64,000 nt of DNA from Geobacter sp. FeAm09. Its GTDB lineage: Bacteria > Desulfobacterota > Desulfuromonadia > Geobacterales > Pseudopelobacteraceae. Positions 1 to 64,000 of this stretch are shown here, piece after piece; the first letter of the stretch is position 1, and each line of letters opens with the position of its first letter. The DNA lies in the NCBI RefSeq assembly GCF_008330225.1, contig NZ_CP042466.1, positions 3,342,001 to 3,406,000 on the forward strand. The letters are read 5' to 3'. Position numbers and translations under genes: made by a program. The notes under the pieces are model-generated. The model saw only the letters and a list, made by a program, of their open reading frames with translations. It ran no database searches and was not told where the DNA came from.

Positions 1-1538
1 TCGGTGGATCTATGGGCCGATTGGGCCGTCACCTGTATGACGTTAGTAATCTGATGCATGTTATTGCTTATTTCACGACTGGTTGAGCTCTGTTCCTCGG
101 CTGCCGTGGCAATCTGATTTATCTGCCCGGTCACTTCGTTGACTTGGTCGAGGATTTGTTGCAAGGCGCTCCCCGATCGTGAGGCCTCAACAGTTCCCGC
201 TTCCACCTCTCGCACTCCCTCTTCCATGGAGTCAACCGCCAGTTTGGTTTCGTTTTGTATAACCCGTATCATCTCGGATATTTCTTTGGTCGCGCGGGTC
301 GTTCGCTCGGCAAGAGCCCGGACCTCATCGGCGACAACGGCAAAACCACGTCCCTGCTCCCCGGCTCTAGCGGCCTCGATGGCTGCATTGAGTGCCAGTA
401 GGTTGGTCTGATCAGCGATCTCCTCGATGGTACCAACAATGGCACCTATTTCGTCGGAACGCGTTCCCAACCCTGCGACCTGACGCGCCGTTTCATGAAC
501 CCTGACGGCAATTTGCTGCATGTTGCCAACCGTCAGCATGACAACCTCAGAACCATTGGAGGCCAGTTGGCTGGCATGGTGCGAATTCCCGGCAGCGGCA
601 TTGCAATTGTCGGCAATATCATGGGAGGTTGCCGCCATTTCTTCACCCGCCGTTGACACAATGGCAGCCTGGGAGGCCACCTCTTCGGTGCCGGCAGCGA
701 TTTGAGCGGCCATATCATGCAACCCAGCGGATGCGGAAGCCACATCATGGGTGCTTCCGGCGACCCTGAGCATGACCGTTTGAAGCTTATCGACAAAACG
801 GTCAAAATAGCCTGCAGCCTCGCCGATTTCATCGTTTGCCGTAATGTTCAACCTGACCGTCAGATCTCCTTCTCCCAGGGCAATATCGTGCATCATGGTC
901 ACCATCCGCCCCAAGGTCTGCAGCGCCTTGCGGACAAGCATGAAGGATATGAGCGAAAAGACCGATGCAAGAATGGCGGCTACGCCCGCGATGATATATT
1001 TCAGGTGGTCATAAACAGCCAGATATTCTTTCTGCTTTTGCCCCACATAAATAATTCCGACGACCTGCCCTGCCGCATTTTTTAATGGATCGTAGGCGGC
1101 GAACTGGGGAATACCATCAATCAATATTTCTCCCCGATGCCGTTTTCCCTGTTTGACGACCGTCTCGTAAACGGCACCGATAAGCTTCTTGCCTACGGCA
1201 CGGCTGCCATCTGGGTTCAACTTAGTGGTGGCCACGCGGATATCGTCCATGAATATCGTGACCTCTACACCAAAGAGCTCCTTAACTTTGTCCGGCAGTT
1301 CAGAATTGTTATTGAGAACATAACTACCCTGCATGAGCTTGCCATCGGCGACCCGTAATTCACCACCTCCTTTCAATTTCAACAATTCGCGAAAGACATT
1401 CATGCAGACATCCATATCCATTGCGGATTGATGCTTAAGCTCTTTTTGCATTTCATAAAGACACAGAGATGACGATGCCGCTACAGACATCAACACAATC
1501 ACTACATTGGCTATTATGAATTTATGGCTCAATTTCAT
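1..1538 (-). CDS. Methyl-accepting chemotaxis protein, C-terminus outside the window
   Basis: Starts at ATG 1538 on the minus strand and is still open at base 1. An N-terminal membrane segment (about residues 7-27) precedes a roughly 150-residue periplasmic sensor that resembles single Cache domains (it contains [20 protein letters not shown]). A second membrane segment and a HAMP-like stretch ([10 protein letters not shown]) follow, then the cytoplasmic signalling coiled coil with the hallmark hairpin tip ([30 protein letters not shown]). It would signal ligand state to CheA/CheW. The ligand is not known. It is oriented like the porin and two-component genes that follow, but separated from them by a hairpin. 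Confidence 0.95.
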
Positions 1539-1811
1539 AGTGTCAGTCACCGGCGCATGAGTTTTAACAACGTGTAATTTTGGAACTATTCTAACAGACC
1601 CACTATCTCGTCGGCTCCATGTTTGGCTCAAGGCACCAATGTTTCATCGATAAGAGATTGGGGAAAGCGAGAGAGACTGGCAACGATATATCGGTCACGA
1701 AGAGGTGCCTGAGACACATATTCACTATATATAACGTGTCATAGACAACGGTTGAATGTTTGTTCAGTCGTCCTGATCTTACCGCAATCGGGCACTTCTG
1801 CTGTGTAGAGT

Positions 1812-1850
1812 ATTTGAGAGTGACTCTATGTACATGAGTCACTCTCAAAT
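1812..1850 (-). terminator. Perfect 15-bp inverted repeat downstream of the porin gene
   Basis: Arms 1812-1826 and 1836-1850 pair perfectly around a 9-base loop, 14 bases after the porin stop codon. The T-tract is weak, so termination is inferred from position and stem strength. The rest of the 1539-1863 gap shows no convincing gene. Confidence 0.6.
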
Positions 1851-1863
1851 ATATTAATACCCG

Positions 1864-3426
1864 CTAAAATACATATTGAAGAACCAATCGCGTCGTATAC
1901 GGATTATCAGGATCCGTAGCTGAATTATTAGTATCTTTGACAGAATTTTTGTAATAACCACCTAAAAATACATATGCTGCCTGTACTTTTGCACTAAGAT
2001 TCTCATATATTTTATATTTAGCTTCAAAGTTTATCTCAGTTCCAATATAGTTTGTTGCGTTCTGCATATTGTTGCTTTTGTCAGTCGGTTTGAGTGCATT
2101 GGTATGCGCTGCCCAGGCAGCACCAGCATTGGCAGATGCAAAAAGTTTCGGCGTAATATTAGCATCATAACCAAGCGTATAGAGATAGAGCCCTTGAGAA
2201 TTTACAGTATTGGTTCCATTGCCAATATTATATACTATTGCATAATCAGTAGTAGTTCCTGTAGACAAAGCGTTCCTGTTGAGCAGAATCATGGAGCTCT
2301 CATCGTAGCTGTTTATTGATGTACTGCTCCAAGTTGCGTTTAATGACTGGTTAACCCCAACCCACCCTGTCAGATGTTTACTCTTCAAAGTCGAGGCATT
2401 ATTGTCATTACCAGAGGTAAAGAGCAGAGCTGTTCTCAAAGTGCCGGGGCCGACTTGCGTTTTAGCGGCTACGTTATAAGCGAAAGCGTTAAGGAAAGCA
2501 CTGTCGCCGGCACTGTTAATGTTTCTGAGGACACCTCCCTGATAGGCGGCAAAACCGCTCAGTGCCACCGGGCCAACCTTGGCGTCACCAGTCAGGCCAA
2601 CGGCATGGATCTGGGTAGAGGTGTCTGTCGCAGTCGTAGCAGTCGAAGAGAGATAGAGAGGGCGACCATCGGCATAGAGGTAGTAGACAACCCCCAACTT
2701 CGTATCTTTATTAAGGGCATAACCGAACTCGGCAACGCCGATATCCAGATTTTGATTGCCGCGCACATTTGCCTGGCTGATCGGCGTGCCGGCACTGAAG
2801 AAGGATTCGTCATAGCCACGGATGTAGGCGGTGTTGATCGCAGACGCACCAAGCGTGGTTGATGCCAGGATTCCGGCGCCATCGAAATTGAACATGATTC
2901 CTTTAATTGAGTCCTTGAATGGCTGAATCCCAGCCTTTACCCGGGTGGGGATTGAGGGAATTTTAAAATCCAGATAGACCCACTTGGTTTCAAGATTTAC
3001 GGCATCAGACTCCAAGGCACCGCCTGAATTTCGAAAAGCGGCTGTCGTGGTCTGAGAAGTCGCACTTGAATTTGTTGCCGTCAAACTTCCCTGGGCTTTG
3101 TCGCCCCAGGCTGAATCAATCTCAAAAGCGGTTACCAATTTCAGATCGTCACTGGCTTTTGCCGTATAATGAAGGCGGGCACGCTGTTCAAAATAGTTGT
3201 TCGCACGAAGATTTTTCGTTGAGTTTCCAGACGGGAGTGATGGCGTAGCCCCAGATAAAATATAACCCGAGCTGGCCTGCTCATAGTTGGTAACAAAGTA
3301 TTTCAACGTATAAGAACCATGAAATTCATTTTCAAATGCAAAAGCTGGCATTGCTTTAAAAGTAAACACAAACATTACACAATATAATACTGTACATATT
3401 TTATTTACTACACAAAATTGTTTCAC
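1864..3426 (-). CDS. Outer-membrane beta-barrel porin-like protein
   Basis: 520 residues with a GTG start preceded by a GGGGG ribosome site. The N-terminus has a signal peptide ending near PAFAFENEF. The body alternates short polar and aromatic strands with Gly/Ser/Asn-rich turns, and the protein ends in LVLQYVF; a terminal aromatic residue is typical of BAM-inserted barrels. Length and composition fit Geobacter-type porins that are not assigned a substrate. It lies upstream of a sigma-54 two-component pair read in the same direction. A copy of the 17-base motif shared with the selenium operons lies about 450 bases upstream of its start. Substrate unknown. Confidence 0.8.
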   Translation of the reverse strand: MKQFCVVNKICTVLYCVMFVFTFKAMPAFAFENEFHGSYTLKYFVTNYEQASSGYILSGATPSLPSGNSTKNLRANNYFEQRARLHYTAKASDDLKLVTAFEIDSAWGDKAQGSLTATNSSATSQTTTAAFRNSGGALESDAVNLETKWVYLDFKIPSIPTRVKAGIQPFKDSIKGIMFNFDGAGILASTTLGASAINTAYIRGYDESFFSAGTPISQANVRGNQNLDIGVAEFGYALNKDTKLGVVYYLYADGRPLYLSSTATTATDTSTQIHAVGLTGDAKVGPVALSGFAAYQGGVLRNINSAGDSAFLNAFAYNVAAKTQVGPGTLRTALLFTSGNDNNASTLKSKHLTGWVGVNQSLNATWSSTSINSYDESSMILLNRNALSTGTTTDYAIVYNIGNGTNTVNSQGLYLYTLGYDANITPKLFASANAGAAWAAHTNALKPTDKSNNMQNATNYIGTEINFEAKYKIYENLSAKVQAAYVFLGGYYKNSVKDTNNSATDPDNPYTTRLVLQYVF

Positions 3427-3877
3427 GTTATCCCCCTTTAATTGTTATTAATACCAATTATAATTCAATTTACACCCAATTAATTATATCAAATACCTCC
3501 TTTCAAATAGTTTTAGTACGATTTAATTTGTATGTTACTATTCATGAAATCTGAGCATAAAGGCAGCAGCCAGCAGCATTCTTTGCCCTTCCATATATAT
3601 GCTTCCGCAATGCCCCATCACAGAAACGTGAGGGCGCCATTGCGGCAGAGCTGGAAGCGATAGAAAATCGCCTATCTCTCGGCATTACAAATACCTCAGC
3701 AATTCGGATGCCAGACGGCCCAAAACAGTTAACATACTGATATTGATTAAATTTTTGAAGGAAGGAGTTATTGCACAGACAGTAGACAATAGCTGTTGGA
3801 ATGGCAACGATGCGTCAGAGCAGAACAAAGATGCTATTTTATAATACTTTAGTATTACTATAGCTATGGCTATCATA

Positions 3878-3894
3878 CATAACCATAGCTATGG
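3878..3894. promoter_or_regulatory. Candidate enhancer-binding site (CATAACC motif, copy 1)
   Basis: CATAACCATAGCTATGG, inside the 14-bp palindrome at 3882-3895. It matches 16 of 17 bases at 15744-15760 and shares CATAACCA-N5-ATGG with 11385-11401. Both of those copies lie upstream of -24/-12 promoters. It lies next to the sigma-54 regulator gene, so it may be that regulator's site for the porin; this is inferred from pattern sharing. Confidence 0.5.
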
Positions 3895-3936
3895 TGCCAG
3901 ATATATCCATTAGCTGCTTAAACAGTTAAAAAAATA

Positions 3937-3989
3937 GTTGCAATATAAAAGGCAAACATAAATATAATGTTTGCCTTTTATATTGCAAC
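3937..3989 (-). terminator. Strong terminator of the two-component operon (23-bp perfect stem)
   Basis: Arms 3937-3959 and 3967-3989 are perfectly complementary with a 7-base loop. On the minus strand the stem is followed by seven T residues. It lies about 60 bases after the response-regulator stop codon. Confidence 0.9.
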
Positions 3990-4050
3990 AGATAAGCAAT
4001 AATATTTTGTAAAATATCACATAAAATTAATTCGTATTTCAGTAAACAAT

Positions 4051-5490
4051 CTACTGTTTTCTCGCGCAATTTTTGCCGGAATGAATACGCTTGCTGAGCC
4101 CAGGCTGAGAGATGCCAAGCATTCTAGCGGCAAGTGTCTGGTTTCCACCTGCCCTGTCTAACGCCGCCTCAGTCAGAATATTCTCAACTTCCGCATAAGT
4201 AGGTAACCGCTGGGCGCCGAGAAACGCTTGAAGGATTAAATCCTCTCCCAGCACTGTGGTATCGGAACTGAATTCCATTTCCTGCCGCAGCTCGATGAGA
4301 TACTTGATCTCATCGACGGACAGCATCGTTTTATTGCGGCACACTTCATCAAAGACCATGGATCGCAGTTCACGGACGTTGCCCGGAAAAGTATAGCGAG
4401 ACAATAGGGCAAGGACTTGTTTTGGGATTCCCGGGGGATGTTTCATGCCGAACTCACGCGCCGCCTCTTTTACAAAATGTTCCAGTAGCAAAGGGATGTC
4501 TTCTTTACGTTCCCTGAGTGGCGGCACGTGTATATGATGGGTCTGCAGACGATAAAAAAGATCTTTCCTGAACTCTCCAGTTTGCTGTTTTTTCAATAAA
4601 TCATGATTGGTAGCCAGCACAAATCTTGCTTTTGTCCGCTTCAGTTGATCGCTGCCAACAGGATAATATTCCCCATCCTGCAAAAGCCTCAGCAGCTTAA
4701 CCTGTGATGCAGGGCTTAAATCTCCAATCTCATCCAGAAACAATATTGTTTCATCCGCTTGCTCGACAAGCCCTCTGCGAAAATCATCAGCACCGGTAAA
4801 GGCACCACGCTTATGACCAAACAGGGTATCGGCAAACATATTGTCATCAAGTCCCGCTATATTTACGGAGACCATTGGCATGTCATAGCAACATGCCTTG
4901 TGGAGAGCCTTTGCGATCAACTCTTTTCCTACTCCGCTCTCGCCAGTAATCAGCACAGGTTGCTTACCAACCGATATGGCTTCCATATACTGAAAAATTG
5001 AGAACATTTTCTTGCTTGTCGTCACAATATCCGCAAACGCTTCAGGCCTTTCCAACCGATCGGTCAGCAACCTGGTGCGCACATCCTGACTTTCCCTCTG
5101 TAACTCAATTATGCGAACAGCATGCAATATCCCCGTGATAACGCGATTTGTGTCACCGGCCTTCACATAATAATCGAATGCTCCAGCTTTCATACAGCGC
5201 ACGGCATCCTCAACCTGGTTTTGGCCGGTAATGACAATGACAAAAACCGATGGATAGGATTCTGAGATTGCCGAGAGAAGTTCTTCTCCCGAAATATGGG
5301 GCATCGTGAGATCGAGAAGAACGAGTCCGACCCCCTTCTGTCCTATGACATCCAATACTTGACGGCTATCTTGACACTGGATGATATTGTTGATGCCGCT
5401 CCCGTGAAGCGCCATGCTCAAAGAACGCAACCATGGCACTTCATCATCAACAAGCAAAACCGGGAAGTGGGGATAAAGACTTCTTGTCAT
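4051..5490 (-). CDS. Sigma-54-dependent response regulator (NtrC family)
   Basis: 479 residues in three domains. The receiver is at about 9-125, with VDDE and the phospho-acceptor Asp near 58 in LLDLTMPH. The AAA+ ATPase is at about 160-380, with Walker A GESGVGKE near 182, the sigma-54-contacting GAFTGA loop near 232 and Walker B LFLDEIGDL. A C-terminal Fis-type helix-turn-helix follows (QTLAARMLGISQPGLSKRI). It should activate sigma-54 RNA polymerase from upstream sites after phosphorylation by the kinase whose gene overlaps its start (ATGA). Two sigma-54-type promoters with a shared upstream motif lie within 11 kb, so those operons are its likely targets. Confidence 0.95.
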   Translation of the reverse strand: MTRSLYPHFPVLLVDDEVPWLRSLSMALHGSGINNIIQCQDSRQVLDVIGQKGVGLVLLDLTMPHISGEELLSAISESYPSVFVIVITGQNQVEDAVRCMKAGAFDYYVKAGDTNRVITGILHAVRIIELQRESQDVRTRLLTDRLERPEAFADIVTTSKKMFSIFQYMEAISVGKQPVLITGESGVGKELIAKALHKACCYDMPMVSVNIAGLDDNMFADTLFGHKRGAFTGADDFRRGLVEQADETILFLDEIGDLSPASQVKLLRLLQDGEYYPVGSDQLKRTKARFVLATNHDLLKKQQTGEFRKDLFYRLQTHHIHVPPLRERKEDIPLLLEHFVKEAAREFGMKHPPGIPKQVLALLSRYTFPGNVRELRSMVFDEVCRNKTMLSVDEIKYLIELRQEMEFSSDTTVLGEDLILQAFLGAQRLPTYAEVENILTEAALDRAGGNQTLAARMLGISQPGLSKRIHSGKNCARKQ

Positions 5491-7361
5491 GAGATGTCTC
5501 CGCTTTCATAAATCGGGAGTGACAAAATGGCTGTAGTGCCCTTTCCTACTGATGAATTTATGGTAAGGATTCCACCGTGGTCCTTGACGATCTTGCTGCT
5601 CACCGAGAGCCCAAGGCCTGTGCCCCCCTGTTCACGTTTTGTGGTATAAAAAGGATCGGCGATGTACTGGAGCTGATCTGAAGCAATGCCGACACCTTCA
5701 TCCGTGATTTCAAGTTCAGCCATCCGATGGTCATAATCATAACGGGTCATCACGGTAATGCTTCTATCGCGACCAGCAAGAGACTGGCAGGCATTCACTA
5801 TAAGATTGACAACAACTTGTTCAATGCGTTGCATATTGCCACGTATTTTAGGAATTTTCTCATCATAAGAGACAGAGAAAAAATCTGTCGATTGTTTGAT
5901 TGATGTTGAAATAAGCCGTATTGCCGACTTTGTAGCTGAATTGATATCAACTATTTCATTCAATTCTGAATTATCGCGTTTACTGAAATTTTTTAAATCT
6001 TCAACAATACGTCCTACGCGCTTTGAGGCATCGAGTGTTTCACTCAATAATTGTTCCAAGTTCTCCCTTACCTCGGAATATTGCCATTTTCCAACGATAA
6101 AATCGCCATCCTTAGCAAATTTATCCTCCATAATATGCCTTATGCTTTCGTACATATCGGACAGCATAGTCACATTCAAATAAATCAAACCATTAGGATT
6201 ATTGATTTCATGGGCCACGCCGGAAACGAGCGTACCAATGGCGGCCATCTTGCTTGCCTGTACCAGCTGCTCCTGGTTGCGGCGCAGCTCCTCCTCAGCC
6301 CGTTGACGCTCTTTTACCTCAAGAGAAAGTGCCGATGTGCGTTGTTCGACTTGCCTTTTCAGCATTGCGGACCAAACAAACGAGTGCAGGAGCCCGCCCA
6401 ACAGGAAGAAACCGACTATCGACCCTACCTTTATGACTCGCTTTAAAGGAATGCCGCGAGGCTCAAGTACACCGAGCCATTTATCGTGAATATCCTTATA
6501 TTGCCCCGTCTTTTTGAGAATCGCCATACCCGTTGCAAATCGTGCAAGCAGCTCGCGATTCCCTTTTTTAACGGCACTGCAGTACTCAATGACTTCTGAT
6601 ATTTCGTTAATAGGCTTAATACTGGCAAGCCCCAACTCCTGAGCGACGAATATTCCCGTCATTTTTGGAAAAAGCGCATAGTCGTAATGGCCTGAAGCCA
6701 GCAACCTCAGGCCATCGGCATAATTATCGACAAGCACGATGGAATTGCCGGTCAGCCCCTGTTCAATGGCATATTCGTGCAGCCTGCCACCCCGTAAGAT
6801 TATGACCTTTTTGTCTTTCAGCTCCTTAATCGACTTAACTTTAGGCGTCCCAGATCGACCGAACAGGGAAACGTTAATTATCGTATGAGGTGGAGAAAAA
6901 TCCATCAACTTTGTGCGTTCCTGCGTGTACCCCAACCCCATGAGGATATCGACTCTGCCCTGTTGGAGATCCTTCATTTTTTCGTGCCAGGGACCATACG
7001 AGAACTTTATGTCTAGACCCATCACTCTTGCAATTGCCCGATAGAGGTCAACATTATATCCGGTCAACTTCCCATTTTTATCGAGGAATTCATAGGGAGG
7101 GTAGTTAATATTGGCCCCGACAATAATAGTTTTGTTTTCTTGAACCAGATGTTCACCAGATGCATGGAGTTCTCCACAGCACGACAATGCAAGAAATATT
7201 ATTGCAATAGCTTGGCATATCGCCGGCTTTATCGAAGTACACATATTCTGCATTCTCGAAATTGGGGAAATATCTGGATATACAACTGAAATTGAGCAAA
7301 GGCGTGTGTTGATTGTGGATGACGGAATATTTTTGATAAAGTTGTAGTTCACCACCAGCAT
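5487..7361 (-). CDS. Sensor histidine kinase with periplasmic solute-binding (SBP_bac_3) domain
   Basis: 624 residues as drawn. The first 36 may be untranslated, because the signal peptide begins after Met37 (MQNMCTSIKP), but neither start has a good ribosome site. A type-3 solute-binding domain (about 75-300, NINYPPYEFLDKNGKLTGYN) is followed by one membrane segment, a coiled coil, the H-box VAHEINNP (His near 381) and an ATPase domain (NACQSL, GTGLGLSVSSKIV). This BvgS-like layout senses a small periplasmic ligand, often an amino acid or anion. It phosphorylates the regulator encoded just downstream with a 4-base overlap. The neighbouring selenium/sulfur operons suggest, but do not prove, a related ligand. 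Confidence 0.93.
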   Translation of the reverse strand: MLVVNYNFIKNIPSSTINTRLCSISVVYPDISPISRMQNMCTSIKPAICQAIAIIFLALSCCGELHASGEHLVQENKTIIVGANINYPPYEFLDKNGKLTGYNVDLYRAIARVMGLDIKFSYGPWHEKMKDLQQGRVDILMGLGYTQERTKLMDFSPPHTIINVSLFGRSGTPKVKSIKELKDKKVIILRGGRLHEYAIEQGLTGNSIVLVDNYADGLRLLASGHYDYALFPKMTGIFVAQELGLASIKPINEISEVIEYCSAVKKGNRELLARFATGMAILKKTGQYKDIHDKWLGVLEPRGIPLKRVIKVGSIVGFFLLGGLLHSFVWSAMLKRQVEQRTSALSLEVKERQRAEEELRRNQEQLVQASKMAAIGTLVSGVAHEINNPNGLIYLNVTMLSDMYESIRHIMEDKFAKDGDFIVGKWQYSEVRENLEQLLSETLDASKRVGRIVEDLKNFSKRDNSELNEIVDINSATKSAIRLISTSIKQSTDFFSVSYDEKIPKIRGNMQRIEQVVVNLIVNACQSLAGRDRSITVMTRYDYDHRMAELEITDEGVGIASDQLQYIADPFYTTKREQGGTGLGLSVSSKIVKDHGGILTINSSVGKGTTAILSLPIYESGDIS

Positions 7362-7739
7362 CTCACTTTATAGTAGAAAATGAATCCACTAATCCTCAGC
7401 AGCGAGAGACCAAATGACATCCAGTTCGCCACAGAGTGTGGTGGATCGCAATAACTTCCTGTTTCAACCGGGAGGAATCGAATCATTAGCGTCAACAGGC
7501 CATTGATATATTCTGGGCACTACAGAACATTAAGTATGATTTTATAAAATTTTATAACATAAATCAACGCCCGCAAACGTAACAATGCTCCAAAACTGGA
7601 CTATCGCGCCAGGCACCTATGGGCCACATTTACATAATTTGCACAAGGGAGCGCATGCCGGCGAAGAACCTTCCCCGGAACAACTGAACGGGAGGGTCGT
7701 ACAAGACCCCCCCGCTCAACTATCAGACCGACAACGATT
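7362..7739. other. Intergenic region upstream of the sensor kinase
   Basis: About 380 bases. The part next to 7361 should hold the kinase promoter, and the other end holds a GC-rich hairpin after the selenoprotein gene. No gene seen. Confidence 0.5.
7689..7714 (-). terminator. GC-rich hairpin after the UGSC gene
   Basis: Arms 7689-7698 and 7705-7714 pair with one mismatch, 26 bases after the stop codon. There is no clear T-tract, so Rho-independent termination is only likely. Confidence 0.5.
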
Positions 7740-9494
7740 CTAATTTTCGATTAGCACCGAGACAGGCTTTGTTACGGTTGTGAATGTCGGCCAGATTTGC
7801 GACTGTTTTCCCGGGCCGCCCGTCACGACCAAGCGAACCTGTTCCGGCCCTGTAAACCGGGGAACCATGGTATTCGCGTCATAAGGCCCGAATTCCTTTG
7901 GTGGTTTACACAGATCAGGGGCATACATCCAGAACGGCAACACGGTCTTTTTTACAAGGTATTCCGAAGCTGATTTCTTTGTTTGAAATTCCTTATGGAT
8001 AGTGTCCGCATGTTCGGGCCCCAAAAAGAGGAAGGCAAACTTAACTTTGTTTGTTATATCATACCCTTTGTCGAAGTGCGTCAGGCAGCTCGTAATACCT
8101 GTTGCAGCGCCGGCCAAGCCAGCAGCCAGGGTATTAAGCAACTCCTGCGCCTTGACACTTGTATGGTCAACGTTGTTGCTTCCCATATAAGCCGAATAGG
8201 CAGTAACAACGTTGTCGGTAGGCTTGAAGCCTTGCTCGACCGCATAGGATTGTCCCCATGGGTTCTGCTTTTCGTTTTCGCCGATGACTACAGCTACCAG
8301 ATCGCCACGGCTGCCTTGCGAACTCTTGTCGATCGCAGGAGGAGTCGATCCGCCGACAACATCGCCGACCAGGTTGATAAAGTACCCAACGGCCACATTG
8401 ACCGGCTGTTCACCGCCAAGCACTCCGGTTGAATAACCTATGCGCAGCTTGTCAAGTATAGGTCCGTTAATGATGACCACCGGGTTTGTCGGCGCTGTGG
8501 TCGTAGTACTTCCTCTCCAGTCATAATCCGGATGGCTGAGGGCTTTGACGACAGCCAACAGTAACGGCATATGCTCTGGCTTGCAACCTGCCATCACGCC
8601 ATAAGCCGCCACAAGTTCTACGGTCAATTGCCCCATTCGTGGCGGCACAGCCCACACGACCTCATCAGGTTTGTGGGTCGTGCCTTTGAGCATTGCTGCA
8701 ACTTTTTCAGGTGTAGGTGGTATTATCGGCAAGCCTATCGACCAATGCTTGTCATAGAACATCTTGTTGAGCGCCTCATAGGTCCCCTTGAACTTGATCC
8801 GTTCAGCGGGATAAGGAGGCGTGAGATCTTGGGCAGTCGCGGCCAATGGCTTCCAATGTGTCGCCGCCTGCACAATTTTGGGGAATGCTTCATCGGCTTT
8901 GGCACGAATCTCTTCCAACGGGATCATGCCAAGAGGATGTGGCACTTCTACAAAGGCCATATCCGGAAGACCCGTGCTCTTTACGGTACCTTTTGCCAAC
9001 CCTACAAACTGATCGGATGCTATGGTTACAGTGGGAATACCTACTTTTTCTACTTGGGACTGGTCGACCACCAGCCATGAGGTGCACGACCCTCAATCGG
9101 CTTGGTTGCCGATCACAAGATCAGCATGCAGACCTTTTATAACCTTGGCTATGCGAGCCGACTCTTCCACTGACCCACTGATTTTTATGGTAGACGGATC
9201 AACTTCATAAAGCTTGATCACTTTGGCACTGGGGACATTCGCCTTTAAAAGCTCTGCAATCCTGTCCAGGAAATTGTTGCCATTATGCTTATTGTTCCAA
9301 CGCAGGACAATGGTCTTTCCCTCAAGCGTGGTGATCCGCGGGGCAAGCTGTGCCGGTTTGACCTCAACCACCCCAGCGGGATTCAGGAACTCCCATTCCT
9401 GCACTGCCTCCTTGGCAACCGCCGACGATGGCACGAACGAACTCGCGCCGATGGCAAGCGCCGCCAGAAAGGATACTACTGATCGTTGTCGCAT
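7740..9494 (-). CDS. UGSC-family selenoprotein (Sec134, in-frame UGA)
   Basis: Read as one 584-residue protein with UGA at 9093-9095 decoded as selenocysteine: GNQAD-U-GSCTSWLVVDQ, the namesake U-G-S-C motif of this family. The frame is continuous across the UGA, and residues on both sides belong to the same conserved domain. A SECIS-type hairpin starts 16 bases after the UGA. The start has GGAGGAAAG. An N-terminal signal peptide (ends near AVAKEA) places it in the periplasm. The UGSC domain spans roughly 40-230; the C-terminal half is a second conserved domain of unknown function (GLPIIPPTPEKVAAML, GDVVGGSTPP). Last gene of operon B, 63 bases after another putative selenoprotein. The U-x-x-C redox motif suggests thiol/selenol chemistry; the substrate is unknown. 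Plain gene callers would split or truncate it. Confidence 0.9.
9058..9076 (-). promoter_or_regulatory. Bacterial SECIS-like hairpin in the UGSC gene
   Basis: GGCTGGT (9076-9070) pairs with ACCAGTC (9064-9058), 7 bp with one G-U pair, around the loop GGUCG. The loop begins 23 bases after the UGA. A short stem, a loop starting with G and this spacing are what SelB-binding bacterial SECIS elements show. Confidence 0.75.
9093..9095 (-). other. Selenocysteine UGA codon of the UGSC protein
   Basis: In-frame TGA between Asp133 and Gly135, exactly where UGSC-family proteins carry Sec or Cys. Confidence 0.88.
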
Positions 9495-9557
9495 ACTCTC
9501 TTTCCTCCTTGTGTGATGTCCCTTACGGGATGTGATATGTGGTACTGCTTTCTATTT

Positions 9558-10283
9558 TCACTCTTCGCTTTTTCCGGTAACCATGATTGCCACGCCGCCC
9601 TTGGGGGCATTCCTGGCATTCGACTCGATCAGGATGACGTCTTTAAGGGCTCCCGGCTTGGAAGGGGTATATTCGATCTCCATACTTTGCGTTTTGCCGG
9701 CTGCGACAATGGCATCACCCTGCTTGGCGCCATCGAAATACATCGTCGAGCCGCCTTTCAGAAAAATTTTCTTGACGGCAAGCGGCAGTTCTCCGGTATT
9801 CGAGAGCGTCAGCTTCAGCTTCTTTGAAACCCCCTGCTTCATGCTGCCGACGTCCAGCTTGCGCGGCGATACCGTAAGTTTGGCACCGGGCGCTTCCTTC
9901 ACCGTGCCGGTCATGACCGCTTCTATCTGCTGCGGTTCGGGAATGTCCACGTCTATCGTCACGATTTTCTCAAACGGGCCTGGCGCCCCCTTCGTGGCAA
10001 ACGTCACCTTCAGCTCAGTTTTTTCTCCAGCCTTCAGTGTGTGCTTTCCAAGCACACTTTCCGTGCATGCTCAATTGGTTTTGACGCTGCTGACATGAAC
10101 ATCCCTGCCGCTGACGTTCTCGACCACAGCCGTCATGGTTGCCGGCACCCCCTCATCCACCAGGCCGCAATCATGCTGCTTCGGCTGGATGTGCAGCACG
10201 TCCGCAGCAAACACCGGGCTTGCCGCCGCCAGCGTGGTCAGGGCAAACAACAGGCAGCATGCCTTCTTCAAATAATCACCCAT
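9558..10283 (-). CDS. DUF1573-domain selenoprotein (Sec71, in-frame UGA)
   Basis: Read as 241 residues with UGA 10071-10073 as selenocysteine: VKTN-U-ACTESVLGKHTL. DUF1573 proteins usually have a C-G-C-T motif at this place, so U replaces the first Cys (U-A-C-T). The frame is continuous and both halves are recognisable DUF1573 / Ig-like sequence (second repeat KLTVSPRKLDVGSMKQGVSKKLKL). A signal peptide ends near PVFAADV. GGAGG lies 11 bases before ATG 10283, inside the end of the cytochrome gene, which stops 3 bases upstream. A perfect 8-bp SECIS-like hairpin follows the UGA. Probably a periplasmic redox or chaperone-like protein; the role is unknown. Confidence 0.85.
10039..10057 (-). promoter_or_regulatory. 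Bacterial SECIS-like hairpin in the DUF1573 gene
   Basis: GTGTGCTT (10057-10050) and AAGCACAC (10046-10039) pair perfectly around the loop GGA, whose first base lies 21 bases after the UGA. Size, spacing and a loop opening with GG match the element in the next gene. Confidence 0.75.
10071..10073 (-). other. Selenocysteine UGA codon of the DUF1573 protein
   Basis: In-frame TGA aligned with the conserved first cysteine of the DUF1573 C-x-C-T motif, with continuous family sequence on both sides. Confidence 0.82.
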
Positions 10284-10286
10284 GCT

Positions 10287-10766
10287 CTACTTGCCTCCTT
10301 TCTTGGCTGCTCCATGTACCAGCAGCTTTTTGTTGTGAAAATCAAACTTTGGGTCCTGCCCCTTTGTATGGCATTCCCGGCACGTATCCTCGCCGGGGCG
10401 GGCAACGAGGCCCTTTTTGCTGTCGGGATTGGCGGCGTGGGCTGCCGCGGCGCCGTGACAGACTTCGCACTGGACGCCGGCAAGGTGGGGAGTCAGTTCC
10501 CCATCCATAAAGCCGCCCTCTTTTTCAAAACCGGTGACATGACACTTCAGGCAATGGCCGAGTGTCTCCTGATGCTTCTTTTGCAGCGTGGCAAAAGCCT
10601 TGGCGTGGCGCGTCGTCTTCCAACCGGCCACAAGTTCTTCATGGCAACCGGCACAGGTTTCCACGCCGGCATATTCGTCTGCTGCAGGCTGCGAATAACC
10701 CGATTGTGCATGAACCGCCATTGCCAGCAGGAATGCCGCCGTCAAACATGCTGCTCTCTTGACCAT
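10287..10766 (-). CDS. Periplasmic tetrahaem cytochrome c (c554-like)
   Basis: 159 residues from ATG 10766, chosen because GGAG lies 13 bases upstream and the signal peptide (VKRAACLTAAFLLAMAVHAQ) follows directly. Four CxxCH haem sites are visible: CAGCH, CLKCH, CEVCH, CRECH. Spacing and length fit small cytochromes of the c554/multihaem type. It would carry electrons in the periplasm. It stands between the rhodanese gene (34 bases) and the DUF1573 selenoprotein gene (3 bases), so electron delivery to the seleno/rhodanese proteins is a reasonable inference. Confidence 0.9.
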   Translation of the reverse strand: MVKRAACLTAAFLLAMAVHAQSGYSQPAADEYAGVETCAGCHEELVAGWKTTRHAKAFATLQKKHQETLGHCLKCHVTGFEKEGGFMDGELTPHLAGVQCEVCHGAAAAHAANPDSKKGLVARPGEDTCRECHTKGQDPKFDFHNKKLLVHGAAKKGGK

Positions 10767-10800
10767 AACGTTAATGCTCCTTATTCGAGTGGGTACCTGG

Positions 10801-11226
10801 CTACTTTCCGCCTTCAAGCGGATAGCCCAATTTTTTCCAGCCCCTGATGGCGGGGTTGAGCAGTATCTTTACATCGGGAAACCCCAGACCGAGCAGCTGG
10901 AAAGCCAAGTCAGAACTGTCGGTTTCCCCCGGCCCGCAGTCACAGTAAGTGACTACCAGTTTATCCTTCGGTATTTCACTCACATCAGAATCCGTTAGAT
11001 CTGCCTTCCAAGGAAATGAGATGGCTCCTTTAATATGACCGGCGTCATAAATGGATTTGAGCTGAGCATCCAGAATGACAACGTCTACCTTTTTGTCGAT
11101 CAGGGTTTTCAACTCATCAATGGTGATCCGTGGTATGTCGGGATGCCCCGCAAACGCCACCGGCACACCGAGCGCGCAAAGCAGCCCGAAAACCACTAAC
11201 AACACAGTTACCAACCTCCGCTTCAT
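10801..11226 (-). CDS. Periplasmic single-domain rhodanese
   Basis: 141 residues from ATG 11226, with GGGAGG 9 bases upstream; a longer frame exists but lacks a ribosome site. Signal peptide MKRRLVTVLLVVFGLLCALGV... ends near AFAGHP. The rhodanese domain covers residues 25-135 (VDVVILDAQLKSIYDAGHIKGA). Its active loop YCDCGPGETD has two cysteines rather than the usual single C-x4-R loop. Rhodaneses carry sulfane sulfur, and can carry selenium as a perselenide, on this Cys. First gene of operon B behind a -24/-12 promoter. Confidence 0.9.
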   Translation of the reverse strand: MKRRLVTVLLVVFGLLCALGVPVAFAGHPDIPRITIDELKTLIDKKVDVVILDAQLKSIYDAGHIKGAISFPWKADLTDSDVSEIPKDKLVVTYCDCGPGETDSSDLAFQLLGLGFPDVKILLNPAIRGWKKLGYPLEGGK

Positions 11227-11304
11227 TTGACGATCCTCCCCTACGATTTGTTTGTGGGAACCACTGGGCGAAATGCTCCCGCCCAAGCCCCATGCCGGTA
11301 GTTC

Positions 11305-11320
11305 AGCAATTCCGGTGCCA
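11305..11320 (-). promoter_or_regulatory. Sigma-54 (-24/-12) promoter of operon B
   Basis: On the minus strand TGGCACCGGAATTGCT: the TGGCAC and TTGCT elements with the invariant 10 bases between GG and GC. Transcription would start near 11293, about 65 bases before ATG 11226. Confidence 0.8.
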
Positions 11321-11384
11321 GCCGCACGAATGGCGCAACAACGTATAATCACACTACTTTGCAAATTTGAACGGCCCGGGAGTT

Positions 11385-11401
11385 CATAACCAATTTCATG
11401 G
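11385..11401. promoter_or_regulatory. Candidate enhancer-binding site (CATAACC motif, copy 2)
   Basis: CATAACCAATTTCATGG, sharing CATAACCA-N5-ATGG with copy 1, and 65 bases upstream of the -24 element. A related palindrome (ATAAC-N4-GTTAT) follows at 11405-11418. Confidence 0.45.
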
Positions 11402-11689
11402 AGGCATAACTGCGGTTATCGTCGAGACAGGAGCTCCGGACTTCGTTATGTGCGGAGCCCCGAAATGAGGCGAGGGAGAGAATGGGGGTCAAGGCATTAT
11501 CGGCACGGCAGGTGACGATGTTGTGTAATCGAAGGAGTTTTTCAAGAGAACCAGGCGCGCCGTGGGCACGGCAACGGCAGCGCGCCGGAGCGGGCCGTGG
11601 CCGCGGTCGACACGCGAGGCGGCCAGGGCTGGGTTATGCTTTTCTCGGCATCTGAACGGCATCGTAAAGGCAAGCCCCGGCACCTCGCT

Positions 11690-12265
11690 TTAGATGCGCA
11701 GCACCGGCCTTGCCGAGAGGAGAGTTTCCGCGATCATAAGCATGTTGGTAGTGCTGCCCGCTTTCAGTTTGTCCTTGAGCCTGAAAAAATCCAGACAAAG
11801 GCCGCAGGAGAGGACTTCTACGCCCATACCCGCCAGTTTTTCCAAGGCCTCCAGCACCTCTGACCCTTCAGTGGTGAGCAGCACGCCGGTGTTGACAAAA
11901 AACATCTGGGAGGGGAGGTTGTCCAGCTCAAGCAGGGTGTGAATAAAATTCCGCATCAGCAATCGCCCCAACTCCTCAGGGCCGTCTCCCAGGCGATCGG
12001 ATGTGATCAGCAGTATACGTTCGCTGTCGGCAAGGTTTCCGAACGGCCTCTGACTTTGCCCACTGGCGTGAATGGTCAGCGCCCACGCATCATCGGCGCG
12101 CTCCTCATGGATCTGGCATCCCCGATTATGGGCAAAACGGGTGACATTTTCGCGTGGAGCACCGTCATCCAGCACAACCCGCAGCTCCGTCAGCGTCTCC
12201 AGGGCCTTCTTGACCTTAATGACCGGGGCAGGACAGGCCAGATTCCTGCAATCAATGGTAATCAT
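11690..12265 (-). CDS. yedF: Selenium metabolism protein YedF
   Basis: 191 residues from ATG 12265, which overlaps the DUF3343 stop codon (ATGA). The N-terminal TusA/SirA-like domain has the persulfide or perselenide motif (IDCRNLACPAPVIKVKKAL, CPxP near residue 10). The C-terminal DsrE-like domain (about 95-191) has conserved cysteines in SCGLCLDFF. This architecture defines the YedF family found in selenium-using bacteria. It is thought to move selenium or sulfur between carriers, though its reaction is not settled. Its place beside DUF3343, rhodaneses and two selenoproteins supports a selenium-handling role here. Confidence 0.92.
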   Translation of the reverse strand: MITIDCRNLACPAPVIKVKKALETLTELRVVLDDGAPRENVTRFAHNRGCQIHEERADDAWALTIHASGQSQRPFGNLADSERILLITSDRLGDGPEELGRLLMRNFIHTLLELDNLPSQMFFVNTGVLLTTEGSEVLEALEKLAGMGVEVLSCGLCLDFFRLKDKLKAGSTTNMLMIAETLLSARPVLRI

Positions 12266-12564
12266 GCACCAACTCCTCGCGTGCCATGGTTGATAATGCC
12301 CGCTTCGCACTCATAGACCGTAACAAAACGGCCGCCCCTGAACTCGCTCGCAAAGGCCGGCAAGAGCTTTTCCTGCCGCAGGACCTGCATTACCTGCTCC
12401 GTGGCATCGGCTCCGAAACGCAAGGCCAGCCCACAATCAGTCTGAAGCTGGCGAGGGGCCGGGACAAGCAGAATCGTCAGGCCGAGGGCCTTGAGAATGC
12501 CCTCGGCCTTCATTACGCGGTGACTGGAATTGAACACCGCCAACACATGTCCTTCTCGTACCAT
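12262..12564 (-). CDS. DUF3343 putative Se/S carrier-like protein
   Basis: 100 residues, a full-length member of the small DUF3343 family (MVREGHVLAVFNSSHRVMKAEGILKAL). It has a conserved Cys in QTDCGLALRF and another near the C-terminus. Family members recur beside yedF and selenium genes and are regarded as Se/S carrier-like; no reaction is proven. The stop codon overlaps the yedF start by 4 bases, so the two are translationally coupled. The start has only a weak ribosome site. The gene lies 59 bases after the outer-membrane barrel gene. Confidence 0.88.
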   Translation of the reverse strand: MVREGHVLAVFNSSHRVMKAEGILKALGLTILLVPAPRQLQTDCGLALRFGADATEQVMQVLRQEKLLPAFASEFRGGRFVTVYECEAGIINHGTRGVGA

Positions 12565-12623
12565 GGGTCATTATCCGTTCGTAAGCTCCGGGTGAGGCAT
12601 ACCGCACCCGCGTCTGGCCCCCC

Positions 12624-13460
12624 CTAGGGGGTCTTGTAGTACACGGCCAGGCTGTAGTTGGTGCCGGCCGCGGTATTCTGTCCATAGATGTCGGGCCGGC
12701 AGCTCAACTCCAGCCCCCATGCGGGACCGATCTTGTAGCCGACAGCCACGTCCAGCTTGCCCAGGTCGAAGTTGTTGGTGGCGGTGGGATTACCGCTGCC
12801 ATCCAGCTTCCTGCCGTTGTCCATACTGTAGATGCCGTCAAGCTTCACCCGGCCGTAGACGCTTTTGGTGAAATCCAGCCCAAACTCGGCCAGGTAGCGC
12901 AACTCGTCGGCGGGACCGTCGGTGCGCCACCGGTAACCGAGTTCCACATTGGCGTATCCCGGAATGAACGGGTAGAGGGAACGGCCGTACAAAAAGCGCA
13001 GCTCGGCATCCACCTGGCCGTTGCCCAGCGGCAGGGGATCGCTCTTCCCGTAGGTGCCGGGAATCTTGACCAGCACCTGGGCGGAGACGATGCCGGCATG
13101 GCTTTCGTGCAGCTTGTACCGTGCCCCCAGATCGACATCGCCGATGCCGGCGGCGGTGGCCCGGGAATCATCGTTCTCGTTTTCCAGCCACTTGTAGGTG
13201 AGCGCATTGATGACCGTCAGGTCATCGGTCAGGCCGTATTCGGCATAGTTACTGATGTTGTTGTCCGTGAATTTCCCGTTGCCGGCGGTACCGGCGCGGT
13301 TGCCGCCACCATCGAACGTTTCATGGGCGTAGTAATAGTTATAGGAAAGCTTCTCGTAAAATGCCCCCCGTGGTTCGGTCCAGGCGCCGGCAAAAGCCGT
13401 GGCGGCCGAAACGGCAACAAGCAGCACCGGCATGATTGTCTTCAAATAGAGTTGATCCAC
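12624..13460 (-). CDS. Outer-membrane beta-barrel protein (ExtI-like position)
   Basis: 278 residues using GTG 13460, chosen because GGAGG lies 9 bases upstream and a signal peptide (LKTIMPVLLVAVSAATAFAGAW) follows. The mature part is built of alternating strands with aromatic girdles (FYEKLSYNYYYAHETF, ELGYRWRTDGP), as in transporter-type barrels of the phenol MetA-like class. It follows the rhodanese lipoprotein in the same operon. That pair resembles the Geobacter extH-extI arrangement, where the barrel is linked to selenite/tellurite traffic; this parallel is by layout only. Confidence 0.8.
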   Translation of the reverse strand: MDQLYLKTIMPVLLVAVSAATAFAGAWTEPRGAFYEKLSYNYYYAHETFDGGGNRAGTAGNGKFTDNNISNYAEYGLTDDLTVINALTYKWLENENDDSRATAAGIGDVDLGARYKLHESHAGIVSAQVLVKIPGTYGKSDPLPLGNGQVDAELRFLYGRSLYPFIPGYANVELGYRWRTDGPADELRYLAEFGLDFTKSVYGRVKLDGIYSMDNGRKLDGSGNPTATNNFDLGKLDVAVGYKIGPAWGLELSCRPDIYGQNTAAGTNYSLAVYYKTP

Positions 13461-13598
13461 ACATGACCTCCGCAAGCGATTCAATGCGCATGAAAAAAGG
13501 AAAACGCCCAACGCCTCATTCCCCGCCGGTTGAGGCGATTGCCAACCGGCGGGGATGGCGTCGGCAGAACGGGAACCGTACAACGTTCCGCCAAGCAT

Positions 13599-15533
13599 TT
13601 ATAAGGCCGTCAGCAACGACCATCCGGTGTCTATCGGCATGTTGGAATCATTGAACGGGGCATCCCGGTGAATCGTTCCGGTTGCAAGCTCATAGAAGGT
13701 ACTCCAGACATACCAGGAGTCGTAATTCTTGATATTGGGCCACCCCATCAGGTCCGCATAGAGGAAGCTCAGGGTCGAACGCCACCCGGTCCCGCAGTAG
13801 AAAATAACCGTCTTGTCGGCAGTGATGCCCTTGGCAGACCACATGTCGCGCACTTCGGTGTAACTGCGCAACGTCGAGTCGCTATCAAGATAATACCCGC
13901 TCGAACTGTCGGCATCGTAGCCCCACACCGCGCCGGGTATCCGGCCCTTGCGGGTCAGGTTCGCATCACTGTAGCCGGTAATCTCGCCCGTATACTCCTG
14001 GATGCCGCGGACATCAACAAGCACCTTTCCAGCGGCCAATGTCCCGTTTGAGCGGTAGTAATCGGCATACGTCTTGATTTCGGGGGTCAGCGCCTTGAGC
14101 CCGCTTTGCGGATTGATGGTAAAGCTTGCGGCCGTTGCGGAATGGGCGGCCGTCTCGGTTGCGCCGCCGTTTGCCGTCCAGTACCCCAACCCGCCGTTCA
14201 AGAACCTGACGTCGACTCCGGCATAGCGAAGCGCCCAGTAGACACGGGTCACGGCAATGGCGTCAGCGCCATAGACGATGACGGTCGTCGTATTGCTCAC
14301 CCCCATGGCGGCAAGCCGCGCTTCAAGCAGGCTGTCCGGCACCAGGTCCCACACGATTTCGTTGGCGTCGGTAACCGGGAAGGCTGCTGTAAGGTCGAGG
14401 TAATTGCGGGCCTCCACATTGTTCGTATTGAAATGGATGGCGCCCGGGATATGGCCGGCACTGTATGCGGCTGAAGTTGTCCCCCAACTGCATTCGAATA
14501 TCTGATAATTGTTCCCCGACGGGAATGTTGCCGGCGTACCGCCTGAAATGAGGGTCTGGACCCATCCCGGGTAAACCACCTGCTTGTAGTTTGCCGCATA
14601 CTCCATTGGCAGGTCGGGGCTTGTGGCCGCCCATTCCTTGATGGAGCCATCGTAGTTGGCACAGCGGGAATACCCCATGAGCCGCATCAGGAAATAGGCA
14701 TAGGCGCTCCGAATCCCGGAAGTGCAATGCGCAACGACTTCCTTGTCGCTTGTTATCCCCTTTGATTCGAACAGTGCCTTCAGGTTCTTGTAGTCGAGGG
14801 TGGAGCCATCCGTATTGTAGAACCTGGCATAGGGAATATTGACCGAACCGGTAATATGCCCCGGCCGCGCCTCTCCATAAAGCTGCCACCCCATGTATTC
14901 CTCATCGGTACGGGTATCAAGCACCACGAAATCACTATTGCCCAGACGATTCTCGATGTGTGTCTTCAGCGCCGAGATGTCGGTACGCAAGTTTGTCGCA
15001 GCGGTGAACGTGGCCGCGGCAAGCGTAACCGCCCCCGCCTGTACGGGCCGCTTATCCGCCGACCACGTGTCCCAGCCGCCGTTAAGAATATGGATATCGT
15101 CGCATCCCAGATAGTCCAGCATCCAGAAAATACGTCCCGCAGCACCCCAGGAATTGATGGTGTCATCGTAGATGACGATGGTTGCGTCCCGGCTGATGCC
15201 AGCCGCACCCAACTGCTGCTGCAAGGTAGCGAGCGGTTTCAACGCCATGGCGCTCCCGTCGCGGTAGTCCGCCCAGTTGAGGTTGATTGCTCCCGGGATA
15301 TGGGATGCGGCATACGTCGCCGCCGCCCTGGTATCGATGACAATCAGCTTCTTGGCACCCAGGCTGTTTTGCAGTGACGCTGCCGACACGAGGAGACCGG
15401 CGTTGGGATAATCGCTCATGGCCGCCGAGAGGGTCGGCACGGCGCTGACCTTACTACCTGAAGAGCTGCCGCACCCGCTGAGCAATACGGCACCAAGTAT
15501 CACGAGGACAAACATACCCCAAATCTGCTTCAT
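13599..15533 (-). CDS. Lipoprotein with four tandem rhodanese domains (ExtH-like)
   Basis: 644 residues from ATG 15533, with GGGAGG 9 bases upstream. Signal peptide ends in a lipobox (LLSGCGSSSG, lipid-modified Cys near 20). Four rhodanese domains follow. Domains 2 and 4 keep the active Cys (AHCTSGIRS, Cys near 267; FYCGTGWRS, Cys near 579). Domains 1 and 3 lack it (IYDDTINSWGA, VYGADAIAV). This is two inactive-active thiosulfate-sulfurtransferase pairs in one chain. It should sit on a membrane facing the periplasm or cell surface and bind sulfane sulfur or selenium. First gene of operon A behind a sigma-54-type promoter. Confidence 0.9.
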   Translation of the reverse strand: MKQIWGMFVLVILGAVLLSGCGSSSGSKVSAVPTLSAAMSDYPNAGLLVSAASLQNSLGAKKLIVIDTRAAATYAASHIPGAINLNWADYRDGSAMALKPLATLQQQLGAAGISRDATIVIYDDTINSWGAAGRIFWMLDYLGCDDIHILNGGWDTWSADKRPVQAGAVTLAAATFTAATNLRTDISALKTHIENRLGNSDFVVLDTRTDEEYMGWQLYGEARPGHITGSVNIPYARFYNTDGSTLDYKNLKALFESKGITSDKEVVAHCTSGIRSAYAYFLMRLMGYSRCANYDGSIKEWAATSPDLPMEYAANYKQVVYPGWVQTLISGGTPATFPSGNNYQIFECSWGTTSAAYSAGHIPGAIHFNTNNVEARNYLDLTAAFPVTDANEIVWDLVPDSLLEARLAAMGVSNTTTVIVYGADAIAVTRVYWALRYAGVDVRFLNGGLGYWTANGGATETAAHSATAASFTINPQSGLKALTPEIKTYADYYRSNGTLAAGKVLVDVRGIQEYTGEITGYSDANLTRKGRIPGAVWGYDADSSSGYYLDSDSTLRSYTEVRDMWSAKGITADKTVIFYCGTGWRSTLSFLYADLMGWPNIKNYDSWYVWSTFYELATGTIHRDAPFNDSNMPIDTGWSLLTAL

Positions 15534-15572
15534 TTTCCTGTTCCTCCCTTTCAATAAAAGCAAAGCATTTTT

Positions 15573-15588
15573 AGCAATTCAGATGCCA
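15573..15588 (-). promoter_or_regulatory. Sigma-54 (-24/-12) promoter of operon A
   Basis: Minus strand TGGCATCTGAATTGCT: GG and GC separated by 10 bases, with a perfect TTGCT -12 block. Transcription would start near 15561, giving a short leader to ATG 15533. Confidence 0.8.
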
Positions 15589-15743
15589 ATGGACGTTATA
15601 AGCAAATAACATGGCGATAGTACAGCCATATTCAAATATTTAATGCAATTTGAGTTTACTATTTATTATTAAAATACCTTTGGCAATATTACGACTTAAC
15701 CGTTTCATTGCAGTGGCAGCCTTAACAAGACACAAAAAAATGC

Positions 15744-15760
15744 CATAACCGTAGCTATGG
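15744..15760. promoter_or_regulatory. Candidate enhancer-binding site (CATAACC motif, copy 3)
   Basis: CATAACCGTAGCTATGG, within the inverted repeat 15739-15747 / 15756-15764. It is about 155 bases upstream of the operon A promoter. The same stem could also act as a terminator, since an A-run and T-run flank it. Confidence 0.5.
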
Positions 15761-15879
15761 CATTATAACTTTTATCATTTGTACAATTTTGAACGATATT
15801 TTCGAATTACTCGGGAAAGATGATCAGGGAAGACATGGGGCGGGGGATACGGCGGCGATCACAGAGTCGCGTCGAGCAA

Positions 15880-15911
15880 AAGAGGCCACGAGCTGCTGCC
15901 GGTGGCCTCTT
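15880..15911 (-). terminator. Original terminator of tRNA-Ser, stranded by island insertion
   Basis: Perfect 10-bp stem (15880-15889 / 15902-15911) followed on the minus strand by TTTT. It lies 30 bases after the displaced tRNA 3' end at 15942, the position expected for the tRNA's own terminator before integration. Confidence 0.75.
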
Positions 15912-15941
15912 CTATAATATCGCAAAGATATTGATCAGTTA

Positions 15942-15962
15942 TGGCGGAAAGGGTGAGATTCG
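15942..15962 (-). repeat. Island attachment site, distal end (displaced tRNA-Ser 3' end)
   Basis: Matches 47325-47345 at 19 of 21 bases in the same orientation. On the minus strand it reads as the end of a tRNA-Ser T-arm, acceptor stem, discriminator G and CCA. The two differing bases fall in the acceptor stem and still pair with the 5' strand through a different G-U wobble. Confidence 0.8.
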
Positions 15963-16089
15963 CTCTCCCAATCAATTTATCGCATGATATCAGGGTATTA
16001 CAACCCTGCCATATTTGTCTGTGGTTTATTTTGTGGCTTAATCTGTGGTTAAGCCAAATCACACGGAAAAACTGAGAATCAAATAACAC

Positions 16090-16651
16090 ATAATCTGGAC
16101 AAAATCAAAGAATAGTGTTACCCGCAGGGCCTTTTCTCCCTTTTTCCCCTCTCCCACCCATCCATCTCAGGCGTCAGTTTTCACAGAATTGACGCCTGGA
16201 CACCGCTGCTCCCCTCAACCTTCAAAATCCCCACAAAGCTAGATCAGTAGTGCATTTACAGTAATGGCAAATGCGTTTAAAAATATCCTTTTGTCAAAAA
16301 TTTGGCAACTAGTGTCAAAATTTTATCTATTTGTTGGAATATAGTGCTACTAGTCTTGAGTAACATATTTACTTGTTTTTGTCAAAAGTAAAATGGTTTT
16401 AAGCAACAATGTAGATACGAATTTTTTTACTGTGGACAAAAAGCAATTAATGCGATATCTCCCGCCATTTTCAACCTTACAACATATTGAAAAACAACTA
16501 TTGCATTCTGTGGGGTGATAACACAATTCCGTTAATTTGTCCACAAATAGCTGTTTTTATTAGAAAAAAGTGCTTGAAATTCGTTTTTTGTGGTGATAAA
16601 CGACAAATATGGGTTGCTGAGGTTAATCTAGAGTAATGGAGGGTATATTCG
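16090..16651. other. AT-rich control region at the island end
   Basis: About 560 bases with no convincing gene. It has repeated TTTTGTCAAAA-like boxes near 16290, 16313 and 16377, and two copies of a TGTGG(G)GTGATAA-like box near 16510 and 16589. These could be operator sites for the gene that follows. Confidence 0.4.
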
Positions 16652-17290
16652 ATGGCTACTACTACAGCACGGTATGAACGGGATGAGAAGATAGTAAAAA
16701 TGGACCGATTGTCTCGCCTAGTGGCGGACAAGTGCTTTGGCGGCCTGCCGGCGATGGATCGCGAGGATCTCGCCGCCGCCGCCAGAGACCAGGCGGTGCG
16801 GGCTTGGGACCGCGCGGGGAGATGGAGGAATGGAAATATCAATTTTAGTTATATGCGACGGTTTGTTGGCGGGGAGGCGTACCGGTACCACAAGCGCGGC
16901 GTGATAATTACCCCCCAGCCGCTGCCGGTACAGATTGGTTTCTCGATCCTGAAAAAGAAAAAGGAGGACGACCATAAATTGAACGACCGCGACATCGACA
17001 CCCCCAACATCGACACCAACATCGACACCCCCAACATCGACACCCCCGATGCGCGGCTCCGGCGCGAGCAGCGGGAGAGGCTGGCAGAGCTGGTCGAGAT
17101 AGCAAACCACCCGCGCACCAGCGACAACCCTAAGTTGGCAGTGATGGCCAAGACGATTGAGTTGGTTATGAGCGGCGAGGCCGCCGGGGTCCGCGAGGCC
17201 GCCGCCCTACTCGGATACAGCGAGCAGCGTCTCGGCCAGATCCTGCGGCAGGCCGGGGAAATCTGCACGACTTATATGGGGTATCCGTAA
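16652..17290 (+). CDS. Sigma-factor-like regulatory protein
   Basis: 212 residues. The N-terminal part (about 15-85: MDRLSRLVADKCFGGLPAMDREDLAAAARDQ..., then YMRRFVGGEAYRYHKR) resembles region 2 of sigma-70 proteins. The C-terminal 60 residues hold a helix-turn-helix of region-4 type (REAAALLGYSEQRLGQILRQAG). The middle has a low-complexity linker of repeated DTPNID units, matching short tandem repeats at 16994-17046. I infer an island-encoded sigma or sigma-like activator. It is the natural candidate reader of the six repeated island promoters. The stop codon lies inside the end of an inserted mini-element that changed the last residues from TTYM to TTYMGYP. Confidence 0.55.
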   Translation: MATTTARYERDEKIVKMDRLSRLVADKCFGGLPAMDREDLAAAARDQAVRAWDRAGRWRNGNINFSYMRRFVGGEAYRYHKRGVIITPQPLPVQIGFSILKKKKEDDHKLNDRDIDTPNIDTNIDTPNIDTPDARLRREQRERLAELVEIANHPRTSDNPKLAVMAKTIELVMSGEAAGVREAAALLGYSEQRLGQILRQAGEICTTYMGYP

Positions 17291-17750
17291 AATCTCGTTG
17301 TTGAGTAAATTCAAACTCTATTGAGTTACGCAAAAAGGAGTATCCAGATGAAAATAACAATCCATACTTTCACCGGCAAAACAGCATTTAGAGTTGACGC
17401 GGAAATGTCATCCGACGATCTGGCGCGGTACGCTCGGCAGTCGGCGGAGGTCCATAATGCATGGGTTCAGTTTCGGCAGAATAACCCTCAAATTTCAGTT
17501 TTCATCCCCAGCGGCTCTGGGCCGGATTCCATTGGCTCGCATGTCTTTTTTTCCCCCACACATAGCTATCGCGGCCACATGGATTGGCGTGAGGCGGAGA
17601 AGGCCATAAAGCTTGATGCAGAGGCAGACGCCCTTTTTGTGAGCGAGATTAAGCGAGTCCTCGGAGATTTCAAGTTCTATGTTGAAGAGGCTGATGGTCA
17701 TAGTGTGTAAATACGGTTACTCAATACCAACGACTTATTACGGATACCCC
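17278..17750. mobile_element. 473-bp non-autonomous insertion with one orphan gene
   Basis: Ends are imperfect inverted repeats of 31-34 bases beginning GGGGTATCCGTAA (17278 onward, and 17750 backward). A 6-bp target duplication TTATAT flanks it (17272-17277 and 17751-17756). Removing the element and one duplicate restores ACT TAT ATG TAA at the end of the sigma-like gene. No transposase is inside. Family not assigned. Confidence 0.8.
17348..17710 (+). CDS. Passenger protein of the mini-element, unknown function
   Basis: 120 residues from ATG 17348 with AAAGGAG 8 bases upstream. Soluble and mixed alpha/beta, with no signal peptide or membrane segment (MKITIHTFTGKTAFRVDAEM at the start, FYVEEADGHSV at the end). 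The only gene inside a 473-bp element with inverted ends. It is too small and lacks the catalytic pattern of a known transposase, so it is either a passenger or an unrecognised mobility factor. Confidence 0.6.
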   Translation: MKITIHTFTGKTAFRVDAEMSSDDLARYARQSAEVHNAWVQFRQNNPQISVFIPSGSGPDSIGSHVFFSPTHSYRGHMDWREAEKAIKLDAEADALFVSEIKRVLGDFKFYVEEADGHSV

Positions 17751-17819
17751 TTATATGTAACACGCGGAACGCGGAAGCCCTCCAGGTAAGCATCTGGGGG
17801 AAAAAGGAGGGCAGATGAT

Positions 17820-18722
17820 ATGGAGCTTACTGATTTTTTGGGCGATGTCGCAATTAGACAGGTGCGGTATTTCCCAGCACTGGTGCCGATTTGCGGGAGT
17901 GTAACCGCCACTGTCTTATTTGGCCAACTGTACTATTGGACAAAAATAGGCGGCAAAGATCCAGAAGGCTGGATATACAAATCACAGGCGGAGTTGACGC
18001 AAGAAACGGCGTTAACGCGCGAAGAACAGGAAACCGCCCGTAAATATTTAAAAAAATCTGGGATACTGCACGAGCAAAAAAAAGGTATCCCCTGTCGACT
18101 TTTTTATCGCCTCGATCTGAAAAGAGTGAATGAGTTATATAAGAAACATCAATTAAATCAACAGAATGGGCAAATGCCGCAAACAAGGATGCGGGATTCC
18201 CGCAAGCAAGATTGCGGCAATGCCGCGTGCAAGGATGAGGCAAAGCCGCAGACTACTACATTAGATTACGCAGAAAATTACCAAGGAGATTACAGCAGCA
18301 GCAGAGACAACCACACTGCTGCTGCCCCTCCCTCTTCTCTCTCCCCCAACCCCCAACCCCTCCACCCAGAGGTAACGGCGGCCATCGAGAAAATCCCGGG
18401 CCACCTGCGCCAATTTAGGCGGGACGCCGAGCTGATCGCGCAAACTGCCGATGTTGATCCGGCGCGGGTGGCCCGCAACATCCGGCTCATCGCGGCGCGC
18501 CCCTCCCCGGCAGGAAAGTTACTGCGGGCTGCGATCCGAGATGATTACAGCGCCGCTGAGCCGGACGGCCCGGCCCCGAATCTCAGGAATCCTCAGGTGC
18601 ACCATCACTATTACCTTACTGACCCAAGAACCGATCCGTCCGCACAACTAGTCCCGGGAGATTCCATCCCGATCGGGACGACGGTATGGGACAAGAGTCT
18701 CCGAAGGAAGGTTTTGTGCTAA
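17820..18722 (+). CDS. Putative replication-initiation-like winged-helix protein
   Basis: 300 residues; the start has AGGAGG 9 bases upstream. The N-terminal 110 residues look like the winged-helix domain of phage and plasmid replication proteins (LFGQLYYWTKIGGKDPEGWI, SQAELTQETALTREEQETARKYLKKSGIL). A Gln/Ser/Pro-rich linker (about 115-185) and a helical C-terminal domain follow. Such proteins load helicase or bind origin DNA, but no family motif is decisive and a regulatory role is possible. The iteron/AT-rich region 5.5 kb downstream would be the obvious partner site. Confidence 0.5.
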   Translation: MELTDFLGDVAIRQVRYFPALVPICGSVTATVLFGQLYYWTKIGGKDPEGWIYKSQAELTQETALTREEQETARKYLKKSGILHEQKKGIPCRLFYRLDLKRVNELYKKHQLNQQNGQMPQTRMRDSRKQDCGNAACKDEAKPQTTTLDYAENYQGDYSSSRDNHTAAAPPSSLSPNPQPLHPEVTAAIEKIPGHLRQFRRDAELIAQTADVDPARVARNIRLIAARPSPAGKLLRAAIRDDYSAAEPDGPAPNLRNPQVHHHYYLTDPRTDPSAQLVPGDSIPIGTTVWDKSLRRKVLC

Positions 18723-18737
18723 ATCCCCTAAATCCCG

Positions 18738-18767
18738 CTTTGGTTTTTCCGCGCTACGCCGCTTTAT
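18738..18767 (+). promoter_or_regulatory. Island promoter, copy a
   Basis: CTTTGGTTTT (18738-18747), 11 bases, CCGCTTTAT (18759-18767); ends 41 bases before ATG 18808. One of six copies with identical spacing. Confidence 0.7.
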
Positions 18768-18807
18768 CAATTAACAACTCAAAAATTCCATCAAGGAGGA
18801 AAAAGCC

Positions 18808-19053
18808 ATGAAGAAGAAAAGAGACCCCTATCCGCCGTCCGACCTGATCGACAAACACGAGACCGCCGCGATGTGTGGCGTTAGTCCCTATACAGTCGCC
18901 GGGTGGGCCAAAAGGAATGTCATCCCGTCGTACAAGGTCGTCGGCGCCCGTCGTTACAGTCGGTCAGAAATCTTGGATTTCCTGGCCAAAGGCCGCCGCC
19001 CAGCCGTCACGCCGCCGTCCACGCCCACCAACACCAAAGGAAAGGAGGAGTAG
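18808..19053 (+). CDS. Excisionase-like MerR-type helix-turn-helix protein
   Basis: 81 residues. A single winged helix-turn-helix of the HTH_17 / excisionase kind (LIDKHETAAMCGVSPYTVAGWAKRNVIPSYKVVGARRYSRSEILDFL) fills residues 13-63, followed by a Pro/Thr tail. Proteins of this type bend attachment-site DNA as recombination directionality factors, or regulate transcription. It is the only such protein in the island and so the likely partner of the integrase at 45.8 kb, although not adjacent to it. AAGGAGG precedes the start. Confidence 0.75.
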   Translation: MKKKRDPYPPSDLIDKHETAAMCGVSPYTVAGWAKRNVIPSYKVVGARRYSRSEILDFLAKGRRPAVTPPSTPTNTKGKEE

Positions 19054-19057
19054 AATC

Positions 19058-21208
19058 ATGAGAAAACTGTTTTCGGCAATCCTGACGACCCTGGCGCTGG
19101 CCCTGGCCGGCTGCGGCGGGGGAGGGAGCGGTGGGGACCCGGCCGCGATCCAAACGGCGAATGGCCAGATCGCTGCCCTGCAGAGCCAGGTTGCGGCGCT
19201 GCAGGGTCAGCTCAGCAGTGCCAAGAACCAGGCGGATGCCGATCAGGCCGGCATCGGTGCCGCTATCACGTCCCTACAGTCCACGGACTCGTATCTGCAA
19301 AAGCTCGCTGTGGGCTTTTTGAACCTGTCCAGTGCCTCGACGGTGAGCTGGTCCGCGAAGCTGGCAAAACTGAAGACCGCCTCCGACCAGGTCACAGTGC
19401 TCCAGAGCGTGGCCGCCGCACTGGCTGGCGACGCTGACGACCTGGGGATTCTGACCTCGGCGGCCGTTGCGCAGCTCACCTCGCAGCGGAACGTGGTCCA
19501 GGGGCAAGTCAACACCCTCACTATGCAGCTTGCCGGCGCGAACGCCGCGAACTCCCAGCAGGCCCAGCAGATCACCGACCTGACCGGGCAGGTGAACTCG
19601 GTGCAGGGCCAGCTTGCGGCGACCGTCGCCCAGGTGGCGTCCCTGACGACTCAATTGAGCCAGGCCCAGGGAGATAATTCCGGCCTCCAGAGCCAGCTTA
19701 CCGCCGCCCTGGCACAGGTGGCGAGCCTCACGAGCCAGGCCAACGACCTGAACAGCCAAGTTGCGGGCCTCAACGCCCAGGTGGCGAGCCTGAACGGCCA
19801 ACTTACCACTGCCGCTGCCACGAACACCGACCTCCAAAATCAGCTTGCGGCAGCCCAGGCCCAGGTTACGACCCTGAACGGCCAGATCGCCGCCCTGGCC
19901 GGCACTGGCGACTCGCAGGCCGCCACGATCGCGAGCTTGAACGATCAGATCACTACTTTGAACCAGCAGCTCGCAGCCGTCACGGCGATCCCGGCGCCGA
20001 TGTCGCTTTCCGCGACTAGCGCAGCGCCCGGGGTCAACATCACGGTCACAGCCAGCATGGGCGCCGCCAACTCCGGTAAAACCATTACCTTCTCCTCCAG
20101 CGGCGGGACCCTCGGCAGCGCGACGGTCACGGCCAATGGCTCTGGAACCGCTTCCACGACGTTTTCCGCCTCCGCCGCCGGTACCTACAATGTCTACGCC
20201 GTTTCCGGCAAATACGCCGCCGGCGCGATCGTGACTGTCACTGCGCCTGCGTGGGTGCAGAGTTGGCGGGCGACGCTGCCGGCACACGCGGAGACGGCGG
20301 CGGTGGTTGCCACGGACGGGACCAACATATATGTGCTCTCCGGCGCGACACCTAATCTCTGGCTCACGAGTTATACAACTGCCGGGGTGATGAACTGGCA
20401 GCAGCAGATTTCCGGCAATTCTACTGTTGAGAGCGGCCTGTTCATAGCGGCGAACGGGACCGGAATTTATGTCTCCTACCATGGCACCAGCAACGTCCTC
20501 GAAGAATATAGCAAATCCGCTGGCACGCTGGGATTCTCGGTGAGCTTGGATGTGAACCCTGCCGACAGCCTTTTCGCGACGAATCAGGGAGTGTGGGTCA
20601 CGAGCGCCACTATGGGGCTCCTCAGGACGTTTGAGCCACTTTCCGGTGCGCTTTTGAATTCGGTTTCGGATAACGTCAGGGCGGCGGCACTCGGAACTGA
20701 TGGAAACGTTTATTACCTCGATAAAAACTCGAATCTCACCAGGGTCAACCCCACCGGCTACGTCGCCACCCGGGTCTTTAACTCTGGGGGCCCGGTTCAG
20801 ACCAACAATCAACTTATAGTCGGAGCTGATACAAGCGGGTTGTGGTACACGGCGCAAGATGCACCAGCCGCTGACACCTTTCTCCGCCGAGTTGACATCA
20901 GCACTGGCACTCTGGGGATCTCGCTGGATATCACGAAAGTTGGGTGGTCATATGGGAATTATGTCACATCAGGAAATGGGGCAAATCTCGGAACCACTTA
21001 TCTTGAAAGCAACGGCGGGATCGCCAGATTTTCCACAATTACCAACCCTGCCGGCACGGGGTACGGCGTTGCTTGGATTTGTCCCTACAGCAATTTCACG
21101 CCAGCAACAATCAGGGGAATGGTAACCATAGTCAACGTGGTTTACGTCGTCGATGTCGATACTATGAACGGCGTTGTCCACCTCACCAAAATCACCGATC
21201 TTTTGTAG
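19058..21208 (+). CDS. Coiled-coil surface lipoprotein with C-terminal propeller-like domain
   Basis: 716 residues from ATG 19058 (GGAGG 11 bases upstream). A lipobox (LALALAGCGGGG) predicts lipid anchoring. Residues about 30-310 are a long heptad coiled coil of QVASLxxQL repeats, as in Lpp-like or trimeric stalk regions. An Ig-like domain (about 312-395, VNITVTASMGAANSGKTITF) and a C-terminal beta-rich region with propeller-like repeats (TDGTNIYVLSGATPNLWLTSY, ANGTGIYVSYHG) follow. It looks like a stalk-plus-head surface protein, possibly for adhesion or mating contact. Function unknown. It shares an operon with the excisionase-like gene. Confidence 0.75.
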   Translation: MRKLFSAILTTLALALAGCGGGGSGGDPAAIQTANGQIAALQSQVAALQGQLSSAKNQADADQAGIGAAITSLQSTDSYLQKLAVGFLNLSSASTVSWSAKLAKLKTASDQVTVLQSVAAALAGDADDLGILTSAAVAQLTSQRNVVQGQVNTLTMQLAGANAANSQQAQQITDLTGQVNSVQGQLAATVAQVASLTTQLSQAQGDNSGLQSQLTAALAQVASLTSQANDLNSQVAGLNAQVASLNGQLTTAAATNTDLQNQLAAAQAQVTTLNGQIAALAGTGDSQAATIASLNDQITTLNQQLAAVTAIPAPMSLSATSAAPGVNITVTASMGAANSGKTITFSSSGGTLGSATVTANGSGTASTTFSASAAGTYNVYAVSGKYAAGAIVTVTAPAWVQSWRATLPAHAETAAVVATDGTNIYVLSGATPNLWLTSYTTAGVMNWQQQISGNSTVESGLFIAANGTGIYVSYHGTSNVLEEYSKSAGTLGFSVSLDVNPADSLFATNQGVWVTSATMGLLRTFEPLSGALLNSVSDNVRAAALGTDGNVYYLDKNSNLTRVNPTGYVATRVFNSGGPVQTNNQLIVGADTSGLWYTAQDAPAADTFLRRVDISTGTLGISLDITKVGWSYGNYVTSGNGANLGTTYLESNGGIARFSTITNPAGTGYGVAWICPYSNFTPATIRGMVTIVNVVYVVDVDTMNGVVHLTKITDLL

Positions 21209-21245
21209 GCGGAAAGATAACAACCAATAAATAAGGTACCAGCCG

Positions 21246-21273
21246 AAAAGGGGCCTCAGTTGAGACCCCTTTT
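21246..21273. terminator. Bidirectional terminator between convergent genes
   Basis: AAAAGGGG and CCCCTTTT arms with an inner CTCA/TGAG stem and one mismatch, between the lipoprotein gene and the minus-strand gene ending at 21304. Confidence 0.8.
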
Positions 21274-21303
21274 CCATAATGTAAAGCCACAGGGGTTCAC
21301 TTT

Positions 21304-21633
21304 TTACTCAGATTTAATATCTTTGGACATCTCCTTCTCAAACAAGTCATCGTAAATATCCATAGCATTATTCTTGAGCCGTATTCCCAAAAAAATCGCA
21401 ATTGGGAAGAACAGCACAGTCCATATCTGTACATAAAAAAGGAACTTATTTAATAAAGGTTCCGACAGTGCTGGTAGTTTACCTTGTGAAAAAAAAACTC
21501 CTACTAATGCGGTCAAAGGTGAGACGAAAATGGTTATGATTACAGTTGTGTGAATCGTGGTGCCAGCACTCATCAAACTGTCGGCCCATTTCTCCCTCGA
21601 TTTGACACAACGCCCTGATATATTTTTTGCCAT
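21304..21633 (-). CDS. Small two-helix membrane protein, unknown
   Basis: 109 residues with two hydrophobic segments (about 28-48 TTVIITIFVSPLTALVGVFF and 66-86 YVQIWTVLFFPIAIFLGI) and charged ends. No family recognised. It is the last of three minus-strand genes (DUF5677, DUF2971, this one) that form a cargo block lacking the island promoter motif, so it may be a later acquisition. Confidence 0.6.
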   Translation of the reverse strand: MAKNISGRCVKSREKWADSLMSAGTTIHTTVIITIFVSPLTALVGVFFSQGKLPALSEPLLNKFLFYVQIWTVLFFPIAIFLGIRLKNNAMDIYDDLFEKEMSKDIKSE

Positions 21634-21717
21634 GTATTTTCCTTTTCCAACGTGCCGGGAGTTGGCCGGCTGTTTTTCAGTTCCGGTCCAACTCCCTTGT
21701 TGGGGTCTTGTCTTTAC

Positions 21718-22629
21718 TCACGGGAGCGCCTCGTCGCTAGGCAACTCCGTTGAAAGACTAACTGGTGAATAACCGAATTGATGGCGATCAGCGAGGCCGA
21801 ATACGAATCGTAGAGGTGGCCGCGCTTTCAAATCCTGCTTAGCCTCTGTATCAAGCCGTCTCGCCTGCAGGTCGAACGTGTCCGTCCTCGGAAAAACCTC
21901 ATAGTAGTCTATATCGAAACCAGACATTAGGTTCACAATCGTGGCTTTAACAGCGTGATCGCATCTCATACCAAAGTAAATCTCAGTGAGTTCGAATGGG
22001 CTACTTTCTTCGCCAGGTTTGTCAGAAATCAGCCTCCACTCCCTCTCATACTTCCAGTCATTAGCTTTAGTGAAGAAAAACGCATCCTTTATTCTCTCTT
22101 TAGCTGTACTGCAGTCATTGACGTAGCTGTTCACGAGGTCGCTGCATTTTATACACCTCGTCCCATCATAGTCGACCTTCTTCATCAAGTCGTAGGAGGA
22201 CCGAGTGGTCTCATAGCCAAGGCAGATTCCATTATGCTGATCGCCATAATGGCTCCACATCAACGGGCAGCTCCAACTCTCAGCCAATGAGAGCACTCCA
22301 TTCTTCCTCAGTTCTGAATGCAGTTCCTCCTTTACTCGGTTCCCCAGCAAGTATGTAAGGTAAGCTTCCTTTTCGGTAGCATCACCGTGATGGTACCCGA
22401 CAGCCAAGTTGCATTCGTGAAGAATTTGCGAGCTTCGGTCTGTCATTCTCATACACAACCCTTCAAGGCTATCCTGATCCACATCTACTAATATCTCAGG
22501 CTTGCAATCAAGCGGGTCGTTGAAGTTCATCGGATCGGAGAAGTAGACGGTGCCGTTGGTAAGCATTTTCAGGGAATAAAGGTCAAATTTCCTGTATTTG
22601 TAAAGCTTTTGGGGGGCAGAGGCGTCCAT
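21718..22629 (-). CDS. DUF2971 family protein
   Basis: 303 residues with the DUF2971 opening (KLYKYRKFDLYSLKMLTNGTVYFSDPMNFNDPLDCKP) and the later block WSHYGDQHNGICLGYETT near residue 125. The family is widespread in accessory islands and is often suspected of roles in defence or stress; no reaction is established. No signal peptide. Neighbours are a DUF5677 gene upstream and a small membrane protein downstream on the same strand. Confidence 0.8.
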   Translation of the reverse strand: MDASAPQKLYKYRKFDLYSLKMLTNGTVYFSDPMNFNDPLDCKPEILVDVDQDSLEGLCMRMTDRSSQILHECNLAVGYHHGDATEKEAYLTYLLGNRVKEELHSELRKNGVLSLAESWSCPLMWSHYGDQHNGICLGYETTRSSYDLMKKVDYDGTRCIKCSDLVNSYVNDCSTAKERIKDAFFFTKANDWKYEREWRLISDKPGEESSPFELTEIYFGMRCDHAVKATIVNLMSGFDIDYYEVFPRTDTFDLQARRLDTEAKQDLKARPPLRFVFGLADRHQFGYSPVSLSTELPSDEALP

Positions 22630-22728
22630 TCATCTCTCCTAGAAGTATTTTTTACTTTTCACTCAACGGGCCGGGCCTTGCCCCGCACCGGTGTTCTTCT
22701 CAGCCCCGGTCAGCGTCTAAATATCTGG

Positions 22729-23550
22729 TTATGTTTCTACACCGATATCTTTAAGAAACTCCATCTTCAACTGGTCGAGCGGGGGCTTGCTTTGTATTTT
22801 GAAATGCTCATACACAAGTTTCAGCGTCTGAAGAGTTGTCAGGAAAGCGACTACAAGTGCTTGAGCAGCCTGACGATATGAGTTGGGATTATATGCTGTT
22901 CTGCCGTCCTCGTTGCGCACAATGCAATCCCCAAGAGCCCTTGGTGTCCAGTGCAGCCACTGCGAAAAATCCTCATAGAGTTCATAGAGACTTTCGCCTT
23001 TGATTTCTTCAAACATGCTGCTGCGAGTTATGTGACTCCCCTCCGCATCTAGCAACCATGTCTTTTGAAAACGCCAATCTGTGTCGTTAGCACCGTCTCT
23101 TCTGGCCCGTTTCGTCAAAAACTTTGGACCATGCCGCTTCAGTCGATCACACAATCGTTTTTCCATCTCTAAGTCAACGTCTTCTCCGTTCGCTTTCTTT
23201 TCACATAAAAGCTCCCAATCCGAAACCAGCGCATATGCACGCCATTGAAGTGGCCGATTCGTACGGTCACACGCGGCCCACATCAAAGTGCTCATTCCTT
23301 CAAGCATCATTCGAGCTATTGCAGTTGCATCGCGATATTGCGCCGCATCAACGAGAATAGCCACGGAGCGAACATGTTCCGATTGCTTCATCAAAAAACA
23401 GAGCAACATGAACGCATAGTGATCTGCTTCGTTATAGTTTAAAGGCCGGTCGATCACTTTCTGAGTCGTGACGATCATTCTTTCAACATGTTTTCGCAGT
23501 GCTGGAAGATCCTTTTCTGGATCGGGTTTTTTCATGGTATTCATTCTCAA
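22729..23550 (-). CDS. DUF5677 family protein
   Basis: 273 residues as drawn; Met6 (MKKPDPEKD, 23535) may be the true start. All-helical, with the DUF5677 pattern of an N-terminal helix pair (LLCFLMKQSEHVRSVAILVD, ARMMLEGMSTLMWAA) and a conserved C-terminal block (YRQAAQALVVAFLTTLQTLKLV). Members are common in mobile DNA near defence genes. Function unknown. First of the minus-strand cargo block. Confidence 0.75.
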   Translation of the reverse strand: MRMNTMKKPDPEKDLPALRKHVERMIVTTQKVIDRPLNYNEADHYAFMLLCFLMKQSEHVRSVAILVDAAQYRDATAIARMMLEGMSTLMWAACDRTNRPLQWRAYALVSDWELLCEKKANGEDVDLEMEKRLCDRLKRHGPKFLTKRARRDGANDTDWRFQKTWLLDAEGSHITRSSMFEEIKGESLYELYEDFSQWLHWTPRALGDCIVRNEDGRTAYNPNSYRQAAQALVVAFLTTLQTLKLVYEHFKIQSKPPLDQLKMEFLKDIGVET

Positions 23551-23708
23551 TCTAACTCGGAATTATACGGGCAGAAAAGCTCCTTATATAAGGAATATTA
23601 TCCGGAATCACTGTCTCATATTTACCTTAAATTCTTCGGGAATATACGTCTTCTCTGGTAGGCTGTAAATTTAAATATTAATAGGTAGGCATATGAACGC
23701 ACTTCCAT

Positions 23709-23749
23709 GCCCGCGTCGGGATTCCCTCCTCCGGCGCGGGCCTTTTTTT
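23709..23749 (+). terminator. Orphan plus-strand terminator (possible small RNA)
   Basis: GC-rich stem 23709-23720 / 23731-23741 followed by seven T. No plus-strand protein gene lies upstream; transcripts could start in 23551-23700, which suggests a small RNA, perhaps a replication-control antisense RNA beside the putative origin. Confidence 0.6.
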
Positions 23750-23821
23750 GCCCTTTTTCGCCGTTCCGATGTGGTTCAGAACCGTACATGCCGTCAGTGA
23801 AAACAGAATGAAATCAAAGAG

Positions 23822-24110
23822 TTGAGACTACATAAAGGCGTCATATATGCGCTCTATCACGCTATATATACGCTATATACGTGCTCTATATGCGGTGTAT
23901 ATGACGAGTATGACGCTATATATTGCTACTTAACCACACATTTTGTACTAATTTATAGTAGAAAAAGAGTGGTTACTACTTCATATACGCGCTGTATATT
24001 AACACTCACCCCGCCATATATACTTCATATATGAAGCGTTACTATATAGTATATGATATAGTAACTCGCTATATATGTGCACTTAAAGCACTATATAGTG
24101 CAGACATCAA
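23822..24110. repeat. AT-rich region of repeated GC-TATATA boxes
   Basis: About 290 bases with at least eight variants of an (A/G/T)CGC-TATATA box (for example near 23861, 23872, 23911, 24069) and palindromes such as GCACTATATAGTGC at 24089-24102. It looks like an easily melted origin segment or a protein-binding array. No gene is supported. Confidence 0.55.
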
Positions 24111-24312
24111 AAAGGGCAAGGGACCTGAGCATCCGGCCGCAGGCCGTAAACTGCATCAGCCGGCGCGGCACGTCGCCGGGTCCACCACCCCCGCCGCCCG
24201 CTACGCGGGCAACCCGGCTGCTACCTTCATCCAGACATCAATCCGCGTCCTAAATACTGCTTTTCTGAAGGCCGAGAAAGTCAGGGAGATGAACCGAGGG
24301 ACCCCGGGGGAG

Positions 24313-24510
24313 GTGAGGGGTTTTGCCGTAAATTCGAGCCAAAAATGAGGGTGACTGCCGCACGGACTGAGGGGGTTTACCGTAAAACGTGAAGGAAACC
24401 ACCCTGAAACTGGGACAAAGTGAGGAGGTCTACCGTAAAATCCGAGGACTCCCTCCCGGGGAGGAGTGGTGAGGGGTTTTGCCGTAAAAAGTGAGGGAGA
24501 CTGCCGTAAG
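24313..24510 (+). repeat. Iteron-like direct repeats (putative island origin)
   Basis: Six copies of a roughly 20-base repeat related to GTGAGGGGTTTTGCCGTAAA start at 24313, 24345, 24367, 24420, 24469 and 24491, with a degenerate copy at 24389. Start-to-start distances of 22, 22, 31, 32, 49 and 22 are near whole helical turns. Together with the AT-rich block just upstream this is the layout of an iteron origin or a partition site. The rest of 24511-24728 shows nothing recognisable. Confidence 0.65.
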
Positions 24511-24728
24511 CGGCCGAAAGTAGAAGTGTTACGCCGCCAGCCGTGTCGCCTGCCTGTGTGCCGGCCGACGGTGTTTCTGCATGGTGGTTAGCTTCGGCAT
24601 CGCCTTATGCGAGCTCTATGTTCTTTCCTGTAAGACATATACAGGCTATTCAACGAATTGGCTGTTTCCGGTTTGAAACCAGCTTCAAAGCCAGGAAACC
24701 AGCGCGCAATTCCACTATGTCTGCGTTT

Positions 24729-25250
24729 TCATTCTTTCTCTATATCAGAACAGGTCTTATGATCTATCATGAGAAATCTTTTCGCGAGGTGTTCAAATCC
24801 GCTATACATCGCATTTCGGCCAATTAAATTATCTGCACCCCGATTTTTTTTGATAAGCCTTTGTATATCGTTATTACACCATGCTTTTTCCAGCTCATAG
24901 CTTAACTCGTCGTACGCCATTTGTTCAGAAATGATGCCGTCGTCAACCAGATTCCCAAGCGTTTCAAAATTTCCGATGTAGTCTTCAGTAAGTTTGCCGT
25001 CGAATTTTTTAATGATCGGAAATGTGCTGGCGTGGTCATCAATCGCATCCATGAGTTTCTGGAACTTCGGTTTGTCAAACTCGTCGCTGATTTTCAGCAC
25101 GAACGTTGCAGAGTTGACTTGCTGCGCGTCCTGCATTGTTTTGGTCTGCAAATGCAACTGATAGCCCGCGAAGCATAGCCCGCCGACGACGCCTATTGCT
25201 TGAACAGCTTCAAAAAAGCCTTTCCATGTCCAATTTTCTATAATGCCCAT
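24729..25250 (-). CDS. Membrane-anchored protein, DUF4760-like
   Basis: 173 residues. One N-terminal membrane helix (about 12-28, AVQAIGVVGGLCFAGYQLHL) precedes a helical cytoplasmic part (QQVNSATFVLKISDEFDKPKF, ETLGNLVDDGIISEQMAYDEL) that resembles DUF4760-type proteins found across accessory DNA. Function unknown. It stands alone on the minus strand with a GC-rich palindromic stretch upstream at 25300-25340. Confidence 0.55.
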   Translation of the reverse strand: MGIIENWTWKGFFEAVQAIGVVGGLCFAGYQLHLQTKTMQDAQQVNSATFVLKISDEFDKPKFQKLMDAIDDHASTFPIIKKFDGKLTEDYIGNFETLGNLVDDGIISEQMAYDELSYELEKAWCNNDIQRLIKKNRGADNLIGRNAMYSGFEHLAKRFLMIDHKTCSDIEKE

Positions 25251-25368
25251 AATGCCCCTGCGATCAATGATGATTAGCCGGCGGTTTAACGCTCTGGCGG
25301 GGCAAGCCCCCGAACCCCCGTCGGGGTTTCGGCCAGCCGGCGCCGGACGCTACCGTACAACCAAGATA

Positions 25369-25397
25369 AAGAGGGGCCGCACTTCACGGCCCCTTTG
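25369..25397 (-). terminator. Terminator hairpin next to the 86-residue gene
   Basis: AGGGGCCG and CGGCCCCT arms around a 7-base loop, directly after the stop codon at 25399 when read on the minus strand. Confidence 0.6.
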
Positions 25398-25398
25398 G

Positions 25399-25659
25399 TT
25401 ATAGGTGGAGTATGCGAGACCAGATAGACGGCGGGCTTATGCGACGCGTTCCCGTCACAGTTATTTCAACAAAGTATTTTACACCGGTTTTGGGGGATAC
25501 TGTATTACGAGCATCAACGTTGGTGACTTCCGCTTCATAAGTGCCACCCTCGCGCTTAAAAGTTATGGTGTCGCCATAACATACGCCGATGTAGTCGTTG
25601 TAGCCTTCAAATTCAGTGCAATTTGGGCCGTCAATAATGCGTGTTGTGATGTTCTCCAT
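25399..25659 (-). CDS. Small hypothetical protein, possibly SH3-like
   Basis: 86 residues, beta-rich with short strands (YIGVCYGDTITFKREGGTYEAEVTNVDA, VKYFVEITVTGTR), which could form a small barrel. No signal peptide and no known family. AGGGGGAT precedes the start. A hairpin follows the stop. Confidence 0.5.
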   Translation of the reverse strand: MENITTRIIDGPNCTEFEGYNDYIGVCYGDTITFKREGGTYEAEVTNVDARNTVSPKTGVKYFVEITVTGTRRISPPSIWSRILHL

Positions 25660-26098
25660 GCAATCCCCCTACCTTCGAAATGTGATCCAAGGCAAAAGGG
25701 GTCGTGAGTTGCGGCCCCTTGTCATTTTTGGTGCGGAGGTTTCCCGGCGCGTCAACCACCCTCTGAAGTAGCTTTTCGTATTTTGACATACGCTAAATCC
25801 TATATCAAGGCTCCGCAAAATGAAACAGATTATGGGAAGTGGGTCAGTTTGAAACCTTGGTCAGACGTCAAATTCTAAGTCACAAGTAATTTTAGCAAGT
25901 TACAAAATATGCCGTTACTGAAATTCCGAAACTGACTCACTACCCGCCGAGGGGTAAACTTGACAGAGAAAGCCACCATCTGGTCAACAAAGGTTCTTCT
26001 AGCAAGTGTCGGAAGACCTTGCTTTTTTTGTTGTCCGTTTCTTTAATCTGCATTACAATACACCTAAATAATGCAAGAATCAAATTGAGGTAAACACT

Positions 26099-26343
26099 AT
26101 GACTACAGCATCTGCGACTGTAACCAGCCGAGGGCAGGTAACTCTCCCCCGTGTAGTACGCGAGGCGATCGGCGATAGCAAGGCGATTGAATTCCAGGTC
26201 AACGGCAACATCATCACGGTACAGCCAATTCCGGATATGGCCGGGGGCTGGCGAAGTACGCCAAAAATAAGCCGGATTTGCCGTGGGCCGAGATACGCGA
26301 TCAGGTCTGGACAGAGGTTGCCAATGACAAAGCATCCCGATAG
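26099..26343 (+). pseudogene. vapB: AbrB-type antitoxin VapB, frameshifted by one base
   Basis: The N-terminal SpoVT/AbrB fold is intact (SATVTSRGQVTLPRVVREAIG). After MAGG the frame is lost at a run of five G (26243-26247). With six G the protein continues as LAKYAKNKPDLPWAEIRDQV and stops at 26343, 81 residues in all, overlapping the toxin start. As written, the frame instead runs straight into vapC, giving a 209-residue antitoxin-toxin fusion. The same kind of missing base occurs in four other places in this window, so an assembly error is likely. Confidence 0.75.
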
Positions 26344-26728
26344 TCTCATTGACGCCAACGCGGTTCTGATCTACGTTTTAGGTAACCGGCCCGATGTAGC
26401 AGAGGCTGTAAAGTCGGTTTTTGATGGCTTACGATCAGGGGAGAAGGCCGCTTTGTTACTCGAAAGCGTCTTGGTCGAGTGTGTTTATGTGCTTCAGAAA
26501 CGCTATGAAGTCCCGAAGGCTGAAATAGTCAAGCATCTGGACGGGATTTTGCGGTATCCAGGCGTCGTCAACCAGGACAAGGCCGATTTGCGGGAGGCGT
26601 TGAAACTCTACGGGGAAAACAGCCTAGATATTGTCGATTGCGTCCTGGTTGCCAAATCCCGAATAGGCGGACTGGAGATCGTTTCCTTTGACGGATCGCT
26701 GAAAAAGCTCAAGAAAAAGGTTCGCTGA
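26324..26728 (+). CDS. vapC: PIN-domain toxin VapC
   Basis: 134 residues from ATG 26324. PIN-domain acidic residues are present: Asp in SLIDANAVLIYVL, Glu in ECVYVLQKRYEV, Asp in LDIVDCVLVAKSR and Asp in SFDGSLKKL. VapC proteins are Mg2+-dependent ribonucleases that cut tRNA or rRNA, held inactive by VapB. The start overlaps the end of the repaired vapB frame. The pair sits in a cassette with inverted ends and probably stabilises it or the island. Confidence 0.85.
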   Translation: MTKHPDSLIDANAVLIYVLGNRPDVAEAVKSVFDGLRSGEKAALLLESVLVECVYVLQKRYEVPKAEIVKHLDGILRYPGVVNQDKADLREALKLYGENSLDIVDCVLVAKSRIGGLEIVSFDGSLKKLKKKVR

Positions 26729-26763
26729 TCGCCAGTCCGTCTTTGAGAACAGTCAATAAACCG

Positions 26764-26796
26764 AATCCCCCTTAGCACAAGGCTAAGAGGGATTTT
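26764..26796 (+). terminator. Terminator of vapBC
   Basis: 13-bp stem with one mismatch (26764-26776 / 26782-26794) followed by T residues, 36 bases after vapC. Between here and 27041 I see only the cassette end and no gene. Confidence 0.8.
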
Positions 26797-27041
26797 CTGT
26801 TTCAGGGGGAGACATCTGGAGTGTGGCCTGGTTGCCCAATTGTTTTTTCAACGCCTCCCCAAGCTGCCCGAAATTTCAAACTGACCCACTACCAGATTAT
26901 GCGGCCTTGCCTTTGATCAGTATCACCTTTGCACCCTACCTCGTCAAGGATGTTTCAGCCTGATCGGCACTTTGACGGCGTGCCCCTTTGACCATCCGGA
27001 TAACTACCATCCCATACCTCAAATATTTTTTGGAATTCGGC

Positions 27042-27071
27042 CTTTGGTTTTCTGCAAAAAAGCCGCTTACG
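27042..27071 (+). promoter_or_regulatory. Island promoter, copy b
   Basis: CTTTGGTTTT (27042-27051), 11 bases, CCGCTTACG (27063-27071); ends 37 bases before ATG 27109. The most diverged -10 block of the six. Confidence 0.6.
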
Positions 27072-27108
27072 GTTGTGAATGAAAATTTCAACCGGAAAGG
27101 AGATAGCT

Positions 27109-27327
27109 ATGCCGAAGACCAAGTCGATAACCGAGCAACTGCAGGAGTTGGAGGTAAAGCGCCAAAAGCTCATGAAGAAAAAAGAGCGGGAAGAGCAGGC
27201 TTTTTTTTTGAGCATCGGCAAAGCGGTGCTCAAACATTACGAGAAAGGTTTCGCAGGTCTCACCATCGAGGGCCTTGCCGCAGAAATCAAAAATATGGTC
27301 GCGGCCGGGACTGTAAAAACCAAGTAG
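27109..27327 (+). CDS. Small coiled-coil protein at the head of the mobilization operon
   Basis: 72 residues from ATG 27109 with AAAGGAG 9 bases upstream. The N-terminal half is a charged coiled coil (SITEQLQELEVKRQKLMKKKEREEQ); the rest is a short helical domain (GKAVLKHYEKGFAGLTIEGLAAEIKNM). It resembles in size and form the small helical accessory proteins next to relaxosome genes, but no family is certain. It precedes two unknown genes and then the coupling-protein operon. Confidence 0.55.
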   Translation: MPKTKSITEQLQELEVKRQKLMKKKEREEQAFFLSIGKAVLKHYEKGFAGLTIEGLAAEIKNMVAAGTVKTK

Positions 27328-27350
27328 CCCACCCCAGGGAGGAATAAAAC

Positions 27351-27947
27351 ATGATCGCCAGAATGCTTCTCATCGTCCTTATCTCCGCCTTTATTTGCAT
27401 CTGGCAGGAGCGGATGGATATGCGATTACCGCCGCAGGCGAACCGCAAAGCGGCGCTCTTCGCCCAGTTGGGGCAAAGAGGCTTGCTCGGAGCCGTTGCC
27501 TTGATCTGCCTGATTACCGTCTTTATCGACTACTCCCGTGCCGACTTCTTTGCCGCCGTCCTCGATGTCTCAATCATAGGTTGCGTCTTTTCCGGCTATT
27601 TCGTCCGGCAAATAAGGGAAGTTATGTCCCGCCGCGAAGAGCTGACAACACTCATGCCACACGGTACAGCAATATCAATTTTCAGAATCAGGAGAACGCC
27701 TACTATGGAGTTGAATGAGATGATCAAAGCCGTCCGCTCCCCTGGCTCCTTAACTATTGGCCTATCTGATCCTCTGCCGCCTTCCAAACTGATCGCGGCC
27801 GGAATGCCTAAGTTAGGAATAGAAACTCGATTAGCCCCGTCAGGGGACGTCGCAACGGCCGCCGTAATGCAGGAAGTGATGTGTCGCGAGGAACAGCAAA
27901 ATCAGAAATCCAGACAGAAGGAGAACACCCATGGAGACGGGAAATAA
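27351..27947 (+). CDS. Two-helix membrane protein, unknown
   Basis: 198 residues. Two to three hydrophobic segments lie in the first 90 residues (MIARMLLIVLISAFICIW, GAVALICLITVFI, SIIGCVFSGYFV), followed by a soluble tail. GGGAGG precedes ATG 27351. The end overlaps the next gene by 17 bases, implying co-translation. Possibly part of the mobilization apparatus; no family recognised. Confidence 0.6.
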   Translation: MIARMLLIVLISAFICIWQERMDMRLPPQANRKAALFAQLGQRGLLGAVALICLITVFIDYSRADFFAAVLDVSIIGCVFSGYFVRQIREVMSRREELTTLMPHGTAISIFRIRRTPTMELNEMIKAVRSPGSLTIGLSDPLPPSKLIAAGMPKLGIETRLAPSGDVATAAVMQEVMCREEQQNQKSRQKENTHGDGK

Positions 27948-28554
27948 AGCTACTCGTCGACGCAGCATGAAGGCCGTGCAACGGGAACAGAAACAGGGAC
28001 AGCAAAATCAGAGACAAGCGGCAATCGACCTGTTTACCGCCCTGAAACTTTTCAAAAACTTCGATGGGTTGCCCAGTAGCTGTTCAGGCGTGAATAATCC
28101 CATTTCAATTCGGATCAGCACCGATCTCTTTAATCGCCTGGACGCCAAGGCAGCACAAAAAGGGATTATCTTTTCCGATCAGTTCCGCGAGGCGCTATAT
28201 GCAGGAATGAGTGAACGCTGGATTTACGACCAGATTGACGGCCTGAAATCAAAGAGAAACGAGATGAATATCTTTGATGGGTTGTCATCAAATTATCCGA
28301 GTTCCGAGGAAGCGCATAACTACGCTGAATTGGTCTTACTGGGCACTGATGTTTCCCACAACCTTCTCCAGCTTGAAGCGGATCTGCTGGGAAACATCAT
28401 GGTGAAATGCAGCGCCGCTGGAAACCGAGACAATGTGAGCCTTTATCGGGCTCTGACTGCATATACTCCGGAGGACATGGCGATACTTGCGTGCGTTGCG
28501 GAAATTCTCAAGAATTTGTCTTGGCTTGAAGCGGGTTCTGCAAAAGCCAAGTAG
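27931..28554 (+). CDS. Ribbon-helix-helix-like DNA-binding protein, unknown
   Basis: 207 residues. A segment near 53-85 (NPISIRISTDLFNRLDAKAAQKGIIFSDQFREAL) looks like a ribbon-helix-helix unit: a beta strand followed by two helices. A helical C-terminal half follows. The N-terminal tail is rich in Lys, Arg and Gln. Being just upstream of the candidate transfer origin, it could bind that DNA. GGAGAAC precedes the start, which overlaps the previous gene. Confidence 0.5.
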   Translation: METGNKATRRRSMKAVQREQKQGQQNQRQAAIDLFTALKLFKNFDGLPSSCSGVNNPISIRISTDLFNRLDAKAAQKGIIFSDQFREALYAGMSERWIYDQIDGLKSKRNEMNIFDGLSSNYPSSEEAHNYAELVLLGTDVSHNLLQLEADLLGNIMVKCSAAGNRDNVSLYRALTAYTPEDMAILACVAEILKNLSWLEAGSAKAK

Positions 28555-28632
28555 CTGCACCGGCTCAAAATGCTCGAAAGGCAAGAAGCCAAAAAACGAA
28601 AAGGCAAAAAGGCAAAATCCACTGAAACAGGA

Positions 28633-28812
28633 CACACCCCACGCCCAAATTGGGCATGGGGTGTGTGGCCCAGCAAACCCGCGTAAACCAGCTTCAAACA
28701 AGGGTTTGCTGGCAAAATGCTGAATACACACAAAAGCCGCACAATAATACCTAACTAGCTGTTATGGCTGCTAAAAAACGTGTGTACGAAAAGTGTACCA
28801 TAAGGGGGCAAT
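28633..28812 (+). promoter_or_regulatory. oriT: Candidate origin of transfer (oriT) region
   Basis: A 16-bp inverted repeat at 28633-28665 (one mismatch) is followed by a perfect 11-bp inverted repeat (28670-28680 / 28702-28712) and an AT-rich stretch with GTGTAC repeats near 28782-28798. It lies just ahead of the RHH-coupling protein genes, as oriT does ahead of trwA-trwB-trwC in R388-type systems. The nick site is not identified; the first repeat could instead be a terminator. Confidence 0.45.
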
Positions 28813-29211
28813 ATGTCGGCAAGGATACAACTCAAAATCCCTGAAAAGGATGCGGCGGCCTGGAAGGAGCTTGCGCGGCAGAGTGGGTCAAATCTGTCTG
28901 CTTTCATCAAAAACATCGTCAACAGCCATCTCTCTGATTATGCGTCGAAGGCGGTCGCCGATTCGAAAAAATCGTCCGACGACGAAATCAGAAGTTTGCG
29001 AGCGACCTTGGTGTTGCTTACAAAGCAGATTGATGAATTGACCAGGAATCAAACCACCGTCGTTGATGCAACCGCCAAAACGCTCAAACAGGTTCATGAG
29101 CGTGTCACCGATTTACTGAAACTCGGCATAACCGACATGCAGCTTGACGCGGAGTACAAAGCGAAAGCAATCGAGCTTTACGCAGACCTGGGTAAATACT
29201 TCAAAGAATAA
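28813..29211 (+). CDS. Relaxosome accessory protein, ribbon-helix-helix (TrwA-like)
   Basis: 132 residues. The first 45 form a ribbon-helix-helix (MSARIQLKIPEKDAAAWKEL, SGSNLSAFIKNIVNSHLS). The rest is a coiled coil (SSDDEIRSLRATLVLLTKQI) ending in a short helical tail, as in oligomeric relaxosome proteins such as TrwA or TraM. It would bind oriT, bend it, assist the relaxase and contact the coupling protein, whose gene starts 20 bases later. AGGGGG precedes the start. Confidence 0.7.
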   Translation: MSARIQLKIPEKDAAAWKELARQSGSNLSAFIKNIVNSHLSDYASKAVADSKKSSDDEIRSLRATLVLLTKQIDELTRNQTTVVDATAKTLKQVHERVTDLLKLGITDMQLDAEYKAKAIELYADLGKYFKE

Positions 29212-29230
29212 GGTCGAAAGGAGAAAATTC

Positions 29231-31117
29231 ATGGCTGACCGTAATGGTTATCAAAAAGTTGATCCTGGCATTGGACAGAAAATGTGGGACCGCAATGTTC
29301 ACTTAACCCTCGAACGTTACTTCCATGCATTCTTTTTTTCGTTTCTGGCGTGGTTAGTTTCGTGGGGGGGAATCGTTGTTCTGACAACGCCGCGTGGTGC
29401 CGAAGGGGTGATCGGCGTGGCGTTGTTTGTGTTTCGAGGGCTCTATTACGGCATCTTCAGTGTGTTTTACCCGGATTACAAAATGACATTTCAGGGTAAG
29501 GATTTTGCGGCCATCTGGCTTTATGAGTCAGCCGTCAAAGCGGGTCTTTGGCATCTTGTCTTGCGTTTTTTCTCTTGTGGAGCATTTGCGCTGGTGCCTG
29601 CTTGGCTGGTTTATCTCAGGATGCAGTTTGCATACAAGGAGGAAGCGGAAAAGCTCGAAACGTTGAAGCACGTTGGCGGCACTTCCCTTGACGATGAAAA
29701 GAAGATTATGTCGAAGATGGCACGTATGAATAAGGAACAGCCAAACCGGGGACATGTCGCCACGCTTCCGCTGGCGGCAAATCTGTTCCTCAGCAAGTGC
29801 AACGAAGTTTTCGGCACCTTGATCGTCGGAGCGCCCGGCGCAGGGAAAACGGTACTGATATCCCACATGCTGGAAAAACTGAAATCAATGCCTGTTTACC
29901 GAGTCATCGCTTACACATTCAAGGGTGACTTCGTGGAGCGCTTCTATGACCCTGGCAGGGGAGATATCATCTTCAATGCTTTCGACCTGCGTAGCCTGCG
30001 TCTCAACGTCTTTGACCTGATCCGCAATTCAACGGATTTCCTCCGCGTTGCGACGATCTTGATCCCTGAGCCGAAGGGTCAAGCGGACCCTTTCTGGACC
30101 ACTGCGGCCAGGGACTGTTTCGCGGCCATGCTGAACTACTGTTACATGCGCGGGGAAGAGTTCCGAAACAATGCTGAGGTCTGGAGCGTCCTGTGCTACA
30201 CACGCCAGGAAATTCTGTTGAAGGTGGCCCCTTACTTCGGGTCGGAGGAGACGCTGAAGTATTTCTCTGATGAGAAACTCGCTTCAAACGTTTCTGCAGT
30301 CATCGCCGGGTATACCGGGATCTTCAAGTTCCTGCCTCGGCAGTGCGACAAGTTCGATATGAAGAAGTGGTTGGAGGGGAAGGGAGGAAACGGCTGGATT
30401 TTCATCACGAACCACGAAGATCTTTCGGCAGTGCTCAAGCCGTGGCTTACCCTGTTCGTGGATTGCTTGGTTTCCGCCCACCTGTCGTTGCCTGACAGCT
30501 ACGAGCGCCGGGTGGTTTACGAGTTGGACGAACTGAACACGCTCCACGCTACCGTTGGCGGTACCATCCATAAATTGGCGATTACCGGCCGGAGCAAAGG
30601 GGCCGTACCGATCCTTGGCTTCCAGGGACTTGCAGGGATGGAGAAGACCCTCGGTAGAGAGGTGGCCCGTGATGTTTGTAATGCCATGGGCAACAGTATG
30701 TTTCTCCGGGTCGGGTCGGACCCCGAAACCGCCAAATGGATGAGCGATGTAATCTCCGACACAGTCTTTATCGAGAGCGAAATTTCGAACACCTACAAGA
30801 CCGGCGACACCCCTGAAGGCGGCTCTGTCCGACAAGTCCGTAAGACGGAAAAACTTGCCCCGGCGGCGGAATTTTTGAATGTCTTGCCGAGCCTGGAAGG
30901 TTATGCGCGGCTCGCGGAATACGGCGTGACGAAGGCCCATGTCGATTACGTCGCTCGGCCGGTTTTACACGAAGCCTTTGTGCCGCGCCCCGATCTCGAT
31001 CTTGCTGCCGTCGAGATGGAGGTTGCCGCAGCGCAGGCCCGCCTCAAAGCCGCCGAGTCCCAGGCGACGACGGCGCCGACGGACCCGGCGGCAGGGTCGA
31101 AGCCGGTCAACCTGTAA
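29231..31117 (+). CDS. Type IV coupling protein (TrwB/TraD family)
   Basis: 628 residues from ATG 29231 (AAAGGAG 10 bases upstream; an earlier in-frame ATG lies inside the previous gene). Two membrane segments fill about 25-125. The RecA-like ATPase follows with Walker A GAPGAGKT near 200 and Walker B VVYELDEL near 428, plus the TraG/TraD-type block AITGRSKGAVPILGFQGLA. This hexameric inner-membrane pump links the relaxosome to a secretion channel. The C-terminal tail (about 600-628) is low-complexity Ala/Thr/Pro. The presence of a coupling protein without a VirB4-type gene is notable. Confidence 0.92.
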   Translation: MADRNGYQKVDPGIGQKMWDRNVHLTLERYFHAFFFSFLAWLVSWGGIVVLTTPRGAEGVIGVALFVFRGLYYGIFSVFYPDYKMTFQGKDFAAIWLYESAVKAGLWHLVLRFFSCGAFALVPAWLVYLRMQFAYKEEAEKLETLKHVGGTSLDDEKKIMSKMARMNKEQPNRGHVATLPLAANLFLSKCNEVFGTLIVGAPGAGKTVLISHMLEKLKSMPVYRVIAYTFKGDFVERFYDPGRGDIIFNAFDLRSLRLNVFDLIRNSTDFLRVATILIPEPKGQADPFWTTAARDCFAAMLNYCYMRGEEFRNNAEVWSVLCYTRQEILLKVAPYFGSEETLKYFSDEKLASNVSAVIAGYTGIFKFLPRQCDKFDMKKWLEGKGGNGWIFITNHEDLSAVLKPWLTLFVDCLVSAHLSLPDSYERRVVYELDELNTLHATVGGTIHKLAITGRSKGAVPILGFQGLAGMEKTLGREVARDVCNAMGNSMFLRVGSDPETAKWMSDVISDTVFIESEISNTYKTGDTPEGGSVRQVRKTEKLAPAAEFLNVLPSLEGYARLAEYGVTKAHVDYVARPVLHEAFVPRPDLDLAAVEMEVAAAQARLKAAESQATTAPTDPAAGSKPVNL

Positions 31118-31129
31118 CTGGCAGAATTC

Positions 31130-31159
31130 GGGGCCTCCCACCAGGGGCCCCATTTTTTT
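31130..31159 (+). terminator. Terminator after the coupling-protein gene
   Basis: GGGGCC / GGCCCC stem (31130-31135 / 31146-31151) followed by seven T, just ahead of promoter copy c. Confidence 0.75.
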
Positions 31160-31179
31160 ATCCAAAATGTTTCGCCGCC

Positions 31180-31209
31180 CTTTGGTTTTCCCGACCTGAA
31201 CCGCTATCT
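31180..31209 (+). promoter_or_regulatory. Island promoter, copy c
   Basis: CTTTGGTTTT (31180-31189), 11 bases, CCGCTATCT (31201-31209); ends 31 bases before ATG 31241. Confidence 0.7.
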
Positions 31210-31240
31210 CTATTATACAGCCACGAAAGGAGACAACACC

Positions 31241-32692
31241 ATGGCAGCAAAACGTAGCTTCCTGCAAAACATCTGGCACCACTTCAAGCATGCGGTTGAT
31301 GTGATGAACCACATCCGCACCACTGGCCACCTTCCCTCCTCAAATTGGCGCTCTCCCGCTGAACTTGAGCGCGAAGCCGAGGACCGGGCAGCAAAGGGAG
31401 GGCACAATCAGCCTGGCGGCTTTCCGGCGGGCAAAGTCGAGGCGAAGTCCCAAGCCGTCCATAAGCCTGGCTTGCTTGAGCGCCTGGGCGCTGCACTTTC
31501 CCAGCCCTTCAACCCCTACCGGACCGTTTCCGACGTGCCTGCTGCAACTCGACAGAGCTTCAAGGCGATGAAAGCGCTGACGGACGAGGCAATCATACGG
31601 CGACTTGAAGAGGCAAGACAGGCTGCTGAAAAAGTGCTGCAACCGGCGCCATCGTTGAGCGAGGCTTCGCAGCGGCTTGCCGAAGCAAGGCAGGCCGCAG
31701 AAATAGTGCTACAGGCGGATAGATTTCCGTTCTCGGAGAAATTTCTCCCACCGGAAAAGTTCATCGATCTGAAGCATCTCCACGAGCAGGAAGCGCCGGC
31801 CGAAAAGATTGATGCCCTCATCCAGCCATATCGGGATGAGTGGGAAAAGCAGCCGAAGGCATTCAGCCAGGACCGGGCGCACATTTTCTGGGAGAACACC
31901 GCGACCGAAAAAGGTGTCGACGGTGCGGAGCACTTGTTCGGTGGTATTGAGCAGTACGAACGTAGCGGAGCGCTGTACGACCCCGTCCAATTCGAAAAGA
32001 TGTATGGCGATAAGATCAATGAAGCGGCGGCAGCGTTTCATTATGACAAAAATCGTGAGACTCACGAAGCCCAGATAGCGGAAGGGTACGCAGCGGACCT
32101 CACGCAGCGTACGGAACGAGCACAGGCCGCCTCGCAGCAAATTGCCGCTGAAAAGCAGGCTGTGGAAATAGAACTGCAAGCGGAGAGATTCCCCTTTTCC
32201 GAAAAGTTTCTTCCACCGGCAAAGTTCATCGACCTGAAGCATCTTCGCGAGCAGGATGCGCCGGCCGAAAAGATCGATGCCCTCATCCAGCCATACCGGG
32301 ACGAGTGGGCGAAGGAGCCGAAGGCGTTCAGTCAGGATCGGGCGCACATTTTCTGGGAGAACACCGCGACCGAAAAAGGCGTGGACGGCGCGGAGCACCT
32401 GTTCGGTGGTATTGAGCAGTACGAACGCAGCGGGGCGCTGTATGACCCGGTCCAGTATCAAAAAATGCATGGCGCCGAGATCGACGGCGCGACGCAAACA
32501 TTTCACGAGAACAAAGCTAAAGCTCATGAAGCCCAGCTTGCAGATGAGTACATGGCGGATCTCAGGCAGCGAGCGGAGCACGGCGTTGCCGCAGGCATGG
32601 AGCGCCAAGAAGCCATCTCGCAGCAGCTCGCTGCCGAAAAAACGCAAGCGAACGAGCGCGGAGCGGCCGATACCCTGGAGAGGGAGGTCTGA
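31241..32692 (+). CDS. Internally duplicated helical protein, unknown function
   Basis: 483 residues, no signal peptide. After a Lys/Arg-rich N-terminus (AKGGHNQPGG), two tandem copies of a 155-residue unit cover about 160-470. Each starts near RFPFSEKFLPP and contains FSQDRAHIFWENTATEKGVD and GGIEQYERSGALYDPVQ. Highly charged helices rich in Ala/Glu/Gln link them. The copies are almost identical in protein and closely similar in DNA, so the duplication is recent or kept uniform. First gene of an operon behind promoter copy c. It may be an effector or structural protein transferred with the DNA, which is speculation. Confidence 0.7.
   Translation: MAAKRSFLQNIWHHFKHAVDVMNHIRTTGHLPSSNWRSPAELEREAEDRAAKGGHNQPGGFPAGKVEAKSQAVHKPGLLERLGAALSQPFNPYRTVSDVPAATRQSFKAMKALTDEAIIRRLEEARQAAEKVLQPAPSLSEASQRLAEARQAAEIVLQADRFPFSEKFLPPEKFIDLKHLHEQEAPAEKIDALIQPYRDEWEKQPKAFSQDRAHIFWENTATEKGVDGAEHLFGGIEQYERSGALYDPVQFEKMYGDKINEAAAAFHYDKNRETHEAQIAEGYAADLTQRTERAQAASQQIAAEKQAVEIELQAERFPFSEKFLPPAKFIDLKHLREQDAPAEKIDALIQPYRDEWAKEPKAFSQDRAHIFWENTATEKGVDGAEHLFGGIEQYERSGALYDPVQYQKMHGAEIDGATQTFHENKAKAHEAQLADEYMADLRQRAEHGVAAGMERQEAISQQLAAEKTQANERGAADTLEREV
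31716..32645 (+). repeat. 465-bp tandem duplication inside the gene
   Basis: Two in-frame units with a period of 465 bases (for example the block at 31881 recurs at 32346). Most differences are silent third positions. Confidence 0.8.
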
Positions 32693-32694
32693 CC

Positions 32695-32898
32695 ATGATC
32701 ACTAAACCAGACGATCCTGACGCACCCCTGACCGAAGCCGACAGTCTCCGTCAGCGTTCGGAAGAGTACATGCAGGGCCTGCGTGACCGCTGCGAGACTT
32801 TCTTCCAAGACCAAGCTACCCGCCGCCAGGCCGAAGAGACCGCCAAGGCCGACGACTCCAAGCCCAAGGGCAGGAGAGGAAGAGGAGGCACAAAATGA
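32695..32898 (+). CDS. Small acidic/basic hydrophilic protein
   Basis: 67 residues, entirely hydrophilic: acidic N-terminus (ITKPDDPDAPLTEADSL), helical middle, then a basic Gly/Arg tail (KPKGRRGRGG). It starts 2 bases after the previous stop and overlaps the next gene by 4 bases (ATGA), so it is part of that operon. No family recognised. Confidence 0.55.
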   Translation: MITKPDDPDAPLTEADSLRQRSEEYMQGLRDRCETFFQDQATRRQAEETAKADDSKPKGRRGRGGTK

Positions 32899-34091
32899 GA
32901 ACACTTATCCTGTTCACCGCTACGGCGATCCTGCTGCTTTCCGCCGCCGCAGTGGTGGCTGAGACCAACACCGGATACAGCACCGAAGGCGGGCAGAGCA
33001 GCAACGACGGGCGGGTGAGCACCTTCAAGCTCGGCAAGGACAAACGTCATTCCGACAGCAACAGCCGCTCGACTACTACCTCGGCAGGCGATGACGAACA
33101 GATACAGTCGAGCATCAAACAGATGCGCGATGCTCGTAAAAGCCGCGAACTCGACGTGTCCCGGCCGGCTCAGGCTGTTTTTCTCGATTACCTGCTGACG
33201 ATGGAGGCGTACCCTTCCGCGCTCGACGGGATGCCGCAGCGGCAGCTTGTCGAGGTCATTCGCCGGGGGCGGTTGTCCAATCCGCTTTTCCCGGCAAATG
33301 TCGGCCTTGGCGCGAGCAGCGGGAAGTACAGCATCGACGAGACGCGGAAGGGCTATCTCCACAGCCAGGCGGGCAATAGCGCCCGCCTGCTGGCCGTAGG
33401 GGGCGACGAGGCGGCTGTGATCGCCTACGCCCATGATCTCGCGATCCTCGGCGCGATCATCGGTCAAGCCTATCTCTTCCTTGCCGATGACATCAGCGCC
33501 TTACAGACAAAGATCGCGGAGGCGGAGGGGCGGAAAGGCCGCAGCCGCCTGATCTCTGCGCCGCTCCGGGACGCCACCGGCCGGCCCCGGCCGGTGGAAG
33601 CTGAAATCACCGAGATTGGCGCGGAAGATTTTCAACGGATGGCGCTGGGAGCGTTGATAAAAGTCTTCCGCGAGGGGATCAAGGACACGTGGGTTAAATC
33701 AATGAGTAACCGGCTCCTGTCAATCAGCGACGAATCCGGCTGTGTGCTGAAAGGGGCCATCGATACCGTCAGAGTCAGCTGCGGGCCCGCTATCCTGACC
33801 TTCGGCAACCCGGCGGTCTTAGAGATCGCGGGAATCCAGTGGGCGGGGACTGCATTTGCGGGGTTTGAGGGCCGCTACCGGCTGTCGTCAGCTTGGTCGT
33901 ACAGCGAGACCTTAGATCACTTGCAGTCCATCGGAAAAAGCAGTCGGATAGCTTCTGACTATGCCAAGCGGTCGGAAGACAGCCTGAGCAAGGGTAAGAG
34001 CGTCGACGCGGTGTGGGACCTTCGCGAAGGCGTGGAGCGGAGTGCAAAATCCAGCAATTCTGTCAACTCGAAAGGAGGAGGAAAGCAATGA
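32895..34091 (+). CDS. Secreted protein of the island operons, unknown
   Basis: 398 residues with a clear signal peptide (TLILFTATAILLLSAAAVVAET). The mature part is helical, with a block GCVLKGAIDTVRVSCGPAILTF near 285 that resembles VDQAIVRVSCGDNW in the secreted protein at 38370, suggesting related families. Two cysteines in that block may form a disulfide. Overlaps both neighbours by 4 bases. Possibly a periplasmic component of an uncharacterised envelope structure. Confidence 0.65.
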   Translation: MRTLILFTATAILLLSAAAVVAETNTGYSTEGGQSSNDGRVSTFKLGKDKRHSDSNSRSTTTSAGDDEQIQSSIKQMRDARKSRELDVSRPAQAVFLDYLLTMEAYPSALDGMPQRQLVEVIRRGRLSNPLFPANVGLGASSGKYSIDETRKGYLHSQAGNSARLLAVGGDEAAVIAYAHDLAILGAIIGQAYLFLADDISALQTKIAEAEGRKGRSRLISAPLRDATGRPRPVEAEITEIGAEDFQRMALGALIKVFREGIKDTWVKSMSNRLLSISDESGCVLKGAIDTVRVSCGPAILTFGNPAVLEIAGIQWAGTAFAGFEGRYRLSSAWSYSETLDHLQSIGKSSRIASDYAKRSEDSLSKGKSVDAVWDLREGVERSAKSSNSVNSKGGGKQ

Positions 34092-34501
34092 TCACGGCAG
34101 TGAAATGGGCAATCGGTGGCATCGGGAGTACGGCGGTCGCGGTATTGCTGTACTTCGAGTATGCAACGCATGAGCAGCAGAAGATGGAGAGGAAGATGGA
34201 CGTGCGGAGCATGCGTCAGGAAAAAGTCATAAACGACGTGTTTCTCCAGGACAAGGATTTCGTGCCGGACAAGAAGACCCGCGACCGGTACTCCGCGAGG
34301 TCCGCAGAGCTTGATGAGCAGATCAAGGCGACCGAGAAAACGGTTGAGGGCGCACAGGGAGTTTCCGACGCGATGGTGCGCGACGCCCGCCGCCGTGCCG
34401 GCGCCGCAGGCAAGGACCTGGACAAGATGGTAGGCAGCGAACAGGGCGACCCGGCTGAGACACCGGAGGAGATCATGAAGAGGCAGGCGGGAGGAAAGTA
34501 G
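34088..34501 (+). CDS. Membrane-anchored coiled-coil protein
   Basis: 137 residues from ATG 34088 (GGAGGAGG upstream, 4-base overlap with the preceding gene). One N-terminal membrane helix (ITAVKWAIGGIGSTAVAVLLYF) is followed by a charged coiled coil (about 30-120, RSAELDEQIKATEKTVEGAQG). Last gene of its operon, closed by a strong terminator. No family recognised. Confidence 0.6.
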   Translation: MITAVKWAIGGIGSTAVAVLLYFEYATHEQQKMERKMDVRSMRQEKVINDVFLQDKDFVPDKKTRDRYSARSAELDEQIKATEKTVEGAQGVSDAMVRDARRRAGAAGKDLDKMVGSEQGDPAETPEEIMKRQAGGK

Positions 34502-34520
34502 CCCTCCCGAGCTGAATCAT

Positions 34521-34549
34521 GGGGGGGCTGTTCCGCCCCCCCTTTTTTT
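34521..34549 (+). terminator. Strong Rho-independent terminator
   Basis: Seven G and seven C form the stem (34521-34527 / 34536-34542), followed by seven T. Just downstream a lone ACGTTATCT (34551-34559) resembles the island -10 block, but no -35 block accompanies it. Confidence 0.9.
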
Positions 34550-34594
34550 GACGTTATCTACTCAACCTACAAAAATCCTTCAAGGAGGAACATC

Positions 34595-37453
34595 ATGACT
34601 TCCGTATCCCCCCCTATGCCCGCCGCAGCCGCCGGAAAATACTTCACCGCCGCCGACTACTACACCAAGGACCCGGGCGTGTGGTTCGGGAAGGGTGCCG
34701 CCGCCCTTGGCCTGGAAGGCAAGGAGATCACCAAGGAGGACTTCACCGCAATTGCTCAAGGCAAAACCCCTGACGGCCGCGTCCTGGTCCGCGACAGCAC
34801 GCACCAAGACGCTGAGCACCGCGCCTGCATCGATCTCACCTTTGCCCCCGACAAGAGCGTGTCCGTGCTGGCTCTCGGCGACGAGCGCATCCAGGACGCA
34901 ATGATGGAGAGCGCGAAACATGTGATGGGCTTGCTGGAACGGGAGTTTGCCCAGATCCGGATCTACGACGAAAACGGCAACCGCGTCGCGATAGATACCG
35001 GTAACATCGTTGCCGGCCTGATCCAGCACATGACCAATCGCGACGGAGACCTCCACTACCATATTCACGCCGCGCTCATGAACATGAGCATGAAACCCGG
35101 TGAAACCGAGCAATGGCGGGCATTGCACAACGACGTGGTTTATAAAAACCAAATGTATCTCGGCGTCAGCTTCAACAGTGATTTTTCCAAGCGCCTGTCA
35201 GAACTTGGCTATCAGATCAATATCACAGACCCCCGCACCGGTTCATTCGAGATCGTTGGCGTCAACAAAGAGTTGACCGCCGATTTTTCGCACCGGCGGG
35301 AAGAGATCGAAGCAAAGGTCGCAGAATATAACGCCGCCGGATTGTATCAGAATGTGAACAGCGCTGAACGTCATCAGATGGCTTGCAACGAGACGAAGAG
35401 TCAGAAGCAGGAAACCACTGCGGAGGCGCTCTTCGCAGACTGGGAGCAGCGCTTCACTGAGCACGGCACGACAGTCAGGGGCGAGGTTGACAACGCACTC
35501 CGGGAAGGTATGGAGCGGCAAGGCCCCATGTTGCCCGCATCGGAATATATCCGCCTGGCAGCGGCTTCCCTCGAACAGAACGAGAGCGCCTACACTACTC
35601 AATCTATTCTCCACACCGCCGAGCGCCTGTGCATCGGCCAGCATGGCCCCGACGACCTCCGCGCAGCGATCGCGGCGGCCCAGGTGGACGGTACGCTGAT
35701 GAGGATCAACGACAAGGACGGGGAGAAGGCGCAGTGGGCGACCCCGCAGATGATCGAGACCGAGAAACGGATATACGATCGCATCCGCGACACCGCCCAG
35801 GCCCGCGAACAGATTATGGATTACGCGGCCGCGACGCAGCTTGTCGCAGACCGCCAAAGCGCCCGGGCGGCCAACGGGGAGAAGACCCTGTCAGAAAATC
35901 AGCAAGATTTCGTCGCCCGGGCTCTGTCGAGCACTGCAAGCGTCGTGCTGGTTCAGGGGTACTCCGGCGCCGGCAAAACGTTCGCAGCGAAGGAGCTTGC
36001 CGACATCCTCCGCGATCAGCACGGCTTCACAATCCGCGCCTTCGGCCCGACCGCCGCTGCAAAGAGTGAGTTGGGTAAATCCCTCGGGGTCGAAGCGCAG
36101 ACCATCGACAAGTTTCTTCTGCAGCCCCCATCCCCCGGGGAGTACAACACCGGCCGAGAGGCGTGGTTTGTCGATGAGACCTCCATGGTCGGGAGCTACA
36201 AATTCGCCCGCCTCGTCGAACAAGCAGCCGCCGCCGGCGCCGTGGTCTACCCGATCGGCGACCGCAATCAGCTCCAAGCCGTCGAAGCCGGGCGGCTATT
36301 CGACGAGCTTCAGCAACAAGGCGTCACCGAGACCCTCTACCTGTCGGACATCCAGCGCCAGCGCGGCGACACCCCCGAGACCGCTTACATGCGCGAGGCG
36401 GCGGGCAAGATCCGGGACATCACGCAGGCCCGCGCTGCCCTCGAAATAGTGGAAGCACAGGGGCAGGTGCGAGAGATCGAGAGCAAGCCCGACCGCCTGA
36501 CGGTGATGGCGGCCGACTATGTGAGCCGGGACCCTTCAAAGACCATGCTCATCGTCCAGGGCAATGCGGAGCGCCATAGCCTGAACGCAGCGATCCACGA
36601 GGATCTGCACGCCCAGGGGCGTCTCGGGGAAGAAGAGTACAATTTGACTGTCCGGGAGAACAAGAGCCTCGACAGTGCACAGCGGCATTTCGCCGCTTCG
36701 TACCAAATCGGCGACATCATCATGAACAGCCAAAGCGGCGCAGGCATGGCGGCGGGCTATGAGGGCCGCGTGACCGGCGTCGACGCCGAGAATAACACAA
36801 TTACCCTCACGGGCAGAGACGGCAAGGAACGCATCATTGACCCCATGCAGGCCGCTGACCAGCTCACTGTCTGGCGCGAGCACCAGATCACCGCCAGCGT
36901 CGGCGACAAGATCGTGTTCCTGAAAAACGACGAGGGAGAGCGGGGCATCGGCAGTGTCAATGGGGACACGGCGGTCATTTCGCACATTGACGAAAACGGC
37001 TGGATCACCGCAGTCCGCGACCGGGACGGCGCCGAGCTTTCGTGGAATATCGGCCAGTATGCGAATTTCGACTTGGGGCATGCCCTGACCTCATACAAGT
37101 CTCAAGGGCAGAGCATCGAGCACGTCATTGTTTCCGCCGACTCGAAGATGGAGAACTACAACGATTTCTACGTGGCGCTGACTCGCGGGAAGGAGGGCGT
37201 GACGATCTACACCGATGACATTGAGCGGCTGAAAGACCGCATCGGCGAGGAGCAGGAGAAAACCAGCACTCTGCTGTTCAGCTTGGCGAATGAGGGCAGG
37301 GAACAGGCCCAGGATCTCAACCTCCCTACCACTCAGGATCTCGCTATCCGTGACCCTGACCGCAATATCGAGGATATCGCGATTACTGCCGAGCGGGTCT
37401 TTGAAGCTGACAAACCGGAGCGGGAGCACGAAGGAATGGGAATGTCTATCTAA
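34595..37453 (+). CDS. MobF relaxase-helicase (TrwC/TraI family)
   Basis: 952 residues, close to TrwC length. The N-terminal relaxase domain carries Tyr residues at 16 and 22-23 (YFTAADYYTKDPGVWFGKG) and the metal-binding HYHIHAAL (His 154, 156, 158). TrwC-like proteins usually have two Tyr pairs here; the first pair reads Tyr-Phe. The C-terminal SF1B helicase has Walker A GYSGAGKT near 456, Walker B VDETSMVG near 525 and the late motif LTSYKSQGQS near 832. It would nick oriT, stay covalently attached and unwind DNA for transfer. AAGGAGG precedes the start; it sits alone between two terminators. Confidence 0.95.
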   Translation: MTSVSPPMPAAAAGKYFTAADYYTKDPGVWFGKGAAALGLEGKEITKEDFTAIAQGKTPDGRVLVRDSTHQDAEHRACIDLTFAPDKSVSVLALGDERIQDAMMESAKHVMGLLEREFAQIRIYDENGNRVAIDTGNIVAGLIQHMTNRDGDLHYHIHAALMNMSMKPGETEQWRALHNDVVYKNQMYLGVSFNSDFSKRLSELGYQINITDPRTGSFEIVGVNKELTADFSHRREEIEAKVAEYNAAGLYQNVNSAERHQMACNETKSQKQETTAEALFADWEQRFTEHGTTVRGEVDNALREGMERQGPMLPASEYIRLAAASLEQNESAYTTQSILHTAERLCIGQHGPDDLRAAIAAAQVDGTLMRINDKDGEKAQWATPQMIETEKRIYDRIRDTAQAREQIMDYAAATQLVADRQSARAANGEKTLSENQQDFVARALSSTASVVLVQGYSGAGKTFAAKELADILRDQHGFTIRAFGPTAAAKSELGKSLGVEAQTIDKFLLQPPSPGEYNTGREAWFVDETSMVGSYKFARLVEQAAAAGAVVYPIGDRNQLQAVEAGRLFDELQQQGVTETLYLSDIQRQRGDTPETAYMREAAGKIRDITQARAALEIVEAQGQVREIESKPDRLTVMAADYVSRDPSKTMLIVQGNAERHSLNAAIHEDLHAQGRLGEEEYNLTVRENKSLDSAQRHFAASYQIGDIIMNSQSGAGMAAGYEGRVTGVDAENNTITLTGRDGKERIIDPMQAADQLTVWREHQITASVGDKIVFLKNDEGERGIGSVNGDTAVISHIDENGWITAVRDRDGAELSWNIGQYANFDLGHALTSYKSQGQSIEHVIVSADSKMENYNDFYVALTRGKEGVTIYTDDIERLKDRIGEEQEKTSTLLFSLANEGREQAQDLNLPTTQDLAIRDPDRNIEDIAITAERVFEADKPEREHEGMGMSI

Positions 37454-37518
37454 TTCTTTCAGCGACGCCCCGCTCCTCGCCAGCCAGTGCCGGCGAAAGG
37501 CGGCGCTTGCGGTACTTG

Positions 37519-37550
37519 AACCCCCTTGCTCTCCGGCAAAGGGGTTTTTT
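37519..37550 (+). terminator. Terminator of the relaxase gene
   Basis: 11-bp stem with one mismatch (37519-37529 / 37536-37546) running into six T. Confidence 0.85.
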
Positions 37551-37582
37551 CATTTTCTTGCCTGAAAAATTTTCCATCCCCC

Positions 37583-37612
37583 CTTTGGTTTTACCCCGCA
37601 AACCCGCTTTCT
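37583..37612 (+). promoter_or_regulatory. Island promoter, copy d
   Basis: CTTTGGTTTT (37583-37592), 11 bases, CCGCTTTCT (37604-37612); ends 50 bases before ATG 37663. Confidence 0.7.
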
Positions 37613-37662
37613 TATGTATCGGTTCAATTCCAGAACCACTACGTCAACAGAGGAGAAACGCC

Positions 37663-37842
37663 ATGCAGAAAACCGCAATAATCATCAAGACCGTCTTAGC
37701 TGCCTTAGCCATCTCAACCGTTGTCCTGGCCGGATGGTGGAAAGTGTCAAAGCCAAAGCCTCTGGCAATGGCCGACGGCAAGACTGCGGTGGCCAATATC
37801 ACCGTGATCGCGGGTGGTCCCGAAAAATCCGGAAAGGAGTGA
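37663..37842 (+). CDS. Small single-helix membrane protein
   Basis: 59 residues from ATG 37663 (AGAGGAG upstream). One N-terminal hydrophobic helix (AIIIKTVLAALAISTVVLAGWW) is followed by a short polar tail. It could be an anchored peptide or a lipid-free exported product. No family recognised. It is followed 3 bases later by the next gene. Confidence 0.55.
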   Translation: MQKTAIIIKTVLAALAISTVVLAGWWKVSKPKPLAMADGKTAVANITVIAGGPEKSGKE

Positions 37843-37845
37843 GCT

Positions 37846-38178
37846 ATGAGTGCTCACAAAAACCGATCCCCCGGGGGCCTGAATCCCCTGGCGCTGGTGC
37901 GGGAACACAGCCACATCCTCGGCCAAGTGCTCGAAGAGACGCTCAGAGACCTGGCGATGGCTGGGCGGCCCACCTCGCCGGCGGAAATCCGCCAGACGGT
38001 CGATGAGCGATATGGTCCCGCACTGGCGTACCTGATCGCCGAAAGCCTGGCGTGCCCGCTTCTCCGGCAATCCGTTGAAACCGCCGCAGCTATACGACCT
38101 TACCCGCACCGTCAACAGGCTTTTCCCCACGGCTTTCCCCATGGCCTGTTGACACGCCGCTTTGGTTTTTGGTCGTAA
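37846..38178 (+). CDS. Hypothetical soluble helical protein
   Basis: 110 residues. Helical N-terminal two thirds (ALVREHSHILGQVLEETLRDLA, SPAEIRQTVDERYGPALAYLI) and a His/Pro-rich end. The last codons overlap the -35 block of promoter copy e, so the C-terminus is constrained by that promoter. AAAGGAG precedes the start. No family recognised. Confidence 0.55.
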   Translation: MSAHKNRSPGGLNPLALVREHSHILGQVLEETLRDLAMAGRPTSPAEIRQTVDERYGPALAYLIAESLACPLLRQSVETAAAIRPYPHRQQAFPHGFPHGLLTRRFGFWS

Positions 38179-38189
38179 CCCCGCTATCT
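38160..38189 (+). promoter_or_regulatory. Island promoter, copy e
   Basis: CTTTGGTTTT (38160-38169), 11 bases, CCGCTATCT (38181-38189); ends 39 bases before ATG 38229. It overlaps the end of the preceding gene. Confidence 0.7.
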
Positions 38190-38228
38190 GAGTCAGTAGT
38201 AGAAAATCCACGAGAAAGGAGACCCGCC

Positions 38229-38306
38229 ATGATCATCGGACTGATCCTGGGCTTAATTGCCCTCGGCAACGCCACCGCAGCGGTCGTCACCGTTGCCGCC
38301 ATGTAA
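38229..38306 (+). CDS. 25-residue hydrophobic peptide
   Basis: A tiny frame (MIIGLILGLIALGNATAAVV...) with AAAGGAG 8 bases upstream and promoter copy e ahead of it. It is almost entirely hydrophobic and would insert in the membrane. It resembles small membrane peptides or type I toxins in form only. It may also act as a leader for the secreted-protein genes that follow. Confidence 0.5.
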   Translation: MIIGLILGLIALGNATAAVVTVAAM

Positions 38307-38369
38307 CTCCGCGCCTTCGGCGCACATCACCCCCGCCCCGGCACAGCGGCCGGGGCGGAAGGAGGAACT

Positions 38370-39431
38370 ATGAAACAGAGGGTTTTCGTAACAATAGTGC
38401 TGGTGATGCTGGCCATCAGCGGGACCGGGAGTGCCTATGCCGGGGGGCTTGTGAATAGGCTGCTGACGCCCGATCCTAATTCACCGGCTGCGCAGATGAA
38501 CGAACGCAACAGGAAGGCTGCGGCCGACCTCCGTTATAGTCCGGATCTCATGGCACTTGGCAAAGCGCAGTTCGCCGCCAGGGAGTCTATGCAGAAAGCC
38601 GGCGTCCTGGGACTCGAAGAGACCTGGAAGGTCTTTGCCACTGCGCTAAGCTACCCTGTTTCGGATTCGGTCAAAGCTGCCTGCAAACAGGGGGCGGCTG
38701 ACCCCAGGACGCACATCGACTGCACGACCGGTGATGGCACTTACGATGCCCGCCTCGACGACAAAAATGAATATTCGAGAAAGCCGCAAAAGTACGGCTA
38801 CGTCTACAAGGTCGAGGGCGGCGTGCCGGTGGGAATTACGTACGACCTTGGCGCAGAGGTAGTTATCCATCGCAATGCAATCCCCTATGCCTACGAATTG
38901 CGGCCCGACCGGCAAGAGGATGGATACGGGCTCAACAACAACTCTTCGTTTCGCAAGATAACGACCTGCACGACAAGCTTCGAGCAAAGCGGCAATCCCG
39001 AGTCCTTGGTCGTCGATCAAGCCATCGTTCGGGTATCTTGCGGAGATAACTGGATCACCGCGATCCTTGGCCATACTCAAGAAGATACCCGGATCACCGC
39101 CCTTGCCGCCCCGGGCATCTACAAAGACGGCGTTCTCACGATTTCCGGGGTCTCCCGAAAAATCGGCAAAGACGACCTACTCGCGGCTCTCACCGCACAC
39201 TATAACTCTGTTCAGTCCGCAGACATTCACGGCGTCATGCTGCATCAATACCTCCGAGGCGTGCTGAGCTATCCGAACACCCAGGAGGCGGCTTTCGTCG
39301 TTGCCATCGGCTACCAGCGACAGAATGCTGTTGCTTCGGCTGCCGATGCCGCGAAGGAAGAGGCGGAGCGTGCCGAGTTCGAGCGCCTGCAACAGAAATT
39401 CCAGGGCGCGAAGCCGTCCAAACTGCAATAG
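38370..39431 (+). CDS. Secreted protein of the island operons, unknown (paralog pair member 1)
   Basis: 353 residues. Signal peptide KQRVFVTIVLVMLAISGTGSAYAGG. The mature part has two cysteine blocks (AACKQGAADPRTHIDCTTGDG and TTCTTSF...VRVSCGDNW). The C-terminal region (LRGVLSYPNTQEAAFVVAIGY then a charged helix) matches the same region of the next protein (AKGLLSDPGTQEGFLSYTRN), so the two are related. GGAGGAA precedes the start. Likely periplasmic or extracellular; function unknown. Confidence 0.65.
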   Translation: MKQRVFVTIVLVMLAISGTGSAYAGGLVNRLLTPDPNSPAAQMNERNRKAAADLRYSPDLMALGKAQFAARESMQKAGVLGLEETWKVFATALSYPVSDSVKAACKQGAADPRTHIDCTTGDGTYDARLDDKNEYSRKPQKYGYVYKVEGGVPVGITYDLGAEVVIHRNAIPYAYELRPDRQEDGYGLNNNSSFRKITTCTTSFEQSGNPESLVVDQAIVRVSCGDNWITAILGHTQEDTRITALAAPGIYKDGVLTISGVSRKIGKDDLLAALTAHYNSVQSADIHGVMLHQYLRGVLSYPNTQEAAFVVAIGYQRQNAVASAADAAKEEAERAEFERLQQKFQGAKPSKLQ

Positions 39432-39439
39432 GAGGGGCT

Positions 39440-40291
39440 ATGAGACAAATGATTATCGTTGCGATCCTGTTGGTCGCCGCCCTCTCCACCCACGCCCTGG
39501 CCGCCCGGCCGGGGCAGGGGTGGGGCAAGTCGGAAGACGAATTTCGCAGTGCGCTTCGCGACGGCGATGACCTCAAAAGTAATATAAGGAACATGTGCAA
39601 CGGCTTCGGCAGGCCGTATGGTAACAGCAACATATGGGGTGGTCATTACACCGGCGAGGGCGGCGATCTCACGTTAGGAGGAGGCGATTTGGGTCCTAGC
39701 ATGCATATAGCTGTTAGGGATAATCTCCTCCAACAAGCCGATCAGCGGGCAATGGGACTCGCGGGCTGGCGCGGAAGCTGCGTGGCCGCAACCGGAGATT
39801 ACGCCCCCGGCGCTCTGACAGCACATATCATTGCTGATCGGGTAGCATCAGTCGATAGCAGGGACGGAAAGTACACGATCACGATAATGCCAGCCGAAAC
39901 GGGCGGGGGGACGGTTTTCCGCGTGGTTTACATGGATCAGTTTTACCTCGTCGGTCAAACCGACCCCAACGCTCGATATTTGGCAATCACCGACGCCAGG
40001 TTGCCGATCGCCACATCAATCAACGAAACACTACAGCGTGGCAATAGTGCGATTGGGGTGAGCAATAGCCGCAGTTTGTACAACCTGATTCGTGATTACT
40101 ATACGGGAGTGGCGGAGCCGGATGGTGCCAGCGTTGTGGAATTTGCGAAAGGCTTGTTGAGCGACCCCGGAACCCAGGAAGGCTTCCTGAGCTACACCCG
40201 TAACCGTGCCGACGATGCCGCCATGACGCCTGCGGAGCGCGAGAAGCGCCGCTACGAGGAACTGCGGAGAAAATATGGAGATGGGCGATAG
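39440..40291 (+). CDS. Secreted protein of the island operons, unknown (paralog pair member 2)
   Basis: 283 residues, starting 8 bases after the previous stop with GGAGGGG. Signal peptide RQMIIVAILLVAALSTHALAARP. The mature part is Gly-rich early (GHYTGEGGDLTLGGGDLG) and ends in the GLLSDPGTQEGFLSY block plus a charged helix (PAEREKRRYEELRRKYGDG) shared with the preceding protein. Probably works with it in the envelope. No named family. Confidence 0.65.
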   Translation: MRQMIIVAILLVAALSTHALAARPGQGWGKSEDEFRSALRDGDDLKSNIRNMCNGFGRPYGNSNIWGGHYTGEGGDLTLGGGDLGPSMHIAVRDNLLQQADQRAMGLAGWRGSCVAATGDYAPGALTAHIIADRVASVDSRDGKYTITIMPAETGGGTVFRVVYMDQFYLVGQTDPNARYLAITDARLPIATSINETLQRGNSAIGVSNSRSLYNLIRDYYTGVAEPDGASVVEFAKGLLSDPGTQEGFLSYTRNRADDAAMTPAEREKRRYEELRRKYGDGR

Positions 40292-40295
40292 CCGC

Positions 40296-40325
40296 CTTTG
40301 GTTTTGCAGTCCTCCGCCGCTTTAT
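40296..40325 (+). promoter_or_regulatory. Island promoter, copy f
   Basis: CTTTGGTTTT (40296-40305), 11 bases, CCGCTTTAT (40317-40325); ends 41 bases before ATG 40367. Confidence 0.7.
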
Positions 40326-40366
40326 CAACCATGAAGTGAAGATTTCCCCTACAAAGGAGAGAATCC

Positions 40367-40873
40367 ATGAAAAGAGTAATTCTGATTGTCCTCGCCAGCC
40401 TGGCCGTATGCGGCTGCGCCACCGTATCGCCGTCCCCGGTCTGTGCCCCCTGGGCAGAGGTCAAGGCCCGCGCCGCTCAGGGTCTCTCCGTCAAAGAGGC
40501 TATCGATATGCTGCCGCCCGGCGACTACACCCCACACGATTCGCCCGTTCCCCTTGGCGTGTTGATGAGTCGCCTGGACAGTGCTGCCTACGATAGCTAC
40601 GATAAGCGCAAATCCAGCGACCATTCCATCTACCCGTTCGACACCTTCGGCTGGATCGTACAGCCAGACAGAGACGCTTGGCCAGCCAATCCTAATGCCC
40701 GCAGTTGCGGGTATGCCTACCTGCATATCGATTACAAGGGCCGCATCCACGATGTTTCTTGCTCCACCGTTTATCCCTGCGGCCCCCGGCCGGCGGGCAA
40801 CTGGACCAACAGACTGCCGCTCGTCTATCACAACCCCGGGCCGTCTTTCCTCTGGGAAAAGGGGGAGAAATAA
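40367..40873 (+). CDS. Lipoprotein, unknown function
   Basis: 168 residues with a lipobox (LASLAVCGCATV). The mature part has several cysteines (SCGYAYLHIDYKGRIHDVSC, VYPCGPRPAGNW), likely disulfide-bonded, and no known domain. AAAGGAG precedes ATG 40367. The stop codon overlaps the next start (TAATG), so translation is coupled. Opens the promoter-f operon. Confidence 0.65.
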   Translation: MKRVILIVLASLAVCGCATVSPSPVCAPWAEVKARAAQGLSVKEAIDMLPPGDYTPHDSPVPLGVLMSRLDSAAYDSYDKRKSSDHSIYPFDTFGWIVQPDRDAWPANPNARSCGYAYLHIDYKGRIHDVSCSTVYPCGPRPAGNWTNRLPLVYHNPGPSFLWEKGEK

Positions 40874-41763
40874 TGAGAGCCATCATTCTTGTCATTTTGC
40901 TGATTCTGTTTGCTGGCGCGGCATGGGCTGACCAGTGCGCCGAAAACTACCTCGGCGACCAGGCGGCGGTGGAAGCCCGCCTGAAGACGGCCGGCTACCG
41001 GCTCAAGGGCGTCAAGGCCGCCGACGCGGCTGGTACGGCACGAGCATACCACTGGACCAGGGAAAGCAAGGATCTCGTCGTCGTGGATCTTGTAGCGGGG
41101 TCCGGACAGATCAGGTCTGCTGATTGTGCCGCCGTTGCAGGCACGACCACTTCTGAGGGCTTGACGGTAGACTACAAGTACGCTCAGCAAGATAAGCTGA
41201 TGGAGCCGCTGAAACCGTACCTATCGGTTTTGGCGGAATTCATCCTCTACGACCTTCACGAGGTCACTGAGGTCGCAACGGCGGCCACCGCCGGCATCCC
41301 AGCCACTGCGTACCTAGATTCCGTGACACGTCAGGTGGACAGGCGGGGGTGGACAGTTCCGTTCGCGAAAGCCGCCGCAGAGGAATTCAGGCGGCGAGGG
41401 TATAAGGTCGGGACGAACTGGCAGGCGGGTCCCGACTCGATCACGATCGCGAAAGGCGGCGTGGCGATCACCTGGCGCGCAGACCAGGACCGCCAAGGGG
41501 TCGGGGTCGTCATTAAAATACAGCAGGTCACGGCGGGGAGGCAAACGTATGGGGTTTCGGCGGACCAGGTCGCCAAGACCAACGAACTGGCCAGCAACCC
41601 GCGCAACGGCAACGGCCCGGGCGCATTGTCGATCCGGTACGTGTCGATGGTGAGCGGCGAAACAGGGCCCGGCGGTAACTACTACCTCAAGGGGCAGGGG
41701 GTGACGACGGAAATTCAACTGACTGAGTTTCAACTAGCGGCCGCGTACGCTGCCAAGCACTGA
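40873..41763 (+). CDS. Secreted protein of the island operons, unknown
   Basis: 296 residues from ATG 40873, chosen for the signal peptide (RAIILVILLILFAGAAWADQ) and coupling to the previous gene. The mature protein looks like two alpha/beta modules, one near 20-100 (YLGDQAAVEARLKTAGYRL) and one near 165-230 (KAAAEEFRRRGYKVGTNWQ). No named family. A strong terminator follows, ending the operon. Confidence 0.65.
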   Translation: MRAIILVILLILFAGAAWADQCAENYLGDQAAVEARLKTAGYRLKGVKAADAAGTARAYHWTRESKDLVVVDLVAGSGQIRSADCAAVAGTTTSEGLTVDYKYAQQDKLMEPLKPYLSVLAEFILYDLHEVTEVATAATAGIPATAYLDSVTRQVDRRGWTVPFAKAAAEEFRRRGYKVGTNWQAGPDSITIAKGGVAITWRADQDRQGVGVVIKIQQVTAGRQTYGVSADQVAKTNELASNPRNGNGPGALSIRYVSMVSGETGPGGNYYLKGQGVTTEIQLTEFQLAAAYAAKH

Positions 41764-41779
41764 TCCCGCCCAAACCTCG

Positions 41780-41812
41780 GCCCCGGAATCCAGTTTCCGG
41801 GGCTATTTTTTT
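41780..41812 (+). terminator. Terminator of the promoter-f operon
   Basis: Perfect 9-bp stem GCCCCGGAA / TTCCGGGGC followed by TA and seven T. Confidence 0.9.
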
Positions 41813-41929
41813 GCACTGATTCAAACCGACCTACCACTATTAATGCTGCCACTAATTTCCCTTTCCTAATCTTTCAACTACAGATAAGATATCCGCGCTT
41901 CGTCGGCACCCAAAGATTAGGGAGGGAAC

Positions 41930-42361
41930 ATGAATAATCTGGGGTCATGCATGAAAAGCTTGTTCGTCACAATTGCCTTGTCGCTGCTGCCTGTCGTTGC
42001 TTTCGGTGCGGAACAATATTGGACCCAAATTGAGGCAGACCCGCCGTTGGAAAGCCCAAGCATGTATCTTGCCGACGTTATGAATGTTTCCAGCACCGTC
42101 AAAAGTGTGAAGCTCAAAGTCATCATAAAACCCGGCGATACCGTTACTCAGCTTCCCGCGCCTGTGCTCCTGCAGTACGTCCAGTTCGATTGTGCAAAAG
42201 AACAGGTCAGAATACTGGCGAGCAAAGAGTTTCAAGGTGAACCCATGTTGTACGGAGTAGTCTGCAGTCGGTATCTGGAGAGCCGGGCGGTTTATACTGA
42301 ACCTTGGCGCCCTGTTGATCGCGAACTTTTCCGGCATTTTTTCCGTGCCGTGTGTCAATGA
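41930..42361 (+). CDS. Secreted surface-adhesin-E-like protein
   Basis: 143 residues. A signal peptide (KSLFVTIALSLLPVVAFGAEQ) precedes a compact beta domain (YVQFDCAKEQVRILASKEF, YGVVCSRYLESRAVYTEPWRPV) whose two Cys probably pair. The pattern resembles the small surface-adhesin protein E-like family common in proteobacterial accessory DNA. GGGAGGG precedes the start. No island promoter motif is upstream. Confidence 0.6.
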   Translation: MNNLGSCMKSLFVTIALSLLPVVAFGAEQYWTQIEADPPLESPSMYLADVMNVSSTVKSVKLKVIIKPGDTVTQLPAPVLLQYVQFDCAKEQVRILASKEFQGEPMLYGVVCSRYLESRAVYTEPWRPVDRELFRHFFRAVCQ

Positions 42362-42391
42362 TAAACAAGGATAAAGCCGACCGCCCACAGG

Positions 42392-42461
42392 GTCCACAGT
42401 CTCAGCCCGCCGCGAAAGCCCGGCTTTCGCTTACGGCGGACTGGCCTATGGACTTGTGGAC
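42392..42461. repeat. Nested imperfect hairpin, about 70 bases
   Basis: Outer stem GTCCACA / TGTGGAC (42392-42398 / 42455-42461), middle CCGCC / GGCGG, inner CGAAAGCC / GGCTTTCG. No T-tract follows. The shape recalls folded recombination sites, but the integron attC core boxes are absent. Confidence 0.5.
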
Positions 42462-42485
42462 GGATTGAGCAACTGAGAGAATGAA

Positions 42486-43043
42486 ATGAACCCTGAACTT
42501 TTAAGTTTTATGGCACTGATTGTCGCTCTTACCTCTACGATCATCAATTACCTGATGCTGCACCATCAATATGACCCGGAGGTTATAGTTTACGCTTTAC
42601 CTGATCAACGGCGCCCTACAATTATCAATATAATTATTGAAAATATCGGCAAAGGTAGGGCAACCCATATTAGGTTTGAGTCGGACCATCCGATCCCCAA
42701 GCGAGCATTCGGTTTTGACGATGCAGAAACACCAGATGTGATGGATGATGGCCCGTTTATTCATGGGATTTCGGCTCTTGCTCCAGGCGAAAAAAGGACA
42801 ATTACATGGGGGCAGTACGGTGGATTGACGAAAGGTCTTAATAACAATATATTGGAAATTACAGCGATATACAAAAGTCATCCATCATTTCAGGTTACTC
42901 CTAAAAAGCACCTAACAACCTCAAATATTGACCTCAAATCGTTCGAAGGGACCGACGCTTCAGACAATAATTGGGACAAAAAGGCAGCAGAACAGCTTGA
43001 AGAAATTGCGAAGACATTGAAGAAACTTGCAGAACATCGATAA
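42486..43043 (+). CDS. Membrane-anchored protein with Ig-like domain, unknown
   Basis: 185 residues. One N-terminal helix (LLSFMALIVALTSTIINYLML) is followed by a beta-rich domain of about 100 residues (IINIIIENIGKGRATHIRF, APGEKRTITWGQYGG), typical of Ig-like envelope proteins of accessory regions, and a charged helical tail. No named function. AT-rich compared with its neighbours. Confidence 0.6.
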   Translation: MNPELLSFMALIVALTSTIINYLMLHHQYDPEVIVYALPDQRRPTIINIIIENIGKGRATHIRFESDHPIPKRAFGFDDAETPDVMDDGPFIHGISALAPGEKRTITWGQYGGLTKGLNNNILEITAIYKSHPSFQVTPKKHLTTSNIDLKSFEGTDASDNNWDKKAAEQLEEIAKTLKKLAEHR

Positions 43044-43070
43044 AGCTTTTCTTTTATTGCTCTGTCTTTC

Positions 43071-43463
43071 CTACTCCTGCTGATGTCCCGGCTTGTACCC
43101 CGGGTAGTTCGCCGCGACGATCTCCTCAGCGGTCATTGCTTGCGCCGGTGCTACGTTGACCGGAGTCGGGATCTCCTGCGCCGCCTCCGCTTGGGCTATC
43201 TCGGCGGGCCTGTGGGGCTGGTGCCCCTGCAATATCCCTCCGGTGTTCCGGTACTCACCGACCATCACCCCGCCGCTCCCGGCCGCCGCCCGTGCTGCAT
43301 GGCGGGCCTTGACCCTTTCCAAAGCACCTGTCAGTCCGACGCCGCTTGTTTCTCCCCTGGCCGCAAGCTGGCTGACAGGGCCAGTGGGGAGGTGGAAGCC
43401 GTATCGTGGAAGTGCAATAGCGGCCGTGATTGCTATAGCTATGAGTATATTCGCCTTCATCAT
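43071..43463 (-). CDS. Small exported protein, unknown
   Basis: 130 residues. GGAGGAG lies directly before two consecutive ATG codons, and the second (43460) has better spacing. N-terminal hydrophobic helix (ANILIAIAITAAIALPRYGF), then an Ala/Gly/Pro-rich tail without recognisable domain. Follows the 56-residue gene on the same strand. Confidence 0.55.
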   Translation of the reverse strand: MMKANILIAIAITAAIALPRYGFHLPTGPVSQLAARGETSGVGLTGALERVKARHAARAAAGSGGVMVGEYRNTGGILQGHQPHRPAEIAQAEAAQEIPTPVNVAPAQAMTAEEIVAANYPGYKPGHQQE

Positions 43464-43478
43464 CTCCTCCTGATCTCT

Positions 43479-43649
43479 TTAGAAAAACAGCCGCCGTAAG
43501 AAGTCTACCAGCACGTCAATCATGCTCTTGGGGGCCATCGCCTCCAGCCGTCGCCGTTCCTCCCGGCTTGCCCGGCGCTCGTCGGCCTGGATGAGCTGGC
43601 GAAGAAATTCGTTGCTGACCATTCCGTCTTTCGTCGTGATTGCCGTCAT
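43479..43649 (-). CDS. 56-residue basic helical protein
   Basis: ATG 43649 with GGAGG 8 bases upstream. Sequence begins MTAITTKDGMVSNEFLRQLI and continues with charged helices (ADERRASREERRRLEAM) to an aromatic end (LRRLFF). It lies 15 bases before the next minus-strand gene and so probably shares its operon. No family recognised. The strong ribosome site is the main evidence that it is real. Confidence 0.55.
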   Translation of the reverse strand: MTAITTKDGMVSNEFLRQLIQADERRASREERRRLEAMAPKSMIDVLVDFLRRLFF

Positions 43650-43974
43650 TGTCGTGTCCTCCGGTGGTTTCGGTATGCTTCATGATTGTTTTTATTGCAC
43701 TTGGTATGCCAAAATTGCTTAGCATTGCTGCCAAATAATGCAAAATAATGCAGGATGGTTTATTTATATGGATGGATTAATGTGATATACAGTGTTAGCG
43801 AAGCATGTGCGATGGGAGATGATTCGAGAGGACAGAGAACTGGTGGAGAGAATATGGAGGCTCCTGATATAAGGGATATCACAATTTATCTATGTCGAGT
43901 ATAACCTCATATGTATAGGCAATAAATGACTCATATATGGAACTACTAATAATGATTTGGCATATGGAGAATCT
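43650..43974. other. Intergenic region, divergent promoters
   Basis: About 325 AT-rich bases between divergent genes. Repeats of GCAAAATAATGCA lie near 43737-43750. Nothing else recognised. Confidence 0.4.
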
Positions 43975-44529
43975 ATGAGTACATATGAAATAACAATGTC
44001 TGTATTAGGTGTTGGAGGATTTACAGGATTAAGTATGGCTTTTGTATTGAATACTCTTTTGAAAAATGGAATAAAAGAGTCTATTAGTAGTGTTTACAAA
44101 AAACAGCTTGAAGATCATAAATTTCTTTTGAAAAACTCTGAAAAAGTCTTTCAATACAAGCTTGATGCGTCAAAATATCTTTATAAAATACTACGAGATA
44201 TTATTCCAAAGCGTTCCTATCCTGACATGGACTGGGATGAAGCCTGCGAAGCAATAGCATTAGGTTTTTCTGCTCACGAAAAGGCTCTTAATGACTTTCT
44301 TTGCGAATATCAATCAACATTGTCAGATGAAATTCTCAAACGAATCAGGAGTGCAATAAGTGCTTGTTCTGATGGTCAGTTCGAGTTTTATTGGGATTCT
44401 GAACAGCAAGAGCCAATCGCCAACAAAACAGCAAAAGAAAAAGCGACTGAGCTATATGATGCTCTCGATGGAGCCGTTGAGATGTTGAGGAAAGAAGTTC
44501 ATGAAATGATTTCTATGCCGCGCACTTAA
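43975..44529 (+). CDS. Membrane-anchored helical protein, unknown
   Basis: 184 residues from ATG 43975 with GGAGA upstream. One N-terminal membrane helix (SVLGVGGFTGLSMAFVLNTLL) precedes an all-helical cytoplasmic part (KKQLEDHKFLLKNSEKVFQYKL, RIRSAISACSDGQ). Similar anchored helical proteins occur as orphan genes near island ends. Lower GC than the mobilization genes, suggesting separate acquisition. Confidence 0.6.
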   Translation: MSTYEITMSVLGVGGFTGLSMAFVLNTLLKNGIKESISSVYKKQLEDHKFLLKNSEKVFQYKLDASKYLYKILRDIIPKRSYPDMDWDEACEAIALGFSAHEKALNDFLCEYQSTLSDEILKRIRSAISACSDGQFEFYWDSEQQEPIANKTAKEKATELYDALDGAVEMLRKEVHEMISMPRT

Positions 44530-44571
44530 CTAGCGATTCAACAAATGACACACGAAGGGCAAGGAGGAAAT

Positions 44572-45057
44572 ATGGCACCGAAAGAACTGTCGCAATCGGA
44601 GTTGCTGCAGATATTTGAGTTGGAACCAGAAGTCATTGATGTCGAGAAACAAGAAAACGGAAAGAGCTTACCTGTTGTGAGGGCATACGATGACGAGGAA
44701 GTTCACCTTCACTTCTGGTGCATCCATTGTAGGACTTGGCACGTCCATGGGCGAGGTGGGCGCGACTACCCATACCAAGAAGGTCGCGGAGGAATGGCTG
44801 GCCACCGAAGTGCGCATTGTACGGCTTCCAACTCTCCCTATAAAGCAAACGGGGTGGTTTTGCACGTCGTGGAGAGGTTCAGCGAAAGCATCAGAAAACG
44901 ACACAAAAAAGGGACTGCCTTGTATTGCCCTGCCTGCCATAATAACTATTCGGCAGCTTTCAACGCATGTGGGTGCCTAAGTCGGTACGTTAACAAGAAG
45001 CGGAATCCTGAATATCCACAGCTTGCGGAAACTTATCAAAGACTGCTCCTTGAATAA
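44572..45057 (+). CDS. Hypothetical protein with zinc-ribbon-like Cys/His clusters
   Basis: 161 residues from ATG 44572 (AAGGAGG 5 bases upstream). Two Cys/His clusters, HFWCIHCRTWHVHG near 50 with GHRSAHC, and LYCPACHNN...CGC near 128, look like metal-binding ribbons. No enzyme motif. Possibly a nucleic-acid-binding or adaptor protein. Confidence 0.6.
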   Translation: MAPKELSQSELLQIFELEPEVIDVEKQENGKSLPVVRAYDDEEVHLHFWCIHCRTWHVHGRGGRDYPYQEGRGGMAGHRSAHCTASNSPYKANGVVLHVVERFSESIRKRHKKGTALYCPACHNNYSAAFNACGCLSRYVNKKRNPEYPQLAETYQRLLLE

Positions 45058-45150
45058 GGTGTAGCAACACTAAAAAAAGAGTCAACCAGAGCCACGGCCG
45101 GCCCAAAAAGCCAGCCGGTCAAACTTAGAACGTTGAAATGAGGAGAATTA

Positions 45151-45762
45151 ATGACAAGAAATCCGAATAAAGCAGCGAGAGAAACGAAACGCATCTACAA
45201 AGATGTTGATCTGAGAATGAAAAAGGTTCCAGCTGTTTGCTGTCAAGGCTGTTCTCACTGTTGTCATCAATTGATCAAGGTACACTGGGCTGAAGGAGTT
45301 CTGATAGAAAAGTACATTATTGAAACATTTTCTAAGGATCAAATTGAAACTTTCAGCGCTCGGCTTGAGCAATGGAAGAATTATTTGAAAGACTGCACAC
45401 CAAACACAGATATTTTAGAAGCTTCTGATATTAATAAGTTTGCTGCAAAAGTGGCTGAAGATCATATCCCATGTTTCTTCCTCGACAATGACTCATGCGC
45501 TATTTATCCTGTCAGACCGCTTATTTGCCGTACCTTCGTAGTCACTGACGACGCTAAATTATGTGCTATTGATCCGATGAGGATAGGCGTTATGGAAGGA
45601 TACTCCATTCAGGGTGATGCTATGCACGAAATTACTCGTGCTGCCGATTCCTTCCAACTGCGTCTGTTAAACTACGCAGTAGCAGAAACACTCGGAGTTA
45701 GAAACCTAAAGCCAATAGGTGATTTTGCAATTACAACACTGCAAAGAAATCATCAAACCTAA
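45151..45762 (+). CDS. YkgJ-family cysteine-cluster protein
   Basis: 203 residues. The N-terminal cluster CCQGCSHCCHQ near 30, the mid Cys in IPCFFLDNDSCAIYPVRPLICRTF and spacing fit the CxxxCxxCC zinc- or iron-chelating family (YkgJ). The family's role is uncertain; Fe-S or Zn binding is likely. GAGGAG precedes the start. Last plus-strand gene before the integrase. Confidence 0.85.
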   Translation: MTRNPNKAARETKRIYKDVDLRMKKVPAVCCQGCSHCCHQLIKVHWAEGVLIEKYIIETFSKDQIETFSARLEQWKNYLKDCTPNTDILEASDINKFAAKVAEDHIPCFFLDNDSCAIYPVRPLICRTFVVTDDAKLCAIDPMRIGVMEGYSIQGDAMHEITRAADSFQLRLLNYAVAETLGVRNLKPIGDFAITTLQRNHQT

Positions 45763-45834
45763 TTTAAACCACTCTACCAGAGAATATACAATGAGCTTAT
45801 ATCACCAGCACTAAATAAAAAATAAGGGGCTGTC

Positions 45835-47241
45835 TTAAACAATTTCGGATGACTTGACAACGTCATAGTCGCGGCCCACCAGGCTTTTATACACCACCAT
45901 CTTTGTTTCGTACTGAACCTGCTTGATTGCCTCGTATCGCACCCTGAGCGAATATTCTTTCGAATATCTGCGCATCGAGATGTTGGACACGTGATGACCG
46001 AGGATCTCCGAAATCAGACTTTCCCCCACGTCTGACTGCTTCAGTCGGTCCGCAAACACATGCCGCAGACTGTGGAACGTCTTGGTCTCGTCCTCGGTAA
46101 TGTGCTCGCGGTTCCAGCGGCTGTACCACTTCTGCACGGCGTTGGAATAGCCCGTATCCGTCCTCTTCAAGTTAGGGAACAGGCGTTCTTGCTGGCGCTC
46201 CCGCGCCATCTGACAATACTCGTCAAAGCCGAGATAGGTCAACGCCGGGTGGAACGGGATAAGACGCTTGGAAGTCTTGTTTTTGAGCTTTTTGTCGCGG
46301 TCGTCGTTCACGTCGAAGTAAAGCAACATGTCCTTGTCCGGATCGTCACCGCAGCACGCAGCCTGCACATCGTCAGTGTACAACTGGCAAATTTCGTCCA
46401 GGCGCATGCCAGTAAAAGCGGAGATAATTGGCACCCAATAGCGCTCCGGCCGGGCGGTCGGACGCAGGTGCCACACGGCCCCTCCATCCAGATAACCAGG
46501 CGTGAAATCGGCGGCTTCGGCGGCAGTCAGGCCAGCCATGTTGAGGCGCTGATCGAAGAGGGTATCCAGGATCTGCTTCATCTCCGCATCGGTGTAAGGG
46601 CGTTTGATTTCGTTTTCCTTGCGCCGGTCGACGAGCAAGAGTCCTTCGGCGACGTTCAACGAGACGTACTGGCGTTTCACAGCCAGCTTCATCACACTGG
46701 ACAGGATCGACATGGACTTGTTGACTGTCGACACACCCAATGTTTCGGCCAGTTCGTTGCGCCAGTTGGTGACTACGACGGCGGATAGCGCCGGGGCCGG
46801 CATCTTGCCGAACTTGTCCTTGATTTTAGAGAAAATGGTGCGGTATTCACTGGCGGATTTTGGGGACCACTTATTTTTGTTGGCCGCCTCGTATTCGTCA
46901 ACGACCTGGGTGATGGTCTTGGGCTTCGGGCTGGTGGGGAGTGTTTCCAGGTCAACCGCCTGGGCCTGCGGCTTGAAAGGTTTGGCAAACAGGAGCTGCT
47001 CGATCGTCCCCCTGGCCGTGGCGGCATCGATGAACCGCAGGCGAAGGCCGGTGATGATCCGGTCTATCTCGGCATCGTAGTTGGTCTTAGCGGCGCGGGC
47101 TTCCTTCGCCGACGCGGTCTTCAGGGTCTTGGTGAATTCCGCAACCCCGAACAGTGGCTGCAAATCCTTGGGGACCCGACGCCGGTAATAGAAGATGTCG
47201 CCTTGCTTCCGCATGTGCCGTGCCTGAAAAAAAGTAGCCAT
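45835..47241 (-). CDS. int: Tyrosine recombinase (island integrase)
   Basis: 468 residues. An N-terminal arm-binding part and SAM-like core-binding domain (about 100-215) precede the catalytic domain with Arg in FTGMRLDEICQ near 281, HSLRH near 390, His in LGHHVSNISMRRY and the nucleophile Tyr (RRYSK) near 424. It is transcribed away from tRNA-Ser, 83 bases from the tRNA 3' end. It should catalyse integration and excision between the direct repeats at 47325 and 15942, with the excisionase-like protein at 18.8 kb as probable helper. Confidence 0.95.
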   Translation of the reverse strand: MATFFQARHMRKQGDIFYYRRRVPKDLQPLFGVAEFTKTLKTASAKEARAAKTNYDAEIDRIITGLRLRFIDAATARGTIEQLLFAKPFKPQAQAVDLETLPTSPKPKTITQVVDEYEAANKNKWSPKSASEYRTIFSKIKDKFGKMPAPALSAVVVTNWRNELAETLGVSTVNKSMSILSSVMKLAVKRQYVSLNVAEGLLLVDRRKENEIKRPYTDAEMKQILDTLFDQRLNMAGLTAAEAADFTPGYLDGGAVWHLRPTARPERYWVPIISAFTGMRLDEICQLYTDDVQAACCGDDPDKDMLLYFDVNDDRDKKLKNKTSKRLIPFHPALTYLGFDEYCQMARERQQERLFPNLKRTDTGYSNAVQKWYSRWNREHITEDETKTFHSLRHVFADRLKQSDVGESLISEILGHHVSNISMRRYSKEYSLRVRYEAIKQVQYETKMVVYKSLVGRDYDVVKSSEIV

Positions 47242-47324
47242 ATCAGCCTCAAAATGTGGACTAAAATATGGCTACCCATGATTATCGTCAAGAAAACTTA
47301 ATTATTTCAAGACGTTATGTAAAC

Positions 47325-47412
47325 TGGCGGAAGAGGTGAGATTCGAACTCACGGAGGCTTGCACCTCGGCGGTTTTCAAGACCGCTGCCTTAAACCACTC
47401 GGCCACCCTTCC
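47325..47412 (-). tRNA. tRNA-Ser(UGA)
   Basis: 88 bases on the minus strand, from GGAAGGG at the 5' end to discriminator G and encoded CCA at 47325-47327. Anticodon TGA lies in the loop CTTGAAAAC. The long variable arm (about 47346-47365) marks a type II Ser tRNA. The 7-bp acceptor stem is complete, with one G-U pair. The 3' part was supplied by the island. Confidence 0.95.
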
Positions 47413-47464
47413 GTATTTGTGAGCTGTATCCTATACCACACTCTCTCCCGAAATTCAAAGGGTA

Positions 47465-48732
<1,268 letters not shown>

Positions 48733-48994
48733 CTGAAACACCTTTATTTTTAGGGATTAAAAGTGTATTTTTTAGCACCTGCATCACGCCACGTCAATTT
48801 AAAATAGTTTCCCATCTGGAAACTCGGGATGGGAAACTATTTGTTTTCAATTCGGAACCGAGCAATTTTTCGTCGTGGCCAGGAAATCGAAGGATTGCGC
48901 GGAAGCGTACCTGGGTACGCCGCACAAGCAAGCCTGAAGATTGACGCCGCCATGGCGGAAAAGGGCCGGTTCCGGATAAAAACAAAAGAGCTCC

Positions 48995-50020
48995 ATGAAA
49001 CGGATAGCATCCCTCGCCATAACAGTCGCCATCCTGCTCCTCGCCATGCCGCTGTGGGCCGATGGCGAAGAGATCGTCATCGGCGCCGTCGGCGACATCA
49101 TGCTGGCCGGGAGGTGGACACCGCTGCTGAAGAGCAGGGGATACGACCACCCCTTCGGCGGGGTGGCGGCGACCCTGGCCGGCAGCGACATCAACCTGGG
49201 CAACCTGGAGTCCCCCATCGCAAGCAGCGGCAGGGAATACACCGCCAAGAAATTCCGCTTCCGGGCCGAACCGGGAGTGGCCGCGGCCGTGCGCAAGGCC
49301 GGCTTCAACCTGGTCACCCTGGCGAACAATCACAGCATGGACTTCGGCGCGGCGGCGCTGACCGAGACCATGGCCAACCTGGAGGCGGCGGGCATCGCCT
49401 GGATCGGTGCCGGCGAGAACCTGGCCGAGGCGCGCAGGGCGGCGATCTTTACCGTCAAGGGGAAGAAAATCGCCTTTCTGGGATATTCCCTGACCCAGCC
49501 GGTGGAGTTTTTTGCCGCCCGCCGGCACCCCGGGACCGCACCGGGCTATGAGGACATCTTTGTCCCGGATATAGCCCAGGCCCGCAAGGAGGCGGATTAC
49601 GTGATCGTCTCCTTCCATTGGGGCCGGGAGGGGCAGGGTATGCCGATCCCTTTCCAGCGCAGCACCGCCCACAAGGCCATCGATGCCGGGGCGGACGTGA
49701 TCATCGGCCACCATCCCCATGTGCTGCAGGGCATCGAGCGCTACGGCAAGGGCATCATCTTCTACAGCCTGGGCAACTTCACCTTTGCCAGCACGAGCAC
49801 GACCGCCGACCGGAGCGTCATCATCCGCCTGCGGCTGGACGACACGCGGCGCGAGGCCGAGATACTGCCGCTGGACGTGCTCTACCGGCGGGTGGGGTTT
49901 CAGCCCCGGCTGTTGTCGGGGAAACCGGCCGCAAACGTTATAGAACGGTTGAACTCCCTGTCGAAAACGCTGGAAACAGAGATCAAATCCCACAACAATT
50001 CGTACTTTGTGAGCTTCTGA
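48995..50020 (+). CDS. CapA-family metallophosphoesterase-like protein
   Basis: 341 residues with a signal peptide (ASLAITVAILLLAMPLWADG). The PGA_cap domain shows metal-binding blocks GAVGDIMLAGRW, DINLGNLESPI, TLANNHSMDFG and IIGHHPHVLQGIE. Members include CapA of poly-gamma-glutamate export and capsule-related proteins, with a fold like metallophosphoesterases; the exact substrate here is unknown. It ends 1 base before the radical SAM gene, so they are probably co-transcribed. Confidence 0.88.
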   Translation: MKRIASLAITVAILLLAMPLWADGEEIVIGAVGDIMLAGRWTPLLKSRGYDHPFGGVAATLAGSDINLGNLESPIASSGREYTAKKFRFRAEPGVAAAVRKAGFNLVTLANNHSMDFGAAALTETMANLEAAGIAWIGAGENLAEARRAAIFTVKGKKIAFLGYSLTQPVEFFAARRHPGTAPGYEDIFVPDIAQARKEADYVIVSFHWGREGQGMPIPFQRSTAHKAIDAGADVIIGHHPHVLQGIERYGKGIIFYSLGNFTFASTSTTADRSVIIRLRLDDTRREAEILPLDVLYRRVGFQPRLLSGKPAANVIERLNSLSKTLETEIKSHNNSYFVSF

Positions 50021-50021
50021 C

Positions 50022-51728
50022 ATGAAAATCCTCTTTACCACGCTCCACGCCAAATACTCCCACGCATCCCTGGCGCTCCCCTGCCTGGCGGCATACTGCC
50101 GCACCATTCCCGACGTAGCGGTCGTCATCCGGGAATGGACCACCAACGAGCCGCGCGAACAGCTCCTGCGCCACATCATGGCCGAGCAGGCGGACATGGT
50201 GGCCTTTTCCTGCTACATCTGGAACATCGAGAAGACGCTGCGCATCGCCTCCGACATCAAGAAGATCGCGCCGGACACCCGCATCGTCCTGGGCGGGCCC
50301 GAGGCCTCCTTCAACATCTTCGAGCTGATGCACGAGAACCCGGCCATCGATTTCGTGATCAAGGGCGAGGGGGAGCGGGTTTTCCACCGCTTGATCACAA
50401 CCCTCGTCAAACATGGCGGCGGCAACCTGCTGGAACGCTCCCTGGGCGAGATCGACAACCTGTATTTCCGGGACGGCGACGACATAACCTCGGGCCCGCT
50501 CGGCAAACATTTCCTGGAGCTGGACACGGTCCCCTCCCCCTTCGAGGCGGGGCTGGTGGATCTGAAAAAACCGTTGATCTACTACGAGACCTCCCGCGGC
50601 TGCCCCTTCTCCTGCGCCTTCTGCCTCTCCGCCGCCGAGGGGCACGTCCGCTCCTTTGGCCCGGAGCGCATCACAAGCGACCTGACCCTCCTCATGGGGC
50701 ACAAGGTGGGCACCATCAAGCTGGTGGACCGCACGTTCAACTTCGACGCCCAGAGGGCCAACCGGATCTGGGACTTCATTCTGGAGCACAACCGGGGCAG
50801 CCACTTCCATTTCGAGATCGCCGCCGACCTTCTGACCGAAGAGAACCTGACCCTGCTGAAACGCGTCCCGCCCAAAACGTTCCGCTTCGAGATCGGCGTC
50901 CAGTCGGCCTCGGAAACCACCCTGCTACGGGTCGGCCGCACGGCCAACCTGGGCCGCATCTTCGAGACCGTCCAGCGCCTGCGGGCCGAAACCGCCATAG
51001 AACTGCACCTGGATCTGATCGCCGGGCTGCCGGGTGAGGATTTCACCGGTTTTCTCGCCTCCCTGCGCGCCGTGGCCGACCTGAACCCGCACGTGATCCA
51101 GATCGAGCCGCTCAAGGTGCTCAAGGGCTCTGCCATGCGGGAGATCGCCAGCCGGGACGACTACCACTTTTCCGGGTTCCCCCCCTACACGATCCTGCGC
51201 AACCCGTGGCTCGCCTTTGCCGACATCAGCCGCATCGAAACCATCGGGCGCCTGCTGGACCTGTTTTACAACCATGACGGTTTTACCGCGACGCTGGCCC
51301 TGCTGCGGCGCAGCATCGACACCGCCTCCCTCTTCGACCGCATGGCGCGCCAGGCGGGCAACGACAACCTCTCCGGCCTTTCCACCCGGCGCGTGTACGA
51401 ACTGTTCGCCCGCCTGGCGGGGCCGCTGGTGGACGACGCCACCCGGCGCCTGCTGCACGACGCGCTCTTCTTCGACTACTGCCGCCACGAGATGCCGCTC
51501 ATGGGCAAGCTCCCCAGCTTTGCCGCCGAACGCCAAGCGGACTGTACCTGGCCGGCCCCGCGCGACCTGCCCAATCCCCCGGACCTGCCGGCGGACAGCC
51601 GGGTCAAGGCGTTCCGCTGCACCTTTTTTAGGGATTACCGTTGCGAGGAGTGGAAAAACGGCGCGGTGGGGATTACCTTCGTGTACGCCTCCGGGGCCGG
51701 GCGGGGATTGCAGGTGTTGGTGGTGTAG
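50022..51728 (+). CDS. B12-binding radical SAM protein (DUF4080 type)
   Basis: 568 residues. The N-terminal cobalamin-binding domain (about 1-130, LGGPEASFNIFEL) precedes the radical SAM core with the 4Fe-4S motif CPFSCAFC near 195 and GxIxGxP-like LDLIAGLPGED. The C-terminal 200 residues match the DUF4080 extension often attached to such proteins. It likely performs a radical methylation or rearrangement on an unknown substrate. A strong terminator follows. Confidence 0.9.
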   Translation: MKILFTTLHAKYSHASLALPCLAAYCRTIPDVAVVIREWTTNEPREQLLRHIMAEQADMVAFSCYIWNIEKTLRIASDIKKIAPDTRIVLGGPEASFNIFELMHENPAIDFVIKGEGERVFHRLITTLVKHGGGNLLERSLGEIDNLYFRDGDDITSGPLGKHFLELDTVPSPFEAGLVDLKKPLIYYETSRGCPFSCAFCLSAAEGHVRSFGPERITSDLTLLMGHKVGTIKLVDRTFNFDAQRANRIWDFILEHNRGSHFHFEIAADLLTEENLTLLKRVPPKTFRFEIGVQSASETTLLRVGRTANLGRIFETVQRLRAETAIELHLDLIAGLPGEDFTGFLASLRAVADLNPHVIQIEPLKVLKGSAMREIASRDDYHFSGFPPYTILRNPWLAFADISRIETIGRLLDLFYNHDGFTATLALLRRSIDTASLFDRMARQAGNDNLSGLSTRRVYELFARLAGPLVDDATRRLLHDALFFDYCRHEMPLMGKLPSFAAERQADCTWPAPRDLPNPPDLPADSRVKAFRCTFFRDYRCEEWKNGAVGITFVYASGAGRGLQVLVV

Positions 51729-51783
51729 ATCATTGAGCTATTTGGGGTTCGACTCTTTCGCAAAAGGGCATGGGTCAAAATAA

Positions 51784-51830
51784 CACAAAGAGGGGCTTCC
51801 GGAGGTAATCCGGGAGCCCCTCTTTGTGTG
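51784..51830 (+). terminator. Terminator of the radical SAM gene
   Basis: CACAAAGAGGGGCT and AGCCCCTCTTTGTG arms with an inner CCGG stem; near-perfect 18-bp hairpin. AT-rich foreign-looking DNA starts right after it. Confidence 0.8.
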
Positions 51831-51950
51831 ATAACGGCGGGTTATGGGTATGGTCAAATTGTGGTAATTTTTATAACATTTTATAAAAAATGTTAATTAT
51901 TTTAACATATTGATTTTACGATTGAAATTTGTGTTTGCGGAGAGTAAAAA

Positions 51951-52778
51951 GTGGAAAAGGGATTTGAAGGAGTAACAATGACGGTCTTCGAGAAGCTTGA
52001 CGAGATTATGGCAAAGGTTGATTTGCATAAGATTGAACCACTGTTTTCCATTGAGGTATCGGCTTTGAATAGCCGATACGAAACAACTATCACAAGGGAA
52101 GGCAATAACCTTTTGCGGGTGATGGCAAAACTGATAGCGTATAGCAATAATGCTCCTTCCGACAAAATAACTCAGCTACTTGAGACGGACTATTTTGAAC
52201 TGGCATTCCATAGATTTGACTTGGCAGCAGTAGCGAGCGACACCCCTGAAAGAATTGTTAAAAGTCATTGGCCAACCATCAAGGCAATTCGTTTTCAGAA
52301 AAAAGTTGGCTATATAGTGGAATGCGCAAGACTTCTTTTGGAGCATGGCAAAGATAAAGCAACCATCGAATCCCTTTATCAGCAATATAATATCCCGACA
52401 AAATTAGCCAATAGTGAAGACATAGACAGTTTCTGGCAAAAATTCGACACCTTACTTATCCGATACGAACGGGAGAGGATGCCGTATTTTAAAAACATGA
52501 CGACGCTATTACATCTATTGCTTCACGTCGGCTTTCCGTGCGTAAAGCCAGACCTTGTAGTTATGAGAACCGCAGCACAGATAGGTTTAGTTCAAGGTCG
52601 AGATAACCACAACGCTTATCGTCCGGCAGAACGGAAATTAGTTGTGAAGACAATTCAGGAATATTGTCTATCACGCAGTGTTCATCCTGCAATCATCGAC
52701 CTTTATCTTTTGGTCCATGGCAGGCAGCTCGACTCAATAAAGTATGTTAGCCAAGACTTTATTCCGGTAGCGGTTTAA
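51951..52778 (+). CDS. Hypothetical helical protein, possibly HhH-GPD-like; partner of a HEPN gene
   Basis: 275 residues, AT-rich and unlike its GC-rich neighbours. All-helical, without signal peptide. The region around 175-220 (YFKNMTTLLHLLLHVGFPCVKPDLVVMR) recalls the helix-hairpin-helix part of DNA glycosylase-like folds, but the catalytic Asp pattern is not clear. Met10 could also be the start. It precedes a HEPN-motif gene by about 12 bases, so the pair may be a toxin-antitoxin or defence unit. Confidence 0.55.
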   Translation: MEKGFEGVTMTVFEKLDEIMAKVDLHKIEPLFSIEVSALNSRYETTITREGNNLLRVMAKLIAYSNNAPSDKITQLLETDYFELAFHRFDLAAVASDTPERIVKSHWPTIKAIRFQKKVGYIVECARLLLEHGKDKATIESLYQQYNIPTKLANSEDIDSFWQKFDTLLIRYERERMPYFKNMTTLLHLLLHVGFPCVKPDLVVMRTAAQIGLVQGRDNHNAYRPAERKLVVKTIQEYCLSRSVHPAIIDLYLLVHGRQLDSIKYVSQDFIPVAV

Positions 52779-52790
52779 GAGCAACAGAAC

Positions 52791-53290
52791 ATGCTTACCC
52801 CCCTCCCATAAATTCAGATGTCCTTCTCAAAGCTTTTCAAGATGTTGGCTTTGCCCTTTGGCAAATACAAGAACTTGAAAACACATTGTCCCATTACCTG
52901 GTCATAGTTCACAAAATTGAGCCAGGAGTTGCAAAGGACGTTGCCGAGGGCATTCTAGAAAAAACTCGAAAAAAGACGTTAGGACAGCTTGTAACTGATT
53001 TAAAAAGCAAGGAAAAGGTACCTGCGGAACTTCTGGAAAGACTCGAAAGATTTGTTGAACATCGGAACTGGCTCGCCCACCGTAGTCGAGGTGAAAGCAG
53101 GAAACATCTTTACCAAGAGAAATTACACCATGTTTTCTTCGAAAGGGTCGAATGGGTTGCAGACGAGGCACTATACCTCGGGAGAATATTTTGTGAAGAG
53201 ATTAGAAGATATATGGAAAAACACGGCGTAAGCAAAGAATACATTGAGAAAACTGCTGCTGGCATTATGCGAGAGTGGTCTGAAGGTTAA
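52791..53290 (+). CDS. HEPN-like protein, start region broken by one missing base
   Basis: The downstream frame (from 52886) encodes helices ending in the HEPN ribonuclease signature RNWLAH (R-x4-H, in FVEHRNWLAHRSRGES). If the run of six C at 52798-52803 had seven, an ATG at 52791 would read MLTPPPINSDVLLKAFQDVG into that frame, giving 166 residues. HEPN proteins with this motif are often RNA-cutting toxins. AT-rich and paired with the preceding gene. Catalytic activity is inferred from the motif only. Confidence 0.65.
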
Positions 53291-53506
53291 TACATCATTA
53301 TACATAATTGACAGCCATCAGTTCTATATCGACGTAAATATGGCTAACCTGGTAATTGAAATTACCTAAAGTGGTGAAATGGAGCCGGTTTAAATAGGGA
53401 TATCTCCATTTTAATCGGGACCGCTCTTTTTTATAAGTCTTTATCGACTGATCCAACTTAATACCAACATATCCACAAAGCTTATTGAAGCCCAGCCATT
53501 CTCCCC

Positions 53507-54778
53507 TCAATACAACAAATACCCGCTCCGCACCACCTTGAACCGCTCAAGTTCCCTATCCCACCGCCTAACCACATCACGGGGCGTAACCCCCTTCTGC
53601 CGCAGCAAAGGCCACGCCTCCCGATCCCCCACCTCGGTGCCGAACCCTTCATACACTTTGAATTTCCCGGGATACGTCTCGTAAAAGGCCTGGGCCAGGT
53701 GCAGGCCGGCCAGGGGCGGGTCGAGCCGGTCCCGGTCCAGGGCGGTAACGCAGACGCCGGAGCAGTGCTTGCCCCGGTAGGGGTGGCCGGCCGCGGTCGG
53801 CACAAAGCTGCACGGGGCAAAGCGGATGCCGGGGATGGTGCGCGCCGCCAGATTGCGCGCCACTGCCGCGCCGTCCACCCAGGGGGCGCCGTAGGCCAGA
53901 AAGGAGCGGTCCGTGCCGCGCCCCACCGAGAGGTCGGCCGTCTCCAGGGTGCCGGGGCCGGGGTAGAGGATGGCCGCCGTGAGGCTCTTCATGTTGGGCG
54001 AGGGGTTGACCCAGGGCAGGCCGGTGGCGTCGTAGTACATGGCGCGCCGCCACCCCTGCATGGGGACCACGGTCAGACGGCAGCCGATGCCGAACTCCGT
54101 GTTGAAGAGCCGCGCCAACTCGCCCATGGTCATGCCGTGGCGGGTGGGGATGGGGTGAATGCTGGTGAGGGCGCCGCAGCCGCTGGACCGCTCGGGCAGG
54201 GGCTGTGCCGGGACGGCGCCCTCCACCCGCTCGCCCCCCAGGGGATTGGGGCGGTCCAGGACCACGAAGGGGATGCCGGCGTCCCGGGCGGCGCGCATGG
54301 CGAGGGAGAGGGTGCCGATGTAGGTGTAGAAACGGGTGCCGATGCCCTGGATGTCGAAGACCAGAATATCCACCCCCCGCAGCATCTCCGGCGTGGGGCG
54401 GCAGGTGGCGCCGTAGAGGCTGTGCACCGGCAGGCCGGTGGCCCGGTCCGTGGCCGACGGCACCTTGTCGTCCGCCTCGCCCCGGATGCCGTGCTCGGGG
54501 CTGAACAGGGCCGTCAGGCGGCAGCCGGGGGCCCGGTTGATGATGTCGATGGTGCTGCGGCCGTCCCGGGAACGTCCGGTGTGGTTGGTGATCAGGCCGA
54601 CCCGCTTCCCCTGGAGGAGGTCGAAACCACGTTGTTCCAGCACGTCGATGCCCGGGAGGACGACCGGCTCGCCGGCGGCACGCACCTGTGGGGGAAAAAA
54701 GAGGGCAACCGGGAGGCAGAGGATGGCGACCCGGCATCCGAAGTTCTGAAAAAAACGAGCAAAAATTTTGAGGTTCAT
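53507..54778 (-). CDS. DUF1343 / NamZ-like exo-beta-N-acetylmuramidase
   Basis: 423 residues from ATG 54778; an upstream TTG would add 8. Signal peptide ends near PQVRAAGE. The DUF1343 pattern runs throughout: GKRVGLITNHTGRSRDGRSTID, LFSPEHGIRGEAD, LVFDIQGIGTRFYTY, LDRPNPLGG. Characterised family members (NamZ) remove terminal MurNAc from peptidoglycan fragments. It is probably periplasmic and acts in wall recycling. It stands alone. Confidence 0.88.
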   Translation of the reverse strand: MNLKIFARFFQNFGCRVAILCLPVALFFPPQVRAAGEPVVLPGIDVLEQRGFDLLQGKRVGLITNHTGRSRDGRSTIDIINRAPGCRLTALFSPEHGIRGEADDKVPSATDRATGLPVHSLYGATCRPTPEMLRGVDILVFDIQGIGTRFYTYIGTLSLAMRAARDAGIPFVVLDRPNPLGGERVEGAVPAQPLPERSSGCGALTSIHPIPTRHGMTMGELARLFNTEFGIGCRLTVVPMQGWRRAMYYDATGLPWVNPSPNMKSLTAAILYPGPGTLETADLSVGRGTDRSFLAYGAPWVDGAAVARNLAARTIPGIRFAPCSFVPTAAGHPYRGKHCSGVCVTALDRDRLDPPLAGLHLAQAFYETYPGKFKVYEGFGTEVGDREAWPLLRQKGVTPRDVVRRWDRELERFKVVRSGYLLY

Positions 54779-54879
54779 CCTGTTTAGCCCTGTCAATTCC
54801 AAGTTGCAGCCTGTGCCTTCCTGACAGGTTGTTCAAAAATAGTCAGATCGTCGCACCCGCTCGACAAGCCCTGAGGAGG

Positions 54880-54965
54880 CCCTCACCCGGCCTTTGGCCA
54901 CCCTCTCCCGGAGGGAGAGGGTAACGGTATCCCTTCTCCCTTTGGGAGAAGGAGAGGATGAGGGG
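54880..54965. repeat. Palindromic CCCTCTCCC-type intergenic repeat
   Basis: Two adjacent hairpins, CCCTCTCCCGGAGGGAGAGGG (54901-54921) and CTTCTCCCTTTGGGAGAAG (54935-54953), set in CCCTCACCC-rich DNA. This kind of repeat is scattered between genes in many proteobacteria and may end transcription of the MFS operon. Confidence 0.65.
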
Positions 54966-55034
54966 CGCTACGCCGCACGAAAGGGCGTTCGAGGATGAGG
55001 GCCTGATGGCTGTTTTTCAACAACCTCATCGGAT

Positions 55035-56270
55035 TTAAGCCTCTGCCGCCCGCTGGTCCCCGGCCACGGTACGGCCGGCCAAAAGCGCAAAGAGCGCCGC
55101 GACCAGGATGGCCGCCGGGGTGGTCAGGAGTGCGGCCGCCAGCCCCCACACATCGGAAAGGGCGCCGATGATGGCGGGGGAGACGGCGTCCCCCAGGGCA
55201 TGGATGGTGAAGATCGTAATGGCGAACCCCGTGGCGCGCCGGTTGGGCGCCACGACGTTGACCAGCACGGTGTTGAGCGGGCCGGTGTTGAGAAACAGGA
55301 ACAGTTCGGCGGCAAAGATGGCGGCCAGACAGAGCGGCAGGGAATGGGAGAGGATGGCCAGGGCGGCCAGGGGCGCGCCCAGGAGGAAGCCGGCGGCGGA
55401 GACGTGCAGGTAGCCGGCGGCGCTGCGGCGTTGCAGGCGGTCCCCCAGCCAGCCCCCCGCCAGGGTCCCGACGATGCCGGCCACCACGGTCAGCATGCCG
55501 AACAGGGTGTTGCCCCGGGCCACGTCCAGGCTGAAACTGCGGTGGAGGAACGAGGGGACCCACTGGGCCAGCCCCCCCAGGGCAAAGGTCATGGCCGCCA
55601 TGGAGAGGGTGGCGTGCACGAAGGTGCGGTTGGCGGCGAAGCTGCGCAGCACGGCGGCCAGCCCCTCGCCCGCCGGAGATTCGTCCGGCGTCGCGCGCCC
55701 CCGGCGCGGCTCGGCCAGGAACCATAGCGGCGCGGCCAGGGCAAGTCCCGGCAGGCCGACCAGCATGAAAGCCCGGCGCCAGCCGAAGGCCTGCCCCAGG
55801 GACCCGCCCAGGATATAGCCCAGGGCGCTCCCCACCGGGATCGCCAGGAAAAAGAGCGACAGCATCCTCCCCCGGCGCTCCCGGGGGAAGAAATCGGCCA
55901 CCAGCCCCGGCGAGACGGTGCCGAAGCTCGCCTCGCCCATGCCCACCAGCGAGCGGGCCGCCAGAAGCAGGCGATAGGAGGGGGCCCACCCCGAGAGCAT
56001 GGTGGCCAGGCTCCAGGCGAAAAGGCCGCCGGCGGCCAGGCGGTTGCGGTTGCAGCGGTCCCCCAGCCGGCCGAAGAACGGCGCGGCCACCATGTAGCAG
56101 AGCATGAAGGCGCTGCCCAAGAGACCCAGGGCGGTGTCGGAGAGGCGCAGATCCGCCTTGATCAGGGAGAAAACGGCGTACAGGGCCTGGCGGTCCACGT
56201 AGTTCAGGAGGTTCACCGCCAAAAGCAGTGCCAGGGCATACCGGCCCCGGCGGCCGACGGCATCACTCAC
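55035..56270 (-). CDS. MFS transporter (Spinster-like)
   Basis: 411 residues, about 12 membrane helices. Family motif A is seen between helices 2 and 3 (GRLGDRCNRNRLAAGG), and the N-terminus LLAVNLLNYVDRQALYAVF is typical of Spinster/hexuronate-type MFS carriers. Substrate unknown. Overlaps the DUF4911 gene by 8 bases and ends the arnD-like operon. Confidence 0.88.
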   Translation of the reverse strand: MSDAVGRRGRYALALLLAVNLLNYVDRQALYAVFSLIKADLRLSDTALGLLGSAFMLCYMVAAPFFGRLGDRCNRNRLAAGGLFAWSLATMLSGWAPSYRLLLAARSLVGMGEASFGTVSPGLVADFFPRERRGRMLSLFFLAIPVGSALGYILGGSLGQAFGWRRAFMLVGLPGLALAAPLWFLAEPRRGRATPDESPAGEGLAAVLRSFAANRTFVHATLSMAAMTFALGGLAQWVPSFLHRSFSLDVARGNTLFGMLTVVAGIVGTLAGGWLGDRLQRRSAAGYLHVSAAGFLLGAPLAALAILSHSLPLCLAAIFAAELFLFLNTGPLNTVLVNVVAPNRRATGFAITIFTIHALGDAVSPAIIGALSDVWGLAAALLTTPAAILVAALFALLAGRTVAGDQRAAEA

Positions 56271-56526
56271 CCTCCTGCTCCCAGGAGACCGGCGTCATGG
56301 TCACCCTCCTCCCCAGTTCGGCCAGCAGGTCGTCCATCTCAGCCACGAAGCCGGGCATGACGGCAATGCGGATGATGCCGGCCACATTGTCCACCGTGCT
56401 CATGGTGTTCGTCCCCTCGTAGGCCTCCAGAATGAACTTGAGGTAGACCATGTCCCGGTGCTTCACCCGGAAATAACGGCAGACGGCGTCGGACAGGGGG
56501 ACGGGGGGAGGGGCTTGGCACGCCAT
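56263..56526 (-). CDS. DUF4911 domain protein
   Basis: 87 residues from ATG 56526, overlapping the upstream stop (TGATG). The DUF4911 pattern is RYFRVKHRDMVYLKFILEAYEGTNTMSTVD, then a C-terminal amphipathic half. Small, soluble, unknown function; common as a short gene in Geobacter-type genomes. Coupled to both neighbours by overlap. Confidence 0.8.
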   Translation of the reverse strand: MACQAPPPVPLSDAVCRYFRVKHRDMVYLKFILEAYEGTNTMSTVDNVAGIIRIAVMPGFVAEMDDLLAELGRRVTMTPVSWEQEGE

Positions 56527-57428
56527 CACGGGACCTCTTCCCCCTGGATGGCCACCCGGCCCGCCCGGCCCGGAAGCTCGCCCATGAAGAGCCGGCATGC
56601 CGGCGCGCCGGAAACCCGGCCGGCGGCCTCCCCCAGGGTGACGCAGCGGATGCCCGCTGCCGCGAACCCCTCCAGCAGGCGGACAAAGGAGGCGCGGATG
56701 GCGCCCCCCTCCAGTTCGGCGTGGATGGTCAGCACGTTGAGCCCGTCCCGCAACTGCCCCAGGTAATAGTCGTGGATGTTGTCCGGGGTGATGCCGTGCT
56801 CCCCCAGGATCTCGTCGGCGGTCGGCAGGGTGGTGGGGATCTGGAGGGTGCGGAAACGGCGCCCTTCCATGACCGGGTAGAAGGGGCGGGTGCCCCGGCC
56901 GTCGCTGCAATAGCTCAGCCCCATGGCGTCCTGCACCTCCAGGGAATCGGGCGACACGGTCCAGCCGGGGGCCGCCGTGGTGGCGGCGCGATGCCCCAGG
57001 ATCTCCTCGAACCGGGCGCCGGCCAGCCCCAGCTCCATGGCGGTGAGGTGCTTGGGGAACCAGGGGAGGTAGTCGTGCCATTTGACATGGTCCCAGCAGT
57101 GGATGCCCACCTCGTGGCCGCGCCGCTCCGTCTCGCGCAGCACGTCGGGAAAGGCCGCCCCGATCATGGGTGCCGGCAGGAGCGTGCCGTAGAGCATGGT
57201 CTTGATGCCGTAGGCCGCCGGCGCCTTGGTGCGCAGCATCTTCTTGAGGAACCCCTTGCGGGTGAAGATCCGCCGGATGGCCTTGCCCGAATTGTCCGGC
57301 CCCAGGGAGAAATAGAAGGTGGCCGCGACCCCGAAGCGGGCCATGTCCTCCAGCAGGGCCGGCACGCCGTCGCGCGTCCCGGCATAGGTATCCACATCCA
57401 CCTTCAAAGCAACGATCTTGTCAGCCAT
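56526..57428 (-). CDS. ArnD-like polysaccharide deacetylase
   Basis: 300 residues from ATG 57428. NodB-fold motifs: VALKVDVDTYAG (motif 1 Asp), HEVGIHCWDHVKWHD (motif 2 His residues) and LTIHAELEGG near the end. Length and sequence fit ArnD, which deformylates undecaprenyl-phosphate-L-Ara4FN in lipid A modification. No other arn genes are next to it, so a related deacetylase role cannot be excluded. First gene of a three-gene operon with DUF4911 and the MFS carrier. Confidence 0.82.
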   Translation of the reverse strand: MADKIVALKVDVDTYAGTRDGVPALLEDMARFGVAATFYFSLGPDNSGKAIRRIFTRKGFLKKMLRTKAPAAYGIKTMLYGTLLPAPMIGAAFPDVLRETERRGHEVGIHCWDHVKWHDYLPWFPKHLTAMELGLAGARFEEILGHRAATTAAPGWTVSPDSLEVQDAMGLSYCSDGRGTRPFYPVMEGRRFRTLQIPTTLPTADEILGEHGITPDNIHDYYLGQLRDGLNVLTIHAELEGGAIRASFVRLLEGFAAAGIRCVTLGEAAGRVSGAPACRLFMGELPGRAGRVAIQGEEVP

Positions 57429-57640
57429 GAAACGCCCATCCCCCGCTTGATTGCGATAGCGCTGGAGTTTATCAAGGTTTGGCCGCCGTGTACAACCCAA
57501 ATATGGCTTTACCGCCGCCACCGGGCCGGGGGCGGGCATCTTGATGCCTCCTTGACGCGCCGCGCCCCCATTTTGACACCGGCCTTACGAGCCCCCTGCT
57601 ATCCTGTAATCATGGAAAGAAGACGTACAGGAGGCTGGCC

Positions 57641-57934
57641 ATGAAAGTCTACCAGTACAACCAGGAAACCGGCGTCTATGCCGGCGAGCTGTTCGAAGAG
57701 GACAAGATGCTGAAATACGTGGACGGGATCACCACCATCGCCCCACCCCCCTATGGGCCGGGGCAGGTTCCGGTCTTCGACCCGGCGCGGCGGGCCTGGG
57801 GCGTCATGCCCGCCGCGCCGCTCCGCCGTGATCCTGCCCCTGCCCTTGGGAAGCAAACGGTGGACACCAAGGGGCAATGGGCTATAATGAAACCATGCCA
57901 TCCCCTGCAACGAGGCCTGCCCCATGTCCGCTAA
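57641..57934 (+). CDS. Small hypothetical protein upstream of kdpD
   Basis: 97 residues with CAGGAGG 8 bases upstream. The first half (VYQYNQETGVYAGELFEEDK, GITTIAPPPYGPGQVPVFDP) resembles short modules of phage tail-fibre assembly proteins; the second half is low-complexity. Its end overlaps the kdpD start by 11 bases. The role is unknown; the overlap could couple translation. Confidence 0.55.
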   Translation: MKVYQYNQETGVYAGELFEEDKMLKYVDGITTIAPPPYGPGQVPVFDPARRAWGVMPAAPLRRDPAPALGKQTVDTKGQWAIMKPCHPLQRGLPHVR

Positions 57935-60615
57935 CGGCGACGACAACCGCCCCTCCCCCGAAACCCTCCTGAAGCTCGCCCAGGCCGAAGAGGCCGAGGC
58001 GGAGCAGGCCCGTCGGGGAAAACTGAAGATCTTTCTCGGCTATGCCGCCGGGGTGGGGAAGACCTACGCCATGCTGGAGGCCGCCCGGCAGCGCCGGGAC
58101 GAAGGGCGCGACGTGGTGGCGGGGTATGTGGAGTCCCACGGCCGCTCCGAGACCGATGCCCTGCTGGCGGGCCTGGAACTCATCCCCCGGCGGGAGGTCG
58201 TCCACCAGGGGGTGCGGCTCCCCGAGATGGATCTGGACGGACTGCTGGCCCGCCGGCCCCAGGTCGCCCTGGTGGACGAACTGGCCCACAGCAACGCCCC
58301 GGGATCGCGCCACGACAAACGCTGGCAGGACGTGGAGGAACTCCTGGCCGCCGGCATCGATGTCTTCACCACGGTCAACATCCAGCACTTCGAAAGCCTG
58401 AACGACGTGGTGGCCCGGATCACCGGCGTGGTGGTGCGGGAGACCCTCCCCGACCACCTGCTGGACACCGCTTTCGAGATCAGACTGGTGGACATCCCCC
58501 CGAAGACCTGCTGCAACGCCTCCACGAGGGGAAGGTCTACATCGCCGACCAGGCGGCCAGGGCCATGGAGAAATTCTTCAGGCCGGGCAACCTGATGGCG
58601 TTGCGGGAGCTGTCCCTGCGCCGCACCGCTGCCCGCGTGGACGACCAGATGCGGGCTTATATGGAGACCCAGGCCATTGCCGGCCCCTGGGCTACCACGG
58701 AGCGGCTCCTGGTCTGCGTCAGCGGCAGCCCGTACAGCGAAAAGCTGATCCGCGCCACCTGCCGCCTGGCGGAAGAGCTGAAGGCCCAGTGGTACACCGT
58801 CCATATCGAAACCCCGGGCAGCGGCAGGCACGCCCGGGAGAACCGGGAGCACGTGTGGCGCCACCTGCGCCTGGCCGAGAGTCTGGGCTCCCAGGTCGCC
58901 TCCGTCACCGCCCCCTCGGTTACCGACGCGATCCTGGACTATGCCGCGCGGCACAACGTCACCAAGATCGTGATGGGCAAACCGACCAGGCCGCACTGGC
59001 GTGAGTTGGTCACCCCCCCGTGGTGGACCAGCTTATCCGCCGCAGCGGCGCCATCGACGTGGTGGTGGTCAGCTTCGAAGCGGGGGTGAAACCTGCCAGG
59101 CAAGGGAAACGCGCGGCACCGAGCCAGCTCGAACTCCGCGGCTATGCGGCGAGCCTCATGCTCGTCGCCGCGGTCTCAGGGGTGTGCGAGATTTTGCGGC
59201 CATTGCTGGACCCCACCAACATGGTCATGTTCTATTTGCTGGCGGTGGTGGTCGCGGCGGTGCGCCTCAGCAGGAAACAGGCCGTGGTCACCTCCTTTCT
59301 GGGGGTGCTGGCTTTCGACTTCTTTTTCGTCCCCCCCCGCCTCACCTTTGCCGTGGCCGACGCCCAGTACCTGATCACCTTCATCGCCCTGTTCACCGTC
59401 GGCGTGGTCATCAGCACATTGGTGGCCCGTTCGCGGGAGCGGGCCGAGGCGATGCGGACCCGCGAGGTGCAAACCGCGAGTCTCTACTACCTGAGCCGCG
59501 ACCTTGCCGCAGCCGCCGACATCGGCGCGGTCATGAAGGCGCTGGTCAGGAACGTGGAAGAGGCCTTGAACGCGCATGTGGCCCTGTTTTTGCCCGAGGG
59601 GGAACGGCTGGACGTCATGGCAACGAGCGACGGCCTTACCATCGACGCCAAGGAGCAGGCCGTGGCCGACTGGGCTTTCCGCAACCGCCACCCGGCGGGG
59701 CGGGGCACCGACACCCTCGTCTCCGCCGACCTGCTCTACCTCCCCCTGCAGACCCCGGCCAGCGTCCTGGCCGTCATGGGGGTGCGCCTGGAGAACGACG
59801 TGGAGTACCGTTCCACCGAAAGCCGGAGATTGCTGGACGCCTTTGCCACCCAGGCGGCCATGGCCATGGAGCGGGTGCAGTTCTCGCGGCAGGCCGAGCA
59901 GGCCCAGATACTCCAGGCCCGGGAGAACCTGGAGCGCGCCCTGCTCAATTCCATCTCCCACGACCTGCGCACCCCCCTGTCATCGGTTACCGGCGTCCTC
60001 ACCAGCCTCAGGGACGAGGGGGCCCATCTAAGCGACCCGGCGCGGCGCGAACTTCTGGATACGGCCTGCGGCGAGGCCGAGCGCCTGAACCGTTTTGTGG
60101 GCAACCTGCTGGACATGACCCGCATCGAAGCCGGCGCGGTCAGGCTCAACCTGGAGCCGTGCGACGTGCAGGACCTGGCGGGCTGCGCCCTGGCGGTGCT
60201 GGAACCGCGCATCGGGAGCCGGGAAATCTCATTCAGGACGCCCCCGGCCATGCCGCTGGTCCCCATGGACCTGGTTCTGATGACGCAGGTTCTGGTCAAT
60301 CTCCTGGAAAACAGCCTGAAATACTCGCCTCCCACGGCGCCCATCGAGATTGCCGCCAAGACCTCCGCCTCGTGGCTTGTCATCGAGGTCGCCGACCATG
60401 GCCCCGGCGTTCCCGAAAAGGATCTCCAGCGCGTCTTCGACAAGTTCTACCGCATCCCGGTCCCCGAGGGCGCTGGGGGGACCGGCCTGGGACTCTCCAT
60501 CTGCAAGGGGATCGTGGAGGCGCACGGCGGCAGCATCAGGGCGGAGAACCGGCCGGGGGGAGGGCTGGGGATCGTGCTGCGCCTCCCCCTCGGCGCACAA
60601 GGGGCGGAGGGATGA
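57924..60615 (+). CDS. kdpD: Sensor kinase KdpD, frame broken at two C runs
   Basis: About 897 residues when repaired. N-terminal KdpD domain with Walker A GYAAGVGKTYAML near 38 and VDELAHSNAPGSRH, then a USP-like domain, four membrane helices (LMLVAAVSGVCEIL, FLGVLAFDFFFVPP), a GAF domain, H-box SISHDLRTPLSS and ATPase GTGLGLSICKGI. The frame slips at six C (58496-58501) and seven C (59013-59019); one more C in each restores it. It senses K+ limitation and phosphorylates KdpE, encoded next. No kdpFABC is in view. Confidence 0.9.
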
Positions 60616-60691
60616 TCGTTTCCGAGCATTGCCGGACAAGGAGCGTGACGTATGATGAAAGCGACCGCACGAGGCGGAAAGGGCACACCAC

Positions 60692-61396
<705 letters not shown>

Positions 61397-61557
61397 GGGC
61401 AGGCTGGCGGAAAACGTCGCGGAGCAAGCCGCCCCGGCCGGGTAGCCGTGACGAGCCGCCGGACCATGCATAGGGAGGGCGGTTAGGGAGCATTCAGAAA
61501 AAACATTGAGCGCGATAGCCTCCAGTGGTATAAATTGTAATTTTCCGGAGGCATTGC

Positions 61558-63378
61558 GTGGTGAAACATGTTGAGGCCGACTCCTACTGGGGCGGCATCG
61601 TCAAATCAATGGGGCTGGTGTTCGGCGACATCGGTACCAGCCCCATCTATACCCTGACCGTCATCATCGCCCTGACCCAGCCGACCCGGGAGAACGTCTT
61701 CGGCATCCTCTCCCTGATCGTCTGGACCCTGATGATTCTGGTCAACATCGAGTACGCCCTCCTGGCCATGAGCCTCTCCCGCAAGGGCGAGGGTGGGACC
61801 ATCGTGCTGCGCGAGATCCTGGTGCGCATGATCAAGCCGGGGCGGCAGATGGTCTTCGTGACCTTTCTCTCCTACCTGGGCGTGGCCCTGCTCCTGGGGG
61901 ACGGCGTCATCACCCCGGCCATCAGTATCCTTTCGGCCGTGGAAGGCACGCTCCTGATCCCGGCCCTGAGCGGCCTTTCCCAGGGCACCATCATCCTGTG
62001 CGCCGCCGTCATCGCCCTGCTCCTGTTCATCTTCCAGTTCAAGGGGACCGACAAGGTGGCCAAGGCCTTCGGGCCGATCATGCTGGTCTGGTTCGCCTCC
62101 CTCACCCTTTCCGGCATGATCTCCCTGGCCTCGTTTCCCGGCATCATCGCCGCCATAAGCCCCCACTACGCCATCGAGTTTCTGGCCAAGAACGGCCTGG
62201 CCGGCTTCTTCGTCCTGTCGGAGGTCATCCTCTGCGCCACCGGGGGCGAGGCGCTCTACGCCGACATGGGGCACCTGGGGCGCAAACCGGTCAAGCGGGC
62301 CTGGCATTACGTCTTCGCCGCCCTGGTGATCAACTACCTGGGGCAAGGGGCCTTCGTGCTCCAGCATCCCCACACCAAGAACACCCTGTTCGGCATGGTC
62401 CAGTCCCAAGCCCCCATGCTCTACATCCCCTTCCTGATCCTGACCATCATGGCCACGGTGATCGCCTCCCAGGCCCTGATCAGCGGGGTGTTTTCCATCG
62501 TCTACCAGGGGATAACCACCCGCATCCTCCCCCTGCTCAAGGTGGATTACACCTCCCACCACTTGAAGTCGCAGATCTACATCGGCGCCGTCAACTGGCT
62601 CCTTTTGGCCCTGGTGATCATGATCATGCTGATCTTCAGGAAGTCCGACAACCTGGCGGCGGCCTACGGCCTGGCGGTGACCGGCACCATGACCATCACC
62701 GGCATCATGATGGTCATGATTTTCTCCCGCACCAAGAAGAAGTGGAAGGTGCCGGTGGCCCTGTTCGTGGTCCTGATCGACGCCGCCTTCCTGCTGTCCA
62801 ATCTCCACAAGCTCCCGGCCGGCGGCTACTGGTCGCTGGTCCTGGCATCCATCCCCCTGGCGGCCATCCTGATCTGGACCAAGGGACAGCGGGCCCTGTA
62901 CCGCGCCCTGAAGCCGCTGGACCTGGAAACCTACCTGATGAGCTACGAACAGATCTACCGCAAGGGGCACATCGCCGGAACCGGCCTGTTCTTCGTCAAG
63001 GAGTACATCACCATCCCCCCGTACCTGGTGCACTGCACCATCCGCAGCAACATCATCTACGAGCGCAACGTGCTCATCTCCATCATCCGCACGGATGAGC
63101 CCTATGGCCTGGAGAGCACCCTGACCGCCGGCCTGGGGACCGGCCTGGACGCCTTCGAGGTCATCGCCGGCTACATGGAGATGTTCGATATCGAGCAGTT
63201 GCTCAAGGAGAAGGGGATCCAGGAAAAGGTCATCTTCTACGGCATCGAGGACATCGCCACGGCCAACCCGGTCTGGAAGATCTTCTCCGCCATCAAGAAG
63301 CTGACTCCCAACTTCGTGCAGTTCAACAAACTTCCCGCAGCCAAGCTGCAGGGGGTCATTACCCGCGTCGAGATGTGA
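61558..63378 (+). CDS. kup: Low-affinity potassium transporter Kup
   Basis: 606 residues from GTG 61558 (GGAGG 10 bases upstream). Twelve membrane segments with the family blocks GDIGTSPIYTLTVII near 22, LLGDGVITPAISILSAVEGT near 103 and GEALYADMGHLGRKPV near 235, then the cytoplasmic C-terminal domain (GIEDIATANPVWKIF). Kup takes up K+ with protons. Location after kdpDE fits a K+-homeostasis locus. Confidence 0.95.
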   Translation: MVKHVEADSYWGGIVKSMGLVFGDIGTSPIYTLTVIIALTQPTRENVFGILSLIVWTLMILVNIEYALLAMSLSRKGEGGTIVLREILVRMIKPGRQMVFVTFLSYLGVALLLGDGVITPAISILSAVEGTLLIPALSGLSQGTIILCAAVIALLLFIFQFKGTDKVAKAFGPIMLVWFASLTLSGMISLASFPGIIAAISPHYAIEFLAKNGLAGFFVLSEVILCATGGEALYADMGHLGRKPVKRAWHYVFAALVINYLGQGAFVLQHPHTKNTLFGMVQSQAPMLYIPFLILTIMATVIASQALISGVFSIVYQGITTRILPLLKVDYTSHHLKSQIYIGAVNWLLLALVIMIMLIFRKSDNLAAAYGLAVTGTMTITGIMMVMIFSRTKKKWKVPVALFVVLIDAAFLLSNLHKLPAGGYWSLVLASIPLAAILIWTKGQRALYRALKPLDLETYLMSYEQIYRKGHIAGTGLFFVKEYITIPPYLVHCTIRSNIIYERNVLISIIRTDEPYGLESTLTAGLGTGLDAFEVIAGYMEMFDIEQLLKEKGIQEKVIFYGIEDIATANPVWKIFSAIKKLTPNFVQFNKLPAAKLQGVITRVEM

Positions 63379-63438
63379 GCGGATGAAAGCCCGGCTTTCG
63401 CCGCCCCGCTCCAACGCAGAAAGAACGTCATCCGATCA

Positions 63439-64000
63439 TGATCAACTGGTTACTGCTGCTGGTCGCCCTGGGCATCATCCTCCTGGGGGCGACCGTTTTT
63501 ACGAACGGCCTGGAGTGGTTCGGCAAGAAGATGAACCTGTCGGACGGCGCCGTGGGGAGCATCTTCGCCGCCATCGGCACGGCCCTGCCCGAAACCCTGG
63601 TGCCGATCATCGCCATCCTCTTCGGTTCCAAGGGCTCCGGCCACGAGATCGGCGTAGGGGCCATCATCGGCGCCCCCTTCATGCTGGGCACCCTGGCTTT
63701 CTGCATCAGCGGGATCGCGGTCATGGCCAACCGCAAGAAACGGGACGACTACCCGGTCATGCGCATGGACACCAGCGTCATGCGCCGCGACATGGAATAT
63801 TTCCTCACGCTCTACGCCCTGGCCATCGCCGCCTCGTTTTTGGGCGGGCACCCGGTGATCAAGACCTTCATAGCCCTGGCCCTGTTCCTGGTCTACGGCG
63901 GCTACGTGCTCAAGACCCTGCGGGGGGGGAACGGCACCAACCACGAGGTGGAGGAGGCCGACCTGGACCCGTGCTATTTCGCGCCCAGATCCCATGACCC
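63439..64000 (+). CDS. Sodium/calcium exchanger family protein, 3' end outside window
   Basis: 187 residues visible. The first alpha repeat has the CaCA signature (NLSDGAVGSIFAAIGTALPETLVPIIAIL, EIGVGAIIGAPFMLGTL), with membrane helices before and after it and a loop (ANRKKRDDYPVMRMD). It exchanges Ca2+ or another cation for Na+ or H+. It starts 60 bases after kup and is probably co-transcribed. Confidence 0.88.

Follow-up and report, generated by a model that had tools for sequence, protein, structure and literature searches.

An in-frame UGA divides a gene of the DUF1573 family in Geobacter sp. FeAm09, and the question raised by this locus is whether the codon terminates a short protein or is decoded as selenocysteine within a longer one. 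In the window (the whole stretch of 64,000 nucleotides that was analysed), the gene occupies positions 9558-10283 on the minus strand, and its frame runs from an ATG at 10283 to a stop at 9558-9560, the TGA at 10071-10073 being the sole internal stop in the translation. Read through this one TGA, the gene encodes 241 residues, as stated in the first-pass annotation, and the product scores 90 bits with PF07610 (DUF1573) if Cys is entered for the TGA, the Pfam gathering cut-off being 26.1. The putative selenocysteine is residue 71, at the first position of U-A-C-T (...KTN-U-A-C-T...). The first-pass annotation had placed it where other family members have C-G-C-T, and both the translation and the alignment column support this placement. 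The interval given there, 10039-10283, contains the part of the gene ahead of the TGA and the hairpin behind it, but the gene itself is longer and extends to 9558. The conserved UGA, a covarying hairpin, selection on the coding frame ahead of and behind the codon, the presence of the decoding machinery and a conserved gene cluster lead us to put the probability that UGA 10071-10073 is decoded as selenocysteine, making the product a selenoprotein, at about 94%.

Conservation of the UGA codon and of the hairpin behind it

The critical column was inspected in an alignment of 60 proteins including that of the window, composed of 30 loci kept from the 52 matches listed in a search of the order and of 30 from the matches listed in the OS_HP2 search of the phylum. 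It contains 29 U, 31 Cys and no other residue, and the second Cys of the C-x-C motif is present in all 60 proteins. All 59 aligned relatives have either Cys or UGA, so that the other sense codons named in the first-pass annotation as evidence against recoding were not seen. A sub-family with U-A-C-T was found in seven genomes representing several families (the genome of the window, G115, G457, G186, L120, G553 and G546), and the TGA is retained in all of them.

Comparison with G115, a genome of the same genus (80% identity), yielded dN 0.10 and dS 1.36 for the frame behind the TGA, the substitutions being distributed over the three codon positions as 21, 12 and 81 (81 of 114 at the third), while dN was 0.12 and dS 0.65 for the frame ahead of it. 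The low dN versus dS on both sides of the TGA indicates that the coding frame is under purifying selection. These results bear on the alternative that the TGA is a real stop, leaving either a pseudogene or a short protein of 70 residues with an independently initiated reading frame behind it. A GTG at 10055 could indeed serve as the start of such a frame, which would comprise 165 residues (9558-10055). However, the residues encoded between the TGA and this GTG show conservation from genome to genome, and both the C-x-C motif and the DUF1573 domain extend across the TGA. The selection on either side, the retention of the TGA across families and the covariation of the hairpin likewise argue against termination, which we consider highly improbable.

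According to the bacterial SECIS model in the legend of Fig. 2 of PMC13188914, the loop has 3-9 nt with a G in its first two positions, the stem has 4-16 bp, and the same source places the loop 16-37 nt after the UGA, with an energy of at most -7.5 kcal/mol. The hairpin of the DUF1573 gene (10039-10057, minus strand) agrees with all of this: the perfect 8-bp stem and the 3-nt loop GGA, both recognized in the first-pass annotation, were recovered, the loop lies 21 nt past the TGA, and the energy in the window is -9.1 kcal/mol. The isolated hairpins of G457 and G553, with -7.2 kcal/mol, fall just short of the energy limit of the model. The distance had been described as the same as in the neighbouring UGSC gene, which is only roughly true, the UGSC value being 22 nt, or 23 nt in the folded form.

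All seven sub-family genomes have an equivalent stem 13 nt past the TGA. In their alignment, 96.4% of the cells are paired, compensatory changes on both sides occur at four of the eight stem pairs (1 of 500 shuffles was as high), the covariation score was reached in none of 500 shuffles, slid versions of the stem were worse on each of these three measures, and RNAalifold predicts the identical hairpin. There was no excess of further pair types in the stem (334 of 500 shuffles were as high, and two slid versions exceeded it). The top pair is absent from two of the seven sequences, whose loop has 5 nt. At the codon level, the seven comparable hairpin codons are all identical to those of G115, versus 111 of 190 gene-wide, and conservation this high was reached by 2 of 184 seven-codon windows. 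Judged within its 50-nt context, the hairpin does not stand out: 13 of 200 shuffles reached its stability (z-score -1.87). An Rfam scan of 8500-10400 yielded two chance matches of no relevance and no family that marks the hairpin.

A six-frame scan of the window for frames bridged by a TGA (at least 25 residues on each side and 110 in all) with a SECIS-like hairpin of at least 6 pairs behind it returned six candidates, the DUF1573 and UGSC genes among them. This yield, which includes both neighbouring genes, suggests that the combination of TGA and hairpin in the DUF1573 gene is more than chance. The four other candidates, at 54883-57081 (minus), 55124-55585 (minus), 37507-38178 (plus) and 9486-10847 (plus), are probably due to chance; the last is antisense to the DUF1573 gene.

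A genome devoid of selenocysteine machinery would have spoken against recoding, as pointed out in the first-pass annotation. The machinery is present and complete, with tRNA-Sec, selB, selA and selD all over their cut-offs: two tRNA-Sec genes (79.5 and 75.7 bits), two selB, one selA (612.5 bits) and one selD (359.7 bits, C1:870435-871358), which has one TGA inside.

Relation to the known DUF1573 selenoproteins

Selenocysteine in DUF1573 is already known and is common in the phylum. The first-pass annotation, which was not aware of DUF1573 as a well-described selenoprotein family, was wrong in this respect: Table 2 of PMC2398784 (2008) contains OS_HP2, a pfam07610 family with the motif UxC, for which ocean samples had yielded 2 Sec and 354 Cys sequences, and a DUF1573 selenoprotein with the motif UGC appears in the reviews PMC9312934 and PMC13188914. 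OS_HP2 matches over the cut-off occur in 44 of 395 genomes of the phylum, and one in-frame TGA was found in 42 of 52 such matches, among the matches listed.

The window protein and OS_HP2 (NF041425) have in common the DUF1573 domain, Sec for the first Cys of C-x-C and hosts in the same phylum. It would thus be conceivable that the window protein simply is an OS_HP2 member whose motif has changed by one residue. Its Sec shares the alignment column with the U of 27 OS_HP2 rows, the published motif UxC (PMC2398784, Table 2) covers U-A-C, and L072, a Cys row that belongs to the OS_HP2 matches, likewise has C-A-C. However, it reaches 42.2 bits with the NCBIfam model of OS_HP2, whose cut-off is 100, the motif is U-G-C-T in OS_HP2 and U-A-C-T in the window branch, and the loop past the motif differs in length by one residue. 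The neighbourhoods also differ: the window branch is clustered with cytochrome, rhodanese and UGSC genes, whereas no cytochrome gene lies alongside the 30 OS_HP2 loci within flanks of at most 1.5 kb. The extension of the cytochrome/rhodanese synteny to OS_HP2 at large was considered and is not supported, as these flanks contain a rhodanese gene at 5 of the 30 loci and a cytochrome gene at none.

In a tree of 63 rows, in which U was entered as X and the Sec column was left in, five U-A-C-T proteins were included and form a clade of their own (SH-aLRT 99), apart from the clade of the 30 OS_HP2 rows (99). The grouping of the two against the 28 Cys rows has a support of only 26. Forcing the 32 U rows into one clade was marginally rejected (p-AU 0.03), which may be driven by the three Cys rows among OS_HP2, and two changes of state between Sec and Cys are required on the tree. 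The U-A-C-T row of G186 has a long branch. On balance, simple membership in OS_HP2 appears rather unlikely to us, and the window protein seems to belong to a new, distinct branch of DUF1573 selenoproteins characterized by U-A-C-T, as judged from motif, tree and gene context.

The gene cluster, extra decoding genes and their distribution

The DUF1573 gene is the third of four genes on the minus strand, which in downstream direction encode a rhodanese-domain protein, a cytochrome c554-like protein, the DUF1573 protein and a UGSC protein. The rhodanese gene (10801-11226; PF00581, 1.8e-10) contains the motif YCDCGPGE. The cytochrome gene (10287-10766; PF13435, 8.3e-19) stops 3 nt short of the start codon of DUF1573 and encodes four CXXCH motifs, a number found in all five cytochrome proteins counted. 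Both were compared with known families: the cytochrome scores 129.7 bits with UshA_like_PCGU (NF041198), far below the cut-off of 275, and the rhodanese 54.6 bits with rhodanese_LYCAU (NF041203), far below the cut-off of 115, and neither gene has a TGA in the window.

The neighbouring gene at 7740-9494, translated through one TGA, encodes 584 residues and belongs to the UGSC family, with 127.7 bits for NF041046 (cut-off 125), 130.4 bits for PF24696 (cut-off 25) and the UGA at the motif. This TGA (9093-9095, putative selenocysteine 134), which the first-pass annotation had taken as independent support for recoding, was kept in all four genomes in which the gene was read, and the scan and folding place a SECIS-like hairpin at 9058-9076. 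The UGSC family and a UGSC/Unknown_1 fusion have already been published (PMC2398784); the UGSC protein of the window with its C-terminal extension is comparable to this fusion, and the extension is assumed to be Unknown_1. The fold model of the UGSC protein was poor (mean pLDDT 38.8) and unusable. In G115, L120 and G457, a separate gene akin to the C-terminal part of UGSC comes next; no such gene was found in the window, where the query matches the UGSC gene alone.

The cluster is conserved in other families of the phylum. The cytochrome gene adjoins the DUF1573 gene in all seven sub-family genomes, and the rhodanese gene adjoins the cytochrome gene in six. The full set of four genes is present in the window's genome (G000), G115 and G457, and also in L120, a Syntrophaceae metagenome-assembled genome in which UGSC lies ahead of the rhodanese gene. 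G553 has the rhodanese, cytochrome and DUF1573 genes and part of a UGSC-like gene, G546 has the same three genes on a short flank that ends soon past them, and in G186 the cytochrome and DUF1573 genes were found, but neither rhodanese nor UGSC in the 17.9 kb read. A partial literature search, which left out the selenoprotein-neighbourhood paper of Haft and Tolstoy (2025), yielded no published report of the pairing of UGSC with a Sec-containing DUF1573 protein, nor a description of the conserved cluster with this branch.

Several genes in the surroundings deserve mention in their own right. Upstream of the cluster, without implied membership in it, lies a gene for a YedF-like selenium-metabolism protein with a TusA domain (11690-12310, minus; TIGR03527, 211.6 bits, cut-off 110), and its upstream neighbour, a small open reading frame at 12262-12564 (minus), appears to resemble the DUF3343 partner frequently found beside YedF. 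The stretch 4054-7361 (minus) contains genes for a putative response regulator of the sigma-54 type and for a putative sensor kinase, part of which is similar to periplasmic binding proteins; the pair adjoins the cluster in the window's genome and in G115, and similar proteins are encoded near the G186 genes.

The extra tRNA-Sec gene and the second, diverged selB are located at C1:3339800-3341893, just left of the window and about 10-12 kb from the DUF1573 gene. This selB has a frameshift at a run of eight C near its end, which may reflect either genuine decay or a sequencing error; the equivalent in G115 is intact. In a selB tree it pairs with the cluster-near selB of G115 (99) and, less firmly, with the second selB of G117 (92), and the group is apart from the main selB of G000, G115, G117 and G114. 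Two selB matches occur in 4 of 76 genomes of the family (G000, G115, G117 and G108). A general tie of the second selB to the cluster was rejected, as the 40 kb read around the second selB of G117, a third genome of the genus, contain no cluster genes. G115 has three tRNA-Sec matches. In G118 (L114), a distance of about 2.5 kb separates two tRNA-Sec genes of the same strand, the second of which lies directly ahead of a selB match. Genomes with several tRNA-Sec genes have already been described (PMC5330540).

The distribution of the U-A-C-T sub-family is patchy. In the window's order, 2 of 141 genomes have it (including the window's genome), and in the phylum sample, searched at E <= 1e-16, 3 of 395 (including the genome searched around). 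In the order of G457 it was found in 3 of 46 genomes (including G457), the same three being returned by another search of these 46, and in the order of G186 in 1 of 5 (including G186). A scan of GTDB contigs with the DUF1573 core domain gave one relative; with the whole two-row alignment it gave none, the patterns having fallen in the signal peptide. No relative was found on plasmids, and the absence of a relative from the viral contigs says little, as the pattern was of the signal-peptide type. The window protein is 55% identical to that of the Syntrophaceae record, but within its own order its identity to the next relatives is about 30%, and from this difference together with the patchiness we infer that the sub-family and its cluster may have spread by horizontal transfer; loss in many lineages may explain the patchiness as well.

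Possible roles of the encoded proteins

The N-terminus of the DUF1573 protein looks like a signal peptide in our reading of the sequence, and the protein is probably exported. Two beta-sandwich (Ig-like) domains are predicted, with the motif in a loop past a strand that ends at residue 69; the model was computed from a two-row alignment, and the best of five had a mean pLDDT of 74.4, the other four 44-55. Its structural matches, Ig-like repeats from axoneme proteins of cilia and sperm and a single uncharacterized protein from Porphyromonas, speak to the fold only and not to function.

In the reading favoured here, the ordinary bacterial machinery of SelA, SelB, SelD and tRNA-Sec decodes UGA 10071-10073, directed by the hairpin at 10039-10057. 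Disulfide exchange is an activity that C-x-C, especially in the form C-G-C, can confer on a protein, and a pair that starts with Sec is expected to react faster. It is possible to envisage that the selenol would form a reversible selenenylsulfide with the Cys of U-A-C, and that the protein would shuttle electrons or sulfane sulfur between rhodanese/UGSC and the cytochrome in the periplasm, the cargo being suggested by the conserved tetrahaem cytochrome and rhodanese partners. Such a redox-relay role, proposed from the motif and the neighbours, has in our estimation slightly better than even odds, and the proposal that sulfur compounds are the substrate of the relay is tentative.

Alternatively, the product might be a selenoprotein whose U-x-C serves to bind or transfer a metal or metalloid (copper, mercury or arsenic) without redox cycling. 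Many proteins use a C-x-C pair to bind soft metals. Some other selenoprotein families carry metal-handling names (PMC13188914). Nevertheless, none of the neighbours that are retained, cytochrome c, rhodanese and UGSC, received a metal-handling name when these genes were searched against families, and metal binding in place of a redox relay is regarded as unlikely. A more far-reaching extension of the redox-relay proposal, that the four genes constitute a self-contained, horizontally moving, selenium-dependent redox pathway of the periplasm and that the tRNA-Sec and selB genes about 10 kb away in this genus were once its own decoding set, is a speculation to which we give a low probability.

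Ordinary annotation would split the DUF1573 gene in two, and the score with the OS_HP2 model is far under the cut-off; both make it likely that this branch is missed. The literature covered, as far as it was available, gives no function for DUF1573 or UGSC. The retention of two putative selenoproteins together with a cytochrome and a rhodanese would offer a testable handle on the function of both families.
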